DNA of 64,000 nucleotides, taken from assembly GCF_900299535.1 (NCBI RefSeq), contig NZ_OMKE01000006.1:1-64000 (forward strand), read 5' to 3'. Positions 1 to 64,000 of this stretch are shown here, piece by piece. The notes under the pieces are model-generated. The model did not search any database and had not been told where the DNA came from. It saw only the letters and a list, made by a program, of their open reading frames with translations. A program made the position numbers and the translations under genes. Positions within the stretch are counted from its first letter, which is position 1; each line of letters opens with the position of its first letter. Origin of the DNA: Aquimarina aquimarini (GTDB lineage: Bacteria; Bacteroidota; Bacteroidia; Flavobacteriales; Flavobacteriaceae).

Positions 1-2
1 TC

Positions 3-299
3 ATAAAATATAATTTAGGATTTATCATAGGGGGAGGGGTAATTGGCATATTTGGGATATACTTGTATAGCACTAGTATAGAAGAAAAAAAAATTATGTA
101 TTTAAGTTTGCTAACTACCCTATATGCGGCTATACTGTATAGGATAATGTGGAATTTGTTTGTCAAATGGTTTGGTAGAGAGCCAGAAGATACTTCTTTT
201 AAATATCACGTTAAATTCCCAGGTGCCATGTTTGGTATTTTATATGGAATATTGATAACTGTTGTTCCCTTTTTAAGTATTGTACTGATAGGAGATTAA
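3..299 (+). CDS. Small membrane protein, 5' end cut by window edge
   Basis: The reading frame is open from base 3 without a stop, so the gene begins before the window; the TTG at 63 is only the first start-like codon inside it. The visible part has three hydrophobic segments: a Gly/Ile-rich one in the first 20 codons, one around YLSLLTTLYAAILYRIMWNL, and one at the C-terminus (MFGILYGILITVVPFLSIVL). A short polar stretch with KWFGREPEDTSFKYH separates the last two. I do not recognise the family. It is probably an inner-membrane protein. No terminator-like hairpin follows it before the LPMO gene. Confidence 0.55.
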   Translation: MKYNLGFIIGGGVIGIFGIYLYSTSIEEKKIMYLSLLTTLYAAILYRIMWNLFVKWFGREPEDTSFKYHVKFPGAMFGILYGILITVVPFLSIVLIGD

Positions 300-572
300 G
301 GGGCTGGTTTTAGCAAATTAGGCACTTTTGGGTCTTATGAAGATGATTTTCTTTTACGCTAAATTCAAAGTATAACTGGTATAACCTTTTTTATAGCCTT
401 TATTTATTGCAAATTGATCAGGGAATTTCAGAGGGTTTTACCTCTTAGAAATATTCATTGCAACTCTTATTTTATTTACTTTCAAGATATAAACCCAAAC
501 AGCATTCTTTATAATATTTTGTCTATTAATGAGTTAACTCATTAATACATAACTTTTAAATACCATTAAACC
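300..572. other. Intergenic region upstream of the LPMO gene
   Basis: AT-rich non-coding stretch. I see no ORF or RNA gene. Its one striking feature is the perfect palindrome at 524-547, listed separately. A TAnnTTTG-like box (TAACTTTT, 550-557) lies too close to the start codon and has no properly spaced TTG, so no promoter is called. Confidence 0.5.
524..547. promoter_or_regulatory. Perfect 24-bp palindrome, possible operator
   Basis: The sequence from 524 to 547 equals its own reverse complement; the half site is TATTAATGAGTT. It ends 25 bp before the LPMO start codon at 573. No T-run follows, so it does not look like a terminator. A perfect palindrome of this length next to a secreted chitin-degradation gene suggests a binding site for a dimeric regulator, but no regulator gene is adjacent and the role is inferred. 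Confidence 0.4.
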
Positions 573-2720
573 ATGTTTAAAAAAACAACAAACTCAGTAA
601 TTTTTAATACAAGTAGCTGTTCCTGGCAACAGTTGATTTGTACGACCTTATTTCTAGCAGTAATTCTCTCTGTTTTCCCCCACGGTACAGTAACATACCC
701 ACCAAGTCGTGTTTGGAATTGTTTTCAAGAAGGCCCAGAAAGCCCAGATTCTCCTCCTTGTATTGACGCGGTAGCCTCTCATGGTACTCAAGCATTATAT
801 GATTGGAATGAAATTAACCAAGCAAATGCTAATGGTAATCACAGGCAATATATTATGGATGGAAATCTAGCTAGTGGTGGTAGACCTGAAAAATATGGAG
901 GCATGGATCAAATTAGACCTGATTGGGTATCCACACTTGTATCTCCTGGACCACTTACAGTTACCTGGACAAACCATGCTCCTCACGCAACAGCTTATTA
1001 TGAAGTATATATCACCAAAGAAAGCTGGTCTCCTGATCAGCCATTAACATGGGACAGTCTTGTTCTTCTAGTACGAACACCTCCAAGCGGACCCGAAAGA
1101 ATTGTTAATATCCCTGTAACGCTACCTGCCAGAACAGGTAAACATGTTATTTATAGCATCTGGCAACGATCTGATAGTGCAGAAGCATTTTACTCAGCTA
1201 GTGACATCCATTTTGATGGAGGAGGTTCTGATACACAGGCGCCTTCTACTCCTACTGGTTTAGGGGCATCAAATGCTACCCAAACTACAGCCGATCTTTC
1301 TTGGAGTGCTTCTACTGATAATGTAGCTGTAACTGGATACGATGTATACCAAGGAGATACTGTTATTGCAACTGTAACTGGTACTTCATACCAAGTAACT
1401 GGATTAACGGCAAATACCTCATATCCTTTTAGAGTAAAAGCTAAAGATGCTGCAAATAATCAATCTGGTTTTAGTAATACTGTAACTGTAACTACACTAG
1501 GAGGAGGTTCTGATACACAGCCCCCTTCTACCCCAGCCAGTTTAGCCACATCAAATGCTACGCAAACTACAATCAACCTTTCTTGGAACGCTGCTACCGA
1601 TAATGTCGCTGTGACTGGATATGATATATACCAAGGAAATACCGTGATTGCAACTGCAACTGGTACTACATATCAAGCTACTGGATTAACAGCGAATACC
1701 TCATATTCTTATAGAGTAAAAGCCAAGGATGCTGCTGGTAATCAATCCGGTTTTAGCAACACTGCAACTGCAACTACACTTCCTGATACTGGAGGAGGAA
1801 ACTGTGCTGGAATACCACAATATGCAGCAGGAACTTCCTATAGCCAAAACGAAGAAGTACAAAATGAAGGAGCAAAATATTCATGTAAAACTTCAGGATG
1901 GTGCTCTTCTTCTGCAGCTTGGGCGTATGCTCCAGGTACTGGTACTTATTGGCAACAAGCTTGGACAAAAACAGGAGATTGTAGTGGTGGAGCTTCTGAT
2001 ACACAAGCACCTTCTGTTCCTACAAGTTTAAGCACATCAAATGCTACACAAACTACAGTAAATCTTTCTTGGAATGCTGCTACTGATAATGTAGCTGTAA
2101 CAGGATATGACGTTTACCAAGGAAATACTGTTATTGCTACTGCAACTAGCACTACATATCAAGCTACTGGATTAACAGCAAATACCTCATATTCTTATAG
2201 AGTAAAAGCTAAGGATGCTGCAGGCAATCAATCTGGTTTTAGTAATACCGCAACCGTAACTACACCTCCTGGTACTGGAGGAGGGAACTGTGCAGGCATC
2301 TCACAATATGTAGCAGGAACTTCTTATAGTCAAAATGAGGAAGTACAAAATGCAGGAGGAAAATATACATGTAATATCCCTGGTTGGTGTTCTTCTACAG
2401 CAGCTTGGGCATTTGCCCCAGGTACTGGTTCATCTTGGCAACAAGCTTGGACAAAAACAGGAGATTGTAGTGCAACAGCATTATACACCCTATTCCCTAC
2501 AGCAACACAAGATATCATCAATCTTACAATAAAGGCTGAGAATGCTTCATCAGTAAAAATAAAGTTATACGATTTTACTGGAAAACTACTAAGGTCTCAT
2601 AAGTACCAAAGAACTCAAAAATCTATAATACAAGATTTATCTAACCTTAAAGAAGGTCTATATATATTTAAAATATATATAGATGATAAAGTGTATACAG
2701 AGAGAATTCTTAAAAAGTAA
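573..2720 (+). CDS. AA10 lytic polysaccharide monooxygenase, multimodular, T9SS-secreted
   Basis: Copper enzyme that oxidatively cleaves crystalline polysaccharide, most likely chitin. Domains by residue: signal peptide 1-36 ending at the catalytic His37 (mature start HGTVTYPPSR); AA10 domain 37-215 with the second copper ligand His138 in WTNHAPHATAYY and a C-terminal IWQR...DIHFD motif; FN3 about 218-308; FN3 about 312-404; CBM5/12 (Cys/Trp-rich, YWQQAWTKTGDC) about 407-470; FN3 about 474-566; CBM5/12 about 570-632; T9SS type A sorting domain about 635-715 ending in KIYIDDKVYTERILKK. The AA10 part resembles, from memory, the chitin-active Cellvibrio LPMO10A type. The FN3 and CBM modules are near-identical repeats. 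Start chosen because it gives a signal peptide that exposes His37. Secretion across the outer membrane would need the T9SS, of which sprA lies in this window. Confidence 0.93.
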   Translation: MFKKTTNSVIFNTSSCSWQQLICTTLFLAVILSVFPHGTVTYPPSRVWNCFQEGPESPDSPPCIDAVASHGTQALYDWNEINQANANGNHRQYIMDGNLASGGRPEKYGGMDQIRPDWVSTLVSPGPLTVTWTNHAPHATAYYEVYITKESWSPDQPLTWDSLVLLVRTPPSGPERIVNIPVTLPARTGKHVIYSIWQRSDSAEAFYSASDIHFDGGGSDTQAPSTPTGLGASNATQTTADLSWSASTDNVAVTGYDVYQGDTVIATVTGTSYQVTGLTANTSYPFRVKAKDAANNQSGFSNTVTVTTLGGGSDTQPPSTPASLATSNATQTTINLSWNAATDNVAVTGYDIYQGNTVIATATGTTYQATGLTANTSYSYRVKAKDAAGNQSGFSNTATATTLPDTGGGNCAGIPQYAAGTSYSQNEEVQNEGAKYSCKTSGWCSSSAAWAYAPGTGTYWQQAWTKTGDCSGGASDTQAPSVPTSLSTSNATQTTVNLSWNAATDNVAVTGYDVYQGNTVIATATSTTYQATGLTANTSYSYRVKAKDAAGNQSGFSNTATVTTPPGTGGGNCAGISQYVAGTSYSQNEEVQNAGGKYTCNIPGWCSSTAAWAFAPGTGSSWQQAWTKTGDCSATALYTLFPTATQDIINLTIKAENASSVKIKLYDFTGKLLRSHKYQRTQKSIIQDLSNLKEGLYIFKIYIDDKVYTERILKK
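1222..2470 (+). repeat. Near-identical FN3 and CBM5/12 module repeats inside the LPMO gene
   Basis: Three FN3-coding copies start near 1222, 1506 and 1992 and two CBM5/12-coding copies near 1798 and 2281. Each copy shares long nucleotide runs with the others (for example the segments encoding TDNVAVTGYD and LTANTSY). The similarity at DNA level points to recent internal duplication or gene conversion. The last FN3-CBM pair (1992-2470) looks like a copy of the previous pair. Confidence 0.85.
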
Positions 2721-2732
2721 TCATTAAAAATT

Positions 2733-2770
2733 ATATTCGGGTAGCTAGTTTTCTATAACTACCCGAATTT
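2733..2770 (+). terminator. Hairpin after LPMO gene
   Basis: Ten-bp arms (ATTCGGGTAG at 2735-2744 and its complement at 2759-2768) with a 14-nt loop, starting 14 bp after the stop codon. Only a short T-run follows; it may act together with the stronger hairpin downstream. Confidence 0.5.
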
Positions 2771-2811
2771 AAGCTACAATTGATAATAGTATAGTATTAT
2801 CTATACATGTT

Positions 2812-2847
2812 AAAACACCGAAGATTTAAATCTTCGGTGTTTTTTTT
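2812..2847 (+). terminator. Rho-independent terminator of LPMO gene
   Basis: Perfect inverted repeat (arms 2812-2827 and 2828-2843, core ACACCGAAGATTT) followed by a run of eight T. Strong intrinsic terminator in the plus direction. Confidence 0.8.
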
Positions 2848-3045
2848 AATTTTAAATGCTTTATAGTAATACGAGTTATGGATAAGAATTTCGTATAAAG
2901 AGCTTGAATTATTTTGTGCTAGATTAAGGCATAAAATTAAAGAATAGCCTTAGCTATTGTTGAATTTTATAACACAGATATAGTGCAAAAGAAACAAACT
3001 ACATACAAATTTTTATGTGTAAATCGTATAAGAGGTATCGTTAAA
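2848..3045. other. Intergenic region between convergent genes
   Basis: AT-rich DNA between the LPMO terminator and the porP/sprF terminator. I see no ORF, RNA gene or repeat in it. Confidence 0.5.
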
Positions 3046-3046
3046 A

Positions 3047-3080
3047 AGAAAATCGTCTAAAAATTACTTTTCAGACGATC
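3047..3080 (-). terminator. Terminator of porP/sprF-type gene
   Basis: Arms ATCGTCT (3052-3058) and AGACGAT (3073-3079). Read on the minus strand the stem is followed by a T-rich tail, 40 bp after the stop of the minus-strand gene that ends at 3119. Confidence 0.6.
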
Positions 3081-3118
3081 CTTTTTATGATAGTTATTAT
3101 AGTATCTAAACTTGTTGG

Positions 3119-4141
3119 CTAATTATTTGCATTAACCGCTGGGCAATTACAGTTCCATCTTTCTTTACGTTTTCCAAAATCATACCCTAAAGTAAGCTGG
3201 TGAAAACCACCATCACTAAGCACTACAGAATTAGATTGATAGCTATAGGTATATCCTACTAGCCATTTCTTATAGTTAACTCCTAAAAACGGGGTTACAT
3301 ATTGTAATTGCTGACTCTTTATTGAGCTTCCATCTTCAGAATATTCTGCTCCATCCAAACTACGTCTATACGATAATCCTCCCCATAGAGTAGCTGTTCC
3401 TAAATTATAATACACTTTTGCATTAGCATCTACAGTACTTTCTTTGGTTTGATCTGTAGCTTGATACATAAACGATGGCTCTATACTTAATGGTGAGTTT
3501 CTTATGCCAAATAAATACCCCGTAGAAAAGATATACCTACGCTGATTGTTTGATTCTTGTATTGGAGTATTATTATCAAAAATATCTCGAGTCGTTGGCA
3601 AAATATTTTTTACGGTAAAATGTGCATACCATTCTAAAAAATTATACGATAATCCAACATCCATATTATAATACGAATCTTTTTGCACTCTATCTAAGAT
3701 AACAGGATCGGGATCAAATACATCATCAAGTCCTCTGAGATCAACATTGGATTGTATAAATCCTCCGCTAAGCCCAAAAGATAACATATTCAAATCTGTT
3801 CTATCTCTAGAAAATAACAAATGATATGCATAGGTAAGGTAAATACCTGTTTGAGAGAATCGACCATTCTCATCTCTGTACAAAATACCACCTAAACCAG
3901 ATTTTTCTCCTGCTCTAAAATTTACATTCAACGTTTGTAAATTAGGTGCATTACTTACATCAAACCATTGTTTTCTGGCAGTAAGTCTTACTTTATTAGC
4001 ATTTGATGCTCCAGCCATAGCAGGATGAACCAGATACAAATTATCAGAAAGATAATCTGCATATACTGGAATTCCTTCTTGAGAATAGACAAATGGAGAT
4101 ACTAGTACTAATACTACTACATAGATTTTTTTTAAGTTCAT
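3119..4141 (-). CDS. PorP/SprF family T9SS membrane protein
   Basis: 340 residues with a signal peptide (about 1-20, ending SPFVYSQ) and the family opening EGIPVYADYLSDNLYLVHPAMAGAS, which matches the PorP/SprF start motif around a conserved N-P-A-x-A/G. The rest is an outer-membrane beta-barrel pattern of alternating hydrophobic strands (for example GLSYNFLEWYAHFTVKN and LVGYTYSYQSN) ending in a cysteine-containing tail. Family members help the T9SS export or anchor particular large adhesins such as SprB and are usually found just after the adhesin gene. Here no adhesin gene is adjacent; the nearest T9SS cargo is the LPMO, convergently encoded. A stand-alone paralogue; specific partner unknown. 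Confidence 0.88.
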   Translation of the reverse strand: MNLKKIYVVVLVLVSPFVYSQEGIPVYADYLSDNLYLVHPAMAGASNANKVRLTARKQWFDVSNAPNLQTLNVNFRAGEKSGLGGILYRDENGRFSQTGIYLTYAYHLLFSRDRTDLNMLSFGLSGGFIQSNVDLRGLDDVFDPDPVILDRVQKDSYYNMDVGLSYNFLEWYAHFTVKNILPTTRDIFDNNTPIQESNNQRRYIFSTGYLFGIRNSPLSIEPSFMYQATDQTKESTVDANAKVYYNLGTATLWGGLSYRRSLDGAEYSEDGSSIKSQQLQYVTPFLGVNYKKWLVGYTYSYQSNSVVLSDGGFHQLTLGYDFGKRKERWNCNCPAVNANN

Positions 4142-4368
4142 TTGGGTACTATTATTTACTGGGGCTAAATAGAATTAGTGAATTCAAGCTATTAAAAATA
4201 ATGTTTCAATAATTAGAATCCCACTATTATTTTAAAAATAATTATTGTATTTCAATCTCTCCAAAGATATAAATTTTTAACAGAACAATAGATTTGCATA
4301 CCCTTGATTGTATTCGTTAAAAAATACGAGCATTCTGCAAACGATTCAGATATCGTTTTGCTTTTTAG

Positions 4369-4376
4369 TAAATTTG
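4369..4376 (+). promoter_or_regulatory. Candidate -7 element of the nfu gene
   Basis: TAAATTTG matches the Bacteroidetes -7 consensus TAnnTTTG and sits 14 bp before the ATG at 4391. No well-placed -33 TTG is seen, so the call is tentative. It would give a very short leader. Confidence 0.3.
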
Positions 4377-4390
4377 CCAAAAACAAACAC

Positions 4391-5302
4391 ATGGAAAAGA
4401 AATTTGAAGTAAAAATAGAAGCTACTTCGAACCCTGGAATAGTCAAATTCGAAGCAAACTATTTTTTAACACAACATACGAGTTATGAGTTTGAAAATAT
4501 AGATCAAGCAAAAAACTCCCCTCTTGCTCAGCAATTATTCTATTTACCATTTGTAAAAAGAGTTTTTATTGCCCAGAACTTTGTTGCTATAGACAAGTAT
4601 GATATTGTAGAATGGTCAGATGTGCAAGAAGAAGTAGCAGAACAAATAGAAAACTACCTAAATAGCGAACAACCAATTATTCTGGAGACTGAAACCAAGT
4701 CTACAAAAAAAGTTCCGATTACTATCTATGCAGAAAGTACCCCAAATCCTGCCGTATTAAAATTTGTTGCTAATAAAAAATTGGTAACTGCTGGACATGA
4801 ATTCAAAAACATAGATGATGCCAGTGAATCACCTCTTGTAAAAGAATTATTTCATTTCCCATTTGTAAAAGAAGTTTATATTGATGAAAACTATATCTCT
4901 ATAGGCAAATATGACATGGCCGATTGGAATGATATTACTTTAGAAATCAGAGAATTTCTACGCAATTACCTAGAACAAGGTAAAGAAGTTTTATCTGCCA
5001 ATGCCACTGCAACCAAAAAAGAAGTAGAAAATCAGGTTCATACTGATTTTGAAAACCTGGATGATATCTCAAAAGATATAATAAGTATTATTGATGAATA
5101 TATAAAACCTGCAGTAGCTAGTGATGGGGGAAACATACTATTTGATTCGTATGACCCAGAAAGTAAAGCTGTAAAAGTTGTTTTACAAGGAGCTTGTAGC
5201 GGTTGTCCTTCTTCTACTTTTACGTTGAAAAATGGAATAGAAAATATGCTTAAAGAGATGTTGAAAGACAAAGTTTCTACTGTAGAAGCTATAAATGGAT
5301 AA
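4391..5302 (+). CDS. NifU-like Fe-S cluster carrier with two N-terminal Nfu domains
   Basis: 303 residues from ATG 4391. The frame extends back to a TTG at 4304, but the family's N-terminal domain begins right at MEKKFEVKIEATSNPGIVKFEAN, so the ATG is preferred. Layout: Nfu_N domain 1 about 1-90; a second copy about 98-190 (ITIYAESTPNPAVLKFVANK, FPFVKEVYIDENYISIGKYD); linker; C-terminal NifU domain about 215-300 with the cluster-binding Cys269-x-x-Cys272 in GACSGCPSSTFTL. It carries a [4Fe-4S] cluster to apo-proteins in the cytoplasm. The duplicated N-terminal domain differs from the single copy in mitochondrial NFU1. It appears monocistronic. Confidence 0.9.
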   Translation: MEKKFEVKIEATSNPGIVKFEANYFLTQHTSYEFENIDQAKNSPLAQQLFYLPFVKRVFIAQNFVAIDKYDIVEWSDVQEEVAEQIENYLNSEQPIILETETKSTKKVPITIYAESTPNPAVLKFVANKKLVTAGHEFKNIDDASESPLVKELFHFPFVKEVYIDENYISIGKYDMADWNDITLEIREFLRNYLEQGKEVLSANATATKKEVENQVHTDFENLDDISKDIISIIDEYIKPAVASDGGNILFDSYDPESKAVKVVLQGACSGCPSSTFTLKNGIENMLKEMLKDKVSTVEAING

Positions 5303-5564
5303 ACAGTTTACCTTATCTAAGCAAATTATAGCTGGGTAAGCTTACAAAATTCTTATTTGAAAAAAATTGACATTTATTGACTATAAAAGAAAAAAAACAA
5401 AGGAGAAAAATATCGGTTTTATCTATCGACATACAGTTGATCGATAAATTCATAGTTACATCGACAATCTCTATAAAATAAAGCATCTCATTTTTTAGAT
5501 AAAGCATCGGTTTATCGTATCTTAGAGTCTCTTTATTAGATTTTTAACTTAAAAAACTCACAAA

Positions 5565-5765
5565 ATGGCAATTATTAAAGTTATTGAAGTACTGGCTAAC
5601 TCTGAAACAAGTTGGGAAGATGCAACTAGAAATGCAATAAAGCAAGCTAGTAAATCTGTAAAAAACATTAGATCTGCATATGTAGCAGAACAAAGTGTAG
5701 TGGTTAATGATAATGATGTAGCAGAATTTAGAGTAAACCTAAAAATTTCTTTTGAGGTAAAATAA
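5565..5765 (+). CDS. Dodecin family flavin-binding protein
   Basis: 66 residues, the full length of the family. It has the typical pattern IIKVIEVLANSETSWEDATRNAIKQASKSVKNIRSAYV followed by a beta strand ending FRVNLKISFEVK. Dodecins assemble into hollow dodecamers that store or buffer riboflavin-type flavins in the cytoplasm. The flavin-stacking residue is Trp17 in SETSWEDA. A hairpin terminator follows 20 bp after the stop, so the gene is probably transcribed alone. Confidence 0.93.
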   Translation: MAIIKVIEVLANSETSWEDATRNAIKQASKSVKNIRSAYVAEQSVVVNDNDVAEFRVNLKISFEVK

Positions 5766-5785
5766 TTACTTCATTTTCTATTTTA

Positions 5786-5820
5786 TAAAAAGCATTCTGA
5801 ATTATTCAGGATGCTTTTTA
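5786..5820 (+). terminator. Terminator of dodecin gene
   Basis: Stem AAAAAGCATTCTGAAT pairs with the complement ending ATGCTTTTT, with small mismatches and a T-run. It covers the ATG at 5811, which argues against that ATG being the start of the next gene. Confidence 0.7.
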
Positions 5821-5852
5821 TATTTTTAGACATTGCTTATAAATACACTTCT

Positions 5853-7955
5853 GTGAAACATTCTTATAGCATCTTATTAATACTCTTGTTCATCACATGC
5901 ACAAGTCAAAACAAGCCTTCTATGCAACAACATACATATACCAATGATTTGATTCATGAAACTAGCCCTTACCTATTACAACATGCTCACAACCCAGTGA
6001 ATTGGAAACCTTGGAACGAGTCTACACTAGAACAAGCTAAAAAAGAAAATAAACTTATCATTGTAAGTATAGGGTATGCCGCATGCCATTGGTGTCATGT
6101 TATGGAGCACGAGAGTTTTGAAGATCCAAAAGTTGCAGAAATTATGAATTCGAACTATATAAACATCAAGGTGGATCGAGAAGAACGCCCTGATGTAGAT
6201 CAAGTGTATATGAGTGCGGTACAAATGATGACTGGTAGTGGTGGCTGGCCGCTCAATGTTGTCACTTTACCAGACGGAAGACCTGTGTGGGGAGGCACAT
6301 ATTTTCCGAAAGCAAATTGGGTAGATGCTCTAAAGCAAATTTCTAATTTATATCAAAAACAACCTGACAAATTAGAAGAATATGCATCAAAACTAGAGCA
6401 AGGAATCAAAGCTATTGACCTTATCGAAACCAATACAGATGAAATTCATTTTGACAATGATTTTATAGCTACCTCAATAAAGAAATGGCAATCAACTTTT
6501 GATCATCAAAAAGGAGGAACAAAGCGTGTTCCTAAATTCATGATGCCCAACAATTATCATTTTCTTTTGAGATATGCATACCAGACAAAAGATGAGAAAC
6601 TATTAGATTTTGTAAAAAATACCTTGACCAAAATATCATTTGGAGGGGTATATGACCACGTAGGAGGAGGTTTTGCACGATATTCTACTGATGAGAAATG
6701 GCACGTTCCTCACTTTGAGAAAATGTTATATGATAATGCACAACTGGTCAGCCTATATTCTGATGCTTTCTTGGTTACAAAGGATCAATGGTATAAAGAT
6801 GTAGTATACGAGACATTAGATTTTATATCTAGAGAGTTCACTACTACAGAAGGGGCATTTTACTCATCACTAGATGCTGATAGCATGACTCCTGAAGGTG
6901 AATTGGAAGAAGGCGCATTTTATGTCTGGACCAAAGAAGAGCTAAAAAAACTTCTACTTGACGACTATTCTCTTTTTGCTGAGTATTACAACATAAACAC
7001 CTATGGTTTTTGGGAAAAAGGAAATTATGTGTTGATTAGAAAAGATAGTGACCACAAGTTTTGCCTTGACAACAACATTAATAATGAAGAGCTGGCAAAA
7101 AAAGTACTTAGATGGAAAAAAATCTTACTACATACGCGAGAAAAACGTTCTCTACCAAGATTAGATGACAAAACACTAACCTCATGGAATGCACTGATGC
7201 TAAAAGGATATCTGGATGCGTATCGGGTATTTGGAGAGAAAAAGTTTTTGGAAGCCGCAATTCATAACGCACATTTTATTAAAGACAAGCAATTAAAAAA
7301 AGATAATTCATTATTTCACAATTACAAAAATGGAAAAAGTACTATCAATGGCTATCTAGAAGATTATGCAATTGTAATTGAAGCTTTTATCACTCTCTAT
7401 CAAAATACATTTGATACAACATGGTTAAACATATCCAATCAACTTACAGAATATACCTTGACACATTTTTTTAATAAAGATAAAAATCTGTTTTATTTCA
7501 CTTCTGATCAAGACCCTAAACTCATCACTAGAACTGTTGAATATACAGATAATGTAATTCCTGCATCTAATTCTATTATGGCCAAAAATTTATTCTTATT
7601 ATCACATTACTATGATCGCTCAGATTATAAAGAAATAAGTAAGCGAATGTTGCACAACATAAAACCACAAATTGGTTCTTATGCCTCTGGATATTCAAAT
7701 TGGTTGGATCTTATGCTAAATTTTTCTTTTGATTTTTATGAACTGGTAATCATAGGCAAAGATGCCAAAACCAAATTAAAGGAATTAAACAAAACGTATA
7801 TTCCTAATAAATTAATTGCAGGAAGTTTATCTGATTCTGACCAAATATTACTCAAAAATAGATTTGTTGAAAATAAAACTCTATTCTATTTATGCGTAAA
7901 TAACGCCTGTAAATATCCTGTTGAAGAGCTGAGCGATATCTTGCCCTTAAATTAA
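5853..7955 (+). CDS. DUF255 thioredoxin-domain protein (YyaL/SPATA20 family), probable lipoprotein
   Basis: About 701 residues. The N-terminal thioredoxin-like DUF255 domain carries the hallmark [16 protein letters not shown] with Cys78-x-x-Cys81, then an (alpha/alpha)6-type region with [35 protein letters not shown]. This is the signature of the YyaL/SPATA20 family, whose biochemical role is not firmly known. Start: the longest frame begins at ATG 5811, but that lies inside the dodecin terminator. GTG 5853 gives [15 protein letters not shown], a lipoprotein-like signal with Cys16, and is preferred; ATG 5922 would give a cytosolic protein. No terminator is obvious behind it. Confidence 0.85.
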
Positions 7956-8339
7956 CTTTTTTATTTTATCTAATCTTTATTTACATTTTAACAAATTATA
8001 TCTCTAAGATCGCTATTTCATTTATAGCTAGATCATTATAAATAACACTAAAACTTAATATTTGTTAAATAAATTTAATTGAATTTTACAGTTTAAAAAA
8101 CCATTACACAACATAAATCACATATTAGCAACGATTTACACTACAATAAATGTCTTTTTTTACGGTTTTTCCTCAGTGAAATTATGTGAAATATATGTTA
8201 AAACGTGTTTTTTATTGCTAATAATGAATCATTCCTCTTATTGCTATTAAATAATTCGTAATAATTTGAACAAAAATCAATATTATTTGCATTAATTGTG
8301 TTATTTCTTTAAATTGTTAACACCTAAATAAAGAAAACT
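7956..8339. other. AT-rich intergenic region
   Basis: 384 bp with no ORF, RNA gene or strong hairpin that I can support. A weak inverted repeat (GTGTTA/TAACAC) sits about 15-40 bp before the ATG at 8340. The length suggests the promoter of the next gene lies here, but no clean TAnnTTTG box is seen. Confidence 0.45.
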
Positions 8340-9047
8340 ATGAGAAAAATACTACTTTTATTATGTTTAGTGATTTCATCTTCACTTTTTGCCCAATTGC
8401 CCAGAAATTTATTGACACCTACTTCTAGAATTCATATGTATGATGAATACAATGGCAGTGTTTATATGAAAAGCAGGTACAAAGAATCAAGTGTTATTGA
8501 TGAAAAATCGGGAACTTTTGATGCCAAACTCAAATACAATGTTTTTTCTGATGCTTTAGAATATAATTCAAAATCAGATTTATTTGAAGTTATTAAATCT
8601 CCCACGGTACATGCACGAATAGATGGCGATTATTTCTACTATTGTGACTTCAAAAACCAAAGAAACAGTGACCGAAAAGGATACTATGTATTGGTTGAGT
8701 TATCAGACAGATATCGCATTTATAAACGTTTTACACTAAAAATTAAAGATCCACCAGTAAAAACAGGTATTATAGACGGAATTACGGAGCCTGGATCTAT
8801 TAGAATGATTACCACCTACTATCTAGAAGAGTCTGGTATTATCATGGAGTTACCTATGAATAAGAAAGAGATGCTTGCTACATTTAGCGATAAGCATGAT
8901 GAGCTAAAAGCATATCTAAAAAAGGAAAGTATTCGCCTAAAAAAAGAAGAAGACCTTATTAGATTAGTAGCACGATATAATGCTTTAAAAAGCACAGATG
9001 CTACCCCGTCACAAAGTCTTTTAAGTAATAGGGGTCGAAATAACTAA
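8340..9047 (+). CDS. Secreted protein of unknown function
   Basis: 235 residues. Signal peptide about 1-19 (MRKILLLLCLVISSSLFAQ). The mature part has beta-rich segments (GSVYMKSRYKES, TFDAKLKYNVFSDALEY, GYYVLVELSDRYRIYKRFTLKI) and a helical, Lys/Glu-rich C-terminal third with KKEMLATFSDKHDELKAYLKKESIRLKKEEDL. No cysteine-rich, catalytic or sorting motif is visible, so it is probably periplasmic or outer-membrane associated. I do not recognise the family. Its 3' end overlaps the 3' end of tsaB by 47 bp in convergent orientation. Confidence 0.8.
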   Translation: MRKILLLLCLVISSSLFAQLPRNLLTPTSRIHMYDEYNGSVYMKSRYKESSVIDEKSGTFDAKLKYNVFSDALEYNSKSDLFEVIKSPTVHARIDGDYFYYCDFKNQRNSDRKGYYVLVELSDRYRIYKRFTLKIKDPPVKTGIIDGITEPGSIRMITTYYLEESGIIMELPMNKKEMLATFSDKHDELKAYLKKESIRLKKEEDLIRLVARYNALKSTDATPSQSLLSNRGRNN

Positions 9048-9663
9048 CATCCTCAAAGTCTTGTCTCAAAAATTTAGGATAACTTAACATTGCCATCTCA
9101 TTTGCAGATGGCAATTTGTTTTGTATAAAAACAGCATTAACATCGTTACAAATTTTTGAAAATTTATCTACTCCGTTACCTATAAAATATACTTTTTTAT
9201 CCTTTAAATATGTTTGAAAAGAAGTCTCAGTAAGGATCTCTGCCTTTGTTTCTCGAACCTCATCATACCTCATACTTTCAAAAACTGCTGAATACACCTC
9301 CATCCTACGAGCATCTATCATAGGAACTACATAAGCCCCTTCTTCTGTTATCTGTATGGCTAATGATTCTAAGGTTGGTATCGAAATCAAAGGAATATCC
9401 AATGCGTAACACAATCCTTTTGCCGCAGAAACACCTATCCTTAGCCCTGTATAAGAACCAGGTCCTTTGCTAACAGAAATAGCAGAAAGATCACTTATAT
9501 CAATCCCAGCACCTTTGATTACGTCGTTTATAAAATTATGTAATCGCTCTGCGTGAGAATATGAACTATTATAATCTTCTTTGAGTTGAATTATTTTGTC
9601 ATCCTTGGCTAATGCCACTGAGCAATTTGTAGTTGAAGTTTCTATACAAAGAATATAAGCCAT
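9001..9663 (-). CDS. tsaB: tRNA threonylcarbamoyladenosine biosynthesis protein TsaB
   Basis: 220 residues, typical length. It starts with the ASKHA fold strand YILCIETSTTNCSVALAKD and carries the family signature ISVSKGPGSYTGLRIGVSAAKGL. TsaB is the partner and activator of TsaD in making t6A at position 37 of ANN-decoding tRNAs, in the cytoplasm. It lies 99 bp after the efflux adaptor gene that ends at 9763 and may be co-transcribed with it. Its last 47 bp overlap the convergent secreted-protein gene. Confidence 0.95.
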   Translation of the reverse strand: MAYILCIETSTTNCSVALAKDDKIIQLKEDYNSSYSHAERLHNFINDVIKGAGIDISDLSAISVSKGPGSYTGLRIGVSAAKGLCYALDIPLISIPTLESLAIQITEEGAYVVPMIDARRMEVYSAVFESMRYDEVRETKAEILTETSFQTYLKDKKVYFIGNGVDKFSKICNDVNAVFIQNKLPSANEMAMLSYPKFLRQDFEDVSYFDPYYLKDFVTG

Positions 9664-9762
9664 CTATCAAATATTTTGAGCAAAGATAACTTAATTAAAA
9701 ACTATTTTTTTGAACTAATTCTGTCTTAGTATAAAAAAGAATATACAATGCTAGATGTAGTT

Positions 9763-11034
9763 CTACTGCTTTTTGGGATCAGAGATCGTTACTTTATCAC
9801 CTGATTTTAATATTTTGGTAACTATATTATAAGGCCCTGTAATAACAGACTCTCCTACTTTTAAACCGCTTACTACCTCAATATTACCGTCATCTTGAAT
9901 TCCTGTTTTTATTACCCTCAGCTTTGCAGTTTCTCCATTTTTTATAAATACACATTCAAATTTTTCATCTGAATTTGAAGTTATTTTTTTCTCAACAGTA
10001 GTTTCTGTTATAGCCGTTGTATCATTTTTGATTACTATCGAACTTATCGGAACCCCAATGATATTTTCTCTTTTTTCTGTGATAACATCAACGGTAGCCG
10101 TCATTCCAGGTCGAAATGGAGAATAATTATCGGGTTTACCCTCAATAAGATCGGCATATGATTCTTCAAGAATTCTAACTTTTACTTTAAAATTAGTTAC
10201 TTGATCGGCACTCATGGTACTTTCTGCAGAATTTGCAATTTCTGTAACAATTCCTTTGAATTTCTTTTTAAGATATGCATCTACCTCAACAATCGTAGCA
10301 TCATTAATTTCTACTTTAACAATATCATTTTCATTCACATCCACCTCTACCTCCATGTTGTTCAGGTTTGCCACCCTTACAATTTCTGTTCCTGCCATTT
10401 GTTGTGTACCTACTACTCGCTCTCCCAACTCTACAGATAGCTTAGATATTGTACCTGTCATAGGAGCATAGATAGAGGTTCTACTCAAATTATCTTTGGC
10501 TTCATTTACCGTTGCTTGTGCACTTCTTACATTATAATACGCTGATTGTTTGGCCGCCTTTGCTCCTTCATATGAAGATATAATTTTATCCCATTCTGCC
10601 TTAGATATCACCCCTTTTTCAAACAGACCTTTATTACGCTCATAATTTAATTCTGACTCTTTTAAACTTGCCTCTGCTTGTCGTAACCCTGCTCTTATAT
10701 TCTCTAGAGTTGCTTGTGATCGATTGAGTCCTGATTGAATAATATCTGGATTAATACGAACCAATAAGTCTCCTTTTTGTACTTGTTGCCCTTCTTTTAT
10801 AGGTAAATCTATAATTTCCCCAGATACTTCTGAAGAAAGTTTCACTTCTACTTCTGGCTGTATTTTTCCTGTAGCAGAAACAGTTTCTGTAATAGCTATT
10901 TTCTCAATTTTTGCAACAGAAACTTCCTTGTAATTTCCACTTTTACCGAACCAACCTGATTTTTTTCCATATACCAGAAGGATCATTAGCAGGACTACTG
11001 CACCTAAAACAAAAAGTAATTTCTTTGTACTCAT
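9763..11034 (-). CDS. Efflux periplasmic adaptor (MacA/HlyD family), second adaptor
   Basis: 423 residues. One N-terminal membrane anchor (LLFVLGAVVLLMILLVYG), then a barrel-sandwich hybrid half motif (VSATGKIQPEVEVKLSSEVSGEIIDLPIKEGQQV), a long coiled-coil hairpin about 95-185, the second lipoyl half (SIYAPMTGTISKLSVELGERVVG) and beta-barrel/MP domains. It would link an inner-membrane ABC permease to the TolC-like protein encoded directly upstream. Last gene of the efflux operon proper; the operon holds another adaptor at 12679-13803. The two are related but clearly diverged, so they may form a mixed ring or serve different permeases. Confidence 0.88.
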   Translation of the reverse strand: MSTKKLLFVLGAVVLLMILLVYGKKSGWFGKSGNYKEVSVAKIEKIAITETVSATGKIQPEVEVKLSSEVSGEIIDLPIKEGQQVQKGDLLVRINPDIIQSGLNRSQATLENIRAGLRQAEASLKESELNYERNKGLFEKGVISKAEWDKIISSYEGAKAAKQSAYYNVRSAQATVNEAKDNLSRTSIYAPMTGTISKLSVELGERVVGTQQMAGTEIVRVANLNNMEVEVDVNENDIVKVEINDATIVEVDAYLKKKFKGIVTEIANSAESTMSADQVTNFKVKVRILEESYADLIEGKPDNYSPFRPGMTATVDVITEKRENIIGVPISSIVIKNDTTAITETTVEKKITSNSDEKFECVFIKNGETAKLRVIKTGIQDDGNIEVVSGLKVGESVITGPYNIVTKILKSGDKVTISDPKKQ

Positions 11035-11107
11035 AATCTAATTCAATGTTGGTTCTATTGTATTCATATAATTACCTATCCTTACTCAAGAATCAGAAAA
11101 CTATACT

Positions 11108-12556
11108 TTATAATTTTATATCAGCGATCTTTATTCCAAAATAAAGTTCCAATACTTTTAGTTTAAAAATGTAATCAAATTTATTACGCACTTCTTGACT
11201 TTGTGCATTTTCTAATCTAAATTTTGATTGACTAAAATCAAATGCATTGGTCAATCCTACATCATAACGATCTTTTGCGTACTCATATGCTCTTTCTTGT
11301 GCTTTTACAGACACCTGTGCAGCTTCGTAGGCCTCTGCCGCCCCTTTTGCATCTAAATAAGCTTGATATACATTACTATCTAGGTCTAGCTCTGCTTGCT
11401 CCAATTGAAACTCAGTACGTTTTACATTTACTTTACTTCGTTTAACAGAACTTCTTACTGTAAACCCATTAAAAATAGGTACTGAGAGTGACAAGCCATA
11501 AGAAATACCATCATTGGTATACAACTGATCTATAAATGGTGCTGCATTTTGTTCTGCAAGAAGAAAATTTGGTGTTTGACTAATTACATTTTGCCCAGTT
11601 CCTTCTACTACCCCAATATTTTGTGTCAATACAGGATTGTTTGCATCTAAAACTCTAGCAAAAGGCTTTGCTCCTGATTCTCTGGTATTATAATTAAACG
11701 TACCATTTAATGTTGGGTAATATGCCCCTCTAGATATTTCAAGATTTTTTTCTGCAATCAATTTATTCTGCTCTGCTATCTGCACTTCATACCTAGACTC
11801 TCTAGCTTTTGCAATTACTTGATCTATAGGCTTATTTAATATTTCTGATGCAGGAACCAAATATTCTTGTTCAGCAATATCAAAATCTGCATAATTTTTG
11901 ATCAGTAATCGTTGTGCTAATCCTATTAATGCTATTTGTACAGCATTCTCTGCTTGTACGATTCTTGTTAACTCATCTGCAGAGGTAGCTTCAATCTCTA
12001 ATAAGTCTCCTTGCGGCAATACTCCAGCATCTACTAAATCTTTGGTACGTTGTAGTTGCTCTAAAGTAATCTCATGTTGCTTCTCTATCACTTTTAGTGA
12101 TTCTTTATTCAACAACACTTGCAAATAACTATTTGCTATAAACAGTACTATATCATCTTTGGTCTTACCAAGATTATACTGGCTTAGTAATTGATTTAGC
12201 TTTGCTCTTTGAAAGGTTTTTATATTCCTTAAACCACTAAATAATGTTACCCCCATAGACACTCCATAATTTGAACTTCTAAATGTTTGTGTCTTATTTT
12301 CATTTGTAATTGGGTCTGGAGTTAAACCTGAACTCCAAAAATTTGATACATTCGCATTTAATGAGGGCAAAAAATTACCCATTGCATCTAGCTGATCAAT
12401 CTTTGAAGCCTCTATATCTAGTGCAGATTGCTTTATAGAAATATTGTTTTCTAATGCATATTCTACACACTCTCTTAGTGTCCATTTCTTTTCTTGTGCT
12501 TGCATACTTGTAATTCCAAAAAATGCGATACACAAAATTAAAATCTTACTTTTCAT
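11108..12556 (-). CDS. TolC family outer-membrane efflux protein
   Basis: 482 residues from ATG 12556. The frame runs back to 12622, but MKSKILILCIAFFGITSMQAQ is a proper signal peptide, so the inner ATG is preferred. The mature protein starts EKKWTLRECVEYALENNISIKQSALDIEASK, the classic TolC repeat opening, and has the second repeat near LERLTYGLSLSVPIFNGFTVRSSVKRSKVNVK-like sequence (seen here as SYGLSLSVPIFNGFTVR). Long helices of the periplasmic tunnel are evident. It forms the outer-membrane channel of the tripartite exporter encoded by the surrounding genes. Confidence 0.9.
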   Translation of the reverse strand: MKSKILILCIAFFGITSMQAQEKKWTLRECVEYALENNISIKQSALDIEASKIDQLDAMGNFLPSLNANVSNFWSSGLTPDPITNENKTQTFRSSNYGVSMGVTLFSGLRNIKTFQRAKLNQLLSQYNLGKTKDDIVLFIANSYLQVLLNKESLKVIEKQHEITLEQLQRTKDLVDAGVLPQGDLLEIEATSADELTRIVQAENAVQIALIGLAQRLLIKNYADFDIAEQEYLVPASEILNKPIDQVIAKARESRYEVQIAEQNKLIAEKNLEISRGAYYPTLNGTFNYNTRESGAKPFARVLDANNPVLTQNIGVVEGTGQNVISQTPNFLLAEQNAAPFIDQLYTNDGISYGLSLSVPIFNGFTVRSSVKRSKVNVKRTEFQLEQAELDLDSNVYQAYLDAKGAAEAYEAAQVSVKAQERAYEYAKDRYDVGLTNAFDFSQSKFRLENAQSQEVRNKFDYIFKLKVLELYFGIKIADIKL

Positions 12557-12678
12557 AAGTTTAGAATTTAAAGCTTCTTTATATAATGACAACCTGCTTA
12601 AATCTCTTACTATTACTTTCATACTATGGTATTGGTATATGATTGACTGATGTTGTTACAGATTATTAGAAAATTATT

Positions 12679-13803
12679 TTAGTCTTGACTTTCTTTACTT
12701 TCCTTTTTGATAGGTTCTGTTTTATTCCAGACTTTAATATTTTCTTTTTCAGTTATTCCTGATAAGATTTCAACATTAATTCCATCAGAAAGTCCTATCT
12801 CTAAGTCTCTTCTTTCAAACTCTTGATCTCCTGTTTCTATCTCTACATAAGGATCTTCTGTTTCTTTATCGAATTGTAACAATGCTTCTTTTATAGCTAA
12901 AACATCTTGCTTTGTATCTAATACTATTGAGGCATTTGCACTATATCCTGCTCTAATAAAATATGATTCATCTAGAAATACCTCTCCTTCAATTTTAAAT
13001 TGAACAGCCCCTTGTTCTTCACTTCCCTTGGGTGCAATAAATTTTAGTTTTGCATCAAATTCTTTATCTCTTATTGCTCCTAGACTCACATTGAGTGGCA
13101 TATCTATTTTTAATTTATTTACCTCTGCCTCATCTACTTTTCCTTCAAAAATCATTTTATTTAAATCTGCTATAGTAGCAATGGTTGTCCCATCATTAAA
13201 ATTATTACTTTCGATTACCTGATCTCCTTCTTTTACTGGTATCTCTAGGATAGTTCCTGATACAGTTGCTCGAATATTGGTGTTTGCCATAGAGGAGCCT
13301 CCTGCAGACCCTACTCGTATAATTTGAAGATCACTTCTTGAATTAGACAAATCCTGCTTTGCTTGATTGTATTGTAAATTTATATTATTAAAATCCTGAC
13401 TAGAAATAACCCCTTTATCAAAAAGTGCTTTATTTCTATCATATTCAATTTTGGCATTATCCAAAACGATTTGGGAGTTTTTTACTCGACCTCTGGCACT
13501 GTTTAATGATTGCTCATTGGGCACCACTTTTACTTTTGCTATTAGATCTCCCGTTTTTATGGAAGCTCCTTCTTCGACATAAATTTTTTCTATAATTCCT
13601 GAAATCTGAGGTTTGATCTGTACTTCATCTTCTGGAACTACTTTTCCTGTTGCAACGGTTTTTTCTTCAATCGATGTTCTAAATGCTTTTTCGGTAGTAA
13701 ATACAATTGGTGATTTACTATTAGAATCGATTAAGTATTTTCCTGAAAAACCAAGCGCAACTACTAATAACACTACTAACAGGATTTTAAAAAACTTTTT
13801 CAT
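12679..13803 (-). CDS. Efflux periplasmic adaptor (MacA-like), first adaptor
   Basis: 374 residues. N-terminal anchor MKKFFKILLVVLLVVALGFSGKYL, lipoyl half VATGKVVPEDEVQIKPQISGIIEKIYVEEGASI, a short helical hairpin about 85-150, second half ATVSGTILEIPVKEGDQVIES and a C-terminal beta-barrel region ending in a Lys/Glu-rich tail. It lies 38 bp after the permease gene 13842-15107 and before tolC, matching the usual permease-adaptor-TolC order of MacAB-TolC systems. It is therefore the likely dedicated adaptor of this exporter. Confidence 0.9.
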   Translation of the reverse strand: MKKFFKILLVVLLVVALGFSGKYLIDSNSKSPIVFTTEKAFRTSIEEKTVATGKVVPEDEVQIKPQISGIIEKIYVEEGASIKTGDLIAKVKVVPNEQSLNSARGRVKNSQIVLDNAKIEYDRNKALFDKGVISSQDFNNINLQYNQAKQDLSNSRSDLQIIRVGSAGGSSMANTNIRATVSGTILEIPVKEGDQVIESNNFNDGTTIATIADLNKMIFEGKVDEAEVNKLKIDMPLNVSLGAIRDKEFDAKLKFIAPKGSEEQGAVQFKIEGEVFLDESYFIRAGYSANASIVLDTKQDVLAIKEALLQFDKETEDPYVEIETGDQEFERRDLEIGLSDGINVEILSGITEKENIKVWNKTEPIKKESKESQD

Positions 13804-13841
13804 CTGATTTCTGATTGATTTAATTATTCTAAATTATTAAT

Positions 13842-15107
13842 TTATTCTTCTCTTAATGCTTCTATTGGCTTAATACTTACGGCTTTTTGTGCAGGAATAA
13901 GACCTATTAAGGTCCCTAATAATACAATGGCTAATAGTGCTCCTGTTGCTGCAAAGAAATCTACTGTTGGATTTAAAATAGGTATATCGTCATTATTACC
14001 TATTGCAGTATTAATTCCCCAAAGCAATAAAGTTCCAAAAATAAAACCTAACAATCCTGCTACAAAGGTGAGCATGATTGACTCCAACATGATCTGTCCT
14101 CTAACTTCTGCAGGAGTTGCTCCTAGTGCTCTACGTACTCCTATTTCTCTTGTACGCTCTTTTACAGTAATCAAAAGAACATTACCTATTGCAATTACAC
14201 CTGCAATAAGAGTGGCAATACCGACAATATAGGTAATCAATCTCATCCCTGATAAAAAACCATTTACCTTTGCTACCTCTTCACCCAAATTAAAACTTCC
14301 AAAAGCTTGTGTATCTTCTGCATGTACATTATGCATTCTTTTGAGCAATGTTTTTATAGTTTTTTCTGTATCTACAATATTTCTATCTGCTTTGGCTGTA
14401 ATAACCATCCAGGATATATCTTTTCCCTGATTAAAAATTTTCTGAAATGTAGTGAATGGTAAAAAAATAGAATCATTTCCTTCAAATCCAGTTTGTGTGG
14501 GCTTGTACACTCCTATTACTTTAAAATAAATCCCGTTTACCTTAACATATCCTCCTATTGGGTCTTCATCTTTTTCATAAAACTGTTTATAGATATCTTC
14601 ACCTATAACACAAACCTTACGCTCGTACTTTATATCTTCTTCATTAATAAATCTTCCCCCGTCAAATATTTTTTTCTTTGATACCTTATCTATCGTTGGA
14701 TAATCTCCAAATATTTTAAAAGCACCAGATTTAGATCCTTTTACAAATTGACCAGGTGGTGTTCCCCATTGTCCTGTAACATTACGTGGGGTGATATACT
14801 CTATAGCTGTTACTTTTGATTTTAATGCCTCGACATCATCTAATGTAAGTTGCATTCTGCGCCCTCTTTTGAATCCTTCATTAGGCATACTGGTTTGTTG
14901 CCCCCAAAGAAACATTGTATTGGTTGCAAAGTCATTAAACTGACTTCTAAAGCTATTATCAAGGCCTTTTGCCATTCCTAAAAGGAATACAAATAAAAAC
15001 ACCCCCCAAGTCACCCCAATAACTGTAATTATCGTTCTGATCTTATTTTTGCGAATCGCGCCATAAATCTCTTGCCAAGTATCTCTCTCAAATATAAATT
15101 TCATCAT
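13842..15107 (-). CDS. ABC transporter permease, MacB/FtsX type
   Basis: 421 residues (ATG at 15107 or 15104). One N-terminal transmembrane helix (KNKIRTIITVIGVTWGVFLFVFLLGMAKGL), a large periplasmic MacB_PCD domain about 45-280, and three C-terminal helices of the FtsX domain with TVKERTREIGVRRALGATPAEVRGQIMLESIMLTFVAG. This is a mechanotransmission-type permease without its own ATPase domain; the ATPase is encoded at 16398-17102. It is a homologue of the permease immediately upstream, so the pump may be a heterodimer. Confidence 0.92.
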   Translation of the reverse strand: MMKFIFERDTWQEIYGAIRKNKIRTIITVIGVTWGVFLFVFLLGMAKGLDNSFRSQFNDFATNTMFLWGQQTSMPNEGFKRGRRMQLTLDDVEALKSKVTAIEYITPRNVTGQWGTPPGQFVKGSKSGAFKIFGDYPTIDKVSKKKIFDGGRFINEEDIKYERKVCVIGEDIYKQFYEKDEDPIGGYVKVNGIYFKVIGVYKPTQTGFEGNDSIFLPFTTFQKIFNQGKDISWMVITAKADRNIVDTEKTIKTLLKRMHNVHAEDTQAFGSFNLGEEVAKVNGFLSGMRLITYIVGIATLIAGVIAIGNVLLITVKERTREIGVRRALGATPAEVRGQIMLESIMLTFVAGLLGFIFGTLLLWGINTAIGNNDDIPILNPTVDFFAATGALLAIVLLGTLIGLIPAQKAVSIKPIEALREE

Positions 15108-15178
15108 GTTATATCTATGGGTTCATAATTGATAAACAACATTACTTACGCAATATTTATCTACCTATTGGTTTTCTA

Positions 15179-16408
15179 CTATTCATCTCTCAAAGCAATT
15201 ATTGGTTTTATTCGTGCTGCTCTTCTTGCTGGGATATATCCCGCCAAAAGTCCGAAAAAGATCAACACCATTGTTGCAACCATGATCACCCCTGTATCAA
15301 CTTTAGGATTAAGAATAAAAAACTTCTCAAGATTATTTCCTATTAGTTTTAACACCAAAATCCCCAAGATTAATCCTAGATATCCAGCTATTGATGTTAT
15401 TAAGACAGATTCTTGTAATACCATTGCTATAATTGATCTTGGTGATGCTCCTAATGCTTTTCTGATTCCTAATTCCTTGGTACGTTCTTTTACACTAAAA
15501 GTCATAATATTGCCTATCCCAATTACTCCTGAAATCAGGGTACCTATACCAATCACAAATATGATCATATAAATCCCTCCTAGAATCACCATCGTCTCTT
15601 TGATGTCTTCTGCAAAGCTTTGTACTCTAACACCGCTTTGATCTTCTGGTGCTACCTTTAATCTTTCTTTGAAATCTTCTTCTATTTTTTTTGAAAATGC
15701 AATGGCTTGCTCTGTACTCATTGCCATATTATAGGATAAGTTTATCTGACTTACATGATCATTATTACCATAGAGTAATTGCACCGTTTTATAGGACATA
15801 TAAATCAAACGTTCTTCATTATCTCCTCCACTATCTTGAAAAACACCTATTATCTTATAGGGTATTCCATCTATATCCAACATTTTCCCCAGAGCATCTT
15901 CTTTCTTAAACAGATCTTTTTCTATAAGTCTTCCTATAACAATATTCTTTGTACGGTCTTTAATATCTGCCTGATTGAGATATCTACCTTTCATCATTAT
16001 AGTTTTCTCAAGATATTGATGATCTGGGTTGACTGCCCTTATATTGTATGTCCCTGATTCTTTTCCATATCTAGCTGTACCTCCTCTATACACTCTAGGA
16101 GTTACAAATTCCACTTGACCAGGGTAATTATCTTTTATAAATTCTAAGTCTTCGTTTTTAAACTGAATTTTCCTGTTTTCTTGAAAACCTTTGTAAGCCT
16201 TAGATGTATTCCCACTACGAACAAATATGATATTTTGAGCATCATCAACAAAACTGCTTAAAAAACTATTAAGAAGGCCATTACCTAATCCTAATAATAT
16301 AGTAAAGATCAAAATCCCTAATGCTACTGTAAATCCAGAAAGAAACGTACGTAGCTTATTTTTTCCTATTGCTTCAAATATTTCACTCCACCTATCTCTA
16401 TCGAACAT
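15179..16408 (-). CDS. ABC transporter permease, MacB/FtsX type
   Basis: 409 residues with the same layout as its neighbour: N-terminal helix (KNKLRTFLSGFTVALGILIFTILLGLGNGL), periplasmic domain, and an FtsX domain with FSVKERTKELGIRKALGASPRSIIAMVLQES. Its start overlaps the end of the ATPase gene by 11 bp, which implies translational coupling. With the paralogue at 13842-15107 it would form the inner-membrane part of the exporter. Substrate not predictable from sequence. Confidence 0.92.
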   Translation of the reverse strand: MFDRDRWSEIFEAIGKNKLRTFLSGFTVALGILIFTILLGLGNGLLNSFLSSFVDDAQNIIFVRSGNTSKAYKGFQENRKIQFKNEDLEFIKDNYPGQVEFVTPRVYRGGTARYGKESGTYNIRAVNPDHQYLEKTIMMKGRYLNQADIKDRTKNIVIGRLIEKDLFKKEDALGKMLDIDGIPYKIIGVFQDSGGDNEERLIYMSYKTVQLLYGNNDHVSQINLSYNMAMSTEQAIAFSKKIEEDFKERLKVAPEDQSGVRVQSFAEDIKETMVILGGIYMIIFVIGIGTLISGVIGIGNIMTFSVKERTKELGIRKALGASPRSIIAMVLQESVLITSIAGYLGLILGILVLKLIGNNLEKFFILNPKVDTGVIMVATMVLIFFGLLAGYIPARRAARIKPIIALRDE

Positions 16409-17102
16409 ATTGTGAAGCTCTTATTTGTTCTACTTTTTTATCTTCTACAATAACACCATCTTTGAGATGTACAATTCTTTTGCACATATCTGCAATATCA
16501 GGTTCATGAGTGACTACCAGTATTGTTTTACCTTCATCGTTGATGGTTTGTATAATATCCATTACTTCATAAGATGTTTTACTATCCAATGCTCCTGTAG
16601 GTTCATCTGCCAATAATACTTTTGGATCAGCTGCCAGTGCTCTAGCTATAGCAACACGTTGTTTTTGCCCACCAGAGAGTTCACTTGGTAAATGCGTTGC
16701 CCATTCTGCCAAACCTACTTTACCCAAATACTCCAATGCTTTATCAATTCTTTCTTTGCGTTTTTTGCGTTGATAATACAATGGCAAAGCCACATTTTCT
16801 AAAGCTGTTTTGTAATTAATTAAATTGAAAGATTGAAAAACAAATCCTAAAAACTGATTACGATATTGTGCTGCCTTGGTTTCGTTTAATCCTTCGATAG
16901 GAACGTTATCCAAAAAATAGGTTCCGCTATCGGCTTCATCAAGCATTCCCAAAATATTCAGTAATGTAGATTTTCCTGAACCAGATGATCCCATAATTGC
17001 TACTAATTCCCCTTCTTTTACATTAAAATCTATTCCTTTTAATACATGAAGCGAATTGCTTCCCATTTGGTAAGATTTATGTAAGTCTTTTATTTCAATC
17101 AT
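16398..17102 (-). CDS. ABC transporter ATP-binding protein (MacB/LolD type)
   Basis: 234 residues, a single nucleotide-binding domain. Walker A GSSGSGKST, Q-loop FQSFNLI, signature LSGGQKQRVAIARAL, Walker B VLLADEPTGALDS and switch His in VVTHEPD are all present. It is the first gene of the operon and energises the two permeases that follow. The promoter must lie in 17103-17309, where I see no clean TAnnTTTG box. Confidence 0.94.
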   Translation of the reverse strand: MIEIKDLHKSYQMGSNSLHVLKGIDFNVKEGELVAIMGSSGSGKSTLLNILGMLDEADSGTYFLDNVPIEGLNETKAAQYRNQFLGFVFQSFNLINYKTALENVALPLYYQRKKRKERIDKALEYLGKVGLAEWATHLPSELSGGQKQRVAIARALAADPKVLLADEPTGALDSKTSYEVMDIIQTINDEGKTILVVTHEPDIADMCKRIVHLKDGVIVEDKKVEQIRASQYVR

Positions 17103-17309
17103 AATACCGGATTAAGATTTGCAAGGCATAAAATCACACCTTAATAAAACTAAGACTCACTAACAAGATCACTTATTATATTTGGTTCATCTTCTAATTT
17201 CCCCTTGAAGATTTTTGATAGGTTAGTGTAGTCATGTTAGATAAGACTATCAAGGTTACATTTTTGTTACACTAAATTCTGTTAGGGAAATGTTAAAAAA
17301 TTAAGAGTC

Positions 17310-17549
17310 CTATAAAGATTTATTTTTCGAATTGGTAGATTTCTTTTTATTTCGATAAATAAAATACCCTACAACCCCTATTAACACATAAGGGATAATC
17401 ATCAAATACACAATTCCATTATTAATACCTTTTGCAGCTTCTTGCCCTTCTTCGTTTTGCAAAACGGCTCTACACATTGCGCACTGTGCCTCTGCAGGAA
17501 CAACACACAGTAAAAACAAAACTATGACACAAAAAACTTTTACTCGCAT
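17310..17549 (-). CDS. Small secreted/membrane CxxC protein near oxidase biogenesis genes
   Basis: 79 residues. Signal peptide about 1-21 (VIVLFLLCVVPAEAQ), then CAMC directly at the mature N-terminus (QCAMCRAVLQNEEGQEAAKGINNGIVYLM), one transmembrane helix (YLMIIPYVLIGVVGYFIYR) and a Lys/Ser tail facing the cytoplasm. The C-x-x-C next to the mature end, in line behind DUF420 and SCO genes, suggests a redox or metal-handling helper of cytochrome oxidase assembly. That role is inferred from context; the family has no function that I know. Confidence 0.75.
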   Translation of the reverse strand: MRVKVFCVIVLFLLCVVPAEAQCAMCRAVLQNEEGQEAAKGINNGIVYLMIIPYVLIGVVGYFIYRNKKKSTNSKNKSL

Positions 17550-17623
17550 ATGTACTATTCTTTTTGTTTTTATAACACCTCTTATACTACATGTCGTTTT
17601 TTACAAAGACATTACCTTTTTTT

Positions 17624-18166
17624 TCAAGCGTAGTAAGGCGATATCATAAAATACACAACCACACCTGTAATAGCTACATACAACCAAATAGGAAAGGTCA
17701 CTTTTGCTATTTTTCGGTGTTTGTCAAATCTTTTAGCTAGTGCTTTTACATAAGTAATTAACACAAAAGGGATCACTGCAATCGATAATATAATATGGGT
17801 TATCAATATAAAATAATAAACATATCGTATCATCCCTTCTCCTCCAAACTTTGTAGAATCACTGGTCATATGATATGCAATATACATCAACAAGAACATC
17901 ACAGAACATATGATTGCTGTTTTCATAAGTTTTTCATGCAATGCAATATTTTTATTTTTTACTGCCCATAAAGCCGCTATTAATACTAGTGCTGTTATGC
18001 CATTGATCGTTGCATAAATAGGGGGTAAAAAAGTAAGTGGTTCTACATCAAAACCCAATCTTCTTAAATTGACACCAAACAATATTGCTACCGCAAGAGG
18101 TATCACTATCGATAGTATTACAATCCACTTATTATATTTTTTCTCTACTGCTGAAAGGTTACTCAT
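17624..18166 (-). CDS. DUF420 family membrane protein
   Basis: 180 residues with five predicted transmembrane helices. Conserved DUF420 features: FLPPIYATINGITALVLIAALWAVKNKNIALHEKLMKTAI, with His at LHEKLM and a further His in YHMTSDSTKFGG and ITHIILS. DUF420/YozB proteins travel with heme-copper oxidase genes and are thought to help their assembly. Its start overlaps the end of the SCO gene by 8 bp, indicating co-translation. Confidence 0.88.
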   Translation of the reverse strand: MSNLSAVEKKYNKWIVILSIVIPLAVAILFGVNLRRLGFDVEPLTFLPPIYATINGITALVLIAALWAVKNKNIALHEKLMKTAIICSVMFLLMYIAYHMTSDSTKFGGEGMIRYVYYFILITHIILSIAVIPFVLITYVKALAKRFDKHRKIAKVTFPIWLYVAITGVVVYFMISPYYA

Positions 18167-18893
18167 TTTCTTTTAATAATTTCTTTATATCCTCTAATAA
18201 GATTGTAATCTGCTCTTCTTCTCCATTTTCATCTTCTTTCTCATCCACTCCTATGGTCCCTCTATAATATATCAAAGGATTCCCCGAGGCGTCATATCTA
18301 GATCTTATATACCCTTGTTGATCTATCAATGCAAAGTAGCCATTATGTTCAAATCCTCCAGGCACATCAGGGTTTTCTGCTGCATAGATATTAAACCCAG
18401 TATTAGCCAACTCATAAATATCTTCTCTATCACCAGTAAGAAAATGCCAATCAGGGTCTGTTACCTTATAGTTCTCTGCATACTGTTTAAGTCTTCTTGG
18501 AGTATCGATTTTAGGATTAATCGTAAAGGAAGCTATCCCAAATTTATCATGGTCCTTTAACTTATTCTGAAGATAGACTAAGTTTTTATTCATCCTTGGG
18601 CATATTGTAGGACAACTAGTAAAGAAAAACTCAACCACATATACTTTTCCCTTATAATCATGGTTGGTTATCAACGTACTATCCTGATCCAAAAAAGCAA
18701 ATTCAGGTATTTTTTTTAATGCATCATTAATCTTGATATACCCCAACTTCTCATTAGCTATAGGATTACCAGCGCTCATTCTATCATTTTTCACAATAGA
18801 AGATCCTTTTACCCTATCTACAATTTTGGGAATGAAAATTATACCAAAAATCAATATGATAAACGATATACCAACGTATGAATACTTTTTCAT
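18159..18893 (-). CDS. SCO family copper chaperone of cytochrome oxidase
   Basis: 244 residues. N-terminal membrane anchor (GISFIILIFGIIFIPKI), thioredoxin-like domain with the copper-binding Cys94-x3-Cys98 (FTSCPTICPRMNK) and the conserved downstream His in GGFEHNGYFALIDQQG. SCO proteins deliver copper to, or reduce, the CuA site of oxidase subunit II in the periplasm. The CuA-bearing CtaC is encoded at 44353-45429 in this window. It sits in an operon with DUF420 and the CxxC protein; a cysteine-free SCO-like gene lies 41 bp upstream. Confidence 0.93.
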   Translation of the reverse strand: MKKYSYVGISFIILIFGIIFIPKIVDRVKGSSIVKNDRMSAGNPIANEKLGYIKINDALKKIPEFAFLDQDSTLITNHDYKGKVYVVEFFFTSCPTICPRMNKNLVYLQNKLKDHDKFGIASFTINPKIDTPRRLKQYAENYKVTDPDWHFLTGDREDIYELANTGFNIYAAENPDVPGGFEHNGYFALIDQQGYIRSRYDASGNPLIYYRGTIGVDEKEDENGEEEQITILLEDIKKLLKENE

Positions 18894-18933
18894 TGTTTTC
18901 TTTATTAGTTTAATGAAGTAGTGTTCTCAAAAT

Positions 18934-19587
18934 TTATTTCCCTTTACGATCTGCCTTATACTTCTTTAATGCAAGGCGATATTCGGCAAGAACCACTTTT
19001 ACATCATCAACCATTACATTTGATAAATCGGCTACCGAACTGGCATCATATCCATACACCATTTCTTCTCCTTCTTTAAGAGTACCATCTCTACCTCGTA
19101 ATCCTTTATTTTTATCTATTATGTAGACATATTGCGTCGCTAGGTTAGCATCTAATTCGTGTGGAGCCTTAAGGCTCTTAAATAAGCTATTTACACTCTC
19201 AGGAGTTCCAAAAAGAAAATTCCAACCAGAAACATCTGCTATATTCCCTAATTCATCCAGTAACTCCTTTGCTTCTTCTTCACTACCATATGGTAAAACC
19301 ATTACAAATTGGAAGTCTCTAAATTCATGGTTTTTTTTATAAATCTTCTGATTTAGATTAAATGCATTCCCTTGCTTATTATAAATATCTTTTCCTAAAA
19401 AGCCTAAAACAGTAATTTTATCATCAAAACTAACCTCTTTAGCATGTAAGCTTTCAAAACTTTTAAGATCTCCTATTGATTTGGTAAGTATAGGGAGTTT
19501 TGCAAAATTATGTACCCCAGAAGCAAAAAACAAATAAGCTACTAACGGTAATATAAATAAGATTCCTAAGACAAGAATTTTTTTCAT
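18934..19587 (-). CDS. Cysteine-free SCO/thioredoxin-like membrane-anchored protein
   Basis: 217 residues. N-terminal anchor (KKILVLGILFILPLVAYLFFASG). The following domain mirrors the neighbouring SCO protein in order: a strand ITVLGFLGKDI in place of the CxxxC strand, a helix, FQFVMVLPYGSEEEAKELLDEL, WNFLFGTPESVNSLFKSL, and YVYIIDKNKGLRGRDG. The protein contains no cysteine at all, so it cannot bind copper or do thiol chemistry like SCO. Probably a periplasmic accessory of oxidase assembly derived from SCO; inference from fold pattern and position. Its C-terminus is Lys-rich. Confidence 0.75.
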   Translation of the reverse strand: MKKILVLGILFILPLVAYLFFASGVHNFAKLPILTKSIGDLKSFESLHAKEVSFDDKITVLGFLGKDIYNKQGNAFNLNQKIYKKNHEFRDFQFVMVLPYGSEEEAKELLDELGNIADVSGWNFLFGTPESVNSLFKSLKAPHELDANLATQYVYIIDKNKGLRGRDGTLKEGEEMVYGYDASSVADLSNVMVDDVKVVLAEYRLALKKYKADRKGK

Positions 19588-19662
19588 TTGACAAACAAAA
19601 AATTTGAAATTATCTCTGAATTACACTCAACAAGAACTAGTTCAGAACAATGGTACAAAAAT

Positions 19663-19692
19663 AAAAAAGACGGTTCAAAAAACCGTCTTTTT
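19663..19692 (-). terminator. Terminator of COX III-COX IV unit
   Basis: Arms AAAAAGACGGTT (19664-19675) and its complement (19681-19692) around a 5-nt loop, 32 bp after the COX IV stop. T-runs on both sides make it work in either direction. It separates the oxidase subunit genes from the SCO group, so that group likely has its own promoter. Confidence 0.75.
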
Positions 19693-19723
19693 ACAATGCT
19701 TTTAACTTATATCATATCAGCAA

Positions 19724-20083
19724 TTAAAAGTCCCAGCTTTTATAACCAGCTCTAAAAACTTCATACACATAATCTCCTTCTGTCAATAGAATAAATATCA
19801 AATAACAGATTAAGAAAATACCTGTCCAAACAACTGACCTTCTTAAGCCTTTTGTCTCTCCATCCATGTGCATAAATGACCAAGTAATATAATATGCTTT
19901 ATAAATTGTAAGAATTATAAAAATCCAGTTTAATAGTTTCATACTAATAAAAGTAGTGTCTATCAAAAATGCAGGTTTTATAATACCTAAAATAACTTCT
20001 ACTATTGTAACAACAGATAACAGTATAAATACTTTCCATATTTTTCCTGTATTCGATTCGTGATGCGCTATATCGTGTGCCAT
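19724..20083 (-). CDS. Cytochrome c oxidase subunit IV (prokaryotic type)
   Basis: 119 residues with three transmembrane helices: VFILLSVVTIVEVILGII, ISMKLLNWIFIILTIYKAYYI and VVWTGIFLICYLIFILL. His-containing N-terminus MAHDIAHHESNTGK. The length and TM pattern fit the CyoD/CtaF-like small subunit that helps stabilise the oxidase. It follows the COX III gene after 21 bp and ends the unit. Confidence 0.85.
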   Translation of the reverse strand: MAHDIAHHESNTGKIWKVFILLSVVTIVEVILGIIKPAFLIDTTFISMKLLNWIFIILTIYKAYYITWSFMHMDGETKGLRRSVVWTGIFLICYLIFILLTEGDYVYEVFRAGYKSWDF

Positions 20084-20104
20084 TTTATATCTACTATATT
20101 TTTA

Positions 20105-21088
20105 TTAAACAAGGTAAAAGAATGTAAATACAAATACCCATACCAAATCTACAAAGTGCCAGTATAAACCAACCTTTTCTACCATCTCGTAATTCTTTCT
20201 TTTCTCATATGTTCCTAGAATTACATTTATAAAAATGATGATATTAATAATTACTCCTGAAAATACGTGGAAACCATGAAAACCAGTAATAAAGAAAAAG
20301 AAATTGGCAAATAGTGGATTCCCATATTCGTTATGCACCATATTGGCTCCTTCTACAATTCCTATCACATCTCCATTCAACCTCTTTAAAGATTCTTCTC
20401 TTGTCAAAATAGTTTTTGCTCCCTTTTCTGTAAGTATTTGAGTTCTCAACAACAAATCCTTATTTTTAGAAAAACCAGCTTTTATTTCTTCAACGCTAAA
20501 CGCAGGAAGTACTTTTTCCTTATCATACCAAACACCATTTTTATTCTCATGCTGAACTCTTTCATTATGGGTATTTACTATGGCAATATCTTTTAGCGCT
20601 ACTCTATGACCATCTGTATCTACAAATTGCAATATTTGCCCACCTTTGGTCTCTAGTGCTCCATATTCACCTTTTATAAAATTCTTCCACTCCCATGCTT
20701 GTGATCCCACAAAAATAAATCCTCCTATAATCGTTAAGAACATATAAAGGATTACTTTTTTCTGCTTCATATGATGACCAGCATCTACTGCTAATACCAT
20801 TGTTACAGATGAAAATATAAGAATAAAAGTCATCAATGCTACATAGTACATTGGCGCATCTACTCCATGTAAAAACGGAAAGTGATTAAAAACCTCATCA
20901 GCTATTGGCCAAGAGTTTATAAATTTAAATCTTGAAAATCCATATGCGGCAAGAAAACCCGAAAATGTAAGTGCATCCGAAAGGATAAAAAACCACATCA
21001 TCATCTTACCATAACTTACCTTGAGTGGCTCATTGCCTCCTCCCCAGATTTTATCTTCAGTACCTGTTTTAGTAACAGCTGTTTCCAT
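20105..21088 (-). CDS. Cytochrome c oxidase subunit III with large soluble insertion
   Basis: 327 residues. The subunit III core is clear: KMMMWFFILSDALTFSGFLAAYGFSRF at the start and the C-terminal helices FFFFITGFHGFHVFSGVIINIII and LYWHFVDLVWVFVFTFFYLV. Between helices, after GSQAWEWKNFIKG, lies an insertion of about 120 polar residues (roughly 125-245) that is absent from ordinary subunit III. The insertion would sit on one side of the membrane near the quinol:cytochrome c side. The second, shorter subunit III is at 21228-21809. Confidence 0.92.
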   Translation of the reverse strand: METAVTKTGTEDKIWGGGNEPLKVSYGKMMMWFFILSDALTFSGFLAAYGFSRFKFINSWPIADEVFNHFPFLHGVDAPMYYVALMTFILIFSSVTMVLAVDAGHHMKQKKVILYMFLTIIGGFIFVGSQAWEWKNFIKGEYGALETKGGQILQFVDTDGHRVALKDIAIVNTHNERVQHENKNGVWYDKEKVLPAFSVEEIKAGFSKNKDLLLRTQILTEKGAKTILTREESLKRLNGDVIGIVEGANMVHNEYGNPLFANFFFFITGFHGFHVFSGVIINIIIFINVILGTYEKRKNYEMVEKVGLYWHFVDLVWVFVFTFFYLV

Positions 21089-21118
21089 ATAAAGAATTTG
21101 GTGTTGTTAAATTTTCCA

Positions 21119-21153
21119 CAAAAATAATCAATTTTATCATTTCATCTGCTCAA
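21119..21153 (-). promoter_or_regulatory. Candidate promoter of COX III-COX IV unit
   Basis: On the minus strand TATTTTTG (21126-21119) fits the -7 consensus TAnnTTTG. A TTG at 21153-21151 lies 24 bp upstream, one base longer than the usual spacing. It would give a leader of about 24 nt before the ATG at 21088. Confidence 0.35.
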
Positions 21154-21227
21154 TTTTATTTTTTAATTGCTGCAAATGTTATTCTTCAAAACAATCTCTT
21201 TTATAGCATTACATCGATATAAAAAGA

Positions 21228-21809
21228 TCATTTCACAAAATACAAGAACAAAAATAGATAAACCCACAGGAAATCAACAAAATGCCAATACATTGCACCT
21301 AGCTCTAACCCTAAAGTCTTACCTGTTTTATACTTTTGTTTAAAATGATTATAAATTACAATTAAAAGCACAATAATCCCACCTATTATATGTGCCAAAT
21401 GAGTTACCACAATTACAAACATAAATGTAGAAACAATATTAGAGGTAGGCCCTGTAAAGTGATACCCTTGTCGTATGATGTCTCCAAAACCTTCGAACTG
21501 CAAAAACACAAACACAATTCCTAAAGCTAGTGTAGACAACAATAGAAGAGAAGCCAACTTACGGTTATTATTTTCTATAGCTTTTTTGACATAATGAAAT
21601 GTAATACTACTTGCTATGATCACTATAATACTATATATAAAAGCATTAGGAAACACAAGATCTGTTGCCCAATCCTTTCTGCTTTTACTTACCACATAAG
21701 CACTAGTAAGTCCTGCAAAAACCATTGCCATACTAATCATAGCAAACCACATCATTGTCTTTTTTGCTCTATCAACTTTTTCTTGTATTGTCCCTTGTGT
21801 TAAATCCAT
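21228..21809 (-). CDS. Heme-copper oxidase subunit III, short form
   Basis: 193 residues with five transmembrane helices and the subunit III signatures KTMMWFAMISMAMVFAGLTSAYVVSKS at the start, GFGDIIRQGYHFTGPTSNIVSTFMFVIVVTHLAHIIGG and the C-terminal YWHFVDFLWVYLFLFLYFVK. It overlaps the 3' end of ctaB by 10 bp, which implies coupled translation. Paired with the long subunit III downstream; both may be in one oxidase, or one may be specific to another oxidase. Confidence 0.9.
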   Translation of the reverse strand: MDLTQGTIQEKVDRAKKTMMWFAMISMAMVFAGLTSAYVVSKSRKDWATDLVFPNAFIYSIIVIIASSITFHYVKKAIENNNRKLASLLLLSTLALGIVFVFLQFEGFGDIIRQGYHFTGPTSNIVSTFMFVIVVTHLAHIIGGIIVLLIVIYNHFKQKYKTGKTLGLELGAMYWHFVDFLWVYLFLFLYFVK

Positions 21810-22765
21810 ATTCTAATAAATTTATCTGCTACATAAATAACCTGCAACAATGTAATATACAAGACACTCATCAACATTAATCGTTTTGCTGTCTTTGCAT
21901 CTCTAATTTTATATAAATTAATGGCAGATTTTAGTAAAACAAAGCCTAGCAGCAAAATAATCACTCCCGAAACTGGTGTGATATAAAGTTTTCCTGTAAC
22001 TCCAAATACAGGTATTAACGATGTTACCACTGTCCATGCCGTATAAATAATAACTTGTACCGCTGTTCCTTTATCTCTTTTTCCTGTAGGAAGCATAAAA
22101 AAGCCTCCTTTTTCATAATCATCATACAAGAACCATCCAATAGCCCAAAAATGAGGGAATTGCCAAAAAAACTGAACCATAAATAATGTCCCTGGCTCTA
22201 TCCCAAAATCATTGGTTGCTGCTACCCACCCTAACATAAAAGGGATTGCTCCTGGGATTGCTCCTACAAAAACAGATAATGGTGTTTTTGTCTTTAATGG
22301 TGTGTATAAACTAACATATAAAAATATAGAGATCGCCCCAAACATTGCTGTTTTAGGGTTTATTGAATAGAGCACTGATATTCCAGCAATAGTAAAAATA
22401 GTTGCAATAGCAAATGCTGTATTTACCGTCATTCTACCAGATGGTATTGGTCTATTTCTAGTCCTATCCATCAATTTATCTAAATCTCGTTCTATAATCT
22501 GATTAAAAGCATTGGATGCTCCTACCATAAAATATCCCCCTATAGCCAGAAGAATAAGGGTACTCCAAGAAACAGTATCAACTCCTAGTAAATATCCCGC
22601 AACAGAAGAAAAAACAACACTTAAGGCCAAGCGCATTTTTGTAATTTCCTTAAAATCCTGAACTACAGATATTTTTGAAGTATTTATTTGGGTCACGCTC
22701 AAGTTTTGCACGTTTTCTAAAATAGCATTTTTTAAAAGTGGTGCAAAGATATACCTTAAAAGCAT
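21800..22765 (-). CDS. ctaB: Protoheme IX farnesyltransferase (heme O synthase)
   Basis: About 321 residues from ATG 22765; a TTG three codons upstream (22774) is the longer alternative. UbiA-fold membrane prenyltransferase with eight to nine helices. The first Asp-rich motif appears as NAFNQIIERDLDKLMDRTRNRPIPSGR, the signature of CtaB/CyoE; further motifs are KTKTPLSVFVGAIPGAIPFMLGWVAA and HFWAIGWFLYDDYEKGGFFMLP. It farnesylates heme B to heme O for the aa3-type oxidase. It starts the operon with the short COX III gene. Confidence 0.93.
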   Translation of the reverse strand: MLLRYIFAPLLKNAILENVQNLSVTQINTSKISVVQDFKEITKMRLALSVVFSSVAGYLLGVDTVSWSTLILLAIGGYFMVGASNAFNQIIERDLDKLMDRTRNRPIPSGRMTVNTAFAIATIFTIAGISVLYSINPKTAMFGAISIFLYVSLYTPLKTKTPLSVFVGAIPGAIPFMLGWVAATNDFGIEPGTLFMVQFFWQFPHFWAIGWFLYDDYEKGGFFMLPTGKRDKGTAVQVIIYTAWTVVTSLIPVFGVTGKLYITPVSGVIILLLGFVLLKSAINLYKIRDAKTAKRLMLMSVLYITLLQVIYVADKFIRIWI

Positions 22766-22939
22766 TTTAGACAACTTATAACTACTTATAATTCACCTTT
22801 TAACAACTACGCGTACTCAAGACAACATATCTACAGACTCAATCCGCAGAACATTTTGATAATCAAACTAGTATAGAAAGTAATTTTTTTATTTAATCCA
22901 CGACAAAAAGATACAAGAAGAACTTAAACATGTTTTCAT

Positions 22940-23818
22940 ATGAAAAATTTACTGTTTCTTGGGGTAATATTTTTATCCCTTACCTCTATAGCACAAAAAC
23001 AAAGTCAAACCATCATTATTGATTCAATATCCAAAAACATTTATATGCTTACTGGACAAGGTGGTAACATTGCCATCTTCAAAAACGAAAAAGGCTTATT
23101 TATCATAGATGATCAATTTGCAAGATTATCCAACCAGATCCTTTCTAGTTTAAAAACGATAAGCGACCAACCTGTTACCACAGTAATTAACACTCATTTT
23201 CATGGTGACCATACTGGAGGTAATGAGAATATGGCCAATAATGGCGCTACAATTTTTGCTCAAAAAAACGTGAGATCAAGAATGAAAAAGCAACAACAGC
23301 AAAAAGGAAACATTATTCCTTCTTCATTACCTGTAATCACTTTTGATGAAGGCTTGCAACTATATTTTAAAAACGAAAACATTAATGCTTTCCACGTGCA
23401 TCATGCACATACAGATGGAGATGCCCTTATCTATTTTGCAAACGGAAATGTATTACACATGGGAGACACATATTTTAATGGCCGTTACCCATATATAGAC
23501 ATAAAATCTGGCGGAAGCATCAAAGGATACATAAAAGCAATAGAAAAAGCTTTACTCATTGCCAATGAAGACACCAAAATTATTCCTGGACACGGTAAGC
23601 TATCAACCAAAAAGGAGCTTAGAACATTTCTACAAATGCTAAAAGAAATCACTAATTCTATTCAAAAAGAAATAGAACTTGGCAATACTAAAGAGGCGAT
23701 AATAAAAAACACTTCTCTCACTAGCAACTATGACACAAAAGGATATGGTGATGGCTTTATCAGTTCTGAACAGATACTAAAAACTATTTACACTAGCTTA
23801 ACCAAAAAAGAAGAATAG
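22940..23818 (+). CDS. Secreted metallo-beta-lactamase-fold hydrolase
   Basis: 292 residues. Signal peptide about 1-18 (LFLGVIFLSLTSIAQ). MBL-fold zinc motifs: His86-x-His88-x-Asp90-His91 (THFHGDHTGG), a His in HHAHTDGDALIYF, Asp in VLHMGDTYFNGRYPYID and the final His in IIPGHGKLS. It resembles the quinoprotein-relay/B3-like MBL hydrolases rather than a proven beta-lactamase. Substrate unknown. Probably periplasmic and monocistronic; it ends in a hairpin shared with the convergent tonB gene. Confidence 0.88.
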   Translation: MKNLLFLGVIFLSLTSIAQKQSQTIIIDSISKNIYMLTGQGGNIAIFKNEKGLFIIDDQFARLSNQILSSLKTISDQPVTTVINTHFHGDHTGGNENMANNGATIFAQKNVRSRMKKQQQQKGNIIPSSLPVITFDEGLQLYFKNENINAFHVHHAHTDGDALIYFANGNVLHMGDTYFNGRYPYIDIKSGGSIKGYIKAIEKALLIANEDTKIIPGHGKLSTKKELRTFLQMLKEITNSIQKEIELGNTKEAIIKNTSLTSNYDTKGYGDGFISSEQILKTIYTSLTKKEE

Positions 23819-23923
23819 TTAAGACTTTATCTCAAAAGTAGTTCGGCATACACTTTACTTTTTTCTAAAGCAAAAAACTTATGACCGCACTTAAATGCCC
23901 CAAAGAAGAACTGGTATCACAAA

Positions 23924-23952
23924 AAAACCTGCTGATTCACACAGCAGGTTTT
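23924..23952. terminator. Bidirectional terminator between convergent genes
   Basis: Arms AAAACCTGCTG (23924-23934) and its complement (23942-23952) with a 7-nt loop. A- and T-runs flank both ends. It can stop transcription from the MBL gene (plus) and the tonB-like gene ending at 23959 (minus). Confidence 0.8.
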
Positions 23953-23958
23953 ATAATT

Positions 23959-24705
23959 TTAATTTTGTACTTTAAAAACAATTGGCAGCTGATACCTAAC
24001 TGTTACCGCCCTATCTCTCTGCATACCTGGAGTCATTTTAGGAAATTTTGCAACCACTCTTTTAGCTTCTTTCTCTAGTGAAGGGTGCGGAGCTCTAGCC
24101 ATAATATTTTTTATTGTTCCGTCTTTATACACCTCAAATTGGACATAAATACGTTGCAACCCTTTTAAACCTAAATCTTCACCTAAGTCTGTATTGAATT
24201 TTTTGGAAACCATCCTTTTAATCTTATCAGAAAAACAAGAAGCTCTTTCTGAGTTTGTTTTTAGTTCTTCACAACCTGGAAAAACTGGAACATACTCTAC
24301 AGCTACAAATGGCAACACTTCTGGTTCATCAATACCATCTGGCTCTACATCTACAATAGAACTGGGATCTATTGGATCTGAACTTACAGGATCATTTACA
24401 AACTCTTTCCTTACCTCACTTATCTTCTTATGATCATCTATTACCGTAAACTTCTCTGGGTCTGCTACTGGCTTTGATCGCCTCTCAACAACCTCTGCTG
24501 ACTTAGGAGCCTCATAAACCTTATAAACCCCACTCCAATCAGCAATAGGTTCATCAATAATAAGATTTTGTTCATTACTTACTACAATTGGCGTAGCAGT
24601 ATACACTTCAAACATTACATAGGTAAATAATAGACTTGCTATAAGTCCGATCTGAAAGTTTACCAATGCACTTTTTCGTACATTAGCATCATGCTTGTTA
24701 CTCAT
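23959..24705 (-). CDS. TonB-like protein, short-spacer paralogue
   Basis: 248 residues. One N-terminal transmembrane helix (FQIGLIASLLFTYVMFEVY), an acidic spacer without a proline run, and a C-terminal TonB domain about 150-248 (FVAVEYVPVFPGCEELK, LQRIYVQFEVYKDGTIKNIMARAPHPSLEKEAKRVV, VTVRYQLPIVFKVQN). It would couple ExbB/D energy to outer-membrane receptors. It is a tandem paralogue of the gene at 24818-25543: the C-terminal domains match closely and the spacers do not. Lack of the Pro-rich spacer may limit its reach across the periplasm. Confidence 0.85.
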   Translation of the reverse strand: MSNKHDANVRKSALVNFQIGLIASLLFTYVMFEVYTATPIVVSNEQNLIIDEPIADWSGVYKVYEAPKSAEVVERRSKPVADPEKFTVIDDHKKISEVRKEFVNDPVSSDPIDPSSIVDVEPDGIDEPEVLPFVAVEYVPVFPGCEELKTNSERASCFSDKIKRMVSKKFNTDLGEDLGLKGLQRIYVQFEVYKDGTIKNIMARAPHPSLEKEAKRVVAKFPKMTPGMQRDRAVTVRYQLPIVFKVQN

Positions 24706-24756
24706 ACTATTTAGTTTTAACGTTACAATTAAAATCTAAATCAACAAGCATACCAA

Positions 24757-24793
24757 AAAAAAGAATCCCGTCTACATAATTGTGACGGGATTC
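24757..24793 (-). terminator. Terminator of the second tonB-type gene
   Basis: Arms GAATCCCGTC (24763-24772) and GACGGGATTC (24784-24793). On the minus strand a T-run follows. It lies 25 bp after the stop at 24818 and separates the two tonB paralogues into different transcripts. Confidence 0.8.
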
Positions 24794-24817
24794 TCATATA
24801 TAAGAAATATTTTTTAT

Positions 24818-25543
24818 CTAGTCCTGCACTTGGAAAACTATAGGTAAAGAGTACAATACTCCTACTGCTTTTCCTCTTTGCTTCCCTGGAGTCATTTTAG
24901 GTAATAACTTTACCACTCTCTGTGCTTCTTTTTGTAATCTTGGGTGTGGAGCACGTGCTTTAACACCAACAATATTACCACTTCTATCTATCTTAAACTG
25001 CACATAAATTCTATTTACACCAGAAAGACCAAGCTCACTACCAATATCTGTATTAAATTTACGGTTAACAAACTTCTTAACCTTATCACTCATACATTTT
25101 TTCTTGGCATTATTATTTCCTGCGCCTTCACAACCAGGAAATACTGGTACATTTTCAATAACTGCAAACGGAACATCTGCGATCACTTCTTCTTCTTCAG
25201 TATCTTCTATCTCTTCAACTTCAACAATTTCTTCTTTCAGATCTGTTTCGGTATCATCAATAATCGTTTCTTCTACTTCTGCTTCATCCTCAACTACATC
25301 TATAACCTCTGGAGCAGGTGGCGGTGGCGGTGGAGGTGGTGGCGTATTCAGAGTCTGAGTAATTGGCACGTCTTCTTCTTCCAATTCATCAAGATTAACC
25401 TGACCAATATCTATGGCTGTTCTCTCATAGGTTTTCCACTCTATTCCTTGCCATGTTATAAAAAGTACTAAAATAAGTCCTAATTGAAGGAATAAGATAC
25501 TTTTTTTAGTTAAATCTGCTTTTGGATTTTTCTTTGGTTCCAT
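24818..25543 (-). CDS. Energy transducer TonB
   Basis: 241 residues from ATG 25543; the frame reaches 25597 but MEPKKNPKADLTKKSILFLQLGLILVLFITW is the normal cytoplasmic tail plus anchor of flavobacterial TonB. Then a Pro run (PPPPPPPPPAPEV), a long Glu/Asp/Val-rich spacer about 90-130, and the C-terminal TonB domain (FAVIENVPVFPGCE, VNRIYVQFKIDRSGNIVGVKARAPHPRLQ, VLYSLPIVFQVQD). It spans the periplasm and powers TonB-dependent (Sus-type) transport. Located next to the vanZ-like and gcvH genes. Confidence 0.93.
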   Translation of the reverse strand: MEPKKNPKADLTKKSILFLQLGLILVLFITWQGIEWKTYERTAIDIGQVNLDELEEEDVPITQTLNTPPPPPPPPPAPEVIDVVEDEAEVEETIIDDTETDLKEEIVEVEEIEDTEEEEVIADVPFAVIENVPVFPGCEGAGNNNAKKKCMSDKVKKFVNRKFNTDIGSELGLSGVNRIYVQFKIDRSGNIVGVKARAPHPRLQKEAQRVVKLLPKMTPGKQRGKAVGVLYSLPIVFQVQD

Positions 25544-25675
25544 ATTTATAATCGTTATAGGATTGCTAAAATAGCTAAATTCTTTTGTAATTTCCAACTA
25601 AAGACAAAAATGTAAATCAAAAAAATATTTTTTTAACTTTTATCTTCGTTTTTTTTTGATCAAAAAAAGTTTTAT

Positions 25676-26098
25676 CTAATTGATCTTCTGCTTATTTCGT
25701 TTATATTTTCTTATTGTAGCTCTAAACATCACAATAACAAGAGCAACAAAAACCGTTCCACTTGTGTTTGCAACTACATCATACCACTCAGGGCTACGAT
25801 AAGTTGTAAGAAAAGCTTGCAACAATTCCATCAGCATACCATACAATACACAGATTACTGAAGCTATCAACAAACTTTGTTTTAAATTTTTATTTACTTT
25901 TTCTGAAAAAAACAAAAATAAAAACCATGCTCCACAAAAAACAGCATAAGCAATAAAATGTCCAATCTTATCACTTCCTTCAACTTTAAAATCAACTGGG
26001 GTTACTAGCTTTGCCAGTGACACCCAGGTTAATAATATTGTAAGGATAATAAGTTGGCACAAAAGAAATTTATGCCCCAATAACTTCTGTATAATCAT
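25676..26098 (-). CDS. VanZ family membrane protein
   Basis: 140 residues with four transmembrane helices. VanZ-family features: [20 protein letters not shown] (the H-F-x-A-Y motif) and the later [36 protein letters not shown]. Role unknown; the name comes from a teicoplanin-resistance gene, and nothing here implies resistance. Its start overlaps the end of gcvH by 29 bp, so the two are co-transcribed and probably translationally coupled. Confidence 0.88.
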
Positions 26099-26453
26099 CG
26101 GCAGATAGTAATAGATCAGCTACTTTAGAAACATCAGATATTTTTACTTTTACCATCCATCCAGCTCCATAAGGATCACTATTCACCAATTCAGGCTCAC
26201 TTTCTAAAGCTTCATTAAACTCTATAATTTCTCCTTTTAATGGTAAAAACAAATCAGATACAGTTTTTACAGCTTCTACTGTTCCAAAAACTTCTTGTTC
26301 TTCTAGTTCTTCACCAACTGTTTCTACTTCTACATACACGATATCACCTAATTCGCCTTGTGCAAAATCAGTAATTCCAATTGTAGCTACATCACCGTCA
26401 ATTTTGATCCATTCATGATCTTTCGTATACTTTAAATCTGCAGGAATATTCAT
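26070..26453 (-). CDS. gcvH: Glycine cleavage system H protein
   Basis: 127 residues, full length. Conserved [36 protein letters not shown] and the lipoylated Lys63 in [16 protein letters not shown]. It carries the aminomethyl group between the P, T and L proteins. It lies downstream of sprA on the same strand, a gene order I know from other flavobacteria, but 290 bp separate the two, so it probably has its own promoter. Confidence 0.96.
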
Positions 26454-26742
26454 TCGAAAAATTTTATGAGTTGTTAATATTATGAGGACGAAAATAAATC
26501 TATTTTATTAAATTACAGAAAAACATGATAAAAAATTATCAAAAAACAATTATCTAGCTTTTCTTCTAAAAAAATAAACCTCCTTGAATTTAAAATTTAT
26601 TGTTTTTTAGATAGAAATTCCGATCAAAACATCATCACAAAGTAGCATTATTTATATGTGATCTAAACCAACATCAAACACTATAATAATACAACAACCA
26701 TAAAGAGTATTCTTTTTTTGAATCTAAAGAAACTTAAGGTAA

Positions 26743-29700
26743 TTAGTTACCAAAATTATATCTCAATGTAAATCCTCCTCTTATAGTTGTCTGTGGGAAC
26801 GCTGTAGAAATAGAATACTCAGAAAAAGTATGATCATAAAAGAACAATGCTGTCAAGTTCTTACTTAATGAATAATCTGCGGTAAACTTTATCCCATAGA
26901 TATCTTGCCCTGCTGTTATTTGGGTGTTCTCCAAGTCAAGATACCTGATTAACGTTTCATTCTGTCGTAGAGATAAATCTGCTCTAAAATTTAGATCACT
27001 TTTCAGTACTTTCTTCCTTCCTCCAATCTTAGTTGCAAAAGTAAGGTCCTTTAACCTATAACCAAGTCCTATTATATATTCATTACCTTGTATTTCGGTA
27101 AGTAAATTATTATCAAAACTCAATGATAACGCTCGATCTTTTTTCCATTCAGCTAGAATTTTTATTGAGTTTTTCATTTCCATATCCAAACGTACAAGAG
27201 GACTAAACTGCTCTGTTAAGTTTACATTAGCAAATAACAAAGGATTCTTAAAGTTACCTCCTTCATCAAACTCACTGTTTTTACCATATTCTAGATTGGT
27301 CTGAAACTGATTGATTGTATAATTAGCACGATATCCATGAGCTACAGAGAATCTTTTGAAACGTTTTTTAAACCATTTCACTCTCATCAACCCTGTATAT
27401 TTTATATCCCAATTTGGCAAAGGAATATCTCTGAATGCTCCTTTTTGAACCTTTTCTGCATCCCCTCCAGAATATGCTGCTAAAAAGGCTGGTAATAGTA
27501 CTGCCTGATTTGTTTTACCATATCCTATAGGAAAACCATCTTGATCTGTGTCATTAGGGTTTTTATTATTATCAATTGCCAAACGCCTTGCTACAGTAAG
27601 CCTGTTCTCTCTAAACTTATCAAAAGCTTCTGACGAGAACATATCGCTTTTCTTAAACGCTGTTTTTATAAGTAATGTTGATATAGTAAAATTACCAAAG
27701 GTATTTCCTGTAAGAGATTCATATGGATCGTCTACATTTATATTCCCTTGACCATCTGTATTTACATTATAATTTTCTGTATATGTCTCAGATGAATTTC
27801 TTGTTGCACTAATATCTATTTTAAGATCTTTGAGTAATCCTACGGTAGCCTGTACATTAAGTTGTTTCCCTATAACTTCTTGATATTGTTGATTAAACTC
27901 ATCATACAAAGTAAGCCATCCGTTACGTGCAGCAAGATGCCTAATATCTGACTGACTCCCAAAGGTAAATCCTAAAGTAGGTTTTAATGTACCTACAAAA
28001 CCAGGTTCCCTAAGATATCCTGGTAGAAAAATCCCGTTATCTTGTTGATAATTTACATTTACCTTTTTTACCGCTGTAACCAGCCCAATAAGTGTATTAT
28101 ATGCTTTATCGCCTGCACTTAATTTACTTTTACCTCTTTTCTTTTTACTCTTAGCGTTATTTTTGGGTTGTACTCCTGCTACTCCTTTGGTCTCTTTTAA
28201 TCCTTTGTTTTTACCCTTCTTTCTACCTGGTTTTATTTTGGTCAACCCTGCATATTTATACAGTGTATTCATATCCAACGATCCATTGAGTGTATGAACA
28301 CTCGCATTCTGAACAGAGTTTCCTAAATCAGGAATCCCTTCTAAGGTTTTCAAAGCTTCACTACCTTTTATCCATTGAAAATCTGCATTGTATGAATAAG
28401 TAGCTCTCATAAATTTTAATACAGGCACTTTCTTAAAAGGCACTTCATAATTAACCTGTAATTGCTGACTATGCGTATTAGGGTCTCCTATATCAAAGAA
28501 ACCACTCCATATGTCTATTGTATTATCTACATTATTATTTTCATCAATAAAGTTTTTGACAATACGATTATTAGCAGATGTAAAAGCAAAGTTCAATGAC
28601 TTGGTCAAATTATAATTTATACCATATTGCCAATCATACAGAAAATTACGTTGATACAATACTGGTAAGATACTTCCTTCATCTAATGTAATATCTCTAA
28701 ATACTTGCTCATTATATCGTCTATTAATATTAGAATTTACAGAAACACTTGTAGGGAGAAGGTTTACGTTGAAATCTTTAATCAAATCAAAATACTTACT
28801 TTTTCCTAAGAATTTCACCTTCTTAAATGGTTCAATCTCTTTAGGCTGAAAACTAAAATCATATGTCCCTCCCAGTCTTACTGTTTGATCTAATGATTTT
28901 TCTATTTCAAAATCACGGTGGTCTGTTTGATTATAGGTTCCAGAAAATGTAAAATTCTCTACATCATAAGGCATCGGTTTTTTATCTCCTGTTCGTTCCT
29001 TACGCAAGCCTATCACATTAAAACTTTGTCTTTTTGTATAATCGGTTGATTGTTTTTCTACTCGTTCTTTTTCACTAGGGTCCGTTATATTATCCAAGCG
29101 ATCCTGAAGTTCTAAATCTTGAAATTCAGGGTCAAATTGTGGGGTAATCAATTCCTCTCCTCTACTGTAATTAAATGGTACTTGAACCCCCCATTTTTTA
29201 GGTAATAATTGTCCTAAATTTACATTGGTAGTCAAATCATATTGCTTAATATCCTCTCTACTACGTTCATTTGGTCCTTGTTCTATACCTCCAAATCCAA
29301 TAGTACTGATCCTTCCTGACGCACTAACGTTTGCAAAATCTGCAACATTAGCATCCAAACTACCTACAGCAGCCCATCCCCCTCTATTTTTTAAATCACT
29401 AAGACGCATCTCATTAAACCAAACTGTTCCAGATTGATTTGTAGTACTCTCATTTTTGACACCTATCATCATCACTCGTATGTCTCCAAAATTAGGATTA
29501 CCCTTGATTGCTAATCTTACGCTTCCAGGAGTCAGATTTGCAGATGGATTAGCATCAGGGTTTTCTCCATTAGCATCAAAAAACACCAGAGTATTAGCAT
29601 CAAAATTTGAAGACCCTAAAACTGCAGATTTAATTTTTTGTAATAAACTCAAATCCAAATTAAGTTTATTTGCAACTGGCCAAACATGATCCCTATTACT

Positions 29701-32700
29701 ATTATTGAGGTCAGAGACTTGTAATGGTATTTCTACTTGATAAAAATTATTTGTAAAATCATTACCCATTCTTACAAAAGCGGTAAGGTCTCCATCATTC
29801 AGCGTTCCATTTGGTATTGGCTCGGCATGCAAAAACAATTCTAGATTTTCATATTGACGCATATCAACATTAAAATTCTTATATACTCCACGAGAATCTT
29901 CTGATTGAAGATCATTTACAGTAAGGGCAAGAGAACGTTCATCTTCTCTAATAATATTGTTATTATTATTTAATTGTTCTCTCACAACTCCTGGTGGAGT
30001 ATTATAATTTGGAGTTTCTTCTTCACTTACAGAAGTTACTACCACCTCGCTATCACCAAATACATTGATACCACTAGTTGGGTCATTGGTTTGATTACCT
30101 TCTACAACATACCTTCTGTAATCTCCTCGCACCAAATCCATATTTGCAAATCGCAATAAAACAGGTTGAGAAAAATCAGTAAGATACATTCTCATAAATC
30201 GTATAGATCTAAAGTCACTAATGTTTATTGACTTGTCTGGGTCGTAGATAGGTATTTTAAATCGCACCCATTTGGTTCTTATTTCTTGTCCAGAAACTTC
30301 TATTGGTATATCTCTAACATCAGAGATATAACCTGTTCCTCCGTCATTACCAACACCCATCCCTTTAAAAACAGGAATCTCATACTCAAAATAACTATTA
30401 ATAGTATTCATTGTATTATCCCTATTTACATCTTCTGCTGTAGGAAATGTAGTATTTCCTCTATCTGTATTAGACACACTAGTAGGTGAATTTCCTTCTG
30501 TACCATTATAATCAGCATACCTTTGCAAAACGTCACCATCTGCCTGAAGAAAGTATCTATAATTATCTCCCGAAGGATCATCCAACGACTGGAAATCTGG
30601 AAACTTTTGTTTTTCATCTGCATCCCCTAGACCATCAAAACCTGCATCTTGTTGAACTCTTGCTTGCCCCTCTGAATCAAAAGCATAGATCAAAGATTGA
30701 TTTGCTGGCACTGTTGCATACTCTGTCTCTACGACATTTTCATTTTGCCCTGTTCCGTCTGGTAATCCATTCTCGTATTGTTTTCTACCATCTCTCAATA
30801 CATCTTCACTTATATTACCAAGGTTCATAACAATAGTTCCGCCTGGATTGTCTATATCATCATATTCAAAAGGATCCATCAACCAGAATTCTACAAATTC
30901 AACATTGGACTGCTCAAAATTTGTAGATGTCAATTGCCTTGTTATTCCTGCAAAATTATTTTTGGGATCAGGTTGCGAACCAGGGTTAGCTCCAGGAGCA
31001 TGTGCTGGATTAAAGTTATAAGGCCCTCTTGTTGTAGGATCATAATTTAAATCTAATGTAAACAACGCTAGTGATTGGCCTTGTACAATATCTGTATCAG
31101 GAAAAACCTCACTAATAAATACTCTTCTGGTAGCATTAGATGCTAAATCCTGTTCCGTAACCCCGCTTGGTCGTCCGTTACTATAAAAAACAGGATCTAT
31201 AGAATACCAGGCTAGTTTTGCTCGCCTATACCCTGACTTCAATCCTTCGACCATATTGTCACTCGTAGGGTTATCAGGGTCTCCAAACCCTATAGGAATA
31301 CTAGAAAGCTCCCAAGAAAGAGGTGAACTCACATCTATTCTTGTTTGCGCTCCTTCAAAATCATCTATATAAGTAGTTACTTTTCCATCAAAATCTGCTC
31401 CTTTAGGCGCTCCTGCAATAAGATATGCTCCTTCTGCTCTAATAGATACATTAGACGGCACATCTGTATCTATATTAGGTAATTTATTAGCCATTCTGGT
31501 CAAGAGAGGAACTTCAGTCGCATAGGCTACATTAAATCCAAGTATCGTATTATTAATTGGCTCAAAACTGTAGTTAGACTTTTGAGTTATTGGTCTTTCA
31601 TTAAGATTCAAAAAGGTACCACCCACTATAAAATCATCACTAAACTTATGCTCAATATTAACTCCTGTAAATCTTTTGGTTTGTTGACCAAACACAGCAT
31701 TATTCTCTGTAGAGACTTGTATAGGTGTATTTGATGATAATAACGCATCATCTAGAATACTCACTCTCCCCAATTGATAGTTTACTGTATAATCAACTCC
31801 TTCTTGCAGTACTCTACCTCCTGCGGTAACGGTTACTGATCCTTGAGGCACATTGAATGCTCCCAAAGGAATTCCATCTTGTCCTGATGATTTATAACGC
31901 CCTTTTAACTGGAACTTATTTTTATCTGCTGATCTTTGCTCTGCTACAACTTTGGTTTGATTATACAGGTCTTGAAATACATATTTTGCCTGATTGGCAT
32001 TATAAGTACTTGGATCAGTATAATTCGCCCCTGCTGGCCCATTATCTAGTTTATCAAAAAGGTGTTCTCCAAAAGGCTCTACTGTGGTAAATATAATTCT
32101 TCCGTTTTGTGAGTCTACTGTAATGGGAGGGGTATGGACATAATCAAAAAACCCATCTCCTCCTTGTACGGGATCTCCATTAGGGTTAAGACGATCAAGA
32201 TTAAATACCTTTAATAAGGTTGTTTGTTCTACATCTGCTGGCAATGGTACCGAAGAGCCTTCTGCTGTAGTAATATAATTTACAGGTGAAGGGTCTACAT
32301 ATAGTATATTTAATCTAAAATCACTTTGTTCTAATCTAAATGCACCTGTACTATAGATGTTTTTCATCATCAAGTCCCAAATTGGCAAATCCACATTAGT
32401 AATAGGACTTTTAATCATTTTTACAATCAAACTCTGACTTGCTCCTACATCTACATTTGTATTTCCTGTCGTATCTCCTATAGTAGCATCAACTCCTCCA
32501 TTTGCAAATTCACCTACTTGAAAAACTTCTCCTCCTACGGTATACTGAAATGCTACCCCCAGAACTTCATCATTATTCAATCGTTGGTTTAGTGATATAT
32601 ATCCTAATTCTTGGTTAATCGTATATTCACTCTCATTTAATTTTCTTGCATTTTCTAAGATTGCATAATCAAACCCCTCATTAAACCCTGCTATAGGACC

Positions 32701-33945
32701 AATAAAACCTTGCTGCACAGTAGACACTTGTCTTATTGCTTCTGTGATCGGACCTCCAGGTCCAATTTCTGTTGGATCTAGGTCATTATTTGCATTTTTA
32801 GGAAATGCTTTCGAGTCTGTTGTATTAAACAAAGAGGCTGGAATTGTAAAATTACCAGCACTAGGAGCTTCTCCTATATCTTGAAGCGCCACAATATTAC
32901 GTGCATTTGTAAGCGTTTGAGCACTTGTTGCTCTATTGGTTACCCACACTTCTATTCTTGTAATCTGAATTCCTCTATTATTAATAAAAGGATAGTTTTT
33001 TAATGAAGCATTATACGTATCTCTAAAATAATGTGATAAAAAGAAGTGCCTATTCTCATCATAATTTGATGCAAAGAGTTCAAAATCTTCTACTGTACCG
33101 CCTCCTTCTACATTAACTGATCTTGTTTCTGATCGCTGTTCTGAGTATACTCCTGTTACTGTTGTCTTACCAAACTGTAATCCCATCTTTACTCCAAACA
33201 AGCTTTGTGCTCCTTGTATCAAGGAACTATTAAGAGGCATACTCACATTACCTACTTCTATACTTTGAATGATATCGTCTTCTGTTGGGGTGTATTCTAA
33301 CTTTAATTGATCTTGAAAATCAAAAGTGGCTTCTGTATCGTAATTTGCTGTCACCTTAAGCCTTGTTCCAATTTTTCCTAATAAGCTTAAACTTATTCTC
33401 TGATCAAAATCGAATGTAAAATTACTTCGGTTTCTTGGTGAAAAAGCGGGGTTGTCTTGCTTGGTATATAATAATCCCAGATCCATTTCTACAGAACCTT
33501 GTGGTATAATCTCTATTTCACTTCCTCCAAAAATAGATTCAAAAAAGTTAGAATTGACATAAAAAATAGGAAGTAAATTCTTCCTTTTTTCTTCACTTCC
33601 ATCTTTTTTACCACTAAAAGCTTCCATCTTTTCTTTAAAATAAGCTCTTTGCTGTTCTTCTTCTACCATCGCTACATATTCTGATGGTGTTAAAAAGAGT
33701 GGATATCTTACATTAAAATCACCTAGCATCTCTCTATAAATATACCTATTTGTTATTGGGTCATATTCATATTTGGTTACAATACTATTTGGGTCTGGCA
33801 ATGAGAGTTGCCCCCAAGAAAAGGTGGTACTTGTAGAATCTCGAACAGTTTCATTCTCTTGACCGTGTAAAACCCCACCGTAAAGTATCGTGAAACATAC
33901 TAATATTCTAAAAAAATCAAAACGAAAGTGATTAGACAAACTCAA
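26743..33945 (-). CDS. sprA: T9SS outer-membrane translocon protein SprA (Sov)
   Basis: 2400 residues, the expected giant size of the family. Signal peptide about 1-28 (FFRILVCFTILYGGVLHGQ). It forms the single-chain outer-membrane barrel through which T9SS cargo such as gliding adhesins and sorting-domain enzymes leave the cell. Sequence signs: repeated outer-membrane strands with aromatic ends, SprA-type segments such as EYTPTEDDIIQSIEVGNVSMPLNS and VKMGLQFGKTTVTGVYSEQRS, and a C-terminal barrel strand IRGGFTLRYNFGN. The start codon is TTG at 33945, 4 bp after the ruvA stop; there is no in-frame ATG near it. Co-transcribed with ruvA. A Lys/Gly/Arg-rich loop near residues 1890-1940 is unusually basic. 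Confidence 0.95.
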   Translation of the reverse strand: MSLSNHFRFDFFRILVCFTILYGGVLHGQENETVRDSTSTTFSWGQLSLPDPNSIVTKYEYDPITNRYIYREMLGDFNVRYPLFLTPSEYVAMVEEEQQRAYFKEKMEAFSGKKDGSEEKRKNLLPIFYVNSNFFESIFGGSEIEIIPQGSVEMDLGLLYTKQDNPAFSPRNRSNFTFDFDQRISLSLLGKIGTRLKVTANYDTEATFDFQDQLKLEYTPTEDDIIQSIEVGNVSMPLNSSLIQGAQSLFGVKMGLQFGKTTVTGVYSEQRSETRSVNVEGGGTVEDFELFASNYDENRHFFLSHYFRDTYNASLKNYPFINNRGIQITRIEVWVTNRATSAQTLTNARNIVALQDIGEAPSAGNFTIPASLFNTTDSKAFPKNANNDLDPTEIGPGGPITEAIRQVSTVQQGFIGPIAGFNEGFDYAILENARKLNESEYTINQELGYISLNQRLNNDEVLGVAFQYTVGGEVFQVGEFANGGVDATIGDTTGNTNVDVGASQSLIVKMIKSPITNVDLPIWDLMMKNIYSTGAFRLEQSDFRLNILYVDPSPVNYITTAEGSSVPLPADVEQTTLLKVFNLDRLNPNGDPVQGGDGFFDYVHTPPITVDSQNGRIIFTTVEPFGEHLFDKLDNGPAGANYTDPSTYNANQAKYVFQDLYNQTKVVAEQRSADKNKFQLKGRYKSSGQDGIPLGAFNVPQGSVTVTAGGRVLQEGVDYTVNYQLGRVSILDDALLSSNTPIQVSTENNAVFGQQTKRFTGVNIEHKFSDDFIVGGTFLNLNERPITQKSNYSFEPINNTILGFNVAYATEVPLLTRMANKLPNIDTDVPSNVSIRAEGAYLIAGAPKGADFDGKVTTYIDDFEGAQTRIDVSSPLSWELSSIPIGFGDPDNPTSDNMVEGLKSGYRRAKLAWYSIDPVFYSNGRPSGVTEQDLASNATRRVFISEVFPDTDIVQGQSLALFTLDLNYDPTTRGPYNFNPAHAPGANPGSQPDPKNNFAGITRQLTSTNFEQSNVEFVEFWLMDPFEYDDIDNPGGTIVMNLGNISEDVLRDGRKQYENGLPDGTGQNENVVETEYATVPANQSLIYAFDSEGQARVQQDAGFDGLGDADEKQKFPDFQSLDDPSGDNYRYFLQADGDVLQRYADYNGTEGNSPTSVSNTDRGNTTFPTAEDVNRDNTMNTINSYFEYEIPVFKGMGVGNDGGTGYISDVRDIPIEVSGQEIRTKWVRFKIPIYDPDKSINISDFRSIRFMRMYLTDFSQPVLLRFANMDLVRGDYRRYVVEGNQTNDPTSGINVFGDSEVVVTSVSEEETPNYNTPPGVVREQLNNNNNIIREDERSLALTVNDLQSEDSRGVYKNFNVDMRQYENLELFLHAEPIPNGTLNDGDLTAFVRMGNDFTNNFYQVEIPLQVSDLNNSNRDHVWPVANKLNLDLSLLQKIKSAVLGSSNFDANTLVFFDANGENPDANPSANLTPGSVRLAIKGNPNFGDIRVMMIGVKNESTTNQSGTVWFNEMRLSDLKNRGGWAAVGSLDANVADFANVSASGRISTIGFGGIEQGPNERSREDIKQYDLTTNVNLGQLLPKKWGVQVPFNYSRGEELITPQFDPEFQDLELQDRLDNITDPSEKERVEKQSTDYTKRQSFNVIGLRKERTGDKKPMPYDVENFTFSGTYNQTDHRDFEIEKSLDQTVRLGGTYDFSFQPKEIEPFKKVKFLGKSKYFDLIKDFNVNLLPTSVSVNSNINRRYNEQVFRDITLDEGSILPVLYQRNFLYDWQYGINYNLTKSLNFAFTSANNRIVKNFIDENNNVDNTIDIWSGFFDIGDPNTHSQQLQVNYEVPFKKVPVLKFMRATYSYNADFQWIKGSEALKTLEGIPDLGNSVQNASVHTLNGSLDMNTLYKYAGLTKIKPGRKKGKNKGLKETKGVAGVQPKNNAKSKKKRGKSKLSAGDKAYNTLIGLVTAVKKVNVNYQQDNGIFLPGYLREPGFVGTLKPTLGFTFGSQSDIRHLAARNGWLTLYDEFNQQYQEVIGKQLNVQATVGLLKDLKIDISATRNSSETYTENYNVNTDGQGNINVDDPYESLTGNTFGNFTISTLLIKTAFKKSDMFSSEAFDKFRENRLTVARRLAIDNNKNPNDTDQDGFPIGYGKTNQAVLLPAFLAAYSGGDAEKVQKGAFRDIPLPNWDIKYTGLMRVKWFKKRFKRFSVAHGYRANYTINQFQTNLEYGKNSEFDEGGNFKNPLLFANVNLTEQFSPLVRLDMEMKNSIKILAEWKKDRALSLSFDNNLLTEIQGNEYIIGLGYRLKDLTFATKIGGRKKVLKSDLNFRADLSLRQNETLIRYLDLENTQITAGQDIYGIKFTADYSLSKNLTALFFYDHTFSEYSISTAFPQTTIRGGFTLRYNFGN

Positions 33946-33949
33946 TGCT

Positions 33950-34531
33950 TTATAAATTTTTCAGTGCTTGTTTAATAATATTTTCTACTGTTTCTTTGGG
34001 GGTTACTTTTAGAACTCGATCAATAGCTTTTTCTGCAATCTTTCTATTAAATCCGAGAGTTTCTAAAGCAGATAACGCTTCATCTTTGTTAGTATTGCTT
34101 TGAGACACTGAAACTTCGTCGATATTATACACTTTAAGAATTTTATCTTTTAGATCAATGATAACACGCTGGGCTGTTTTGGCCCCGATACCTTTAATTG
34201 ATTGAATGGTAGCTACATCATTGGTAGCTATCGCTTCTTTTACCTGATCGGGATGTAATGAAGATAACATTGTTCTTGCGGTACTAGCTCCTATTCCAGA
34301 AACTGAAATCAAAAGCCTGAAAATTTCTCTTTCAGATTTTTCTACAAAACCAAATAAGGTATGGGAATCTTCTTTAACCTGTAAATGCGTATATAGCTGT
34401 AATACTTCTTCTTCTGAAATCAAAGAAAATGTATGTAATGAGATATGTAATAAATATCCTACCCCATTACAATCTATTACGACATCAGTTGGATTTTTTT
34501 CTACAAGCCTCCCCTTGATATGTGTGATCAT
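33950..34531 (-). CDS. ruvA: Holliday junction branch migration protein RuvA
   Basis: 193 residues. OB-fold domain I (MITHIKGRLVEKNPTDVVIDCNGVGYLLHIS), two helix-hairpin-helix motifs (LLISVSGIGASTARTMLSSL and IQSIKGIGAKTAQRVIIDLKDK) and domain III at the C-terminus (LSALETLGFNRKIAEKAIDRVL), which contacts RuvB. It binds Holliday junctions as a tetramer. It lies directly ahead of sprA; ruvB is encoded separately at 41191-42213. Confidence 0.96.
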   Translation of the reverse strand: MITHIKGRLVEKNPTDVVIDCNGVGYLLHISLHTFSLISEEEVLQLYTHLQVKEDSHTLFGFVEKSEREIFRLLISVSGIGASTARTMLSSLHPDQVKEAIATNDVATIQSIKGIGAKTAQRVIIDLKDKILKVYNIDEVSVSQSNTNKDEALSALETLGFNRKIAEKAIDRVLKVTPKETVENIIKQALKNL

Positions 34532-34683
34532 GTATGTAAGTTGATGTTAAGTAACCAAATGTAGTAAAATTCTACTATATAGCACTTACTAAAATGCCTT
34601 CTCTAAAAATGTTACACTTCTATATCCTTGGTATTTTTATCTTAAACAAAAGCATATTTTCTATATTTTATTATTATTTCTTC

Positions 34684-35013
34684 TTAACAGCATGTACAAC
34701 AAACAACTGGAGGATTATACTTTATTACGATATTATGTTCCAAATTTGAGACCTTATGTCTCAACGTTGGGGTTCTTCTACCATATGATGGAGCGATTTT
34801 ACCTTCTGTTGGGTTAATTTGATGAAAATTTAGACTTAGGAGGCTCAATTTTAGAGTAACGAGTCCCAACGTTGGGACTTGATTGTCTAAAATTGGGTGG
34901 TTCTTCTCTAATTTTGGAAGGTGAAAGTCTAATTTTGAGACATCCGAGTCTAACGGAGCGTCTTTTTGGTGGACTGGAAGGTCTTTTTGAATAAAACCTT
35001 CTTTATACACCAA
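34684..35013 (-). CDS. Doubtful ORF made of 12 degenerate heptapeptide repeats
   Basis: 109 codons open on the minus strand, with no ATG: the first possible start is TTG 35013, followed by GTG, and it lies inside a long hairpin. The product is repetitive from residue 12 to 94 with a seven-residue period of the form x-P-x-L-x-x-x (LPKLEKN, HPILDNQ, VPTLGLV, TPTLRHK), ending in VVCCTCC. It may be a small repeat protein or merely the by-product of a 21-bp DNA repeat. I recall similar short Pro-Leu heptad ORFs in other Flavobacteriia but cannot verify that here. Function unknown. Confidence 0.3.
   Translation of the reverse strand: MVYKEGFIQKDLPVHQKDAPLDSDVSKLDFHLPKLEKNHPILDNQVPTLGLVTLKLSLLSLNFHQINPTEGKIAPSYGRRTPTLRHKVSNLEHNIVIKYNPPVVCCTCC
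34740..34991. repeat. Array of 12 degenerate 21-bp tandem repeats
   Basis: Units of exactly 21 bp start at 34740, 34761, 34782, 34803, 34824, 34845, 34866, 34887, 34908, 34929, 34950 and 34971. The best conserved part is the first ten bases, for example CCAAATTTGAG, TCAACGTTGG, CCAACGTTGGG, CTAAAATTGGG, CTAATTTTGGA, CTAATTTTGAG. The rest of each unit is variable. An 18-bp perfect palindrome (34862-34879, centre CCCAACGTTGGG) spans one unit junction. The period equals seven codons and also two turns of the DNA helix. Confidence 0.75.
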
Positions 35014-35051
35014 AACTACTTCAAAAGTAAGTTTTAATGTATAAAGAAGGT
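34996..35051 (-). terminator. Long near-perfect hairpin after the NMP kinase gene
   Basis: Perfect 14-bp arms at 34996-35009 (ACCTTCTTTATACA) and 35038-35051. The 28-nt interior also pairs (AAAACTACTT with AAGTAAGTTTT, one bulge), so the whole folds into a stem of about 24 bp with a 4-nt loop. On the minus strand TTTT follows. It lies 55 bp after the stop of the kinase gene and abuts the right end of the 21-bp repeat array. Terminator is the simplest reading. Confidence 0.6.
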
Positions 35052-35105
35052 CAAAATGTGTTGTTTCCTAAAAGTATTTACAAGGTTAAATACATGAATA
35101 TAAAA

Positions 35106-35669
35106 CTACAAACTAGCTTTTATTCGTTTAGTTATTTCCTCAATTGTTCCAAGTCCGTCAAAAGTCAAAACTTTGATTTTCGATTTCATATATTCAACAG
35201 CAGGTCTTGTTGATTCTTCAAACACCTCGATTCTTTTTGTATGAATTTTAGGATCTTTATCATCTTTCCTATTCGAAGTCTCTGCTCTTTTTTTAGCTCT
35301 GATTAAAAGTTCAGGTTTTGGCACATCAATATTGAGTACTTTTCCAATTTTCATTTTTTTTGAGCACACAAGTTCAAGTAAATCATCTACTTGAGCTTTT
35401 GTTCTTGGATACCCATCTAATATTATCCCACTATTTGATTTATTTTCGTCTAGGATTTCACTAAAAAGATCTTTCATAATCGAGTCAGGAACCAAATCTC
35501 CTTTCTCCTCATATTCAGACATTATTTTTCCGATACCTGTCCCATTTTCCTTCTCAAGTCGACACCTATCTCCTGTAGAAATATGTTTAAAATTTAATTG
35601 TTTATTTAGAAGTTCGCATTGCGTTCCTTTACCAGAATAAGGAGGCCCTGTAATTATTAATATCTCCAT
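35106..35669 (-). CDS. Adenylate-kinase-like nucleoside monophosphate kinase
   Basis: 187 residues. P-loop GPPYSGKGTQ, NMP-binding segment HISTGDRCRLEKENGTGIGKIMSEYEEKGDLVPD, the GIILDGYPRTKAQVDDL motif and the Arg of the LID region, which is short (KDDKDPKIHTKRIEVFEESTRPAVEYM). This is the short-LID adenylate kinase type; cytoplasmic phosphoryl transfer between nucleotides is the likely reaction. It differs from the canonical adk signature in places (YSGKGTQ, RCRLEKENGT), so it may be an additional paralogue with another role. It sits between maeB and ruvA with a repeat array behind it. Confidence 0.85.
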   Translation of the reverse strand: MEILIITGPPYSGKGTQCELLNKQLNFKHISTGDRCRLEKENGTGIGKIMSEYEEKGDLVPDSIMKDLFSEILDENKSNSGIILDGYPRTKAQVDDLLELVCSKKMKIGKVLNIDVPKPELLIRAKKRAETSNRKDDKDPKIHTKRIEVFEESTRPAVEYMKSKIKVLTFDGLGTIEEITKRIKASL

Positions 35670-35712
35670 TTATTTTTTTATTCAGCTTATTTACAACAAA
35701 TACTTTATCAAC

Positions 35713-38013
35713 TTAAGACAAAGGTGCTAGAGGTGTATCTCTTTTATCTTTCTCCTGAGCATCAATTACAGCCACTGCAGCCATATTGATTATCTCTTCT
35801 ACACTTGCTCCTAGTTGAAGAATATGAGCTGGTCTATTCATTCCCATCATAATAGGACCTATAGATTCTGCATTATTTAGCTCACTTAATAATTTATAAT
35901 TACTGTTTGCTGAATCCAAATTAGGAAATACCAATGTATTTACTTTTTGCCCATTAAGCTTAGAAAACGGAAACTTATCCTTTCTCATTTTTCTATTTAA
36001 AGCAAAATTCATTTGTAATCCTCCGTCCACAATTAGATTAGGATAATACCTATGTAAATAGGCTACAGCATCTTGTACTTTTGTCGCATCTGGATGTTTT
36101 GATGATCCAAAATTAGCATAAGAAATCATTGCCATTACAGGTTTTACTCCAAACATCTCTACAGTTTTAGCCGTCATTTGTGCAATCTTAGCTAATTCTT
36201 TTGAAGAAGGGTCAATATTGATCGATGTATCACTAATAAACAAAGGTCCTTTTTCTGTCATCATTACATTCATGGTCGCAATTCTAGTTGAGCCTTTTGC
36301 CAAGCCTATAAGATCTAACATTGGTTTAACAACGGTTGGATAACTTCTAGAATATCCTGAAAGTAACGCGTCTGCATCTCTCTCATTGACCATCATTGCT
36401 GCAAAATAATTACGCTCTCGCATTAATTTTTCTGCATCATACAGTGTAATTCCTTTACGCTTATTGGCTTCCCAATACTTTTTGGCATATTTATTTTTAC
36501 GCTCACTCTCTTCATCTGCTTTGGGATCAATGATTTCGATATCGGTAGGATCAAAATCAATCTCTTGCATTAATTCTAAGATAATATCTTTACGTCCTAA
36601 CAATACAGGGTAAGCAATACCTTCTTCTTTTACTGTTTGAGCTGCTTTTAACACATCTAAGTGATCTGCTTCTGCAAAAACAACTCGTTTTGGGTTTGTT
36701 CTTGCTCTGTCCAACAATAATCTTACTAATTTGTTATCGTTACCCATTCGCTCCAACAGCTCATTTTCATATTTCTCCCAGTCAGTAATAGGTGCTGTTG
36801 CCACGCCGCTCTCTATTGCAGCTTTTGCTACCGCAGGAGGTACTTTGGCCATCAATCTTGGATCAAAAGGTTTAGGTATTATATATTCTTTTCCAAAATT
36901 AAGACGTGTTTCTCCATACGCTATATTTACCTGCTCAGGAACTGGCTCTTTGGCTAATTCTGCCAATGCTTTTACAGCTGCCATCTTCATTTCCTCATTA
37001 ATTGCAGTTGCTCTTACATCTAGTGCTCCTCTAAAAATAAATGGAAATCCTAATACATTATTAACCTGATTAGGATGATCACTTCTACCAGTTGCCATAA
37101 TAACATCTTTACGCGTTTTTATCGCCAAGTCATATTTTATTTCGGGATCTGGATTAGCCATTGCAAAAACAATAGGATTATCTGTCATCGATATCAACAT
37201 ATCTGGCGTCACCAAATTGGCCATTGATAAACCTATAAATACATCTGCATCTTTCATAGCATCTTCTAAACTATTCAAGTCTCTTGATGTAGCAAATTCA
37301 GCTTTTTCTGGGGTAAGATTATCACGATCTTTACGGATCACTCCTTTACTATCGGTCATTACGATATTCTCTGACTTTGCACCAAAGGCTTTATATAATC
37401 TGGTACATGATACTGCTGCTGCTCCTGCTCCACTAACTACAATTTTAACTTCTTCTAGTTTTTTCTCTGCAATTTCTACAGCATTCAATAATGCCGCCGC
37501 AGAAATTATGGCTGTCCCATGTTGGTCATCGTGCATTACAGGAATATCCAACTCTTCTTTTAAGCGTCTTTCTATCTCAAAAGCTTCAGGGGCTTTGATA
37601 TCTTCAAGATTAATTCCTCCAAATGTGGGGGCAATATTTTTAACCGTTTCTATAAAAGCATCTACATCTTTGGTATCCACTTCTATATCAAACACATCAA
37701 TGTCAGCAAAAATCTTAAACAAAAGCCCTTTACCTTCCATCACTGGTTTTGAGGCTTCAGGACCTATGTCTCCTAATCCTAAAACGGCAGTACCATTTGA
37801 TATTACAGCAACTAGATTTCCTTTTGCTGTATATTTATATACATCTGATTTTTCTTTCTCTATTGCTAAACAGGGTTCTGCTACTCCAGGAGAATATGCT
37901 AACGATAAGTCTCTTTGGGTCGCGTACTTTTTAGTAGGAACGACTTTTATTTTTCCGGGGGTAGGCTTAGCATGATATACTAATGCCTCTCTTCTTTTAC
38001 TTTCGATACTCAT
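35713..38013 (-). CDS. maeB: NADP-dependent malic enzyme with phosphotransacetylase-like domain
   Basis: 766 residues. N-terminal malic enzyme about 1-425: Tyr in LVYHAKPTPGK, SPGVAEPCLAIEK, metal-site segment PVMHDDQHGTAIISAAALLNA, nucleotide fold VVSGAGAAAVSCTRLYKAFGA. C-terminal phosphate acetyltransferase-like domain about 430-766 (ARTNPKRVVFAEADHLDVLKAAQ, LFISDTSINIDPSSKELA, PKVNTLVFPNLDSANSNYKL-like end), usually non-catalytic and regulatory (acetyl-CoA). It makes pyruvate and NADPH from malate. A perfect 28-bp palindrome lies 40 bp upstream. Confidence 0.95.
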   Translation of the reverse strand: MSIESKRREALVYHAKPTPGKIKVVPTKKYATQRDLSLAYSPGVAEPCLAIEKEKSDVYKYTAKGNLVAVISNGTAVLGLGDIGPEASKPVMEGKGLLFKIFADIDVFDIEVDTKDVDAFIETVKNIAPTFGGINLEDIKAPEAFEIERRLKEELDIPVMHDDQHGTAIISAAALLNAVEIAEKKLEEVKIVVSGAGAAAVSCTRLYKAFGAKSENIVMTDSKGVIRKDRDNLTPEKAEFATSRDLNSLEDAMKDADVFIGLSMANLVTPDMLISMTDNPIVFAMANPDPEIKYDLAIKTRKDVIMATGRSDHPNQVNNVLGFPFIFRGALDVRATAINEEMKMAAVKALAELAKEPVPEQVNIAYGETRLNFGKEYIIPKPFDPRLMAKVPPAVAKAAIESGVATAPITDWEKYENELLERMGNDNKLVRLLLDRARTNPKRVVFAEADHLDVLKAAQTVKEEGIAYPVLLGRKDIILELMQEIDFDPTDIEIIDPKADEESERKNKYAKKYWEANKRKGITLYDAEKLMRERNYFAAMMVNERDADALLSGYSRSYPTVVKPMLDLIGLAKGSTRIATMNVMMTEKGPLFISDTSINIDPSSKELAKIAQMTAKTVEMFGVKPVMAMISYANFGSSKHPDATKVQDAVAYLHRYYPNLIVDGGLQMNFALNRKMRKDKFPFSKLNGQKVNTLVFPNLDSANSNYKLLSELNNAESIGPIMMGMNRPAHILQLGASVEEIINMAAVAVIDAQEKDKRDTPLAPLS

Positions 38014-38052
38014 ACGCTATCAAGATAAATTTGTGAATATAAATTAAATGTA

Positions 38053-38080
38053 ATACCATTTCTCAATTGAGAAATGGTAT
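38053..38080. promoter_or_regulatory. Perfect 28-bp palindrome between queG and maeB
   Basis: Bases 38053-38080 equal their own reverse complement; half site ATACCATTTCTCAA. It lies 40 bp before the maeB start and about 180 bp after the queG stop. Neither side has a T-run, so it is not a typical terminator. An operator, a cruciform-prone site or a remnant of a repeated element are all possible. Confidence 0.4.
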
Positions 38081-38260
38081 AAAAACATTCATTGAATACA
38101 TACAAAGGTACAAGTCTGTCTGACATGCAAAAATTAATGTAAAAGAATCTTCAAAAAATCATCTTACACTACTGATTTACAACACTTATACAACTCTATA
38201 GATCTATAAAAAGTAATATCCTGTATTTAAGTGAATTAATTTTCTAAAAAAATGGTATGG

Positions 38261-39184
38261 TTATTTAAGGAATTTAATATTTCTACTCAATCCAGAAAAC
38301 TTGGTTCTCTTTACTGCAGATTTCTGAAATACTTTCGAGAATACCTCTTGAGTAATCTCTTCCCAATCTTTTTTTGACATCTCCAATAGTTCGGGTTTTG
38401 GATCAAAGAGAGGTTCGTTATGTGACTTAGAAAATCGATTCCATGGGCATACATCTTGGCACACATCACAACCAAACATCCAATCATCAAATTTTCCTCT
38501 ATACGATGATGGTATTTCTTCTTTAAGCTCTATAGTAAAATAAGAAATACACTTACTTCCATCAACTACATAAGGTTCTACTATAGCCTGCGTAGGGCAA
38601 GCATCTATACATGCTGTGCAGGTACCACAGTGATCGGTAACAGGAGTATCATATTCTAAATCCAGATCAATAATAAGTTCGGCTATAAAATAAAAAGAGC
38701 CAACTTTTTGCGTAAGCAAATTACTGTTTTTGCCAATCCACCCCAATCCACTTTTTGCTGCCCATGCTTTGTCTAAAACTGGTGCCGAATCAACAAAGGC
38801 TCTACCATGCACTTCTCCTATTTCTTCTTGAATAAAATGTAATAAGTGCTTTAATTTATCTTTGATCACAAAATGATAATCTGTGCCATAGGCATACTTA
38901 GAAATCTTTGGAGCATCTGGGTCTTTTTGAATTTCTGAAGGAAAATAATTGAGCAGTAATGAGATTACACTTTTTGAGTCATCAACCAACTTAGTTGGAT
39001 CCAATCGCTTATCAAAATGATTCTCCATATAATACATCTGCCCATTCATATTTTGATTGAGCCACTTTTCTAATCTAGGCGCTTCTTCTTCTAGAAATGC
39101 TGCTTTAGAAACACCACAAGACAAAAAACCTAAACGTTTTGCCTCTGTTTTAATAAGTTCGGTATATTGGGATTTAAAATTCAA
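38261..39184 (-). CDS. queG: Epoxyqueuosine reductase
   Basis: 307 residues. Cobalamin-dependent enzyme that reduces epoxyqueuosine to queuosine in tRNA. Visible: N-terminal [27 protein letters not shown], the B12-binding [25 protein letters not shown], and two 4Fe-4S motifs ([17 protein letters not shown] and [14 protein letters not shown]). Shorter than enzymes with a C-terminal HEAT-like extension. The start is TTG at 39184, directly touching the stop codon of the mscS-type gene; an in-frame stop lies just before it and no ATG is near, so the TTG is well supported. Confidence 0.95.
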
Positions 39185-39718
39185 TTATACTTCTTCTTTA
39201 TCATCAATTTGCCCTTCTGGAAGTTTACTCATTATCTGAATACCTTTTTGGATAACCAATGAAGTTGGTAATGTTATATTTTCTCCTGTATCTGTAATCA
39301 TAAATAGATAAAAACCAGTAATATCTTTAACTTCTCCTGTCCAGTCAAAATCTTTATCCAACACTCGTATTCGATCTCCTATTCTTACTGGATGGCTAAA
39401 AAATAAAATAATACTAGCCGTAAGATTTGATAAAATTGACCATTGTGCAAAAAAAGCGACTCCTATAACAGCTAATATTGAAGATATAAAAACACTAAAT
39501 TCTTCAAACTTAACTCCCCAAACAACAACTAAAGCAATTCCTGCAATAAGATAATGAAACAGATATGAAAGGTTACGTATTAATTTTCTTCGATTTGGAT
39601 TTATAGCTCTTAAAATTGAAAATTTCTTAATCACCTGTTTTGTAATCAACAACACAAAAAACAATAGCACTACTATTATGACTGTCAATAAAATCTCATC
39701 TCTGTAAACAAGTATCAT
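39185..39718 (-). CDS. Small mechanosensitive channel (MscS family)
   Basis: 177 residues. Three N-terminal transmembrane helices, the last being the pore helix GVAFFAQWSILSNLTASIILFFSHPVRIGDRI, followed by the beta domain (IRVLDKDFDWTGEVKDITGFYLFMITDTGENITLPTSLVIQKGIQIM). It lacks most of the MscS C-terminal cage, so it is a minimal form. It would open on membrane tension. It directly precedes queG and is likely co-transcribed with it. Confidence 0.88.
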   Translation of the reverse strand: MILVYRDEILLTVIIVVLLFFVLLITKQVIKKFSILRAINPNRRKLIRNLSYLFHYLIAGIALVVVWGVKFEEFSVFISSILAVIGVAFFAQWSILSNLTASIILFFSHPVRIGDRIRVLDKDFDWTGEVKDITGFYLFMITDTGENITLPTSLVIQKGIQIMSKLPEGQIDDKEEV

Positions 39719-39833
39719 ATCGTTTGATTAATAAAAACTTCATCGTTTTTGTAAAAATACCAAATACATAAAGATTAAAAGAAATAGTATATAACTATTG
39801 CAAAAAAGAACTGATTCGATACCAATAGACCTT

Positions 39834-41165
39834 CTATCTAGGTACAAGTTTTATGATTGCATTCTCTGGCTTTAGAGTAATCAAAGGTTTAATTTCAATT
39901 TCTTTGAGATGTGTAGTGATATGGTATTTTTTTATCAAAGTACTTATCGCCAGAATCATTTCATACATTGCAAAATTATTACCAATACACATTCTGGGCC
40001 CTGCGCCAAAAGGAAAATAACAATCTGAATATTGTTTTTTATCTATATTGAGACCAAATCTATCTGGATCAAAGGTAGATGGGCTATCCCAAAATTGTTG
40101 ATGCCTATGAATTTCATAAAACGAAATCAAAATCGTATCGCCTTTTTGTAGTTTACTATCATTATAGGTATCATCTTCTATCGCGACTCGATCAGAAAAA
40201 TATGCTGGCGGGTATAGCCTCATTGCTTCTTCAATACATTGTTTGGTATATTGATATTGTCCTATTTCTTCTATTATAGATTCGTATTCTGCAGTTATAG
40301 AGACTTCATTAAATACCTTTTCCTGAATCGAGGGGTGCAATGCCAATAATAACAATGTAAAGGTTAATGCATTTGATGTTGTCTCATGACCTGCAATAAA
40401 CAAGATTAAAATTTCATCAATCAATTGCTCATTATCCATGGAGCTTCCATCTTCGTATTTTGCTGTTAACAACATATCCAAAAGATCATTGTGGCTTTGA
40501 TTTGATTTTCTTCTATCTTCTATAATAACAGTAAGAATATCTCTTGCCTCTTGTGTTAACTGAAAAGTCTTTTTTATCTTTCCGCTAAAGCGAAACCACC
40601 ATTTTTTATAGGGCTGTCTTATTTCTTTAATCAGAGATTCTTGTGCCTTTTCTGTTATATATTGCAATCTACTTATCGTATTTCCTGTATCAGTATATCC
40701 AAATAATGATTCTGCAACCACTCTAAAAGCCAAATCACTCATTGCAGGAAAAATATCTGTATTTTTTTCTGTAGTAATTCTAGAGACTTCTTCCTCAATA
40801 ACTTCTTTGATTGTTCCTATAAGTAGTTCCAACTTTCGTTTATGAAATGCTGGTTGGATCAAACGTCTTTGCTTTAACCATTTTTCACCACTAGAAGTAA
40901 GTAAGCCTTCTCCTATATATTTGGCCAAATCTTTTGTTTGTAATGCAGACTTTGTATATTTTCTGTGCTGTTTTTGTAGCATATGTTTAGCAAAACCTGC
41001 ATCTCGAATAAAAATTGCTGATTTTCCAAACCCTAATTTGACTTTGAAAATATCTCCTGATTTTTCAAAATTCTCTCGATGAAAAGGAAGTGGATTTTTG
41101 AGAATACGACTTGCATTCTGAATTACCTTAAAAAAAGAAACTGTTGGGATTTCTCTGTACCCCAT
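39834..41165 (-). CDS. Cytochrome P450
   Basis: 443 residues, full length. I-helix oxygen-binding motif LFIAGHETTSNAL, K-helix ExxR in CIEEAMRLYPPAY, PERF-type segment STFDPDRFG and the heme-binding Cys393 in FGAGPRMCIGNNFAMYE. No membrane anchor, so it is soluble. The I-helix and heme loop look like the CYP4/CYP102-like group that hydroxylates fatty acids, but the substrate cannot be told from sequence. No redox partner gene is adjacent. It ends 26 bp downstream of ruvB and may be co-transcribed with it. Confidence 0.93.
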   Translation of the reverse strand: MGYREIPTVSFFKVIQNASRILKNPLPFHRENFEKSGDIFKVKLGFGKSAIFIRDAGFAKHMLQKQHRKYTKSALQTKDLAKYIGEGLLTSSGEKWLKQRRLIQPAFHKRKLELLIGTIKEVIEEEVSRITTEKNTDIFPAMSDLAFRVVAESLFGYTDTGNTISRLQYITEKAQESLIKEIRQPYKKWWFRFSGKIKKTFQLTQEARDILTVIIEDRRKSNQSHNDLLDMLLTAKYEDGSSMDNEQLIDEILILFIAGHETTSNALTFTLLLLALHPSIQEKVFNEVSITAEYESIIEEIGQYQYTKQCIEEAMRLYPPAYFSDRVAIEDDTYNDSKLQKGDTILISFYEIHRHQQFWDSPSTFDPDRFGLNIDKKQYSDCYFPFGAGPRMCIGNNFAMYEMILAISTLIKKYHITTHLKEIEIKPLITLKPENAIIKLVPR

Positions 41166-41190
41166 ATGATATACTTATTAGATTATTTGC

Positions 41191-42213
41191 TTAAAACAAA
41201 CCTCCCTGAATTCCTCCTTTTACTCTTCCTAGATGTTTGTAGGCTGCTTCTGTTACTTCTCTACCTCTGGGAGTACGCATGATAAACCCTTGTTGAATCA
41301 AAAAAGGCTCATAGACTTCTTCTATAGTTTCAGGGCTTTCACTTACCGCTGTAGCTATTGTAGTTAACCCTACAGGGCCTCCTTTAAATTTATCTATCAT
41401 CGTCATCAAAATCTTATTATCCATCTCATCCAAACCATGTGCATCAACATTCAATGCTTTGAGGCCAAACTTAGAGATTTCTATATCGATCTTTCCATTT
41501 CCTTTAATTTGAGCAAAATCTCTTACTCTACGTAATAAAGCATTTGCGATTCTTGGTGTTCCTCTACTTCTACCTGCTATCTCAATAGCTGCTTCCATAG
41601 AAATAGGAACATTTAGGATATACGCACTACGTTGCACTATGGTAGATAATAATTCTGTGGTATAATATTGTAATCGTGATTGTATCCCGAAACGAGCTCT
41701 CATAGGTGCTGTTAACAATCCCGAACGGGTTGTTGCTCCTACCAATGTAAATGGGTTAAGATTAATCTGTACTGTACGTGCATTAGGACCACTCTCGATC
41801 ATAATATCGATCTTATAATCCTCCATAGCAGAATATAGATATTCTTCTACAATAGGGCTTAATCGATGTATTTCATCAATAAACAAAACATCTCTATCAT
41901 CTAGATTTGTTAATAAACCTGCTAAATCTCCAGGTTTGTCCAAAACTGGTCCTGATGTAACTTTGATACCCACCTCTAATTCATTTGCCAAAATATGCGC
42001 CAATGTCGTCTTACCTAGACCAGGAGGGCCATGGAATAAGGTATGATCCAATGCTTCTTCTCTTAAATTCGCAGCCTTAACAAAAATTTCCAGATTTTCG
42101 AGAACTTGATCTTGTCCAGCAAAATCATCAAAGGCGAGAGGCCTTAATGCTTTTTCTATATCCAGATCTTCATTAGAAAAATTGTCGTTTGTTGGATCAA
42201 GGTTTTCGTTCAT
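41191..42213 (-). CDS. ruvB: Holliday junction DNA helicase RuvB
   Basis: 340 residues. AAA+ motifs: [14 protein letters not shown], Walker [15 protein letters not shown], Walker [12 protein letters not shown], sensor 1 [20 protein letters not shown], and the C-terminal winged helix ending [20 protein letters not shown]. Hexameric motor for branch migration with RuvA. Candidate -7 box lies upstream at 42260-42267. Confidence 0.97.
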
Positions 42214-42259
42214 ATGTTGAATTGAATAAAAGGTATGTATAGATCATATTTAATCAATA

Positions 42260-42267
42260 CAAAGATA
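42260..42267 (-). promoter_or_regulatory. Candidate -7 element of ruvB
   Basis: Minus strand reads TATCTTTG, an exact match to TAnnTTTG, 47 bp before the ATG. I see no TTG at the usual distance upstream, so this is only a half-supported promoter. Confidence 0.3.
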
Positions 42268-42390
42268 CTAGAAAAACCTGAGCCTTATCGATTACCTATA
42301 ATACCAATTACACATTAAGATATAGCTTGATTATAACACTAAATGGTAAAGCATCTGTTGAGATATTACTAAACCACGCATATCCTAACA

Positions 42391-42426
42391 AAAAAACGCT
42401 CAGAAATTGAATTTCTGAGCGTTTTT
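42391..42426 (-). terminator. Terminator of the act-cta operon
   Basis: Arms of 17 bp (core ACGCTCAGAAATT) around a single unpaired base, followed on the minus strand by six T, 58 bp after the ctaD stop. It closes the 12-kb respiratory operon. Confidence 0.85.
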
Positions 42427-42483
42427 ATTCTATAAGGTTAACAGCTAGTTCATATTTGTACTGTTATCCTGTCTATTATTTTT

Positions 42484-44310
42484 TTAATGATGCATTTCTT
42501 CTTCTCCTTCTTGCAGAGGAACAGTTTGTGGTACATAATCTTGTCCAGCTATAACATACTCTCCATCCTCATTGGTCTTACTATAATCATAAGGCCATCT
42601 ATGTACTATTGGGAGTTCTCCAGGCCAGTTACCATGTGTAGCTTTTACAGGAGTAGTCCACTCAAGTGTATTAGAATTCCAAGGGTTTTGTTCTGCTTTT
42701 TTACCGTAAAATATAGAGATAATAAAGTTATATAAGAATATCAATTGAGCAAAAGCTGCAATAAATGCAAATACTGTAATTAATACGTTTGTATCTGCTA
42801 AATCATCAAAATACGGGAAGTTAGAATTGGTATAATAACGTCTTGGCAATCCTGCCATTCCAACAAAATGCATTGGGAAAAACACGCCATATGCTCCAAT
42901 TGCTGTTATCCAAAAATGTGCATACCCCAAGTTTTTATTCATCATTTTACCATACATCTTAGGAAACCAATGGTACACTCCTGCAAATAATCCATACAGT
43001 GCAGATATACCCATTACTAAATGGAAATGCGCTACTACAAAATATGTATCATGTACGTTAATATCTAATGTACTATCTCCTAAGATAATTCCTGTAAGTC
43101 CTCCTGTAATAAAGGTAGATACCAACCCTACAGAAAATAACATTCCTGGGTTAAATTGTAAATTACCTTTCCACAGTGTGGTTATATAATTAAATGATTT
43201 TACAGCTGAAGGAATTGCAATCAATAAGGTTGTAAACGTAAATACAGAGCCTAAAAACGGATTCATTCCTGATACAAACATATGGTGCCCCCATACAATT
43301 GTAGATAAAAATGCAATCGCTAATATTGAAGCAACCATCGCACGATATCCAAATATAGGTTTACGTGAGTTTGTCGCAATAATTTCTGATGTAATACCTA
43401 AAGCTGGTAGTAATACAATATATACCTCTGGGTGTCCTAAGAACCAAAATAAATGTTCAAAAAGTACAGGAGACCCTCCTTGATTATGTAATACTTCTCC
43501 TTGTATATAAATATCACTTAGATAAAAAGAGGTACCAAAACTTCTATCCATAATCAACAATAATGCTGCTGATAATAATACTGGAAACGAAACCACACCT
43601 ATAATAGCTGTTACAAAGAAAGCCCATATTGTAAGTGGCATTCTTGTCATTGACATTCCTTTGGTTCGTAAATTAATTACTGTTACCACATAATTTAAAG
43701 AACCCAATAAAGAAGAGGCTATAAATATTGCCATAGACACCAACCACAACGTCATCCCTGTACCAGATCCACCAATAGCTTGTGGCAATGCACTCAAAGG
43801 AGGATAGATTGTCCATCCTGCTGATGCAGGTCCAGCTTCTGCAAATAGTGATAAAATCATGATTATACTACTCAAAAAGAACAACCAGTAAGACACCATA
43901 TTCAAGAATCCTGATGCCATATCACGTGCTCCAATTTGCAACGGAATAAGAAGGTTACTAAACGTACCACTTAACCCTGCAGTTAATACAAAGAATACCA
44001 TTATAGTACCATGTATTGTAACTAAAGCTAAATAGATTCCTGGATCCATAACTCCATCTTCACCAAACTTACCTAATAAAACTTCATAAGCCGTAAATTT
44101 ATGATCAGGCCATGCTATTTGCATTCTGAACAATAGAGACATTGCAATACCAATGATTCCCATGATTAAACCAGTAATCAAATATTGCTTAGAGATCATT
44201 TTATGATCTTCACTAAAGATATATTTGGTAATAAATGTTTCTTTATGATGATGTCCGTGATCGTGAGCATGGTCTTCTGCGTGATCGTGTACGTTTGCTA
44301 TTGCTGACAT
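42484..44310 (-). CDS. ctaD: Cytochrome c oxidase subunit I
   Basis: 608 residues, twelve-helix heme-copper oxidase core. Heme and copper ligands lie in TIHGTIMVFFV, WFLGHPEVYIVLLPALG (CuB His and Tyr of the active site), GHHMFVSGM and VHDTYFVVAHFHLVMG. GHPEVY is typical of A-type oxidases. The N-terminus has eight His within the first 22 residues (VHDHAEDHAHDHGHHH), and the C-terminus ends EEEMHH. It reduces O2 at the heme a3-CuB centre. It is the last gene of the act operon. Confidence 0.97.
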   Translation of the reverse strand: MSAIANVHDHAEDHAHDHGHHHKETFITKYIFSEDHKMISKQYLITGLIMGIIGIAMSLLFRMQIAWPDHKFTAYEVLLGKFGEDGVMDPGIYLALVTIHGTIMVFFVLTAGLSGTFSNLLIPLQIGARDMASGFLNMVSYWLFFLSSIIMILSLFAEAGPASAGWTIYPPLSALPQAIGGSGTGMTLWLVSMAIFIASSLLGSLNYVVTVINLRTKGMSMTRMPLTIWAFFVTAIIGVVSFPVLLSAALLLIMDRSFGTSFYLSDIYIQGEVLHNQGGSPVLFEHLFWFLGHPEVYIVLLPALGITSEIIATNSRKPIFGYRAMVASILAIAFLSTIVWGHHMFVSGMNPFLGSVFTFTTLLIAIPSAVKSFNYITTLWKGNLQFNPGMLFSVGLVSTFITGGLTGIILGDSTLDINVHDTYFVVAHFHLVMGISALYGLFAGVYHWFPKMYGKMMNKNLGYAHFWITAIGAYGVFFPMHFVGMAGLPRRYYTNSNFPYFDDLADTNVLITVFAFIAAFAQLIFLYNFIISIFYGKKAEQNPWNSNTLEWTTPVKATHGNWPGELPIVHRWPYDYSKTNEDGEYVIAGQDYVPQTVPLQEGEEEMHH

Positions 44311-44352
44311 ATCCTTATCTATATTTAATATGATATATTATTATTATCTTTC

Positions 44353-45429
44353 TTAATTGCTTGCTTGTGCTGATAACTGCTCACCAAAAGTAGTTTGCTC
44401 TTTTATCCAAGCTTCATAATCTTCTTCAGATTCTACGATAATCTTCATTTGCATGTTATAATGTGATACTCCACATATTTTATTACACAGCAAATAATAA
44501 TCAAAAGTATACTCTTCTAAAGCTTCGTCTCCTGCTTTAACCAATTTTTTACTTTTCTCTTTTCTGATTTTGTTGATAGTAGCAACTTTCTCTATCATAA
44601 ACTCACTATTTCTCATCTCCTCAGAAGTAAGAGTTGGTGTATATGCAAATTCAGTAATCATACCTGGAACAACATTCATTTGTGCTCTAAAGAAAGGCAT
44701 GTATGCAGAATGCAATACATCTTGAGATCGCATCTTAAAAATTACTTTTCTATTTACAGGCAGGTGTAGTTCATTTGTTATTTTATCATCTTTTCCGTAA
44801 CCATCAGAGACATCCAATCCTAATGTATTAATACCTTCGATAAAACGCACATTAGCTTTACCTAATTCATTATCTGCACCAGCATATCTTGCACGCCAGT
44901 CAAACTGATATGCATATAATTCTACGATTAATGGATCTCCTTCATTCTCATCAATATTCATGATATCGGTCCAAGTAAATAATCCATATATAATTAATCC
45001 AGCAAGTACTATTACTGGAATAATAGTCCAAATAAATTCTAATTTATCATTATCTGCAAAGAACAATGCTTTGTTTTCTTTTTTACCTCTGTATTTGTAT
45101 GCAAAAAAGTGCAACAACCCTTGAGTAAGGATTTGTACAATCATAATCAACACCATTGATATCAGCATCAATCTATCATAATCTACTCCATGTTCTGAAG
45201 CTGATTCAGGTAAAAAATATGAGTTATACTGAATAAAACAATATGCCATCAATATATAAAAAAGCACTACAAACACAAGCATTAACTTACCTTGTAAGTT
45301 ATTATCCTTATCATTTGCTACTTGAGAGTTATCTTCTCCACTTACTTTTGACAAATTCAATATTTTTGACATTTGCCATAAGGTGATTCCAAAAAGCGCT
45401 ATAACTACTATGGTTAAGAATACAGTCAT
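44353..45429 (-). CDS. ctaC: Cytochrome c oxidase subunit II
   Basis: 358 residues. An extra N-terminal hydrophobic segment (VFLTIVVIALFGITLW), two further transmembrane helices, then the cupredoxin domain. The CuA site is intact: His in VLHSAYMPFFRAQMNVVPG and Cys315-x3-Cys319-x3-His323-x2-Met326 in CNKICGVSHYNMQM. No fused cytochrome c domain. It accepts electrons from ActE/ActA hemes or a soluble cytochrome and passes them to heme a. Confidence 0.96.
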   Translation of the reverse strand: MTVFLTIVVIALFGITLWQMSKILNLSKVSGEDNSQVANDKDNNLQGKLMLVFVVLFYILMAYCFIQYNSYFLPESASEHGVDYDRLMLISMVLIMIVQILTQGLLHFFAYKYRGKKENKALFFADNDKLEFIWTIIPVIVLAGLIIYGLFTWTDIMNIDENEGDPLIVELYAYQFDWRARYAGADNELGKANVRFIEGINTLGLDVSDGYGKDDKITNELHLPVNRKVIFKMRSQDVLHSAYMPFFRAQMNVVPGMITEFAYTPTLTSEEMRNSEFMIEKVATINKIRKEKSKKLVKAGDEALEEYTFDYYLLCNKICGVSHYNMQMKIIVESEEDYEAWIKEQTTFGEQLSAQASN

Positions 45430-45460
45430 TTTTATCTATCTTCTTTTTTTACAATTCAAA

Positions 45461-46804
45461 TTAATAATGGAAATGCTTACTTTCCTCTATATATGGGTTT
45501 CCTTTAGCTAACAAAGGTGCTTTGGTTAATGCTCTAAACACTACAAACAAGAACAATCCAAGGAATAATAACACAGCACTAATCTCGCTGATTCCTATAA
45601 ACCAAGATTTACCAACAGTTGCAGGCATTATCATGTTAAAAATATCAATATAATGTCCACAAAGAATAACAATTCCAGCCATTACAACAAACCAGTTTAC
45701 ACGTTTAAAATCACTATTCATTAACACTAATAATGGGAAAATAAAGTTCATCACTAACATTCCGAAAAATGGTAAATTATAATCTTCTATACGAGTAATA
45801 AAGTACGTTACCTCTTCTGGAATATTTGAGTACCATATCAACATAAATTGTGAAAACCAAAGATATGTCCAAAAAACACTGATACCAAACATAAATTTAG
45901 CTAAATCATGAATATGGCTATTATTAACAAATTCTAAATATCCTTTAGATTTTAAATAGATAGTTAACAAAGCTATTGTGGTAATTCCTGATACAAATAA
46001 ACTTGCAAATACATACCACCCAAACAACGTACTAAACCAGTGTGGATCAAAACTCATAATCCAATCCCATGATGCCATAGATTCTGTATAAATAAAGAAC
46101 ACTAAAAAGGCTGCTGATATTTTAAAACTTTTCTTATACCATTTATTACCTGTTGAATCCTCATCCTGCAATCTTGAATATTTTACTGCAAAATGACGGT
46201 ATAACATCCATCCTGCCAAAAAGAATGTAGCTCGAATAATAAACCATGTGCCATTTAACCAACTTGCTTTACCTTGAAGAAGTGCATCGTGTTCTACCAC
46301 TTTAGGATCTGCCCAAACAAATAAATGGTTGATATGAAATCCTGATAATGCCAAGATTACAAAAAGCACAATTCCACCAGGTACTAGGTATGCTGTAATA
46401 GCTTCCATAACTCTAAAGAGTACTGGGGACCAACCTGATTGTGATGCAAACTGTATTGCATAAAATGCCAATACACCTAAGGCTATCATAAAAAAGAAAA
46501 ATGCCGCTACATATAACGATGCCCAAGGCTTGTTTTGTAATTGATGTAAAACATGCTCATAATGTGCATCTCCTCCATGAGCATCTTCTTCGTGTGCTTT
46601 TTCACCATGAGTTTCTTTTCCATGGTCGCTTTTTTCTGCATGTGATTCTCCATGACCACCGCCGTGAGCGTCGTGCGCTGCCATCATTTCTTTTACTTCC
46701 TGTATAGATCCAGGCCTTTGTGCAAATCCAACAACAAGACCTACTAGACCTACAACCATAAGGATGATAGAAAATAATCTTAATCTATTTGATAGCGTAT
46801 ACAT
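45461..46804 (-). CDS. actF: Alternative complex III subunit ActF
   Basis: 447 residues, about ten transmembrane helices, related to but shorter than ActC. Typical segments: FRVMEAITAYLVPGGIVLFVILALSGF, LNGTWFIIRATFFLAGWMLYRHFAVKYSRLQD and SMASWDWIMSFDPHWFSTLFGWYVFASLFV. Between helices 1 and 2 lies a loop (44-87) with eleven His (HDAHGGGHGESHAEKSDHGK...). Membrane subunit of the quinol:cytochrome c oxidoreductase; a proton path is proposed for this subunit in the family. Confidence 0.94.
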   Translation of the reverse strand: MYTLSNRLRLFSIILMVVGLVGLVVGFAQRPGSIQEVKEMMAAHDAHGGGHGESHAEKSDHGKETHGEKAHEEDAHGGDAHYEHVLHQLQNKPWASLYVAAFFFFMIALGVLAFYAIQFASQSGWSPVLFRVMEAITAYLVPGGIVLFVILALSGFHINHLFVWADPKVVEHDALLQGKASWLNGTWFIIRATFFLAGWMLYRHFAVKYSRLQDEDSTGNKWYKKSFKISAAFLVFFIYTESMASWDWIMSFDPHWFSTLFGWYVFASLFVSGITTIALLTIYLKSKGYLEFVNNSHIHDLAKFMFGISVFWTYLWFSQFMLIWYSNIPEEVTYFITRIEDYNLPFFGMLVMNFIFPLLVLMNSDFKRVNWFVVMAGIVILCGHYIDIFNMIMPATVGKSWFIGISEISAVLLFLGLFLFVVFRALTKAPLLAKGNPYIEESKHFHY

Positions 46805-46848
46805 ATCTTTATAATATCGTTATTCTTAACTTTTTTACTAATGCACTA

Positions 46849-47523
46849 TTAATGTGCGTTACTATGATCTTTTGCTGGTTCTTGATGATCGTTTGCTGGC
46901 TCTTCATGCTTTTCATCTACAACTACTTCTACCACTTCTACAACCTCTGTATCAATTCGAGGTGTTTTACCTTCTAGATCAGCTTTTAATTTTTGCACAT
47001 ATTGAACAATTTGCCAACGCTCATGTTCGCTTGTCTGAGAAGCATAAGATCCCATTGAATTAATCCCGTAATACATTACATGATAAATACTACCTTCTGT
47101 AATTGCTCTACCTACATCTGAATAAGTAGGAACTCCAAGAATTTTTTCTCTTTTTACCAATGTTCCTTTACCATCACCTTTTCCTCCATGGCAAATTGCA
47201 CAATAGATATCATATAATTCTTTACCTGCTTCCTCATTTTCTTTGGTATAACGAATAGGGTTTTTCAAACTATCCTTAGCCTGAAGATATCCATTATTTG
47301 AATTTTCATATTCATATGGCATCCATCCTCTAGGAATAGATCCCTCTACAGGCAACATAGCTTCCTGACTATCTGGAAAAACCTTATAATCCCCATAAGT
47401 TTCATAACTTACTGGTTCATACATATTAGGCATATACTGATAATTAGGTTTTGATTTGTTTTGACAAGAAACAACACAAATCATCACTACTGCCGCTGCT
47501 AATATTTTTATAGTATTCTTCAT
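46849..47523 (-). CDS. actE: Alternative complex III subunit ActE, monoheme cytochrome c
   Basis: 224 residues. Lipoprotein signal (KILAAAVVMICVVSCQNKSKP), then the conserved YMPNMYEPVSYETY and a cytochrome c domain with one CAICH motif in YDIYCAICHGGKGDGKGTLVKR and an axial Met near INSMGSYASQ. The C-terminal tail is Glu/His-rich with several Val-Glu repeats. It sits on the periplasmic side of the complex and relays electrons towards the oxidase. Confidence 0.94.
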   Translation of the reverse strand: MKNTIKILAAAVVMICVVSCQNKSKPNYQYMPNMYEPVSYETYGDYKVFPDSQEAMLPVEGSIPRGWMPYEYENSNNGYLQAKDSLKNPIRYTKENEEAGKELYDIYCAICHGGKGDGKGTLVKREKILGVPTYSDVGRAITEGSIYHVMYYGINSMGSYASQTSEHERWQIVQYVQKLKADLEGKTPRIDTEVVEVVEVVVDEKHEEPANDHQEPAKDHSNAH

Positions 47524-47528
47524 TATTA

Positions 47529-48068
47529 CTAATGGTTATCTTCTTCCTTATCTATTACTTTAATTTCTACTGCTCCGGTATCACCCAAGAAACTAATAAG
47601 ATGATCTACATCATGACTCCCTGCATCAACCTCCATCAAGAAATAATCATCTGTAGTTCTTACATCAGGATTTTCTGCTTTCTTAAATGGCCATAACTTA
47701 CTTCTCATATAAAAAGTTATTACCATTAAATGCGCCGCAAAAAACACGGTAAGCTCAAACATAATTGGCACAAAAGAAGGCATATTCTCAAGGTAGCTAA
47801 AACTTGGTTTTCCACCAATATTCTGAGGCCAATCTTCTATCATGATATGATTCATCATTACAGTTGCTATAGTCAAACCGACACAACCATATAAAAAGGC
47901 TGTAATAGCCAAACGTGTATGAGGTAATCCCATTGCTTTATCTAGCCCGTGGACTGGAAAAGGGGTATAAACCTCTTCGATATGATAATGTTCTGTTCGA
48001 ACTTTCTTAACGGCATCCATCAGGATATCGTCATCAATATATAGTGCATGTATAACTTTTGATGCCAT
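47529..48068 (-). CDS. actD: Alternative complex III subunit ActD (DUF3341)
   Basis: 179 residues. DUF3341 pattern: HALYIDDDILMDAVKKVRTEHYHIEEVYTPFPVHGLD at the start, two transmembrane helices (LAITAFLYGCVGLTIATVMM and SFVPIMFELTVFFAAHLMVI), and FFLMEVD-like end sequence (DDYFLMEVDAGSHD). Structural membrane subunit with a cytoplasmic ferredoxin-like domain. Five bp from actE and four bp from actC. Confidence 0.94.
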   Translation of the reverse strand: MASKVIHALYIDDDILMDAVKKVRTEHYHIEEVYTPFPVHGLDKAMGLPHTRLAITAFLYGCVGLTIATVMMNHIMIEDWPQNIGGKPSFSYLENMPSFVPIMFELTVFFAAHLMVITFYMRSKLWPFKKAENPDVRTTDDYFLMEVDAGSHDVDHLISFLGDTGAVEIKVIDKEEDNH

Positions 48069-48072
48069 ACTC

Positions 48073-49809
48073 TTAGTTATTTTTTAGTTGTTGTGCCTGA
48101 CCAGCCCAATCATCACGTTGTGCTCTACCAGGGAAAGATCCTGTAATACTATCTAATATATCATACTCTGTAGCGGTCATTTTACTTACTTGATCAAAAG
48201 TAAATATTCCGATCTCATTAAGTTTCTTTTCCATTACAGGGCCGATACCATTTACTTGCTTAAGATCATCTGCCTTTTGAGTAGATGGGTCAAAAGATCC
48301 AAGATTTCCTAATAAATTATTAATATCATCTTGACTTGCTTCTACTGCTACATCTACATCCTCTGAAGATGTCACATCTTCTCGAATTATTTTTACCTCT
48401 CTCTTAGGAAGCTCATCTCTATGATCTTTTCCTGCATCTCTTAATCTCTTATATTTCTCACCAGAAGATTTTAGTATTGATTTCACCTCTGCCTGAGCAA
48501 TAACAGGGAAACTTCTTGCGTACAGTAAGAACAATACAAAAAAGAACCCTATCGTACCTATAAATATCCCTATATCTACAAAGGTTGGAGAAAACATCGT
48601 CCATGAAGACGGTAAATAATCTCTGTGTAATGAGGTTACGATAATCACAAAACGCTCAAACCACATCCCTATATTTACTACAATAGATATAATAAAAGAG
48701 AACATAATACTTCTTCTCAATTTTGGGAACCACATAAACTGTGGAGAGAACACATTACATGTCATCATCGCCCAATATGCCCACCAGTAAGGTCCTGTTG
48801 CTCTATTAAGGAATGCATACTGCTCATACTCTACTCCAGAATACCATGCTACAAATAACTCAGTAATATAAGCTACTCCAACTATAGACCCCGTAATCAT
48901 GATTACAATATTCATCAACTCTATATGCAAGATGGTAATGTAATTTTCTAGATTCGATACCTTTCTCATAATAATAAGAAGGGTGTTTACCATTGCAAAT
49001 CCAGAAAATACTGCTCCTGCAACAAAATATGGTGGAAATATCGTGGTATGCCATCCTGGAATTACAGAAGTAGCAAAGTCAAAAGATACAATCGTATGTA
49101 CAGAAAGTACAAGTGGTGTTGCTAAACCTGCAAGAACCAAAGAGACTTCTTCAAAACGCTGCCAGTCTTTTGCTCTTCCACTCCATCCAAAAGAAAGTAA
49201 ACTATAAATCTTTTTATTAAATGGTGTAATGGCACGGTCTCTAATCATTGCAAAATCAGGTAAAAGACCCGTCCACCAGAAAACTAATGATACCGATAAA
49301 TACGTTGATATCGCAAATACATCCCAAAGTAATGGAGAGTTAAAGTTCACCCATAATGATCCAAATTGATTTGGTATAGGCAATACCCAGTACGCCAACC
49401 AAGGACGTCCCATATGTATAATCGGGAATAATCCTGCTTGAACTACGGCAAAGATCGTCATTGCTTCTGCAGAACGGTTAATTGCCATTCTCCATTTCTG
49501 ACGGAATAATAATAGTACCGCAGAAATAAGGGTTCCAGCGTGACCAATACCTACCCACCATACAAAGTTGGTGATATCCCAGGCCCATCCAACTGTTTTA
49601 TTTAATCCCCAGGTTCCAATACCTGTAGAGACTGTATATATTATACAACCCATACCCCAAAGGAACGCAATAAGTGAGATTGAAAACACAATCCACCAAG
49701 ACTTATTTGCTTTTCCTTCTACCGCTGCTACAACATCTAATGTTACATCATGATATGTTTTATCACCGGTTACTAAAGGTTTTCTTATAGGTGCTTCGTA
49801 ATGAGACAT
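48073..49809 (-). CDS. actC: Alternative complex III subunit ActC (NrfD type) with C-terminal HhH extension
   Basis: 578 residues. NrfD/PsrC-like membrane core with about ten helices (VWWVGIGHAGTLISAVLLLFRQKWR, FPIIHMGRPWLAYWVLPIPNQ, GWHTTIFPPYFVAGAVFSGFAMV). This is the quinol-binding side of the complex. After the last helix comes a soluble tail of about 130 residues; its end (505-578) has a helix-hairpin-helix-like motif LKQVNGIGPVMEKKLNEIGIFTFDQVSKM, as seen in DUF4332/HhH_5 modules. The tail is cytoplasmic and its function is unknown. Confidence 0.93.
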   Translation of the reverse strand: MSHYEAPIRKPLVTGDKTYHDVTLDVVAAVEGKANKSWWIVFSISLIAFLWGMGCIIYTVSTGIGTWGLNKTVGWAWDITNFVWWVGIGHAGTLISAVLLLFRQKWRMAINRSAEAMTIFAVVQAGLFPIIHMGRPWLAYWVLPIPNQFGSLWVNFNSPLLWDVFAISTYLSVSLVFWWTGLLPDFAMIRDRAITPFNKKIYSLLSFGWSGRAKDWQRFEEVSLVLAGLATPLVLSVHTIVSFDFATSVIPGWHTTIFPPYFVAGAVFSGFAMVNTLLIIMRKVSNLENYITILHIELMNIVIMITGSIVGVAYITELFVAWYSGVEYEQYAFLNRATGPYWWAYWAMMTCNVFSPQFMWFPKLRRSIMFSFIISIVVNIGMWFERFVIIVTSLHRDYLPSSWTMFSPTFVDIGIFIGTIGFFFVLFLLYARSFPVIAQAEVKSILKSSGEKYKRLRDAGKDHRDELPKREVKIIREDVTSSEDVDVAVEASQDDINNLLGNLGSFDPSTQKADDLKQVNGIGPVMEKKLNEIGIFTFDQVSKMTATEYDILDSITGSFPGRAQRDDWAGQAQQLKNN

Positions 49810-49847
49810 AATCCTTTATAATTGAATTGATTCTTTATTTTAGTTAA

Positions 49848-52800
49848 TTAGGCTTCTGTAGTATTTCTTACTTTAGTCTGATATACTACGTTTGGTTTTA
49901 CTCCTACATGCTCTAATAAATGATACGCTCTGTCATCTTTTACTAGCTCTGCAATTTTACTACCTTCTTCATTTACATCTCCAAAACGCATTGCTCCTGA
50001 TGAACAAGCTGCTGAACAAGCACAAGAATCATTAAACTCTCCTGCTTCTACCATTCTTCCTTCACGTTTTGCTTTTAAGATAATTGCTTGTGTAGACTGG
50101 ATACAGAAAGAACACTTCTCCATAACTCCTCTAGAACGAACAGTTACATCAGGATTAAGGACCATTCTACCCAAGTCATTATTCATGTAATAGTCAAACT
50201 CGTCATTGTTATTATACAAGAACCAGTTGAATCTACGCACTTTATACGGACAGTTGTTTGCACAATATCTTGTACCTACACATCGGTTATATGCCATATG
50301 GTTTTGCCCTTGTCTACCATGTGATGTTGCTGCCACAGGACATACAGTTTCACAAGGTGCATGATCACAATGTTGACACATTACTGGTTGGAATACTACC
50401 TGAGGGTTATCTGATGGATTTTCCATCTCACCAAACTCAGACAACGAACTTCCTAACCCTGCAATATCATCTTTCTTTTGATTATCACCATCAAAGCTCT
50501 CTTCTGAAGAGTAATAACGGTCAATACGTAACCAGTGCATATCTCTAGATCTACGCACTTCTGATTTACCAACTACAGGCACATTATTTTCTGCATGACA
50601 AGCAATAACACATGCTCCACATCCAGTACAAGCATTCAAATCAATAGAAAGATTAAAGTGATGTCCTATTGATGGATCAAATTCATCCCAAAGATCTACC
50701 TCTGGTGAAGTAACCTCAAACTCTATATGATTTTTACTTACTTCAGGAATTGCGTTCCAGTAATGCTTATCTTTTGTATTAAATACTTCTAATGTAGTTT
50801 CTTTTACAATATCTCCACGCCCCATTAACGTATTATGCAACTGCACACACGCAAATTCATGAACTCCTCCTACTGCTGCAATAGAAACACTTTGAACGTC
50901 GTTAAAGTTTTGATATAAAGGATATGCATTTACCCCAACTTTCATATCTTCTTTAACTCCTTTTATTTTACCGTAACCTAAGGCTAATCCTACAGAGCCT
51001 TTTGCTTGTCCTGGCTGTATAAGTACAGGAACAATAAGCTCAGATTTACCTACGGTTATTTTTGCATAACTACCATTTAAAGCTCCATTAGCAACATTTT
51101 CATTTGTCAACCCTAATGCATCTGCATCTGCTTTAGAAACAGTTAAATAATTATCCCATGATGCTCTAGAAATTGGATCTGGCAACTCTTGCAACCAAGG
51201 GTTATTTGCTTGTTGACCGTCTCCTAAAGCAGTTTTTGTATATAATGTAAGCTCAAATTCAGCTGATTTTGCAGTAGATAATCTTCTTGCTGCTGAAGCC
51301 ACATCAGGACTTGTAGATTTTACCGAAGCTTCCTCTACAACATCTCCTTCAGGCATCGCTATTGCATCTACCAATTCTTGTTTTGCAAGAGCTGGTTTCT
51401 CTAACACCCCATCATGCAAAGCTTGATTCCAAGAAGTACCTCCTAAAATCCCAGTCCATGCATCTTTTATATACTCATGATACGTAGCTGTATTCCCATT
51501 CCATTTTAACAATGTTTCCTGAAATTGTCTTGTATCAAACAATGGTCTAATTGTAGGTTGCATCAAGCTATAGCTACCTTCCTTTAATTCGACATCTCCC
51601 CATGATTCTAAATAATGAGGTGTCGTCGCTATATAGTTACACAACTCTGCTGTTGCATCATTATGCATACTAAATGCAACTGAGACATCTACTTTTTGAA
51701 GACCTGTCTTAAACTCTTCTGTATTTGGTAATGAATATACTGGATTAACTCCAGCAACTAACAAGGCACCAACTCGCCCTGCATTCATACTTTTTATTAA
51801 TTGCGCTACTCCTTTAGCATTACCCTGACGTATTGTACGAGGGGTTTTCTCATTAAATGCCTTACTATGTATTGCTTTATTAATTTCTAAAACCAACAAC
51901 TGGGCATCAACATCCTGAATTCCACTAACTACTACTGCATTACTTCCAGCTTTCTGTATTTGCTTTGCCGCTTTTACAACCTGAGCATCCAATCCTGAAT
52001 CCAAACCTCCTTTGGAGCCTCCTGAACCAGTAACATATTTATACAATGCTGCTAGTACTTGCTTTTGCTGTGACGGAGTAGCTTGTACTCTTTTATCTGC
52101 ATTAGCACCAGTCAAAGACATATTTGCCTCAAACTGGACATGCCTAGACATTTTTCCATTCTTAGGAATACGACCTTGTGCATAACCACCATCGTATCCT
52201 CCACCTTGCCAATCTCCTAAAAAGTCTGCAGCTATACTTACAATCGTATCTACTTTTGAAAAATCATAATCCGCAAGCGCTCTTTTACCATACATTAATT
52301 GATACGCATCCAACGCTTCATCATTGGAAATCGCATCATACACCACATGTCTTACGTTCTGATGTTTTGCTTTGAATTCAGAAATCAGTTTTGCAGTAGA
52401 AGGACTAGCATATGTTTGTGTTAACAACACAAGTTCTTTACCTCCTAAGTTATTCAACTTAGCACTTACTTCTTTATCTAAAGCATCCCAGCTAATATCT
52501 TCATTTCCCTTTTTTGGACCTTGAAGCCTTGTACTATCATATAATGACAATACAGAAGCGTGTACTCTTGCATTGGCATCAGAATTAGTTTTAGCTAGAT
52601 TGTTTTTTTCTATTTTTATTGGTCTACCTTCTCTAGTTTTTATTAAGACACTAGCAAAGTCATACCCATCTGCAATTGTAGTAGCATAATAGTTTGCCAC
52701 ACCAGGAACAATTCTGTCCGGCTGAACCACATATGGTATCGATTTTTTAACGGGACCTTCGCATGCTGCCAACGAAGCAGCTGCTGTACTAAAACCTACA

Positions 52801-52973
52801 TATTTAAGAAAATCACGACGTGATGTCGAAGAATTCTCTAACGATGTTTTATCACCTAAAAACTCATCCGTAGGGATTTCCTTTACGAATTCATTTTGTT
52901 GTAGCGTCTCAACAATAGAGCTATTTTCGTTTAGCTCTTCAACACTTTTCCAGTATTTCTTGTTTGATGACAT
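49848..52973 (-). CDS. actB: Alternative complex III subunit ActB (molybdopterin-like plus Fe-S domains)
   Basis: 1041 residues. A 48-residue N-terminal stretch precedes a Tat signal with lipobox (SRRDFLKYVGFSTAAASLAACEG). Then a molybdopterin-oxidoreductase-like domain about 85-720 that in this family lacks the cofactor, and a C-terminal ferredoxin-like domain with four cysteine clusters (CTGCGACVIACHAENN, CQHCDHAPCETVCP, CVGTRYCANNCPYKVRRFNW, CSFCIQ with CACSAACSSGA). These hold three [4Fe-4S] and one [3Fe-4S] cluster in known complexes. Electrons from quinol pass through them to ActA. Confidence 0.95.
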   Translation of the reverse strand: MSSNKKYWKSVEELNENSSIVETLQQNEFVKEIPTDEFLGDKTSLENSSTSRRDFLKYVGFSTAAASLAACEGPVKKSIPYVVQPDRIVPGVANYYATTIADGYDFASVLIKTREGRPIKIEKNNLAKTNSDANARVHASVLSLYDSTRLQGPKKGNEDISWDALDKEVSAKLNNLGGKELVLLTQTYASPSTAKLISEFKAKHQNVRHVVYDAISNDEALDAYQLMYGKRALADYDFSKVDTIVSIAADFLGDWQGGGYDGGYAQGRIPKNGKMSRHVQFEANMSLTGANADKRVQATPSQQKQVLAALYKYVTGSGGSKGGLDSGLDAQVVKAAKQIQKAGSNAVVVSGIQDVDAQLLVLEINKAIHSKAFNEKTPRTIRQGNAKGVAQLIKSMNAGRVGALLVAGVNPVYSLPNTEEFKTGLQKVDVSVAFSMHNDATAELCNYIATTPHYLESWGDVELKEGSYSLMQPTIRPLFDTRQFQETLLKWNGNTATYHEYIKDAWTGILGGTSWNQALHDGVLEKPALAKQELVDAIAMPEGDVVEEASVKSTSPDVASAARRLSTAKSAEFELTLYTKTALGDGQQANNPWLQELPDPISRASWDNYLTVSKADADALGLTNENVANGALNGSYAKITVGKSELIVPVLIQPGQAKGSVGLALGYGKIKGVKEDMKVGVNAYPLYQNFNDVQSVSIAAVGGVHEFACVQLHNTLMGRGDIVKETTLEVFNTKDKHYWNAIPEVSKNHIEFEVTSPEVDLWDEFDPSIGHHFNLSIDLNACTGCGACVIACHAENNVPVVGKSEVRRSRDMHWLRIDRYYSSEESFDGDNQKKDDIAGLGSSLSEFGEMENPSDNPQVVFQPVMCQHCDHAPCETVCPVAATSHGRQGQNHMAYNRCVGTRYCANNCPYKVRRFNWFLYNNNDEFDYYMNNDLGRMVLNPDVTVRSRGVMEKCSFCIQSTQAIILKAKREGRMVEAGEFNDSCACSAACSSGAMRFGDVNEEGSKIAELVKDDRAYHLLEHVGVKPNVVYQTKVRNTTEA

Positions 52974-53031
52974 ATATAATTGATATTAGCTTCTTACTAT
53001 TCTTCCAATTACGGAAACAATTTTTTTATTA

Positions 53032-54354
53032 TTAATAATGGCACTTACCACATTCCAAACCACCCATCTGAGCAGCTGTCAACTGATCTACACCATATTT
53101 CTTAGAAAGTTCTTTATGAATTTTCTCGTAATATTTATTGTCTGCAACTTTTACATTGGTTTCCCTATGACAATTAACACACCATCCCATTGTAAGTGGA
53201 GCAAATTGATACATAACTTCCATCTCTTCTACAGGACCGTGACATTTTTGACACTCTACTCCTGCCACAGTTACGTGCTGAGAGTGATTAAAGTATGCAA
53301 AGTCTGGCAGGTTATGAATTCTAATCCATTTTACGGGTTCTGTTTTACCTGTATATGATTGCGAATCTGCATCCCATCCAACTGCTTTATATAACTTCTG
53401 GATTTCTCCATCATAAAATTCTTTTGAATGCTCTGCTGTTGCGGTAGCCTCTGCCACTTCACTTATAGATTTATGACAGTTCATACATACATTTAGAGAT
53501 GGAATCCCCGATGTTTTACTTACTCTAGCAGAAGAGTGACAGTACTTACATTCTATCTCATTATCTCCTGCATGTATTTTATGCGAATAATGTATTGGCT
53601 GAACTGGTTGATATCCTTGATCAACTCCTACCTGCATAAAGTATCCATACACATAGTACCCACTAGCCAGCATTAATAAGACTACTGTAACAAGCACCAA
53701 GAATTGATTCTCTATAAAAGCTTTCCATATTGGAGTTTTTCCTTCTGACTGCGGCAATACTACATTGTTTGCTTCTGCAAAATTCCTTAGTGTTTTGTTT
53801 ACCAAAAACAACACTACTACAAGCATCAAGAACACCAACGCTAGTATTGCTAACATCACATTAACAGAAATACCAGAACCGTTACTCTCTGAAACTTCAG
53901 AACCTGTTCCTGGTGGCGGTGTTGGCGGATCAGCTTTTGGCACCATTGCATATGCTACTATATTATCTATATCAGCATTAGACAACTGTGGAAAAGCATT
54001 CATTGCAGTCTTGTTATATTCCTCATAGACAGCAATAGCCTGCGCATCACCAGAGGCAATCATTGCAGCACTATTCTTTACCCAAGAATATATCCATTCT
54101 TTCTCATACTTATCAGCAACTCCAAAAAGCGCAGGACCTGTCATTTTCTTATATCGCTTATGACAAGCTGCACAAAGTGATTTAAACAACTCTTCTCCTT
54201 TGGCTACATCTCCTCCAGATGAAGCTTCAGTTGCAACAGCAGCATCAACAGCTGGTGCATCCTGTGCGTACACAGGATTAAAAAAAGTAAATAAAAAAAC
54301 AGTTCCTAGGATTAGGATTTTAGAGGCTGAATTTCGGTGTTTCACCTGTTTCAT
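53032..54354 (-). CDS. actA: Alternative complex III subunit ActA, multiheme cytochrome c
   Basis: 440 residues from ATG 54354; the frame runs back to 54435, but MKQVKHRNSASKILILGTVFLFTFFNPVYAQ is a proper signal peptide. Six CxxCH motifs: Cys61 (CAACH, in an N-terminal mono-heme domain), Cys269, Cys290, Cys368, Cys392 and Cys435. Two transmembrane helices lie between (about 163-185 and 216-238). The last five match the pentaheme part of the family; the first is a fused class I cytochrome domain with axial Met near NKTAMNAFPQL. First gene of the operon actABCDEF-ctaCD. Confidence 0.95.
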   Translation of the reverse strand: MKQVKHRNSASKILILGTVFLFTFFNPVYAQDAPAVDAAVATEASSGGDVAKGEELFKSLCAACHKRYKKMTGPALFGVADKYEKEWIYSWVKNSAAMIASGDAQAIAVYEEYNKTAMNAFPQLSNADIDNIVAYAMVPKADPPTPPPGTGSEVSESNGSGISVNVMLAILALVFLMLVVVLFLVNKTLRNFAEANNVVLPQSEGKTPIWKAFIENQFLVLVTVVLLMLASGYYVYGYFMQVGVDQGYQPVQPIHYSHKIHAGDNEIECKYCHSSARVSKTSGIPSLNVCMNCHKSISEVAEATATAEHSKEFYDGEIQKLYKAVGWDADSQSYTGKTEPVKWIRIHNLPDFAYFNHSQHVTVAGVECQKCHGPVEEMEVMYQFAPLTMGWCVNCHRETNVKVADNKYYEKIHKELSKKYGVDQLTAAQMGGLECGKCHY

Positions 54355-54447
54355 ATTTTCAAGTAGAATTATCGTCTTAATTTTGGTATGGTTTTTTCTT
54401 TTATCTTTAACAAAAAGACATAAAAACCGGCACATTTAATTCGATGA

Positions 54448-54455
54448 CAAAAGTA
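54448..54455 (-). promoter_or_regulatory. Candidate -7 element of the act operon
   Basis: Minus strand TACTTTTG matches TAnnTTTG and would place the start of transcription near 54441, giving a leader of about 87 nt before actA. No TTG is found at the expected distance upstream. Confidence 0.3.
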
Positions 54456-54553
54456 CTACAATAAGTCGATTTTAGAAATGTTAGAGAACCGTTAACTATT
54501 AATTTATATTAATTCTAAATAAAACAAAATAACAATTTTAAACTATTAAACTT

Positions 54554-54561
54554 TACCTTTG
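54554..54561 (+). promoter_or_regulatory. Candidate -7 element of the SPOR gene
   Basis: TACCTTTG matches TAnnTTTG, 17 bp before the ATG at 54579. The -33 region is only T-rich, without a clear TTG. Together with the minus-strand box at 54448-54455 it makes a compact divergent control region. Confidence 0.35.
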
Positions 54562-54578
54562 CATTAAATCAATTTGTA

Positions 54579-55034
54579 ATGAGAATATTAAACACTTCGA
54601 ACTATACACCCTTATTTAGTTTTTTCTTTTTAATTATCAGCACTTTAAGTGCTCAAGATGATACAGATCAAACCTCAAATCAAAACACTTTTGTTCAAGC
54701 AAACACGTATTCACAACCAGAAGCTTCTGTCACTATCAACCAAGATCCCAAAATAAAAATGCTTCTTGACATAAAGTCAAAAATGGAAAAAGACGGAGAG
54801 TTTAGCGATCGTTATAAAATCCAGCTATATTATGGAAGCTTAAACAAGGCAAATGAAATTGTAAGAGCATCTAAAGAAGCTTTTCCTGACTGGGATTCAT
54901 CTATCCAATGGGAGACTCCTAATTATAAAGTATGGATAGGGAATTATCGCACAAGACTAGAAGCTGACAGAGCTTTAAAAGAAGCACACACAAAATTCCC
55001 TAACGCATTTATATTTAAACCCGAAAAAAAGTAA
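54579..55034 (+). CDS. Secreted SPOR-domain protein
   Basis: 151 residues. Signal peptide about 1-25 (FSFFFLIISTLSAQ). After a polar Gln/Thr/Asn linker comes a SPOR domain about 70-148 (DRYKIQLYYGSLNKANEIVRASKEAFPDWDSSIQWETPNYKVWIGNYRTRLEADRALKEA). SPOR domains bind peptidoglycan stripped of stem peptides, often at division sites. It is divergently transcribed from actA and followed by a strong terminator. Confidence 0.88.
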   Translation: MRILNTSNYTPLFSFFFLIISTLSAQDDTDQTSNQNTFVQANTYSQPEASVTINQDPKIKMLLDIKSKMEKDGEFSDRYKIQLYYGSLNKANEIVRASKEAFPDWDSSIQWETPNYKVWIGNYRTRLEADRALKEAHTKFPNAFIFKPEKK

Positions 55035-55053
55035 TAAGACATACCACATATAG

Positions 55054-55087
55054 AAAAACTCCTGAAAGCAATTTCAGGAGTTTTTTT
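55054..55087 (+). terminator. Terminator of the SPOR gene
   Basis: Arms ACTCCTGAAA (55058-55067) and its complement (55072-55081) with a GCAA tetraloop, followed by seven T. Confidence 0.85.
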
Positions 55088-55602
55088 ATTCCGTTTACTT
55101 CAACAGAAACACCCTCTTATTTACATATCTCAAAAACCATGAATTCGTATAATTTTACCTAAAAAAGATAGCCAAATCAAGTGATTCTTTCTGAAACGAA
55201 ATAAAGAAAACCTATCCAAAAAAACCAGTTTTTATAACAAAAGACAATACACCCTCATACTTTTTCTTTTTACGAGTCAAAAAAATACTTAAAAAACACA
55301 GTTTCTTGACACCAAATTAAACAAGAACACCCCATAATAATACCACTTAGTTTCCCGAACTCACAACAACTATATAAACACAAAAACCATTAAACAAAGT
55401 GGTTTTTAAAAAGAAAATAGAGAGAATATATAGATATTAAGGTTTTGAAATAAACAACCTATTCTTAATGCATTTTTCTAATCTCTATAAATCAAGAAAA
55501 CACTCTAAACAACAAAGTTTCTTCAAACGAAATCAGTCTAGCACCACTTCTTTTAAACCACAAAAGCTAATCAATCTTATCATACTACCCTAAGAAAAAG
55601 CG
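55088..55602. other. 515-bp intergenic region without recognisable gene
   Basis: Lies between the SPOR terminator and the infB terminator (convergent genes). Strongly A/C/T-rich and poor in G on the plus strand. No ORF of note. One weak hairpin: arms AAAAACCA (55382-55389) and its complement (55400-55407). It could hold a small RNA, but I cannot support one. Confidence 0.4.
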
Positions 55603-55636
55603 AAAAGGCCAATAACTTTCGTTATTGGCCTTTTTT
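55603..55636 (-). terminator. Terminator of rimP-nusA-infB operon
   Basis: Arms AAAAGGCCAATAAC (55603-55616) and its complement (55621-55634) around TTTC, 23 bp after the infB stop. A- and T-runs on both sides make it usable from either direction. Confidence 0.8.
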
Positions 55637-55658
55637 AAATTTATAGTTAAAAGAAATA

Positions 55659-58484
55659 TTACAATTTCTTTTTCACTGCTACTTCTTGATATGATTCTAC
55701 CACATCACCTATTTTTATATCATTGTAATTCTTCACCTGTAATCCACAATCGTATCCTTTAGCCACCTCTTTTGCATCGTCTTTAAAACGTTTAAGCGAA
55801 GCCAATTCTCCTGTATAAACTACAACTCCTTCTCTAATCAATCTGATTCCAGAATTACGATAAATCTTACCTGTCAATACCATACAACCAGCAATTGTTC
55901 CAACTTTAGAGATCTTAAATGTCTCTCTAATTTCAGCTGTACCCGTAACTTCTTCTTTCATTACTGGAGACAACATCCCTTCCATCGCATCTTTAAGATC
56001 ATTAATAGCATCATAAATAATCGAATATGTTCTGATGTCTATTTCTTCCTTGTCTGCAACTTGTCTTGCATTTCCAGCTGGCCTCACATTAAATCCAATA
56101 ATAATCGCATCAGATGCAGATGCTAATAACACATCACTTTCTGTTATTGCCCCTACCGCTTTATGGATTATATTTACATGAATTTCTTCTGTAGATAATT
56201 TCTGGAATGAATCTGTTAACGCTTCTACAGAACCATCTACATCTCCTTTTAGAATTATATTAAGTTCTTTAAAGTCCCCTAACGCAATTCTACGTCCAAT
56301 TTCATCAAGCGTAATATGTCTTTGTGTACGAACAGATTGCTCTCTATGTAATTGTGCTCGTTTTGATGCTATATCTTTTGCCTCTCTCTCATCTTCTAAT
56401 ACATTAAACTTATCTCCTGCTTGTGGCGCACCATCAAGTCCTAAAATAGAAACTGGTGTAGAAGGCGCTGCTTCTTTTACATTATTCCCTCTCTCATCAT
56501 GCATTGCTTTTATCTTACCACTATTCTTACCTGCAAGAACGTAATCTCCTATACGCAGTGTACCTGTCTGTACTAATATTGTAGACACATACCCTCTTCC
56601 TTTGTCCAAGAACGCTTCTACAACTGTTCCTGATGCCAAACGATTTGGATTTGCTTTAAGCTCAAGTATTTCCGCTTCAAGAAGCACTTTTTCTAATAAT
56701 TCTTTTACTCCTAATCCTGTTTTTGCAGAAATATCATGGGATTGAATTTTTCCTCCCCAATCTTCTACCAATAAATTCATAGAAGCTAATTTTTCTTTTA
56801 TCTTTTCAGGGTTTGCTTCAGGCCTATCTACTTTATTTATAGCAAATATAATTGGAACTCCAGCTGCTTGTGCATGACTTATTGCTTCTTTAGTCTGTGG
56901 CATCACATCATCATCTGCTGCAATCACAACAATCGCCAAATCCGTTACCTGAGCACCACGAGCACGCATTGCTGTAAAGGCTTCGTGACCTGGTGTATCT
57001 AAAAAGGCTATTTTTTGTCCATTATCTAACTGCACCCCATACGCTCCGATATGCTGAGTTATTCCTCCACTCTCTCCTGCAATTACATTTTCTTTTCTAA
57101 TATAATCCAGCAACGATGTTTTACCATGATCAACATGACCCATCACTGTTACTATTGGAGCTCTATTCTCTAAATCTTCTGGCGCATCAACAACCTCCTC
57201 TATAGCTTCTTCTATATCAGCTGTTACGAAATTCACTTCATACCCAAACTCATCTGCTACTATAGACAATGTCTCCGCATCCAAACGCTGATTCATCGTC
57301 ACCATAATCCCAAGAGACATACATGCTGAGATTACTTCTGTAGTAGATATACTCATCATCGTTGCTACTTCTGACACAGTAACAAATTCTGTTACCTTAA
57401 GCACTTTACTTTCTTGTTCTTGCTGCGCTACATCATCCTCAGCTTTTTGACGGTGTTGATCTCTTTTATCTCTACGATATTTTGCTGCTTTAGATTTATT
57501 AGATTTCCCTTGTAATTTCTCAAGAGTCTCTCTTACTTGCTTTTGTACTTCTTCTTCACTTGGCTCCTCTTTAACAACAGCAGGTCTTTTTCCTTTTACA
57601 GGTCCTCTTCCACGGTTTCCACCTCCACGGTTTCCGCCTCCTCGATTTCCTCCACCAGACTGGCCTCCAGGTCTACCGCCACCTGAACCTTGGTTTCCAT
57701 CTTTACTTATTCTTCTACGACGTTTCTTTGCAGCATCTCCAGCAGAAGATTTTTTATCTGATTTATCATCTTTCTTTTTAGCAGGCTTTTTAAACTGAGT
57801 TAAATCAATTTTTTGACCTGTAAAATTAGGACCATCTAGTTTTTTATACTGCGTCTTAACTTTTTCTGGCTCTGAGGAAACTACAGGTTGTTCCTCTGGC
57901 TCTTTAGGCTTTTCCTTTTTGCTCACCTCTGGCTCTTTAGGTTTTTCTTTCTTCACTTCTTTTGGCGCAGGAGGTGCCTGTTTTGTTATTTTCAAACCTT
58001 GCTTTTTTGGCCTATTTGAAATCATCTCAGGTTCAGAACTTTTAACTTCTTCTTTCTTAGGAGTTTCTTTAGCAGAAGAAGTTTCTTTCACTTCTTCTTT
58101 TTTAGGCTCTTCAACCTCTTCACTCTTTTTACCCCCTAATTCTATTTTACCTACCTGTTTAGGTCCGTTTAATTTAGCCTTAGCTTTCACAACTTCACGA
58201 GCCTCAGCACGCTTACGTCTTTCTTCCTGCTCATGTTCGATTTGCACTCGCAATGCTTCTTTCTCTTTCTTCTTTTCTTCTCCAACTTCTTTTGAAGCCA
58301 CCTTTTTACTCTTATCTGTTTGAAATTCATCAAACAAGAGCTTATAAATTTCTGAAGAAATTTTTGTAGTAGGACGCGCATCAATCTCGTGACCTTTTGA
58401 ATTCAAAAAGTCAACAGCTCGATCTAGCGAGATATTGAATTCGCGTAATACTTTATTTAGTCTCATTGTTCCTGCTTCAGCCAT
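55659..58484 (-). CDS. infB: Translation initiation factor IF-2
   Basis: 941 residues. Long charged N-terminal region (about 60-390) with Lys/Glu/Pro runs and a Gly-Arg-Asn stretch ([13 protein letters not shown]), then IF2_N, the GTPase domain from about 440 with G1 [12 protein letters not shown]2 region [13 protein letters not shown]3 [16 protein letters not shown]4 NKVDR and G5 SAKTG, and the C-terminal domains that bind fMet-tRNA. It starts 44 bp after nusA. Confidence 0.97.
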
Positions 58485-58528
58485 AAACGCCTTATTATTT
58501 AATGCTCAAATATAATTAATTGTGATTA

Positions 58529-59761
58529 TTAATCTTCAAATTCAGATTTTAAAATTCTAATCACTTCGCCTACTGTCTCTTCTTCAAGATCAGTTCGCTT
58601 TACTAAATCACTAATATCCTGTTCCAAAATACTCTTAGCAGTATCTAATCCTATCTTAGAAAATTCTTCTATAATCCACGAATCTATTTCATCAGAGAAC
58701 TCTGTTAATTCTACATCTTCCTCAACACCCTCTCTAAACACATCTATCTCAAAACCTGTAAGTTGACCCGCTAATCTTATATTATGACCACCTCGCCCTA
58801 TCGCTTTTGAAACCTCTTCTGGTCTCAACATAACTTCTGCTCGGCTAGTCTCTTCATTAATTTTTATAGAAGTAACTTTTGCAGGACTTAGCGCCCTTGT
58901 AATAAATAATTGTAAATTATTAGTATAATTAATAACATCAATATTTTCATTACCTAGTTCTCTCACTATACCATGTATACGTGATCCTTTCATACCCACA
59001 CACGCTCCAACTGGATCTATTCTATCATCATATGAATCTACCGCTACTTTTGCTTTCTCTCCTGGTATCCTCACTACTTTCTTAACACTGATTAACCCAT
59101 CAAATACTTCAGGTATTTCAGATTCAAATAGTTTTTCTAAAAACAAAGGAGATGTTCTTGACATAATTATAGATGGCTTATTACCTTTAAGCTCTACAGA
59201 TTCAATAACTCCTCTTACATTCTCTCCTTTTCTAAAAAAGTCTGAAGGGATCTGTCTATCTTTTGGCAAGATAATCTCATTTCCTTCATCATCCAACATA
59301 ATTATCGCTCTATGTCGAATATGATGTACTTCTGCCGTATATATTTCTCCTTCTAACTCCTTAAACTGCTTATAAATATTGGTATTATCATGTTCGTGAA
59401 TTCTAGAAATCAAATTCTGCCTCAATGCCAATATAGAACGTCTCCCCAAATCAATAAGCTTCACTTCTTCTGACACATCTTCTCCTACCTCAAAATCAGG
59501 TTCTATTCTTCTAGCTGCTGTTATTGATATTTCTTGATTATCATCCTCAACTTCTCCATCTGCAACAACGATACGGTTTCTCCATATCTCTAAATCTCCT
59601 TTATCAGGATTTATAATAATATCGAAATTATCATCACTACCAAACTTCTTCTTAAGAGCATTTCTAAACACATCTTCCAAGATCGACATCAATGTAACAC
59701 GATCTATAAATTTATCATCCTTGAATTCTGAAAATGATTCTATTAATGCGATATTTTCCAT
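58529..59761 (-). CDS. nusA: Transcription termination/antitermination factor NusA
   Basis: 410 residues. N-terminal RNAP-binding domain about 1-125, S1 domain about 130-200 (GEIYTAEVHHIRHRAIIMLDDEGNEIILPKDRQIPSDFFRKGENVRG), two KH domains (VDPVGACVGMKGSRIHGIVRELGNENIDVI-type and SKAIGRGGHNIRLAGQLTGFEIDVF) and a short acidic tail. Lacks the C-terminal acidic repeats of enterobacterial NusA, as usual in this phylum. Middle gene of the operon. Confidence 0.96.
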   Translation of the reverse strand: MENIALIESFSEFKDDKFIDRVTLMSILEDVFRNALKKKFGSDDNFDIIINPDKGDLEIWRNRIVVADGEVEDDNQEISITAARRIEPDFEVGEDVSEEVKLIDLGRRSILALRQNLISRIHEHDNTNIYKQFKELEGEIYTAEVHHIRHRAIIMLDDEGNEIILPKDRQIPSDFFRKGENVRGVIESVELKGNKPSIIMSRTSPLFLEKLFESEIPEVFDGLISVKKVVRIPGEKAKVAVDSYDDRIDPVGACVGMKGSRIHGIVRELGNENIDVINYTNNLQLFITRALSPAKVTSIKINEETSRAEVMLRPEEVSKAIGRGGHNIRLAGQLTGFEIDVFREGVEEDVELTEFSDEIDSWIIEEFSKIGLDTAKSILEQDISDLVKRTDLEEETVGEVIRILKSEFED

Positions 59762-59776
59762 ATCAATATATTATTA

Positions 59777-60241
59777 TTAAAATGTTATCATAACTTTTGC
59801 TTCTACAATATCTTTATAAGCTATAGCCGCTTCCTTAGTAACTGTTACCTTACCTTTACCAACAGGTTTTGGTTCTCTTGCTTTCCAAGTTAACTCAATT
59901 ACATCTTCTGTTGCCGAAACAAGTTCTCCTTCTATAGTTTGCTCAGTTGTTTTCACTTTCAGCTTTCTACCAATGTTCTTCTTGTACTGGCGAACATGCT
60001 TAATCCCTTCTGAAACCCCTGCTGACATTACTTGAAGAGAAAAATCCTCTTCTTCTCTATCCAAATTATGCTCTATTGCTCTACTTATAGCAATACAATT
60101 TTCTACAGTAACACCCTCATCACCATCAATAATAATCTCAATACTATTACCTGAGTTAATCTTACTTTCAATTAAGAATAAAGACGGATTCTCTTGAAGC
60201 GCCTCATCTAATAAATTCTGAACTTTGTCCTTTAATGGCAT
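59777..60241 (-). CDS. rimP: Ribosome maturation factor RimP
   Basis: 154 residues from ATG 60241 (MPLKDKVQNLLDEALQENPSLFLIE). An in-frame ATG at 60277 would add twelve residues that are encoded by the leader hairpin, so the inner start is preferred. Motifs: IEIIIDGDEGVTVENCIAISRAIEHNLDREEEDFSLQVMSAGVSEGIKH (family S-P/A-G-v motif) and the C-terminal Sm-like domain (GRKLKVKTTEQTIEGELVSATEDVIELTWK). Needed for 30S subunit assembly. First gene of rimP-nusA-infB, 15 bp ahead of nusA. Confidence 0.94.
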   Translation of the reverse strand: MPLKDKVQNLLDEALQENPSLFLIESKINSGNSIEIIIDGDEGVTVENCIAISRAIEHNLDREEEDFSLQVMSAGVSEGIKHVRQYKKNIGRKLKVKTTEQTIEGELVSATEDVIELTWKAREPKPVGKGKVTVTKEAAIAYKDIVEAKVMITF

Positions 60242-60250
60242 AAATAGATA

Positions 60251-60275
60251 AAAAGAGGGGACTTCTCGTCCCCTC
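60251..60275 (-). terminator. Terminator-like hairpin in the rimP leader, possible attenuator
   Basis: Minus strand: GAGGGGAC (60275-60268) pairs with GTCCCCTC (60262-60255) around a 5-nt loop, followed at once by TTTTT. Eight perfect base pairs, six of them G-C, in AT-rich surroundings. It lies between the promoter at 60302-60331 and the rimP start at 60241. Confidence 0.6.
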
Positions 60276-60301
60276 ATCCTGGTTTTTTAATTTCAACGGT
60301 G

Positions 60302-60331
60302 CAAAGATAGTAATAATATCTTAGATACAAA
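60302..60331 (-). promoter_or_regulatory. Promoter of rimP-nusA-infB operon
   Basis: Minus strand: TTTG at 60331-60328, 18-bp spacer, TATCTTTG at 60309-60302. Both boxes and the spacing fit the flavobacterial consensus TTG-N(17-23)-TAnnTTTG. Transcription would begin near 60295, giving a leader of about 55 nt. Best promoter match in the window. Confidence 0.65.
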
Positions 60332-60471
60332 ATATCGCTGAGAATGAATTTATTCGTAAATTTAAGATACCATAGTATAGTCTCTTTTTCTTTAAGCTTC
60401 GATCTAGACAAGATTGAGATTCTAAATTCACAAAAACGGCAAACATACACACCTTACAAAAAAGTTATATC

Positions 60472-61305
60472 ATGATAAAAAATATACTTGTACCTACCGA
60501 TTTCTCAAGACAAGCAGAAAGTGCTCTGAAAGTTGCTGCCCAAATTGCAAAAAGAAATGATTCTAAAATCTTTTTGCTACATATATTAGAACTTCCGATT
60601 CACTTAACTGACTTGATGTCATCTGGCTCACCTGCTCCTGCACCAGAAGCTGTATTTTTTATGAAACAAGCTCATAAAAAATTTGAAGAAGTGCTCCAAC
60701 AAGATTATCTGCAAGATATCGAAGTTATAGAAACAGTAAGTTTTGAAGATGTAATGCATGGTATTATCAACTCTAGCACCAAAAACAATGTTGATATCAT
60801 TATCATGGGCTCTCATGGCTCTACTGGTTTTGAAGAATTATTCATAGGTTCTAATGCTGAAAAAATAGTTCGTACATCAAAAAAACCAGTCTTAGTAATT
60901 AAAGAGGATTGTGATATTTTTGAAATCAACGATTTTGTATATGCTACAAATTTTGATGATGAAGACAAACCTTGTCTGCAAGCTGCTTATGAGTTTTCAA
61001 AATCTATCAACGCAAAGCTTCACCTTGTATGGATCAACACAGCAAACGGCTTTAAGACCACACATGAGACTGAAGAAAAAATGAACAAAATGACCTCTTC
61101 TCTCTCCATACAAAACCATACCTTAAATATATACAACGATATTACTGTAGAAAAAGGAATCCTCAACTTTGCCAATTCAATTAATGCTGGCATGATTGGC
61201 ATCAGTACCCATGGAAGAAAAGGAATATCACACTTTATAAACGGAAGTCTTGGAGAAGATGTTGTGAATCATGCAAAACGCCCAGTATTAACATTTAAGA
61301 TATAA
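60472..61305 (+). CDS. Tandem-domain universal stress protein
   Basis: 277 residues, two UspA domains. Domain 1 (about 1-145): NILVPTDFSRQAESALKVAAQIAKR and an intact ATP-binding motif GSHGSTGFEELFIGSNAEKIVRTSKKPVLVIK. Domain 2 (about 148-277): FVYATNFDDEDKPCLQAAYEFS and GISTHGRKGISHFINGSLGEDVVNHAKRPVLTFKI. Cytoplasmic stress-related nucleotide-binding protein, exact role unknown. Transcribed divergently from the rimP operon, 195 bp away; no terminator is obvious after it. Confidence 0.93.
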   Translation: MIKNILVPTDFSRQAESALKVAAQIAKRNDSKIFLLHILELPIHLTDLMSSGSPAPAPEAVFFMKQAHKKFEEVLQQDYLQDIEVIETVSFEDVMHGIINSSTKNNVDIIIMGSHGSTGFEELFIGSNAEKIVRTSKKPVLVIKEDCDIFEINDFVYATNFDDEDKPCLQAAYEFSKSINAKLHLVWINTANGFKTTHETEEKMNKMTSSLSIQNHTLNIYNDITVEKGILNFANSINAGMIGISTHGRKGISHFINGSLGEDVVNHAKRPVLTFKI

Positions 61306-61370
61306 TCGAAGTTTTTTTAAGACTAACCAGAAATTACAGACTCCTGCTCATTTGTTTCTAAGTAAAATTG

Positions 61371-62618
61371 CTACCAAAGTTTTGCTATATGTTGCATTGT
61401 CCCCCCCTTGTGAGAAGAAACAACTTTAAAATCATCAAACCCATCTTGTCTAAGGAAAAATGAAAACTCTGTGTCTAATGCTGAATCAGTGTAACCAGCA
61501 AAGAAATATTTTGCCCCATCAATTGTATTATTAAATTGAGTATAATCATAATCTACATCAAATCCTGTGAATGGGGTTACTTTCAGTGTTTTCAGATCCA
61601 GTACTACTGTCTTAAAATCTCCTCCTCCATAAATCGACCACCTCTGATCATATGAGTCTGGGTGGTTATACTCCTTAGCATCTACATAAGTAAAAACAAG
61701 CTTATTATCTAACATAAAGGTACTAGAAGCATAAAATGTAATTGGAAGGACATTGGACAGATCAACATAAAAATCTGAATCAAACGTTCCATCATCATTG
61801 AGTTTTAGTAAAGCAAAAGGATTTGGCAGGCTTGAATCATTTTCCTTAAAGTAAGGAGCTACAAAAGCATTTCTTCTTCCAGGAGCTAAATACTTTGTGC
61901 CTTCCTCATCTGAGAGAATATCAAGTCCGTTTGAATATAATCGGTCGTCCTTACTATATTCGATAGCACTAGTAGCTGGGTCAAAAATTGCTACCATTGC
62001 ACCTGGTTTCACATAGTCCAAACAACAGGCAACAGGTGTTCCAAATTCAATAGACATTAAAATTTTTCCATTTGAAAGAGGGTATTTGAACCAATCTTTA
62101 TACCAATCGATTTGTACACCAACATCAGGGAGTGCATCTACATTGTGAACTTTTGTGATCTTCATACTAGAAGGGTTCCACTCCACGATCACTCCTTCAG
62201 CAAGCTTAGAAAAAAAAGCCTGCGTATCTGATAGAAAAACGGGAGGCGCAACATCTCCTGAAATACCTAAATGTGCAAAATTAATAACTCCGTTCTTTGA
62301 CACTTCCAAGGTAACCTTGTCTACACTCCATTTGGTTATAGTTGTATCATCACGACTCCAAGTATAAGGGTGCTCATTATAGGAATAAATTCTATTGTTT
62401 AACCCCAATTCGATTGCTTCAGACACCTTACTCTTAGATGGTATCTCTTCATGAACTTCCATATAATAAACTCTTCCTTCAGGTGTTTCCATTCGATAAG
62501 CTAAAACATGAGCTGATTCAACCTCAGGGTTTCCTGAATTTGGCTTACTCGAATTACCTTTGCCACAACCATTGAATAGCAGCACTAATATGGATATTAC
62601 ACTTAAAAATTTAATCAT
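61371..62618 (-). CDS. Lipoprotein of unknown function
   Basis: 415 residues. Lipoprotein signal (KFLSVISILVLLFNGC with Cys18), then a Ser/Asn/Gly/Pro linker. The rest is beta-rich with Trp/Asp/Gly-containing turns (HPYTWSRDDTTITKWSVDKVTLEVSKNGVINFAHLG, PLSNGKILMSIEFGTPVACCLD, KLVFTYVDAKEYNHPDSYDQRWSIYGGGDFKTVVLDLKTLKVTPF). The pattern suggests a beta-propeller-like fold, an inference. No family recognised. Candidate -7 box TAATTTTG on the minus strand at 62648-62641, with no clear -33. Confidence 0.75.
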   Translation of the reverse strand: MIKFLSVISILVLLFNGCGKGNSSKPNSGNPEVESAHVLAYRMETPEGRVYYMEVHEEIPSKSKVSEAIELGLNNRIYSYNEHPYTWSRDDTTITKWSVDKVTLEVSKNGVINFAHLGISGDVAPPVFLSDTQAFFSKLAEGVIVEWNPSSMKITKVHNVDALPDVGVQIDWYKDWFKYPLSNGKILMSIEFGTPVACCLDYVKPGAMVAIFDPATSAIEYSKDDRLYSNGLDILSDEEGTKYLAPGRRNAFVAPYFKENDSSLPNPFALLKLNDDGTFDSDFYVDLSNVLPITFYASSTFMLDNKLVFTYVDAKEYNHPDSYDQRWSIYGGGDFKTVVLDLKTLKVTPFTGFDVDYDYTQFNNTIDGAKYFFAGYTDSALDTEFSFFLRQDGFDDFKVVSSHKGGTMQHIAKLW

Positions 62619-62648
62619 CCCCTCTTATTTTTATAGAGTTCAAAATTA

Positions 62649-63058
62649 CATAATTATTTAAGTTAAAACTTTGTTGTTAGCTTTATAAAAATACTTCTAC
62701 TTGGCTATTAACTCTAAAGTAATCAAAGGTCTTTATACTTGTTTGATTTTGTAGTTCCAATGTAAAGGGTTTTTCTAGTTTAGTAAATTCAAAAACATAG
62801 GACATATTAGACATGAGTTAATTGACCTATCACTTAAAACCCAAAATTATGCAAACTTGTATTTTATCAGCCAATATATACAACAAGAAAAGGCAAAAAC
62901 AGATAGATCATCCTACACTAAATAAACGTATTCAAATTCGTAATGTATATTATCATTGGCCAACAAATAGTATCTGTGGTATAGGGTAAGACTTGGTTTT
63001 ACCACATTCAACCACACTATTTTAATAAGATGAAGAACTCCTGCTTTTATATAAACTT
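62649..63058. other. Intergenic region between two lipoprotein genes
   Basis: About 410 bp, AT-rich, with no ORF, RNA gene or convincing hairpin that I can see. It should contain the 3' end of the creatininase-like transcript and the upstream control region of the unknown lipoprotein gene. Confidence 0.4.
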
Positions 63059-63892
63059 TTATTCCTCCTTCCTAAAAGCTTTTATGTGGTTTTTAATTTC
63101 TTCTATATACAATTTAACCCTTAAATCTGCATATTGTCGTCCATCTTTTGTATTGGCTTTTCTAGGGTCACCTGAGACTCCTCGATGATCAAGTTGTGCA
63201 TTTCCTCCCTTAATTGTATCACCTATGTCAAACAAATCTGGCCGAACATGCTTTTTTGAGATAGACATTATTTCAGAAACATCCCAATGACCACCATGTC
63301 CTCCTGCCGCTATGTTCCGTTTTTTAATTGACTCTTCAATTATCTCCCTTGCTTTTGCATAACCGCTACCTGCATAATACACATCTACTTTTTGGTTTCT
63401 ATAGCTTGAGGCAAGTGTATCTGCCAATTGCCTAAGAGGTTGTTGACTATTATAATGGTCACACATTAAAATAATATGCGTAAAACCACTCGATATCATA
63501 CTCAATGCTATTTCTTTATTGACATTATAAAAGGTTTGCTCTTCAAGAGATATTGTTCCTGGGAACTTTTTTAAGCTTATATGATTTGGAGCAAAAGGTA
63601 TTATTGGAACAACAAGAGTCTTTCCTACACCTTTAGCAACCCTTTGGGCATAAGATTTCAATTTGAAGTTATGTTTTCCTAGTACCACATGCGGTCCAGT
63701 TGCCTCAGTTCCTCCGCTATAAATTAAAACAGTGGAATACCCTTCTTTTATTTTTTTATTAAGTTCTGCTGTTGTTAAATCTTCTATAAAAACAGAGTCA
63801 TTAATCACCGGTTTATTTTCCCGTGCACAACAAGTTAGTATCAGCAAAAGAATGCACACGACTGATCCAATACTATTTTTAAAAATTTTCAT
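63059..63892 (-). CDS. Creatininase-family lipoprotein, divergent
   Basis: 277 residues from ATG 63892 (MKIFKNSIGSVVCILLLILTCC, a tidy lipoprotein signal); in-frame ATGs at 63901 and 63922 are alternatives. Creatininase-fold motifs: STVLIYSGGTEATGPHVVLGKHNF, HIILMCDHYNSQQPLRQLAD and GGHGGHWDVSEIMSISKKHVRPDL. The family hydrolyses cyclic amides such as creatinine with a two-metal site. Compared with the family pattern E-Q-H-G-P-H-x-x-L-x-x-D and the later H-x-E, this protein has E-A-T, K-H and H-Y-N, so key ligands appear changed. It probably faces the periplasm or cell surface. Function unknown. Confidence 0.8.
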   Translation of the reverse strand: MKIFKNSIGSVVCILLLILTCCARENKPVINDSVFIEDLTTAELNKKIKEGYSTVLIYSGGTEATGPHVVLGKHNFKLKSYAQRVAKGVGKTLVVPIIPFAPNHISLKKFPGTISLEEQTFYNVNKEIALSMISSGFTHIILMCDHYNSQQPLRQLADTLASSYRNQKVDVYYAGSGYAKAREIIEESIKKRNIAAGGHGGHWDVSEIMSISKKHVRPDLFDIGDTIKGGNAQLDHRGVSGDPRKANTKDGRQYADLRVKLYIEEIKNHIKAFRKEE

Positions 63893-63929
63893 TTTATTCA
63901 TTATTAGTTTGTATTTCGACATGATTCAC

Positions 63930-63947
63930 TTGTTGTTGTTGTTGTTG
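63930..63947. repeat. (TTG)6 trinucleotide repeat
   Basis: Six perfect TTG units on the plus strand, CAA on the minus strand, lying 7 bp upstream of the outermost ATG (63922) of the creatininase-like gene and about 38 bp before the preferred start. Unit number could vary by slippage. Confidence 0.85.
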
Positions 63948-64000
63948 TTTGCAAACAGACTTATAAAATTCTAAATACTTTATTTAATGTGAGGATTAAA

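Follow-up and report, generated by a model that had tools for sequence, protein, structure and literature searches.

The array of twelve 21-bp units at 34740–34991 of the window (the 64,000-nucleotide stretch of Aquimarina aquimarini DNA analysed here) is one copy, copy A, of an element which, to judge from sequence comparison, is non-coding DNA dispersed through the genome, and some other copies of which adjoin a gene of a protein family that we call F1. We lean somewhat towards a system extending through the phylum Bacteroidota, in which F1 is accompanied by a cognate array of roughly twelve 21-bp units, its letters specific to the lineage and its period kept, which would seed non-coding copies at the 3' ends of genes. 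An earlier note, made from the sequence of the window alone, had proposed the array as an undescribed element. This is supported, and the scale exceeds what that note had in mind because an F1 gene is linked; the open-licence PMC literature yielded no account of this element or of a linked array, the F1 family having no name to search by. If our reading is true, it adds a new protein family and a new repeat class to the few systems in which a gene has its own dispersed extragenic repeat, with a partner protein unrelated to known transposases, and an exact two-turn period kept through sequence turnover would be an unusual constraint.

Copy A is recognised by its period, its column information and its homologous copies in the same genome. 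Its period-21 self-match of 0.515 (119/231 positions) is the top period-21 score of the window (252-bp windows, step 21), and its column information is 14.4 bits versus 5.5 +/- 0.74 in 5000 shuffles (maximum 9.0), about 12 SD above; the twelve in-phase units described in the earlier note are therefore real. When the units are started at 34741, columns 2, 3 and 7 are identical in 10/12 units and columns 11–19 in at most 7/12, which bears out a conserved head followed by a variable rest. There is no conspicuous 7-bp sub-period. The degeneracy of the array keeps it out of the output of Tandem Repeats Finder at score 30.

The last two units (34950–34991, plus strand; CTAACGGAGCGTCTTTTTGG...GGTCTTTTT) form a right landmark which is conserved among copies. 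Two further units (34782–34823, plus strand) form the left landmark, which in aligned copies reads as an inverted relative of the right one. Between the landmarks lies an imperfect palindrome of about 50 bp (34846–34895) centred on one unit head, with complementary linkers on both sides of that head; it was identified from a minus-strand self-match of 84% and from its palindrome score against unit-permuted controls. To the left of the array is ruvA (33950–34531, minus strand), identified by its RuvA domains, and beyond it a 2400-aa ORF (26743–33945, minus strand) which we take to resemble the type IX secretion translocon SprA. To the right an adenylate-kinase-like gene (35106–35669, minus strand; PF00406, E 2e-35) points its 3' end toward the right end of the array; its best NCBIfam match, at 168.5 bits, is under the model cut-off of 187. 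A long near-perfect hairpin (34996–35051), found by inverted self-match and folding, lies between this gene and the array and is possibly a terminator. It is absent from the aligned copies B–E, and in other copies the element does not include it. The window array is itself one of the dispersed copies and has no F1 of its own.

The minus-strand frame at 34684–35013 to which the earlier note drew attention is present, with 109 codons and a TTG start, and reads as heptads; we judge it spurious. That the frame is open throughout in the window, and that three of five copies in this genome have no stop in the corresponding match, would suit a gene for a heptad-repeat protein. The pattern of differences does not. 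Among the five copies variable columns number 35/31/33 by codon position and range from 0 to 9 by unit position, and over 58 array pairs the differences number 1032/1001/1050 by codon position and from 33 to 238 by unit position (the counts by codon position, and those of dyads, exclude the arrays with indels, namely L165, L171, L194 and L195). The check for codon-level conservation proposed in the note thus gave differences independent of codon position. Moreover only 5/41 non-redundant arrays are open in any of the six frames, and the 109-aa translation matched nothing in Pfam at E<=1 or in NCBIfam at E<=0.01. With a flat codon pattern and closed frames in most arrays we rejected the protein gene, which we now regard as scarcely credible. 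Some predicted “heptad” hypothetical proteins in these genomes may likewise be arrays of this kind and not genes.

Seven further copies were found in the same genome, none of them within the earlier note's view: four (B–E) at 76–79% DNA identity to the window array and three more divergent. The window array and these four copies are 73–95% identical pairwise over a 251-bp block without internal gap. A sequence-only model, R1, was built from 23 copies aligned with MAFFT with no gap inside their common 189-bp core (in alignment A4 of these copies rows L004 and L005 start one unit early). R1 found eight strong places in this genome, the window array among them, and matches at E<=0.01 in 36/52 genomes of the genus. 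A degenerate pattern of the end landmarks returned 14 stretches, 13 from Aquimarina and one from a Bacteroidia MAG, and array DNA queried against a plasmid collection gave one short, chance-like match. In a sample of Flavobacteriaceae outside the genus, R1 hits at 1e-5 occurred in 3/298 genomes and were all 7-bp repeats, detected by the 21-bp model since 21 is 3 x 7. These loci (L203, L204 and L205) hold intergenic 7-bp tandem arrays of TTGAATC- and CAAACTT-like units.

The layout of the element is a left landmark (about CTTCTGTTGGGTCTTTTTGATGAAAATTTAGAC), the unit of which has a variable head in some copies, followed by units that vary and finally by a right landmark (about CTAACGGAACGTCTTTTTGACCCATCAGAAGGTCT). 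In the 23 copies of the initial comparison the distance from the start of the left landmark unit to that of the last unit is 168 bp. Measured over the stretch that aligns to the model, 42/46 copies from 14 genomes of the genus have no net indel (loci L090–L103, of which many duplicate stretches of G-handle loci, and matches below 50 bits were left out). The other four have net indels of -21, +21, +1 and -20, two of these being exactly one unit. Decay, as the earlier note had framed it, predicted indels that are not multiples of 21, and such net indels were seen in 2/46 copies. That the array is a decaying minisatellite, associated with its neighbours by chance, is a very improbable explanation; the high divergence of units from each other and the extra tandem units or arrays in some copies (L171, L178 and L182) would fit it, but the constant spacing of the landmarks, the scarcity of net indels and the association with F1 do not. 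At the 3' end of a gene which we presume to be tRNA methyltransferase-like (cluster F7 of the genes beside arrays) an array is kept in three species with a core identity of 0.65–0.67. These orthologous arrays are no more alike than non-orthologous arrays of the class (average 0.67), so that the architecture was kept there and the sequence was not.

The genes which flank 40 non-redundant arrays are in tandem in 28 cases, convergent in 10 and divergent in 2, whereas 99 background gaps include 24 divergent and 8 convergent ones. The same tendency appears in F1-free arrays, a set of 27 obtained from 47 array rows by leaving out six near-duplicates (41 remaining) and then 14 that were F1-linked, contained an F1 fragment or were tandem; L100 was classed as F1-linked from reading its flank, with no search. 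Among these 27, convergent gaps are enriched (9/27 vs 8/99, p=0.002), divergent gaps depleted (2/27, p=0.06) and the orientation bias marginal (19/27, p=0.052). The earlier note had also asked whether relatives lack the array. At ruvA they appear to, since blastn with 1.5-kb flanks saw none in 29 congeneric loci (L053 being partial, and divergent arrays being able to escape detection), but many congeners have arrays elsewhere.

When the genes beside arrays are clustered, F1 is the leading recurrent family. It lies at the right end of the array, and in F1-linked copies the gene adjoins the right-landmark end. The F1 gene of this genome (G000:C45:12423-12905) is outside the window and adjoins copy B. 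Of 52 Aquimarina genomes, 15 contain close F1 (E<1e-60) and 15 contain arrays (E<1e-12), with both present in 14 (Fisher 1.2e-10, a statistic which ignores phylogeny). The exceptions are G025 and, at a looser cut-off, G024, where an array is accompanied by a distant F1 only, and G072, which has a close F1 and a weak array. Downstream of distant Aquimarina F1 genes (25–37% identity) there is often DNA of period 21 too, though its sequence is a different one: in 600-bp windows, period 21 was the top of 28 periods tested after 18/22 close and 10/14 distant F1 genes of the genus.

F1 is a protein of about 160 residues with long helices, one of them of 55 residues, and AlphaFold2 gave two models with mean pLDDT of 75.9 and 88.8. 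In most members acidic residues are about equal to or above basic ones. The alignments contain no invariant histidine and therefore no HUH motif. Fourteen members scanned against Pfam matched no family above cut-off; two proteins had no match at E<=0.1 to the anti-phage defence models of PADLOC; two members gave a single PHROG match (E 0.016); and one F1 protein queried against a phage collection found nothing. PDB sequences gave no match at E<=0.001 (best 0.013), nor did a Foldseek comparison of the models with PDB at the same threshold, and the best VIA-align Z score, 5.3 over 69 residues, is ordinary for helical models. No recognised DNA-binding fold was found in the models. In Aquimarina F1 often occurs with two or three small genes, one encoding an HTH protein; at L068 and other F1 loci these specify about 85, 72 and 90 residues, the last with the HTH. 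A TPR/HTH_18 gene lies nearby on the other strand, and at some loci there follow genes which we take to be VgrG-like, HlyD-like or ABC-exporter-like. No replication or partition gene was seen among the array neighbours scanned.

Outside Aquimarina the letters are replaced and at most loci the period remains. A distant F1 used as query found relatives in 19/345 Bacteroidota genomes and 13/155 genera, its own genus included, and F1 proteins of other genera range down to 24% identity. At F1 loci of other genera period 21 is top downstream of the gene in 18/27, from 11 genera. In another 4/27 it is found upstream only, among them L239 whose value of 0.408 is weak and on par with control values; the top period is 22 in 2/27; and no array is present in 3/27 (L260 was too short to score). 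Control counts downstream of other ORFs were 26/303 at the Aquimarina loci and 13/123 at the phylum loci (Fisher 1.1e-11 and 4.9e-9), and for random windows 35/436. The array letters beside distant F1 genes differ wholly, as TACCCGGGTAGGTTCGGAAGG, CAAAATTTTAACTACCCATAC and GAACCAGTTCAGTTCCGACTT illustrate, and the other genes around phylum F1 loci are mostly different at each locus; the HTH gene was not seen as a recurrent F1 neighbour outside Aquimarina. Of 24 arrays that adjoin F1 genes beyond the close Aquimarina group, 5 have a significant dyad and 7 have at least one open frame, and therefore neither dyads nor closed frames are universal. Genome G527 has a second array elsewhere, 79% identical to the F1-adjacent one. 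At L285–L288 and further places in G527 a short GC-rich end sequence of the array query recurs, often as inverted pairs about 100–500 bp apart. The array of G489 matched only its own locus in its own genome; against five other F1-bearing genomes it had no match in four and three short weak ones in G451. The plasmid collection held one F1 relative, WP_100922920.1 (annotated hypothetical), on plasmid pTs417 of the gammaproteobacterium Thiodictyon (L289:2914-3381), with no period-21 DNA after the gene.

Unit heads have the palindromic form YYRAAnnTTYRR with an AT core, and in most arrays they belong to the classes TCYAA..TTGRG and TTRAA..TTYAA. The best dyad axis is at the same place, within half a base, in 36/37 arrays, and the dyad is significant versus column permutation in 20/37. 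A/T tracts have a phase score of 0.862 at 10.5 bp, versus 0.53 at 10.25, 0.47 at 10.75 and 0.297 in shuffles, in part because of the 21-bp repeat itself. The idea of DNA spaced by two helical turns, also raised in the earlier note, is borne out as geometry only, by this phasing, by heads that are dyad-symmetric about one axis and by the lack of net indels in most copies. Its further remark that the array resembles a diversifying element holds for the linkers, which are the most variable part of the units, but not for unit number and end landmarks, which are nearly fixed.

Linkers which are perfectly complementary to one another within an array number 11, versus 3.06 expected and a maximum of 7 in 2000 permutations. 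This excess, the position of the array directly after the F1 stop and the palindromes, some 50 nt long or longer, that several arrays contain might indicate an element which acts as RNA. The array would be transcribed after F1 or another preceding gene, and head-head and linker-linker pairing would make it a scaffold or a 3'-UTR stability element which F1 may bind. On either strand the window region also has a better fold than its shuffled versions (z -5.4 and -6.1), the stretch folded including the hairpin outside the array. The consensus fold is weak, however (-8.2 kcal/mol), native linker order brings little gain (mean z -0.5 and -0.8) and linker pairs complementary at 6 of 9 positions show no excess (103 vs 99). 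G-T and A-C mismatches are about equally common in heads, so that there is no strand preference, and the orientation bias of F1-free arrays is, as noted, marginal. Searches for known structured RNA gave 12 Rfam matches at E<=5, none reaching the gathering score. We consider the RNA scaffold doubtful, and the main rival of the reading which we favour, that of a DNA element with two-turn geometry which is acted on by F1.

Two pairs of copies bear on how the element spreads. In this genome 407 bp are common, at 90%, to copy B, the one beside F1, and copy D. An uncultured Aquimarina has 655 bp in common, at 98.3%, between L091, which adjoins F1, and L103, which has no F1; this second segment includes a small HTH gene and the array and excludes F1. 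In both pairs the similarity ends between the array core and F1, and fragments of F1 persist beside two other arrays, L170 and L199. We infer that the dispersed copies were probably made from F1 loci. The same segments and fragments, together with inverted end landmarks and dispersed copies without F1, could be taken as signs of a selfish MITE-like repeat spread by a foreign transposase or by recombination, for which the link to F1 would be one of ancestry and not of function. We think this unlikely, as no target duplication is evident at the junctions of the two shared segments, the number of units is fixed, and throughout the phylum period 21 is kept beside F1 although the letters are unrelated, a constancy for which a passenger repeat would have no use.

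It is quite possible, and we hold it tentatively, that the array is one half of a two-part module of which F1 is the other half. In such a DNA module the F1-adjacent array would be the source of the dispersed copies. Because the period persists while the letters change, selection would appear to act on geometry, placing a site every two helical turns along the same face of curved DNA. F1 may assemble on the array, either by itself or together with a protein that binds DNA, for instance the small HTH protein encoded in the Aquimarina operon, and may contribute to the upkeep or spread of the array, a role also proposed for RAYT proteins with respect to REP elements. Against this module speak the composition of F1, as acidic as basic or more so in most members, and its want of a recognised DNA-binding fold; the F1 loci without an array, among them that of the Thiodictyon plasmid; the confinement of the G489 array to its own locus; the low share of significant dyads, and the open frames, beyond the close Aquimarina group; the HTH gene not recurring outside Aquimarina; the orthologous arrays being no more alike than others; and the lack of an evident target duplication.

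Iteron and centromere arrays also consist of sites spaced by helical turns beside a gene for a small protein, and are bound by the partner protein. Unlike these, the element of the window is chromosomal and has many copies near the 3' ends of genes. The heptameric repeats of Beggiatoaceae (TAACTGA), as far as the accessible part of PMC4679880 describes them, are likewise intergenic direct repeats in many sets, but their units are of seven bases, a sub-period which does not stand out here. BrickBuilt of Porphyromonas gingivalis, a MITE holding a 23-nt minisatellite, is, in the portions of PMC4596501 available, a dispersed, non-coding intergenic tandem array with leader and tail, and also from the Bacteroidota. 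It differs in its 23-nt units, in their number (1 to 22.8 per element), in low divergence within an element and in inverted ends which resemble insertion sequences, and no partner protein gene was found described in those portions. BrickBuilt thus resembles the array only, and not the partnership of gene and array.

The closest parallel in arrangement is the REPtron, in which, according to the available sections of PMC3733652, a protein gene adjoins a palindromic repeat, and copies of that repeat are dispersed between genes, the majority of them downstream of a gene and in gaps flanked by tandem or convergent genes. The DNA module which we favour differs from it, within what those sections cover, in both parts. 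F1 is a long-helix protein without the HUH motif whereas RAYT is a tyrosine transposase, and on the DNA side about twelve 21-bp units stand in phase whereas REP is a single 20–40-bp hairpin with a GTAG or CGTC tag, a tag absent from the consensus of our 23 aligned copies. As in REPtrons, a gene is joined to repeat copies near gene 3' ends, with few in divergent gaps (2/40 vs 24/99), and from these comparisons of sequence we read the module as probably arranged like the REP/RAYT system, with an unrelated protein.
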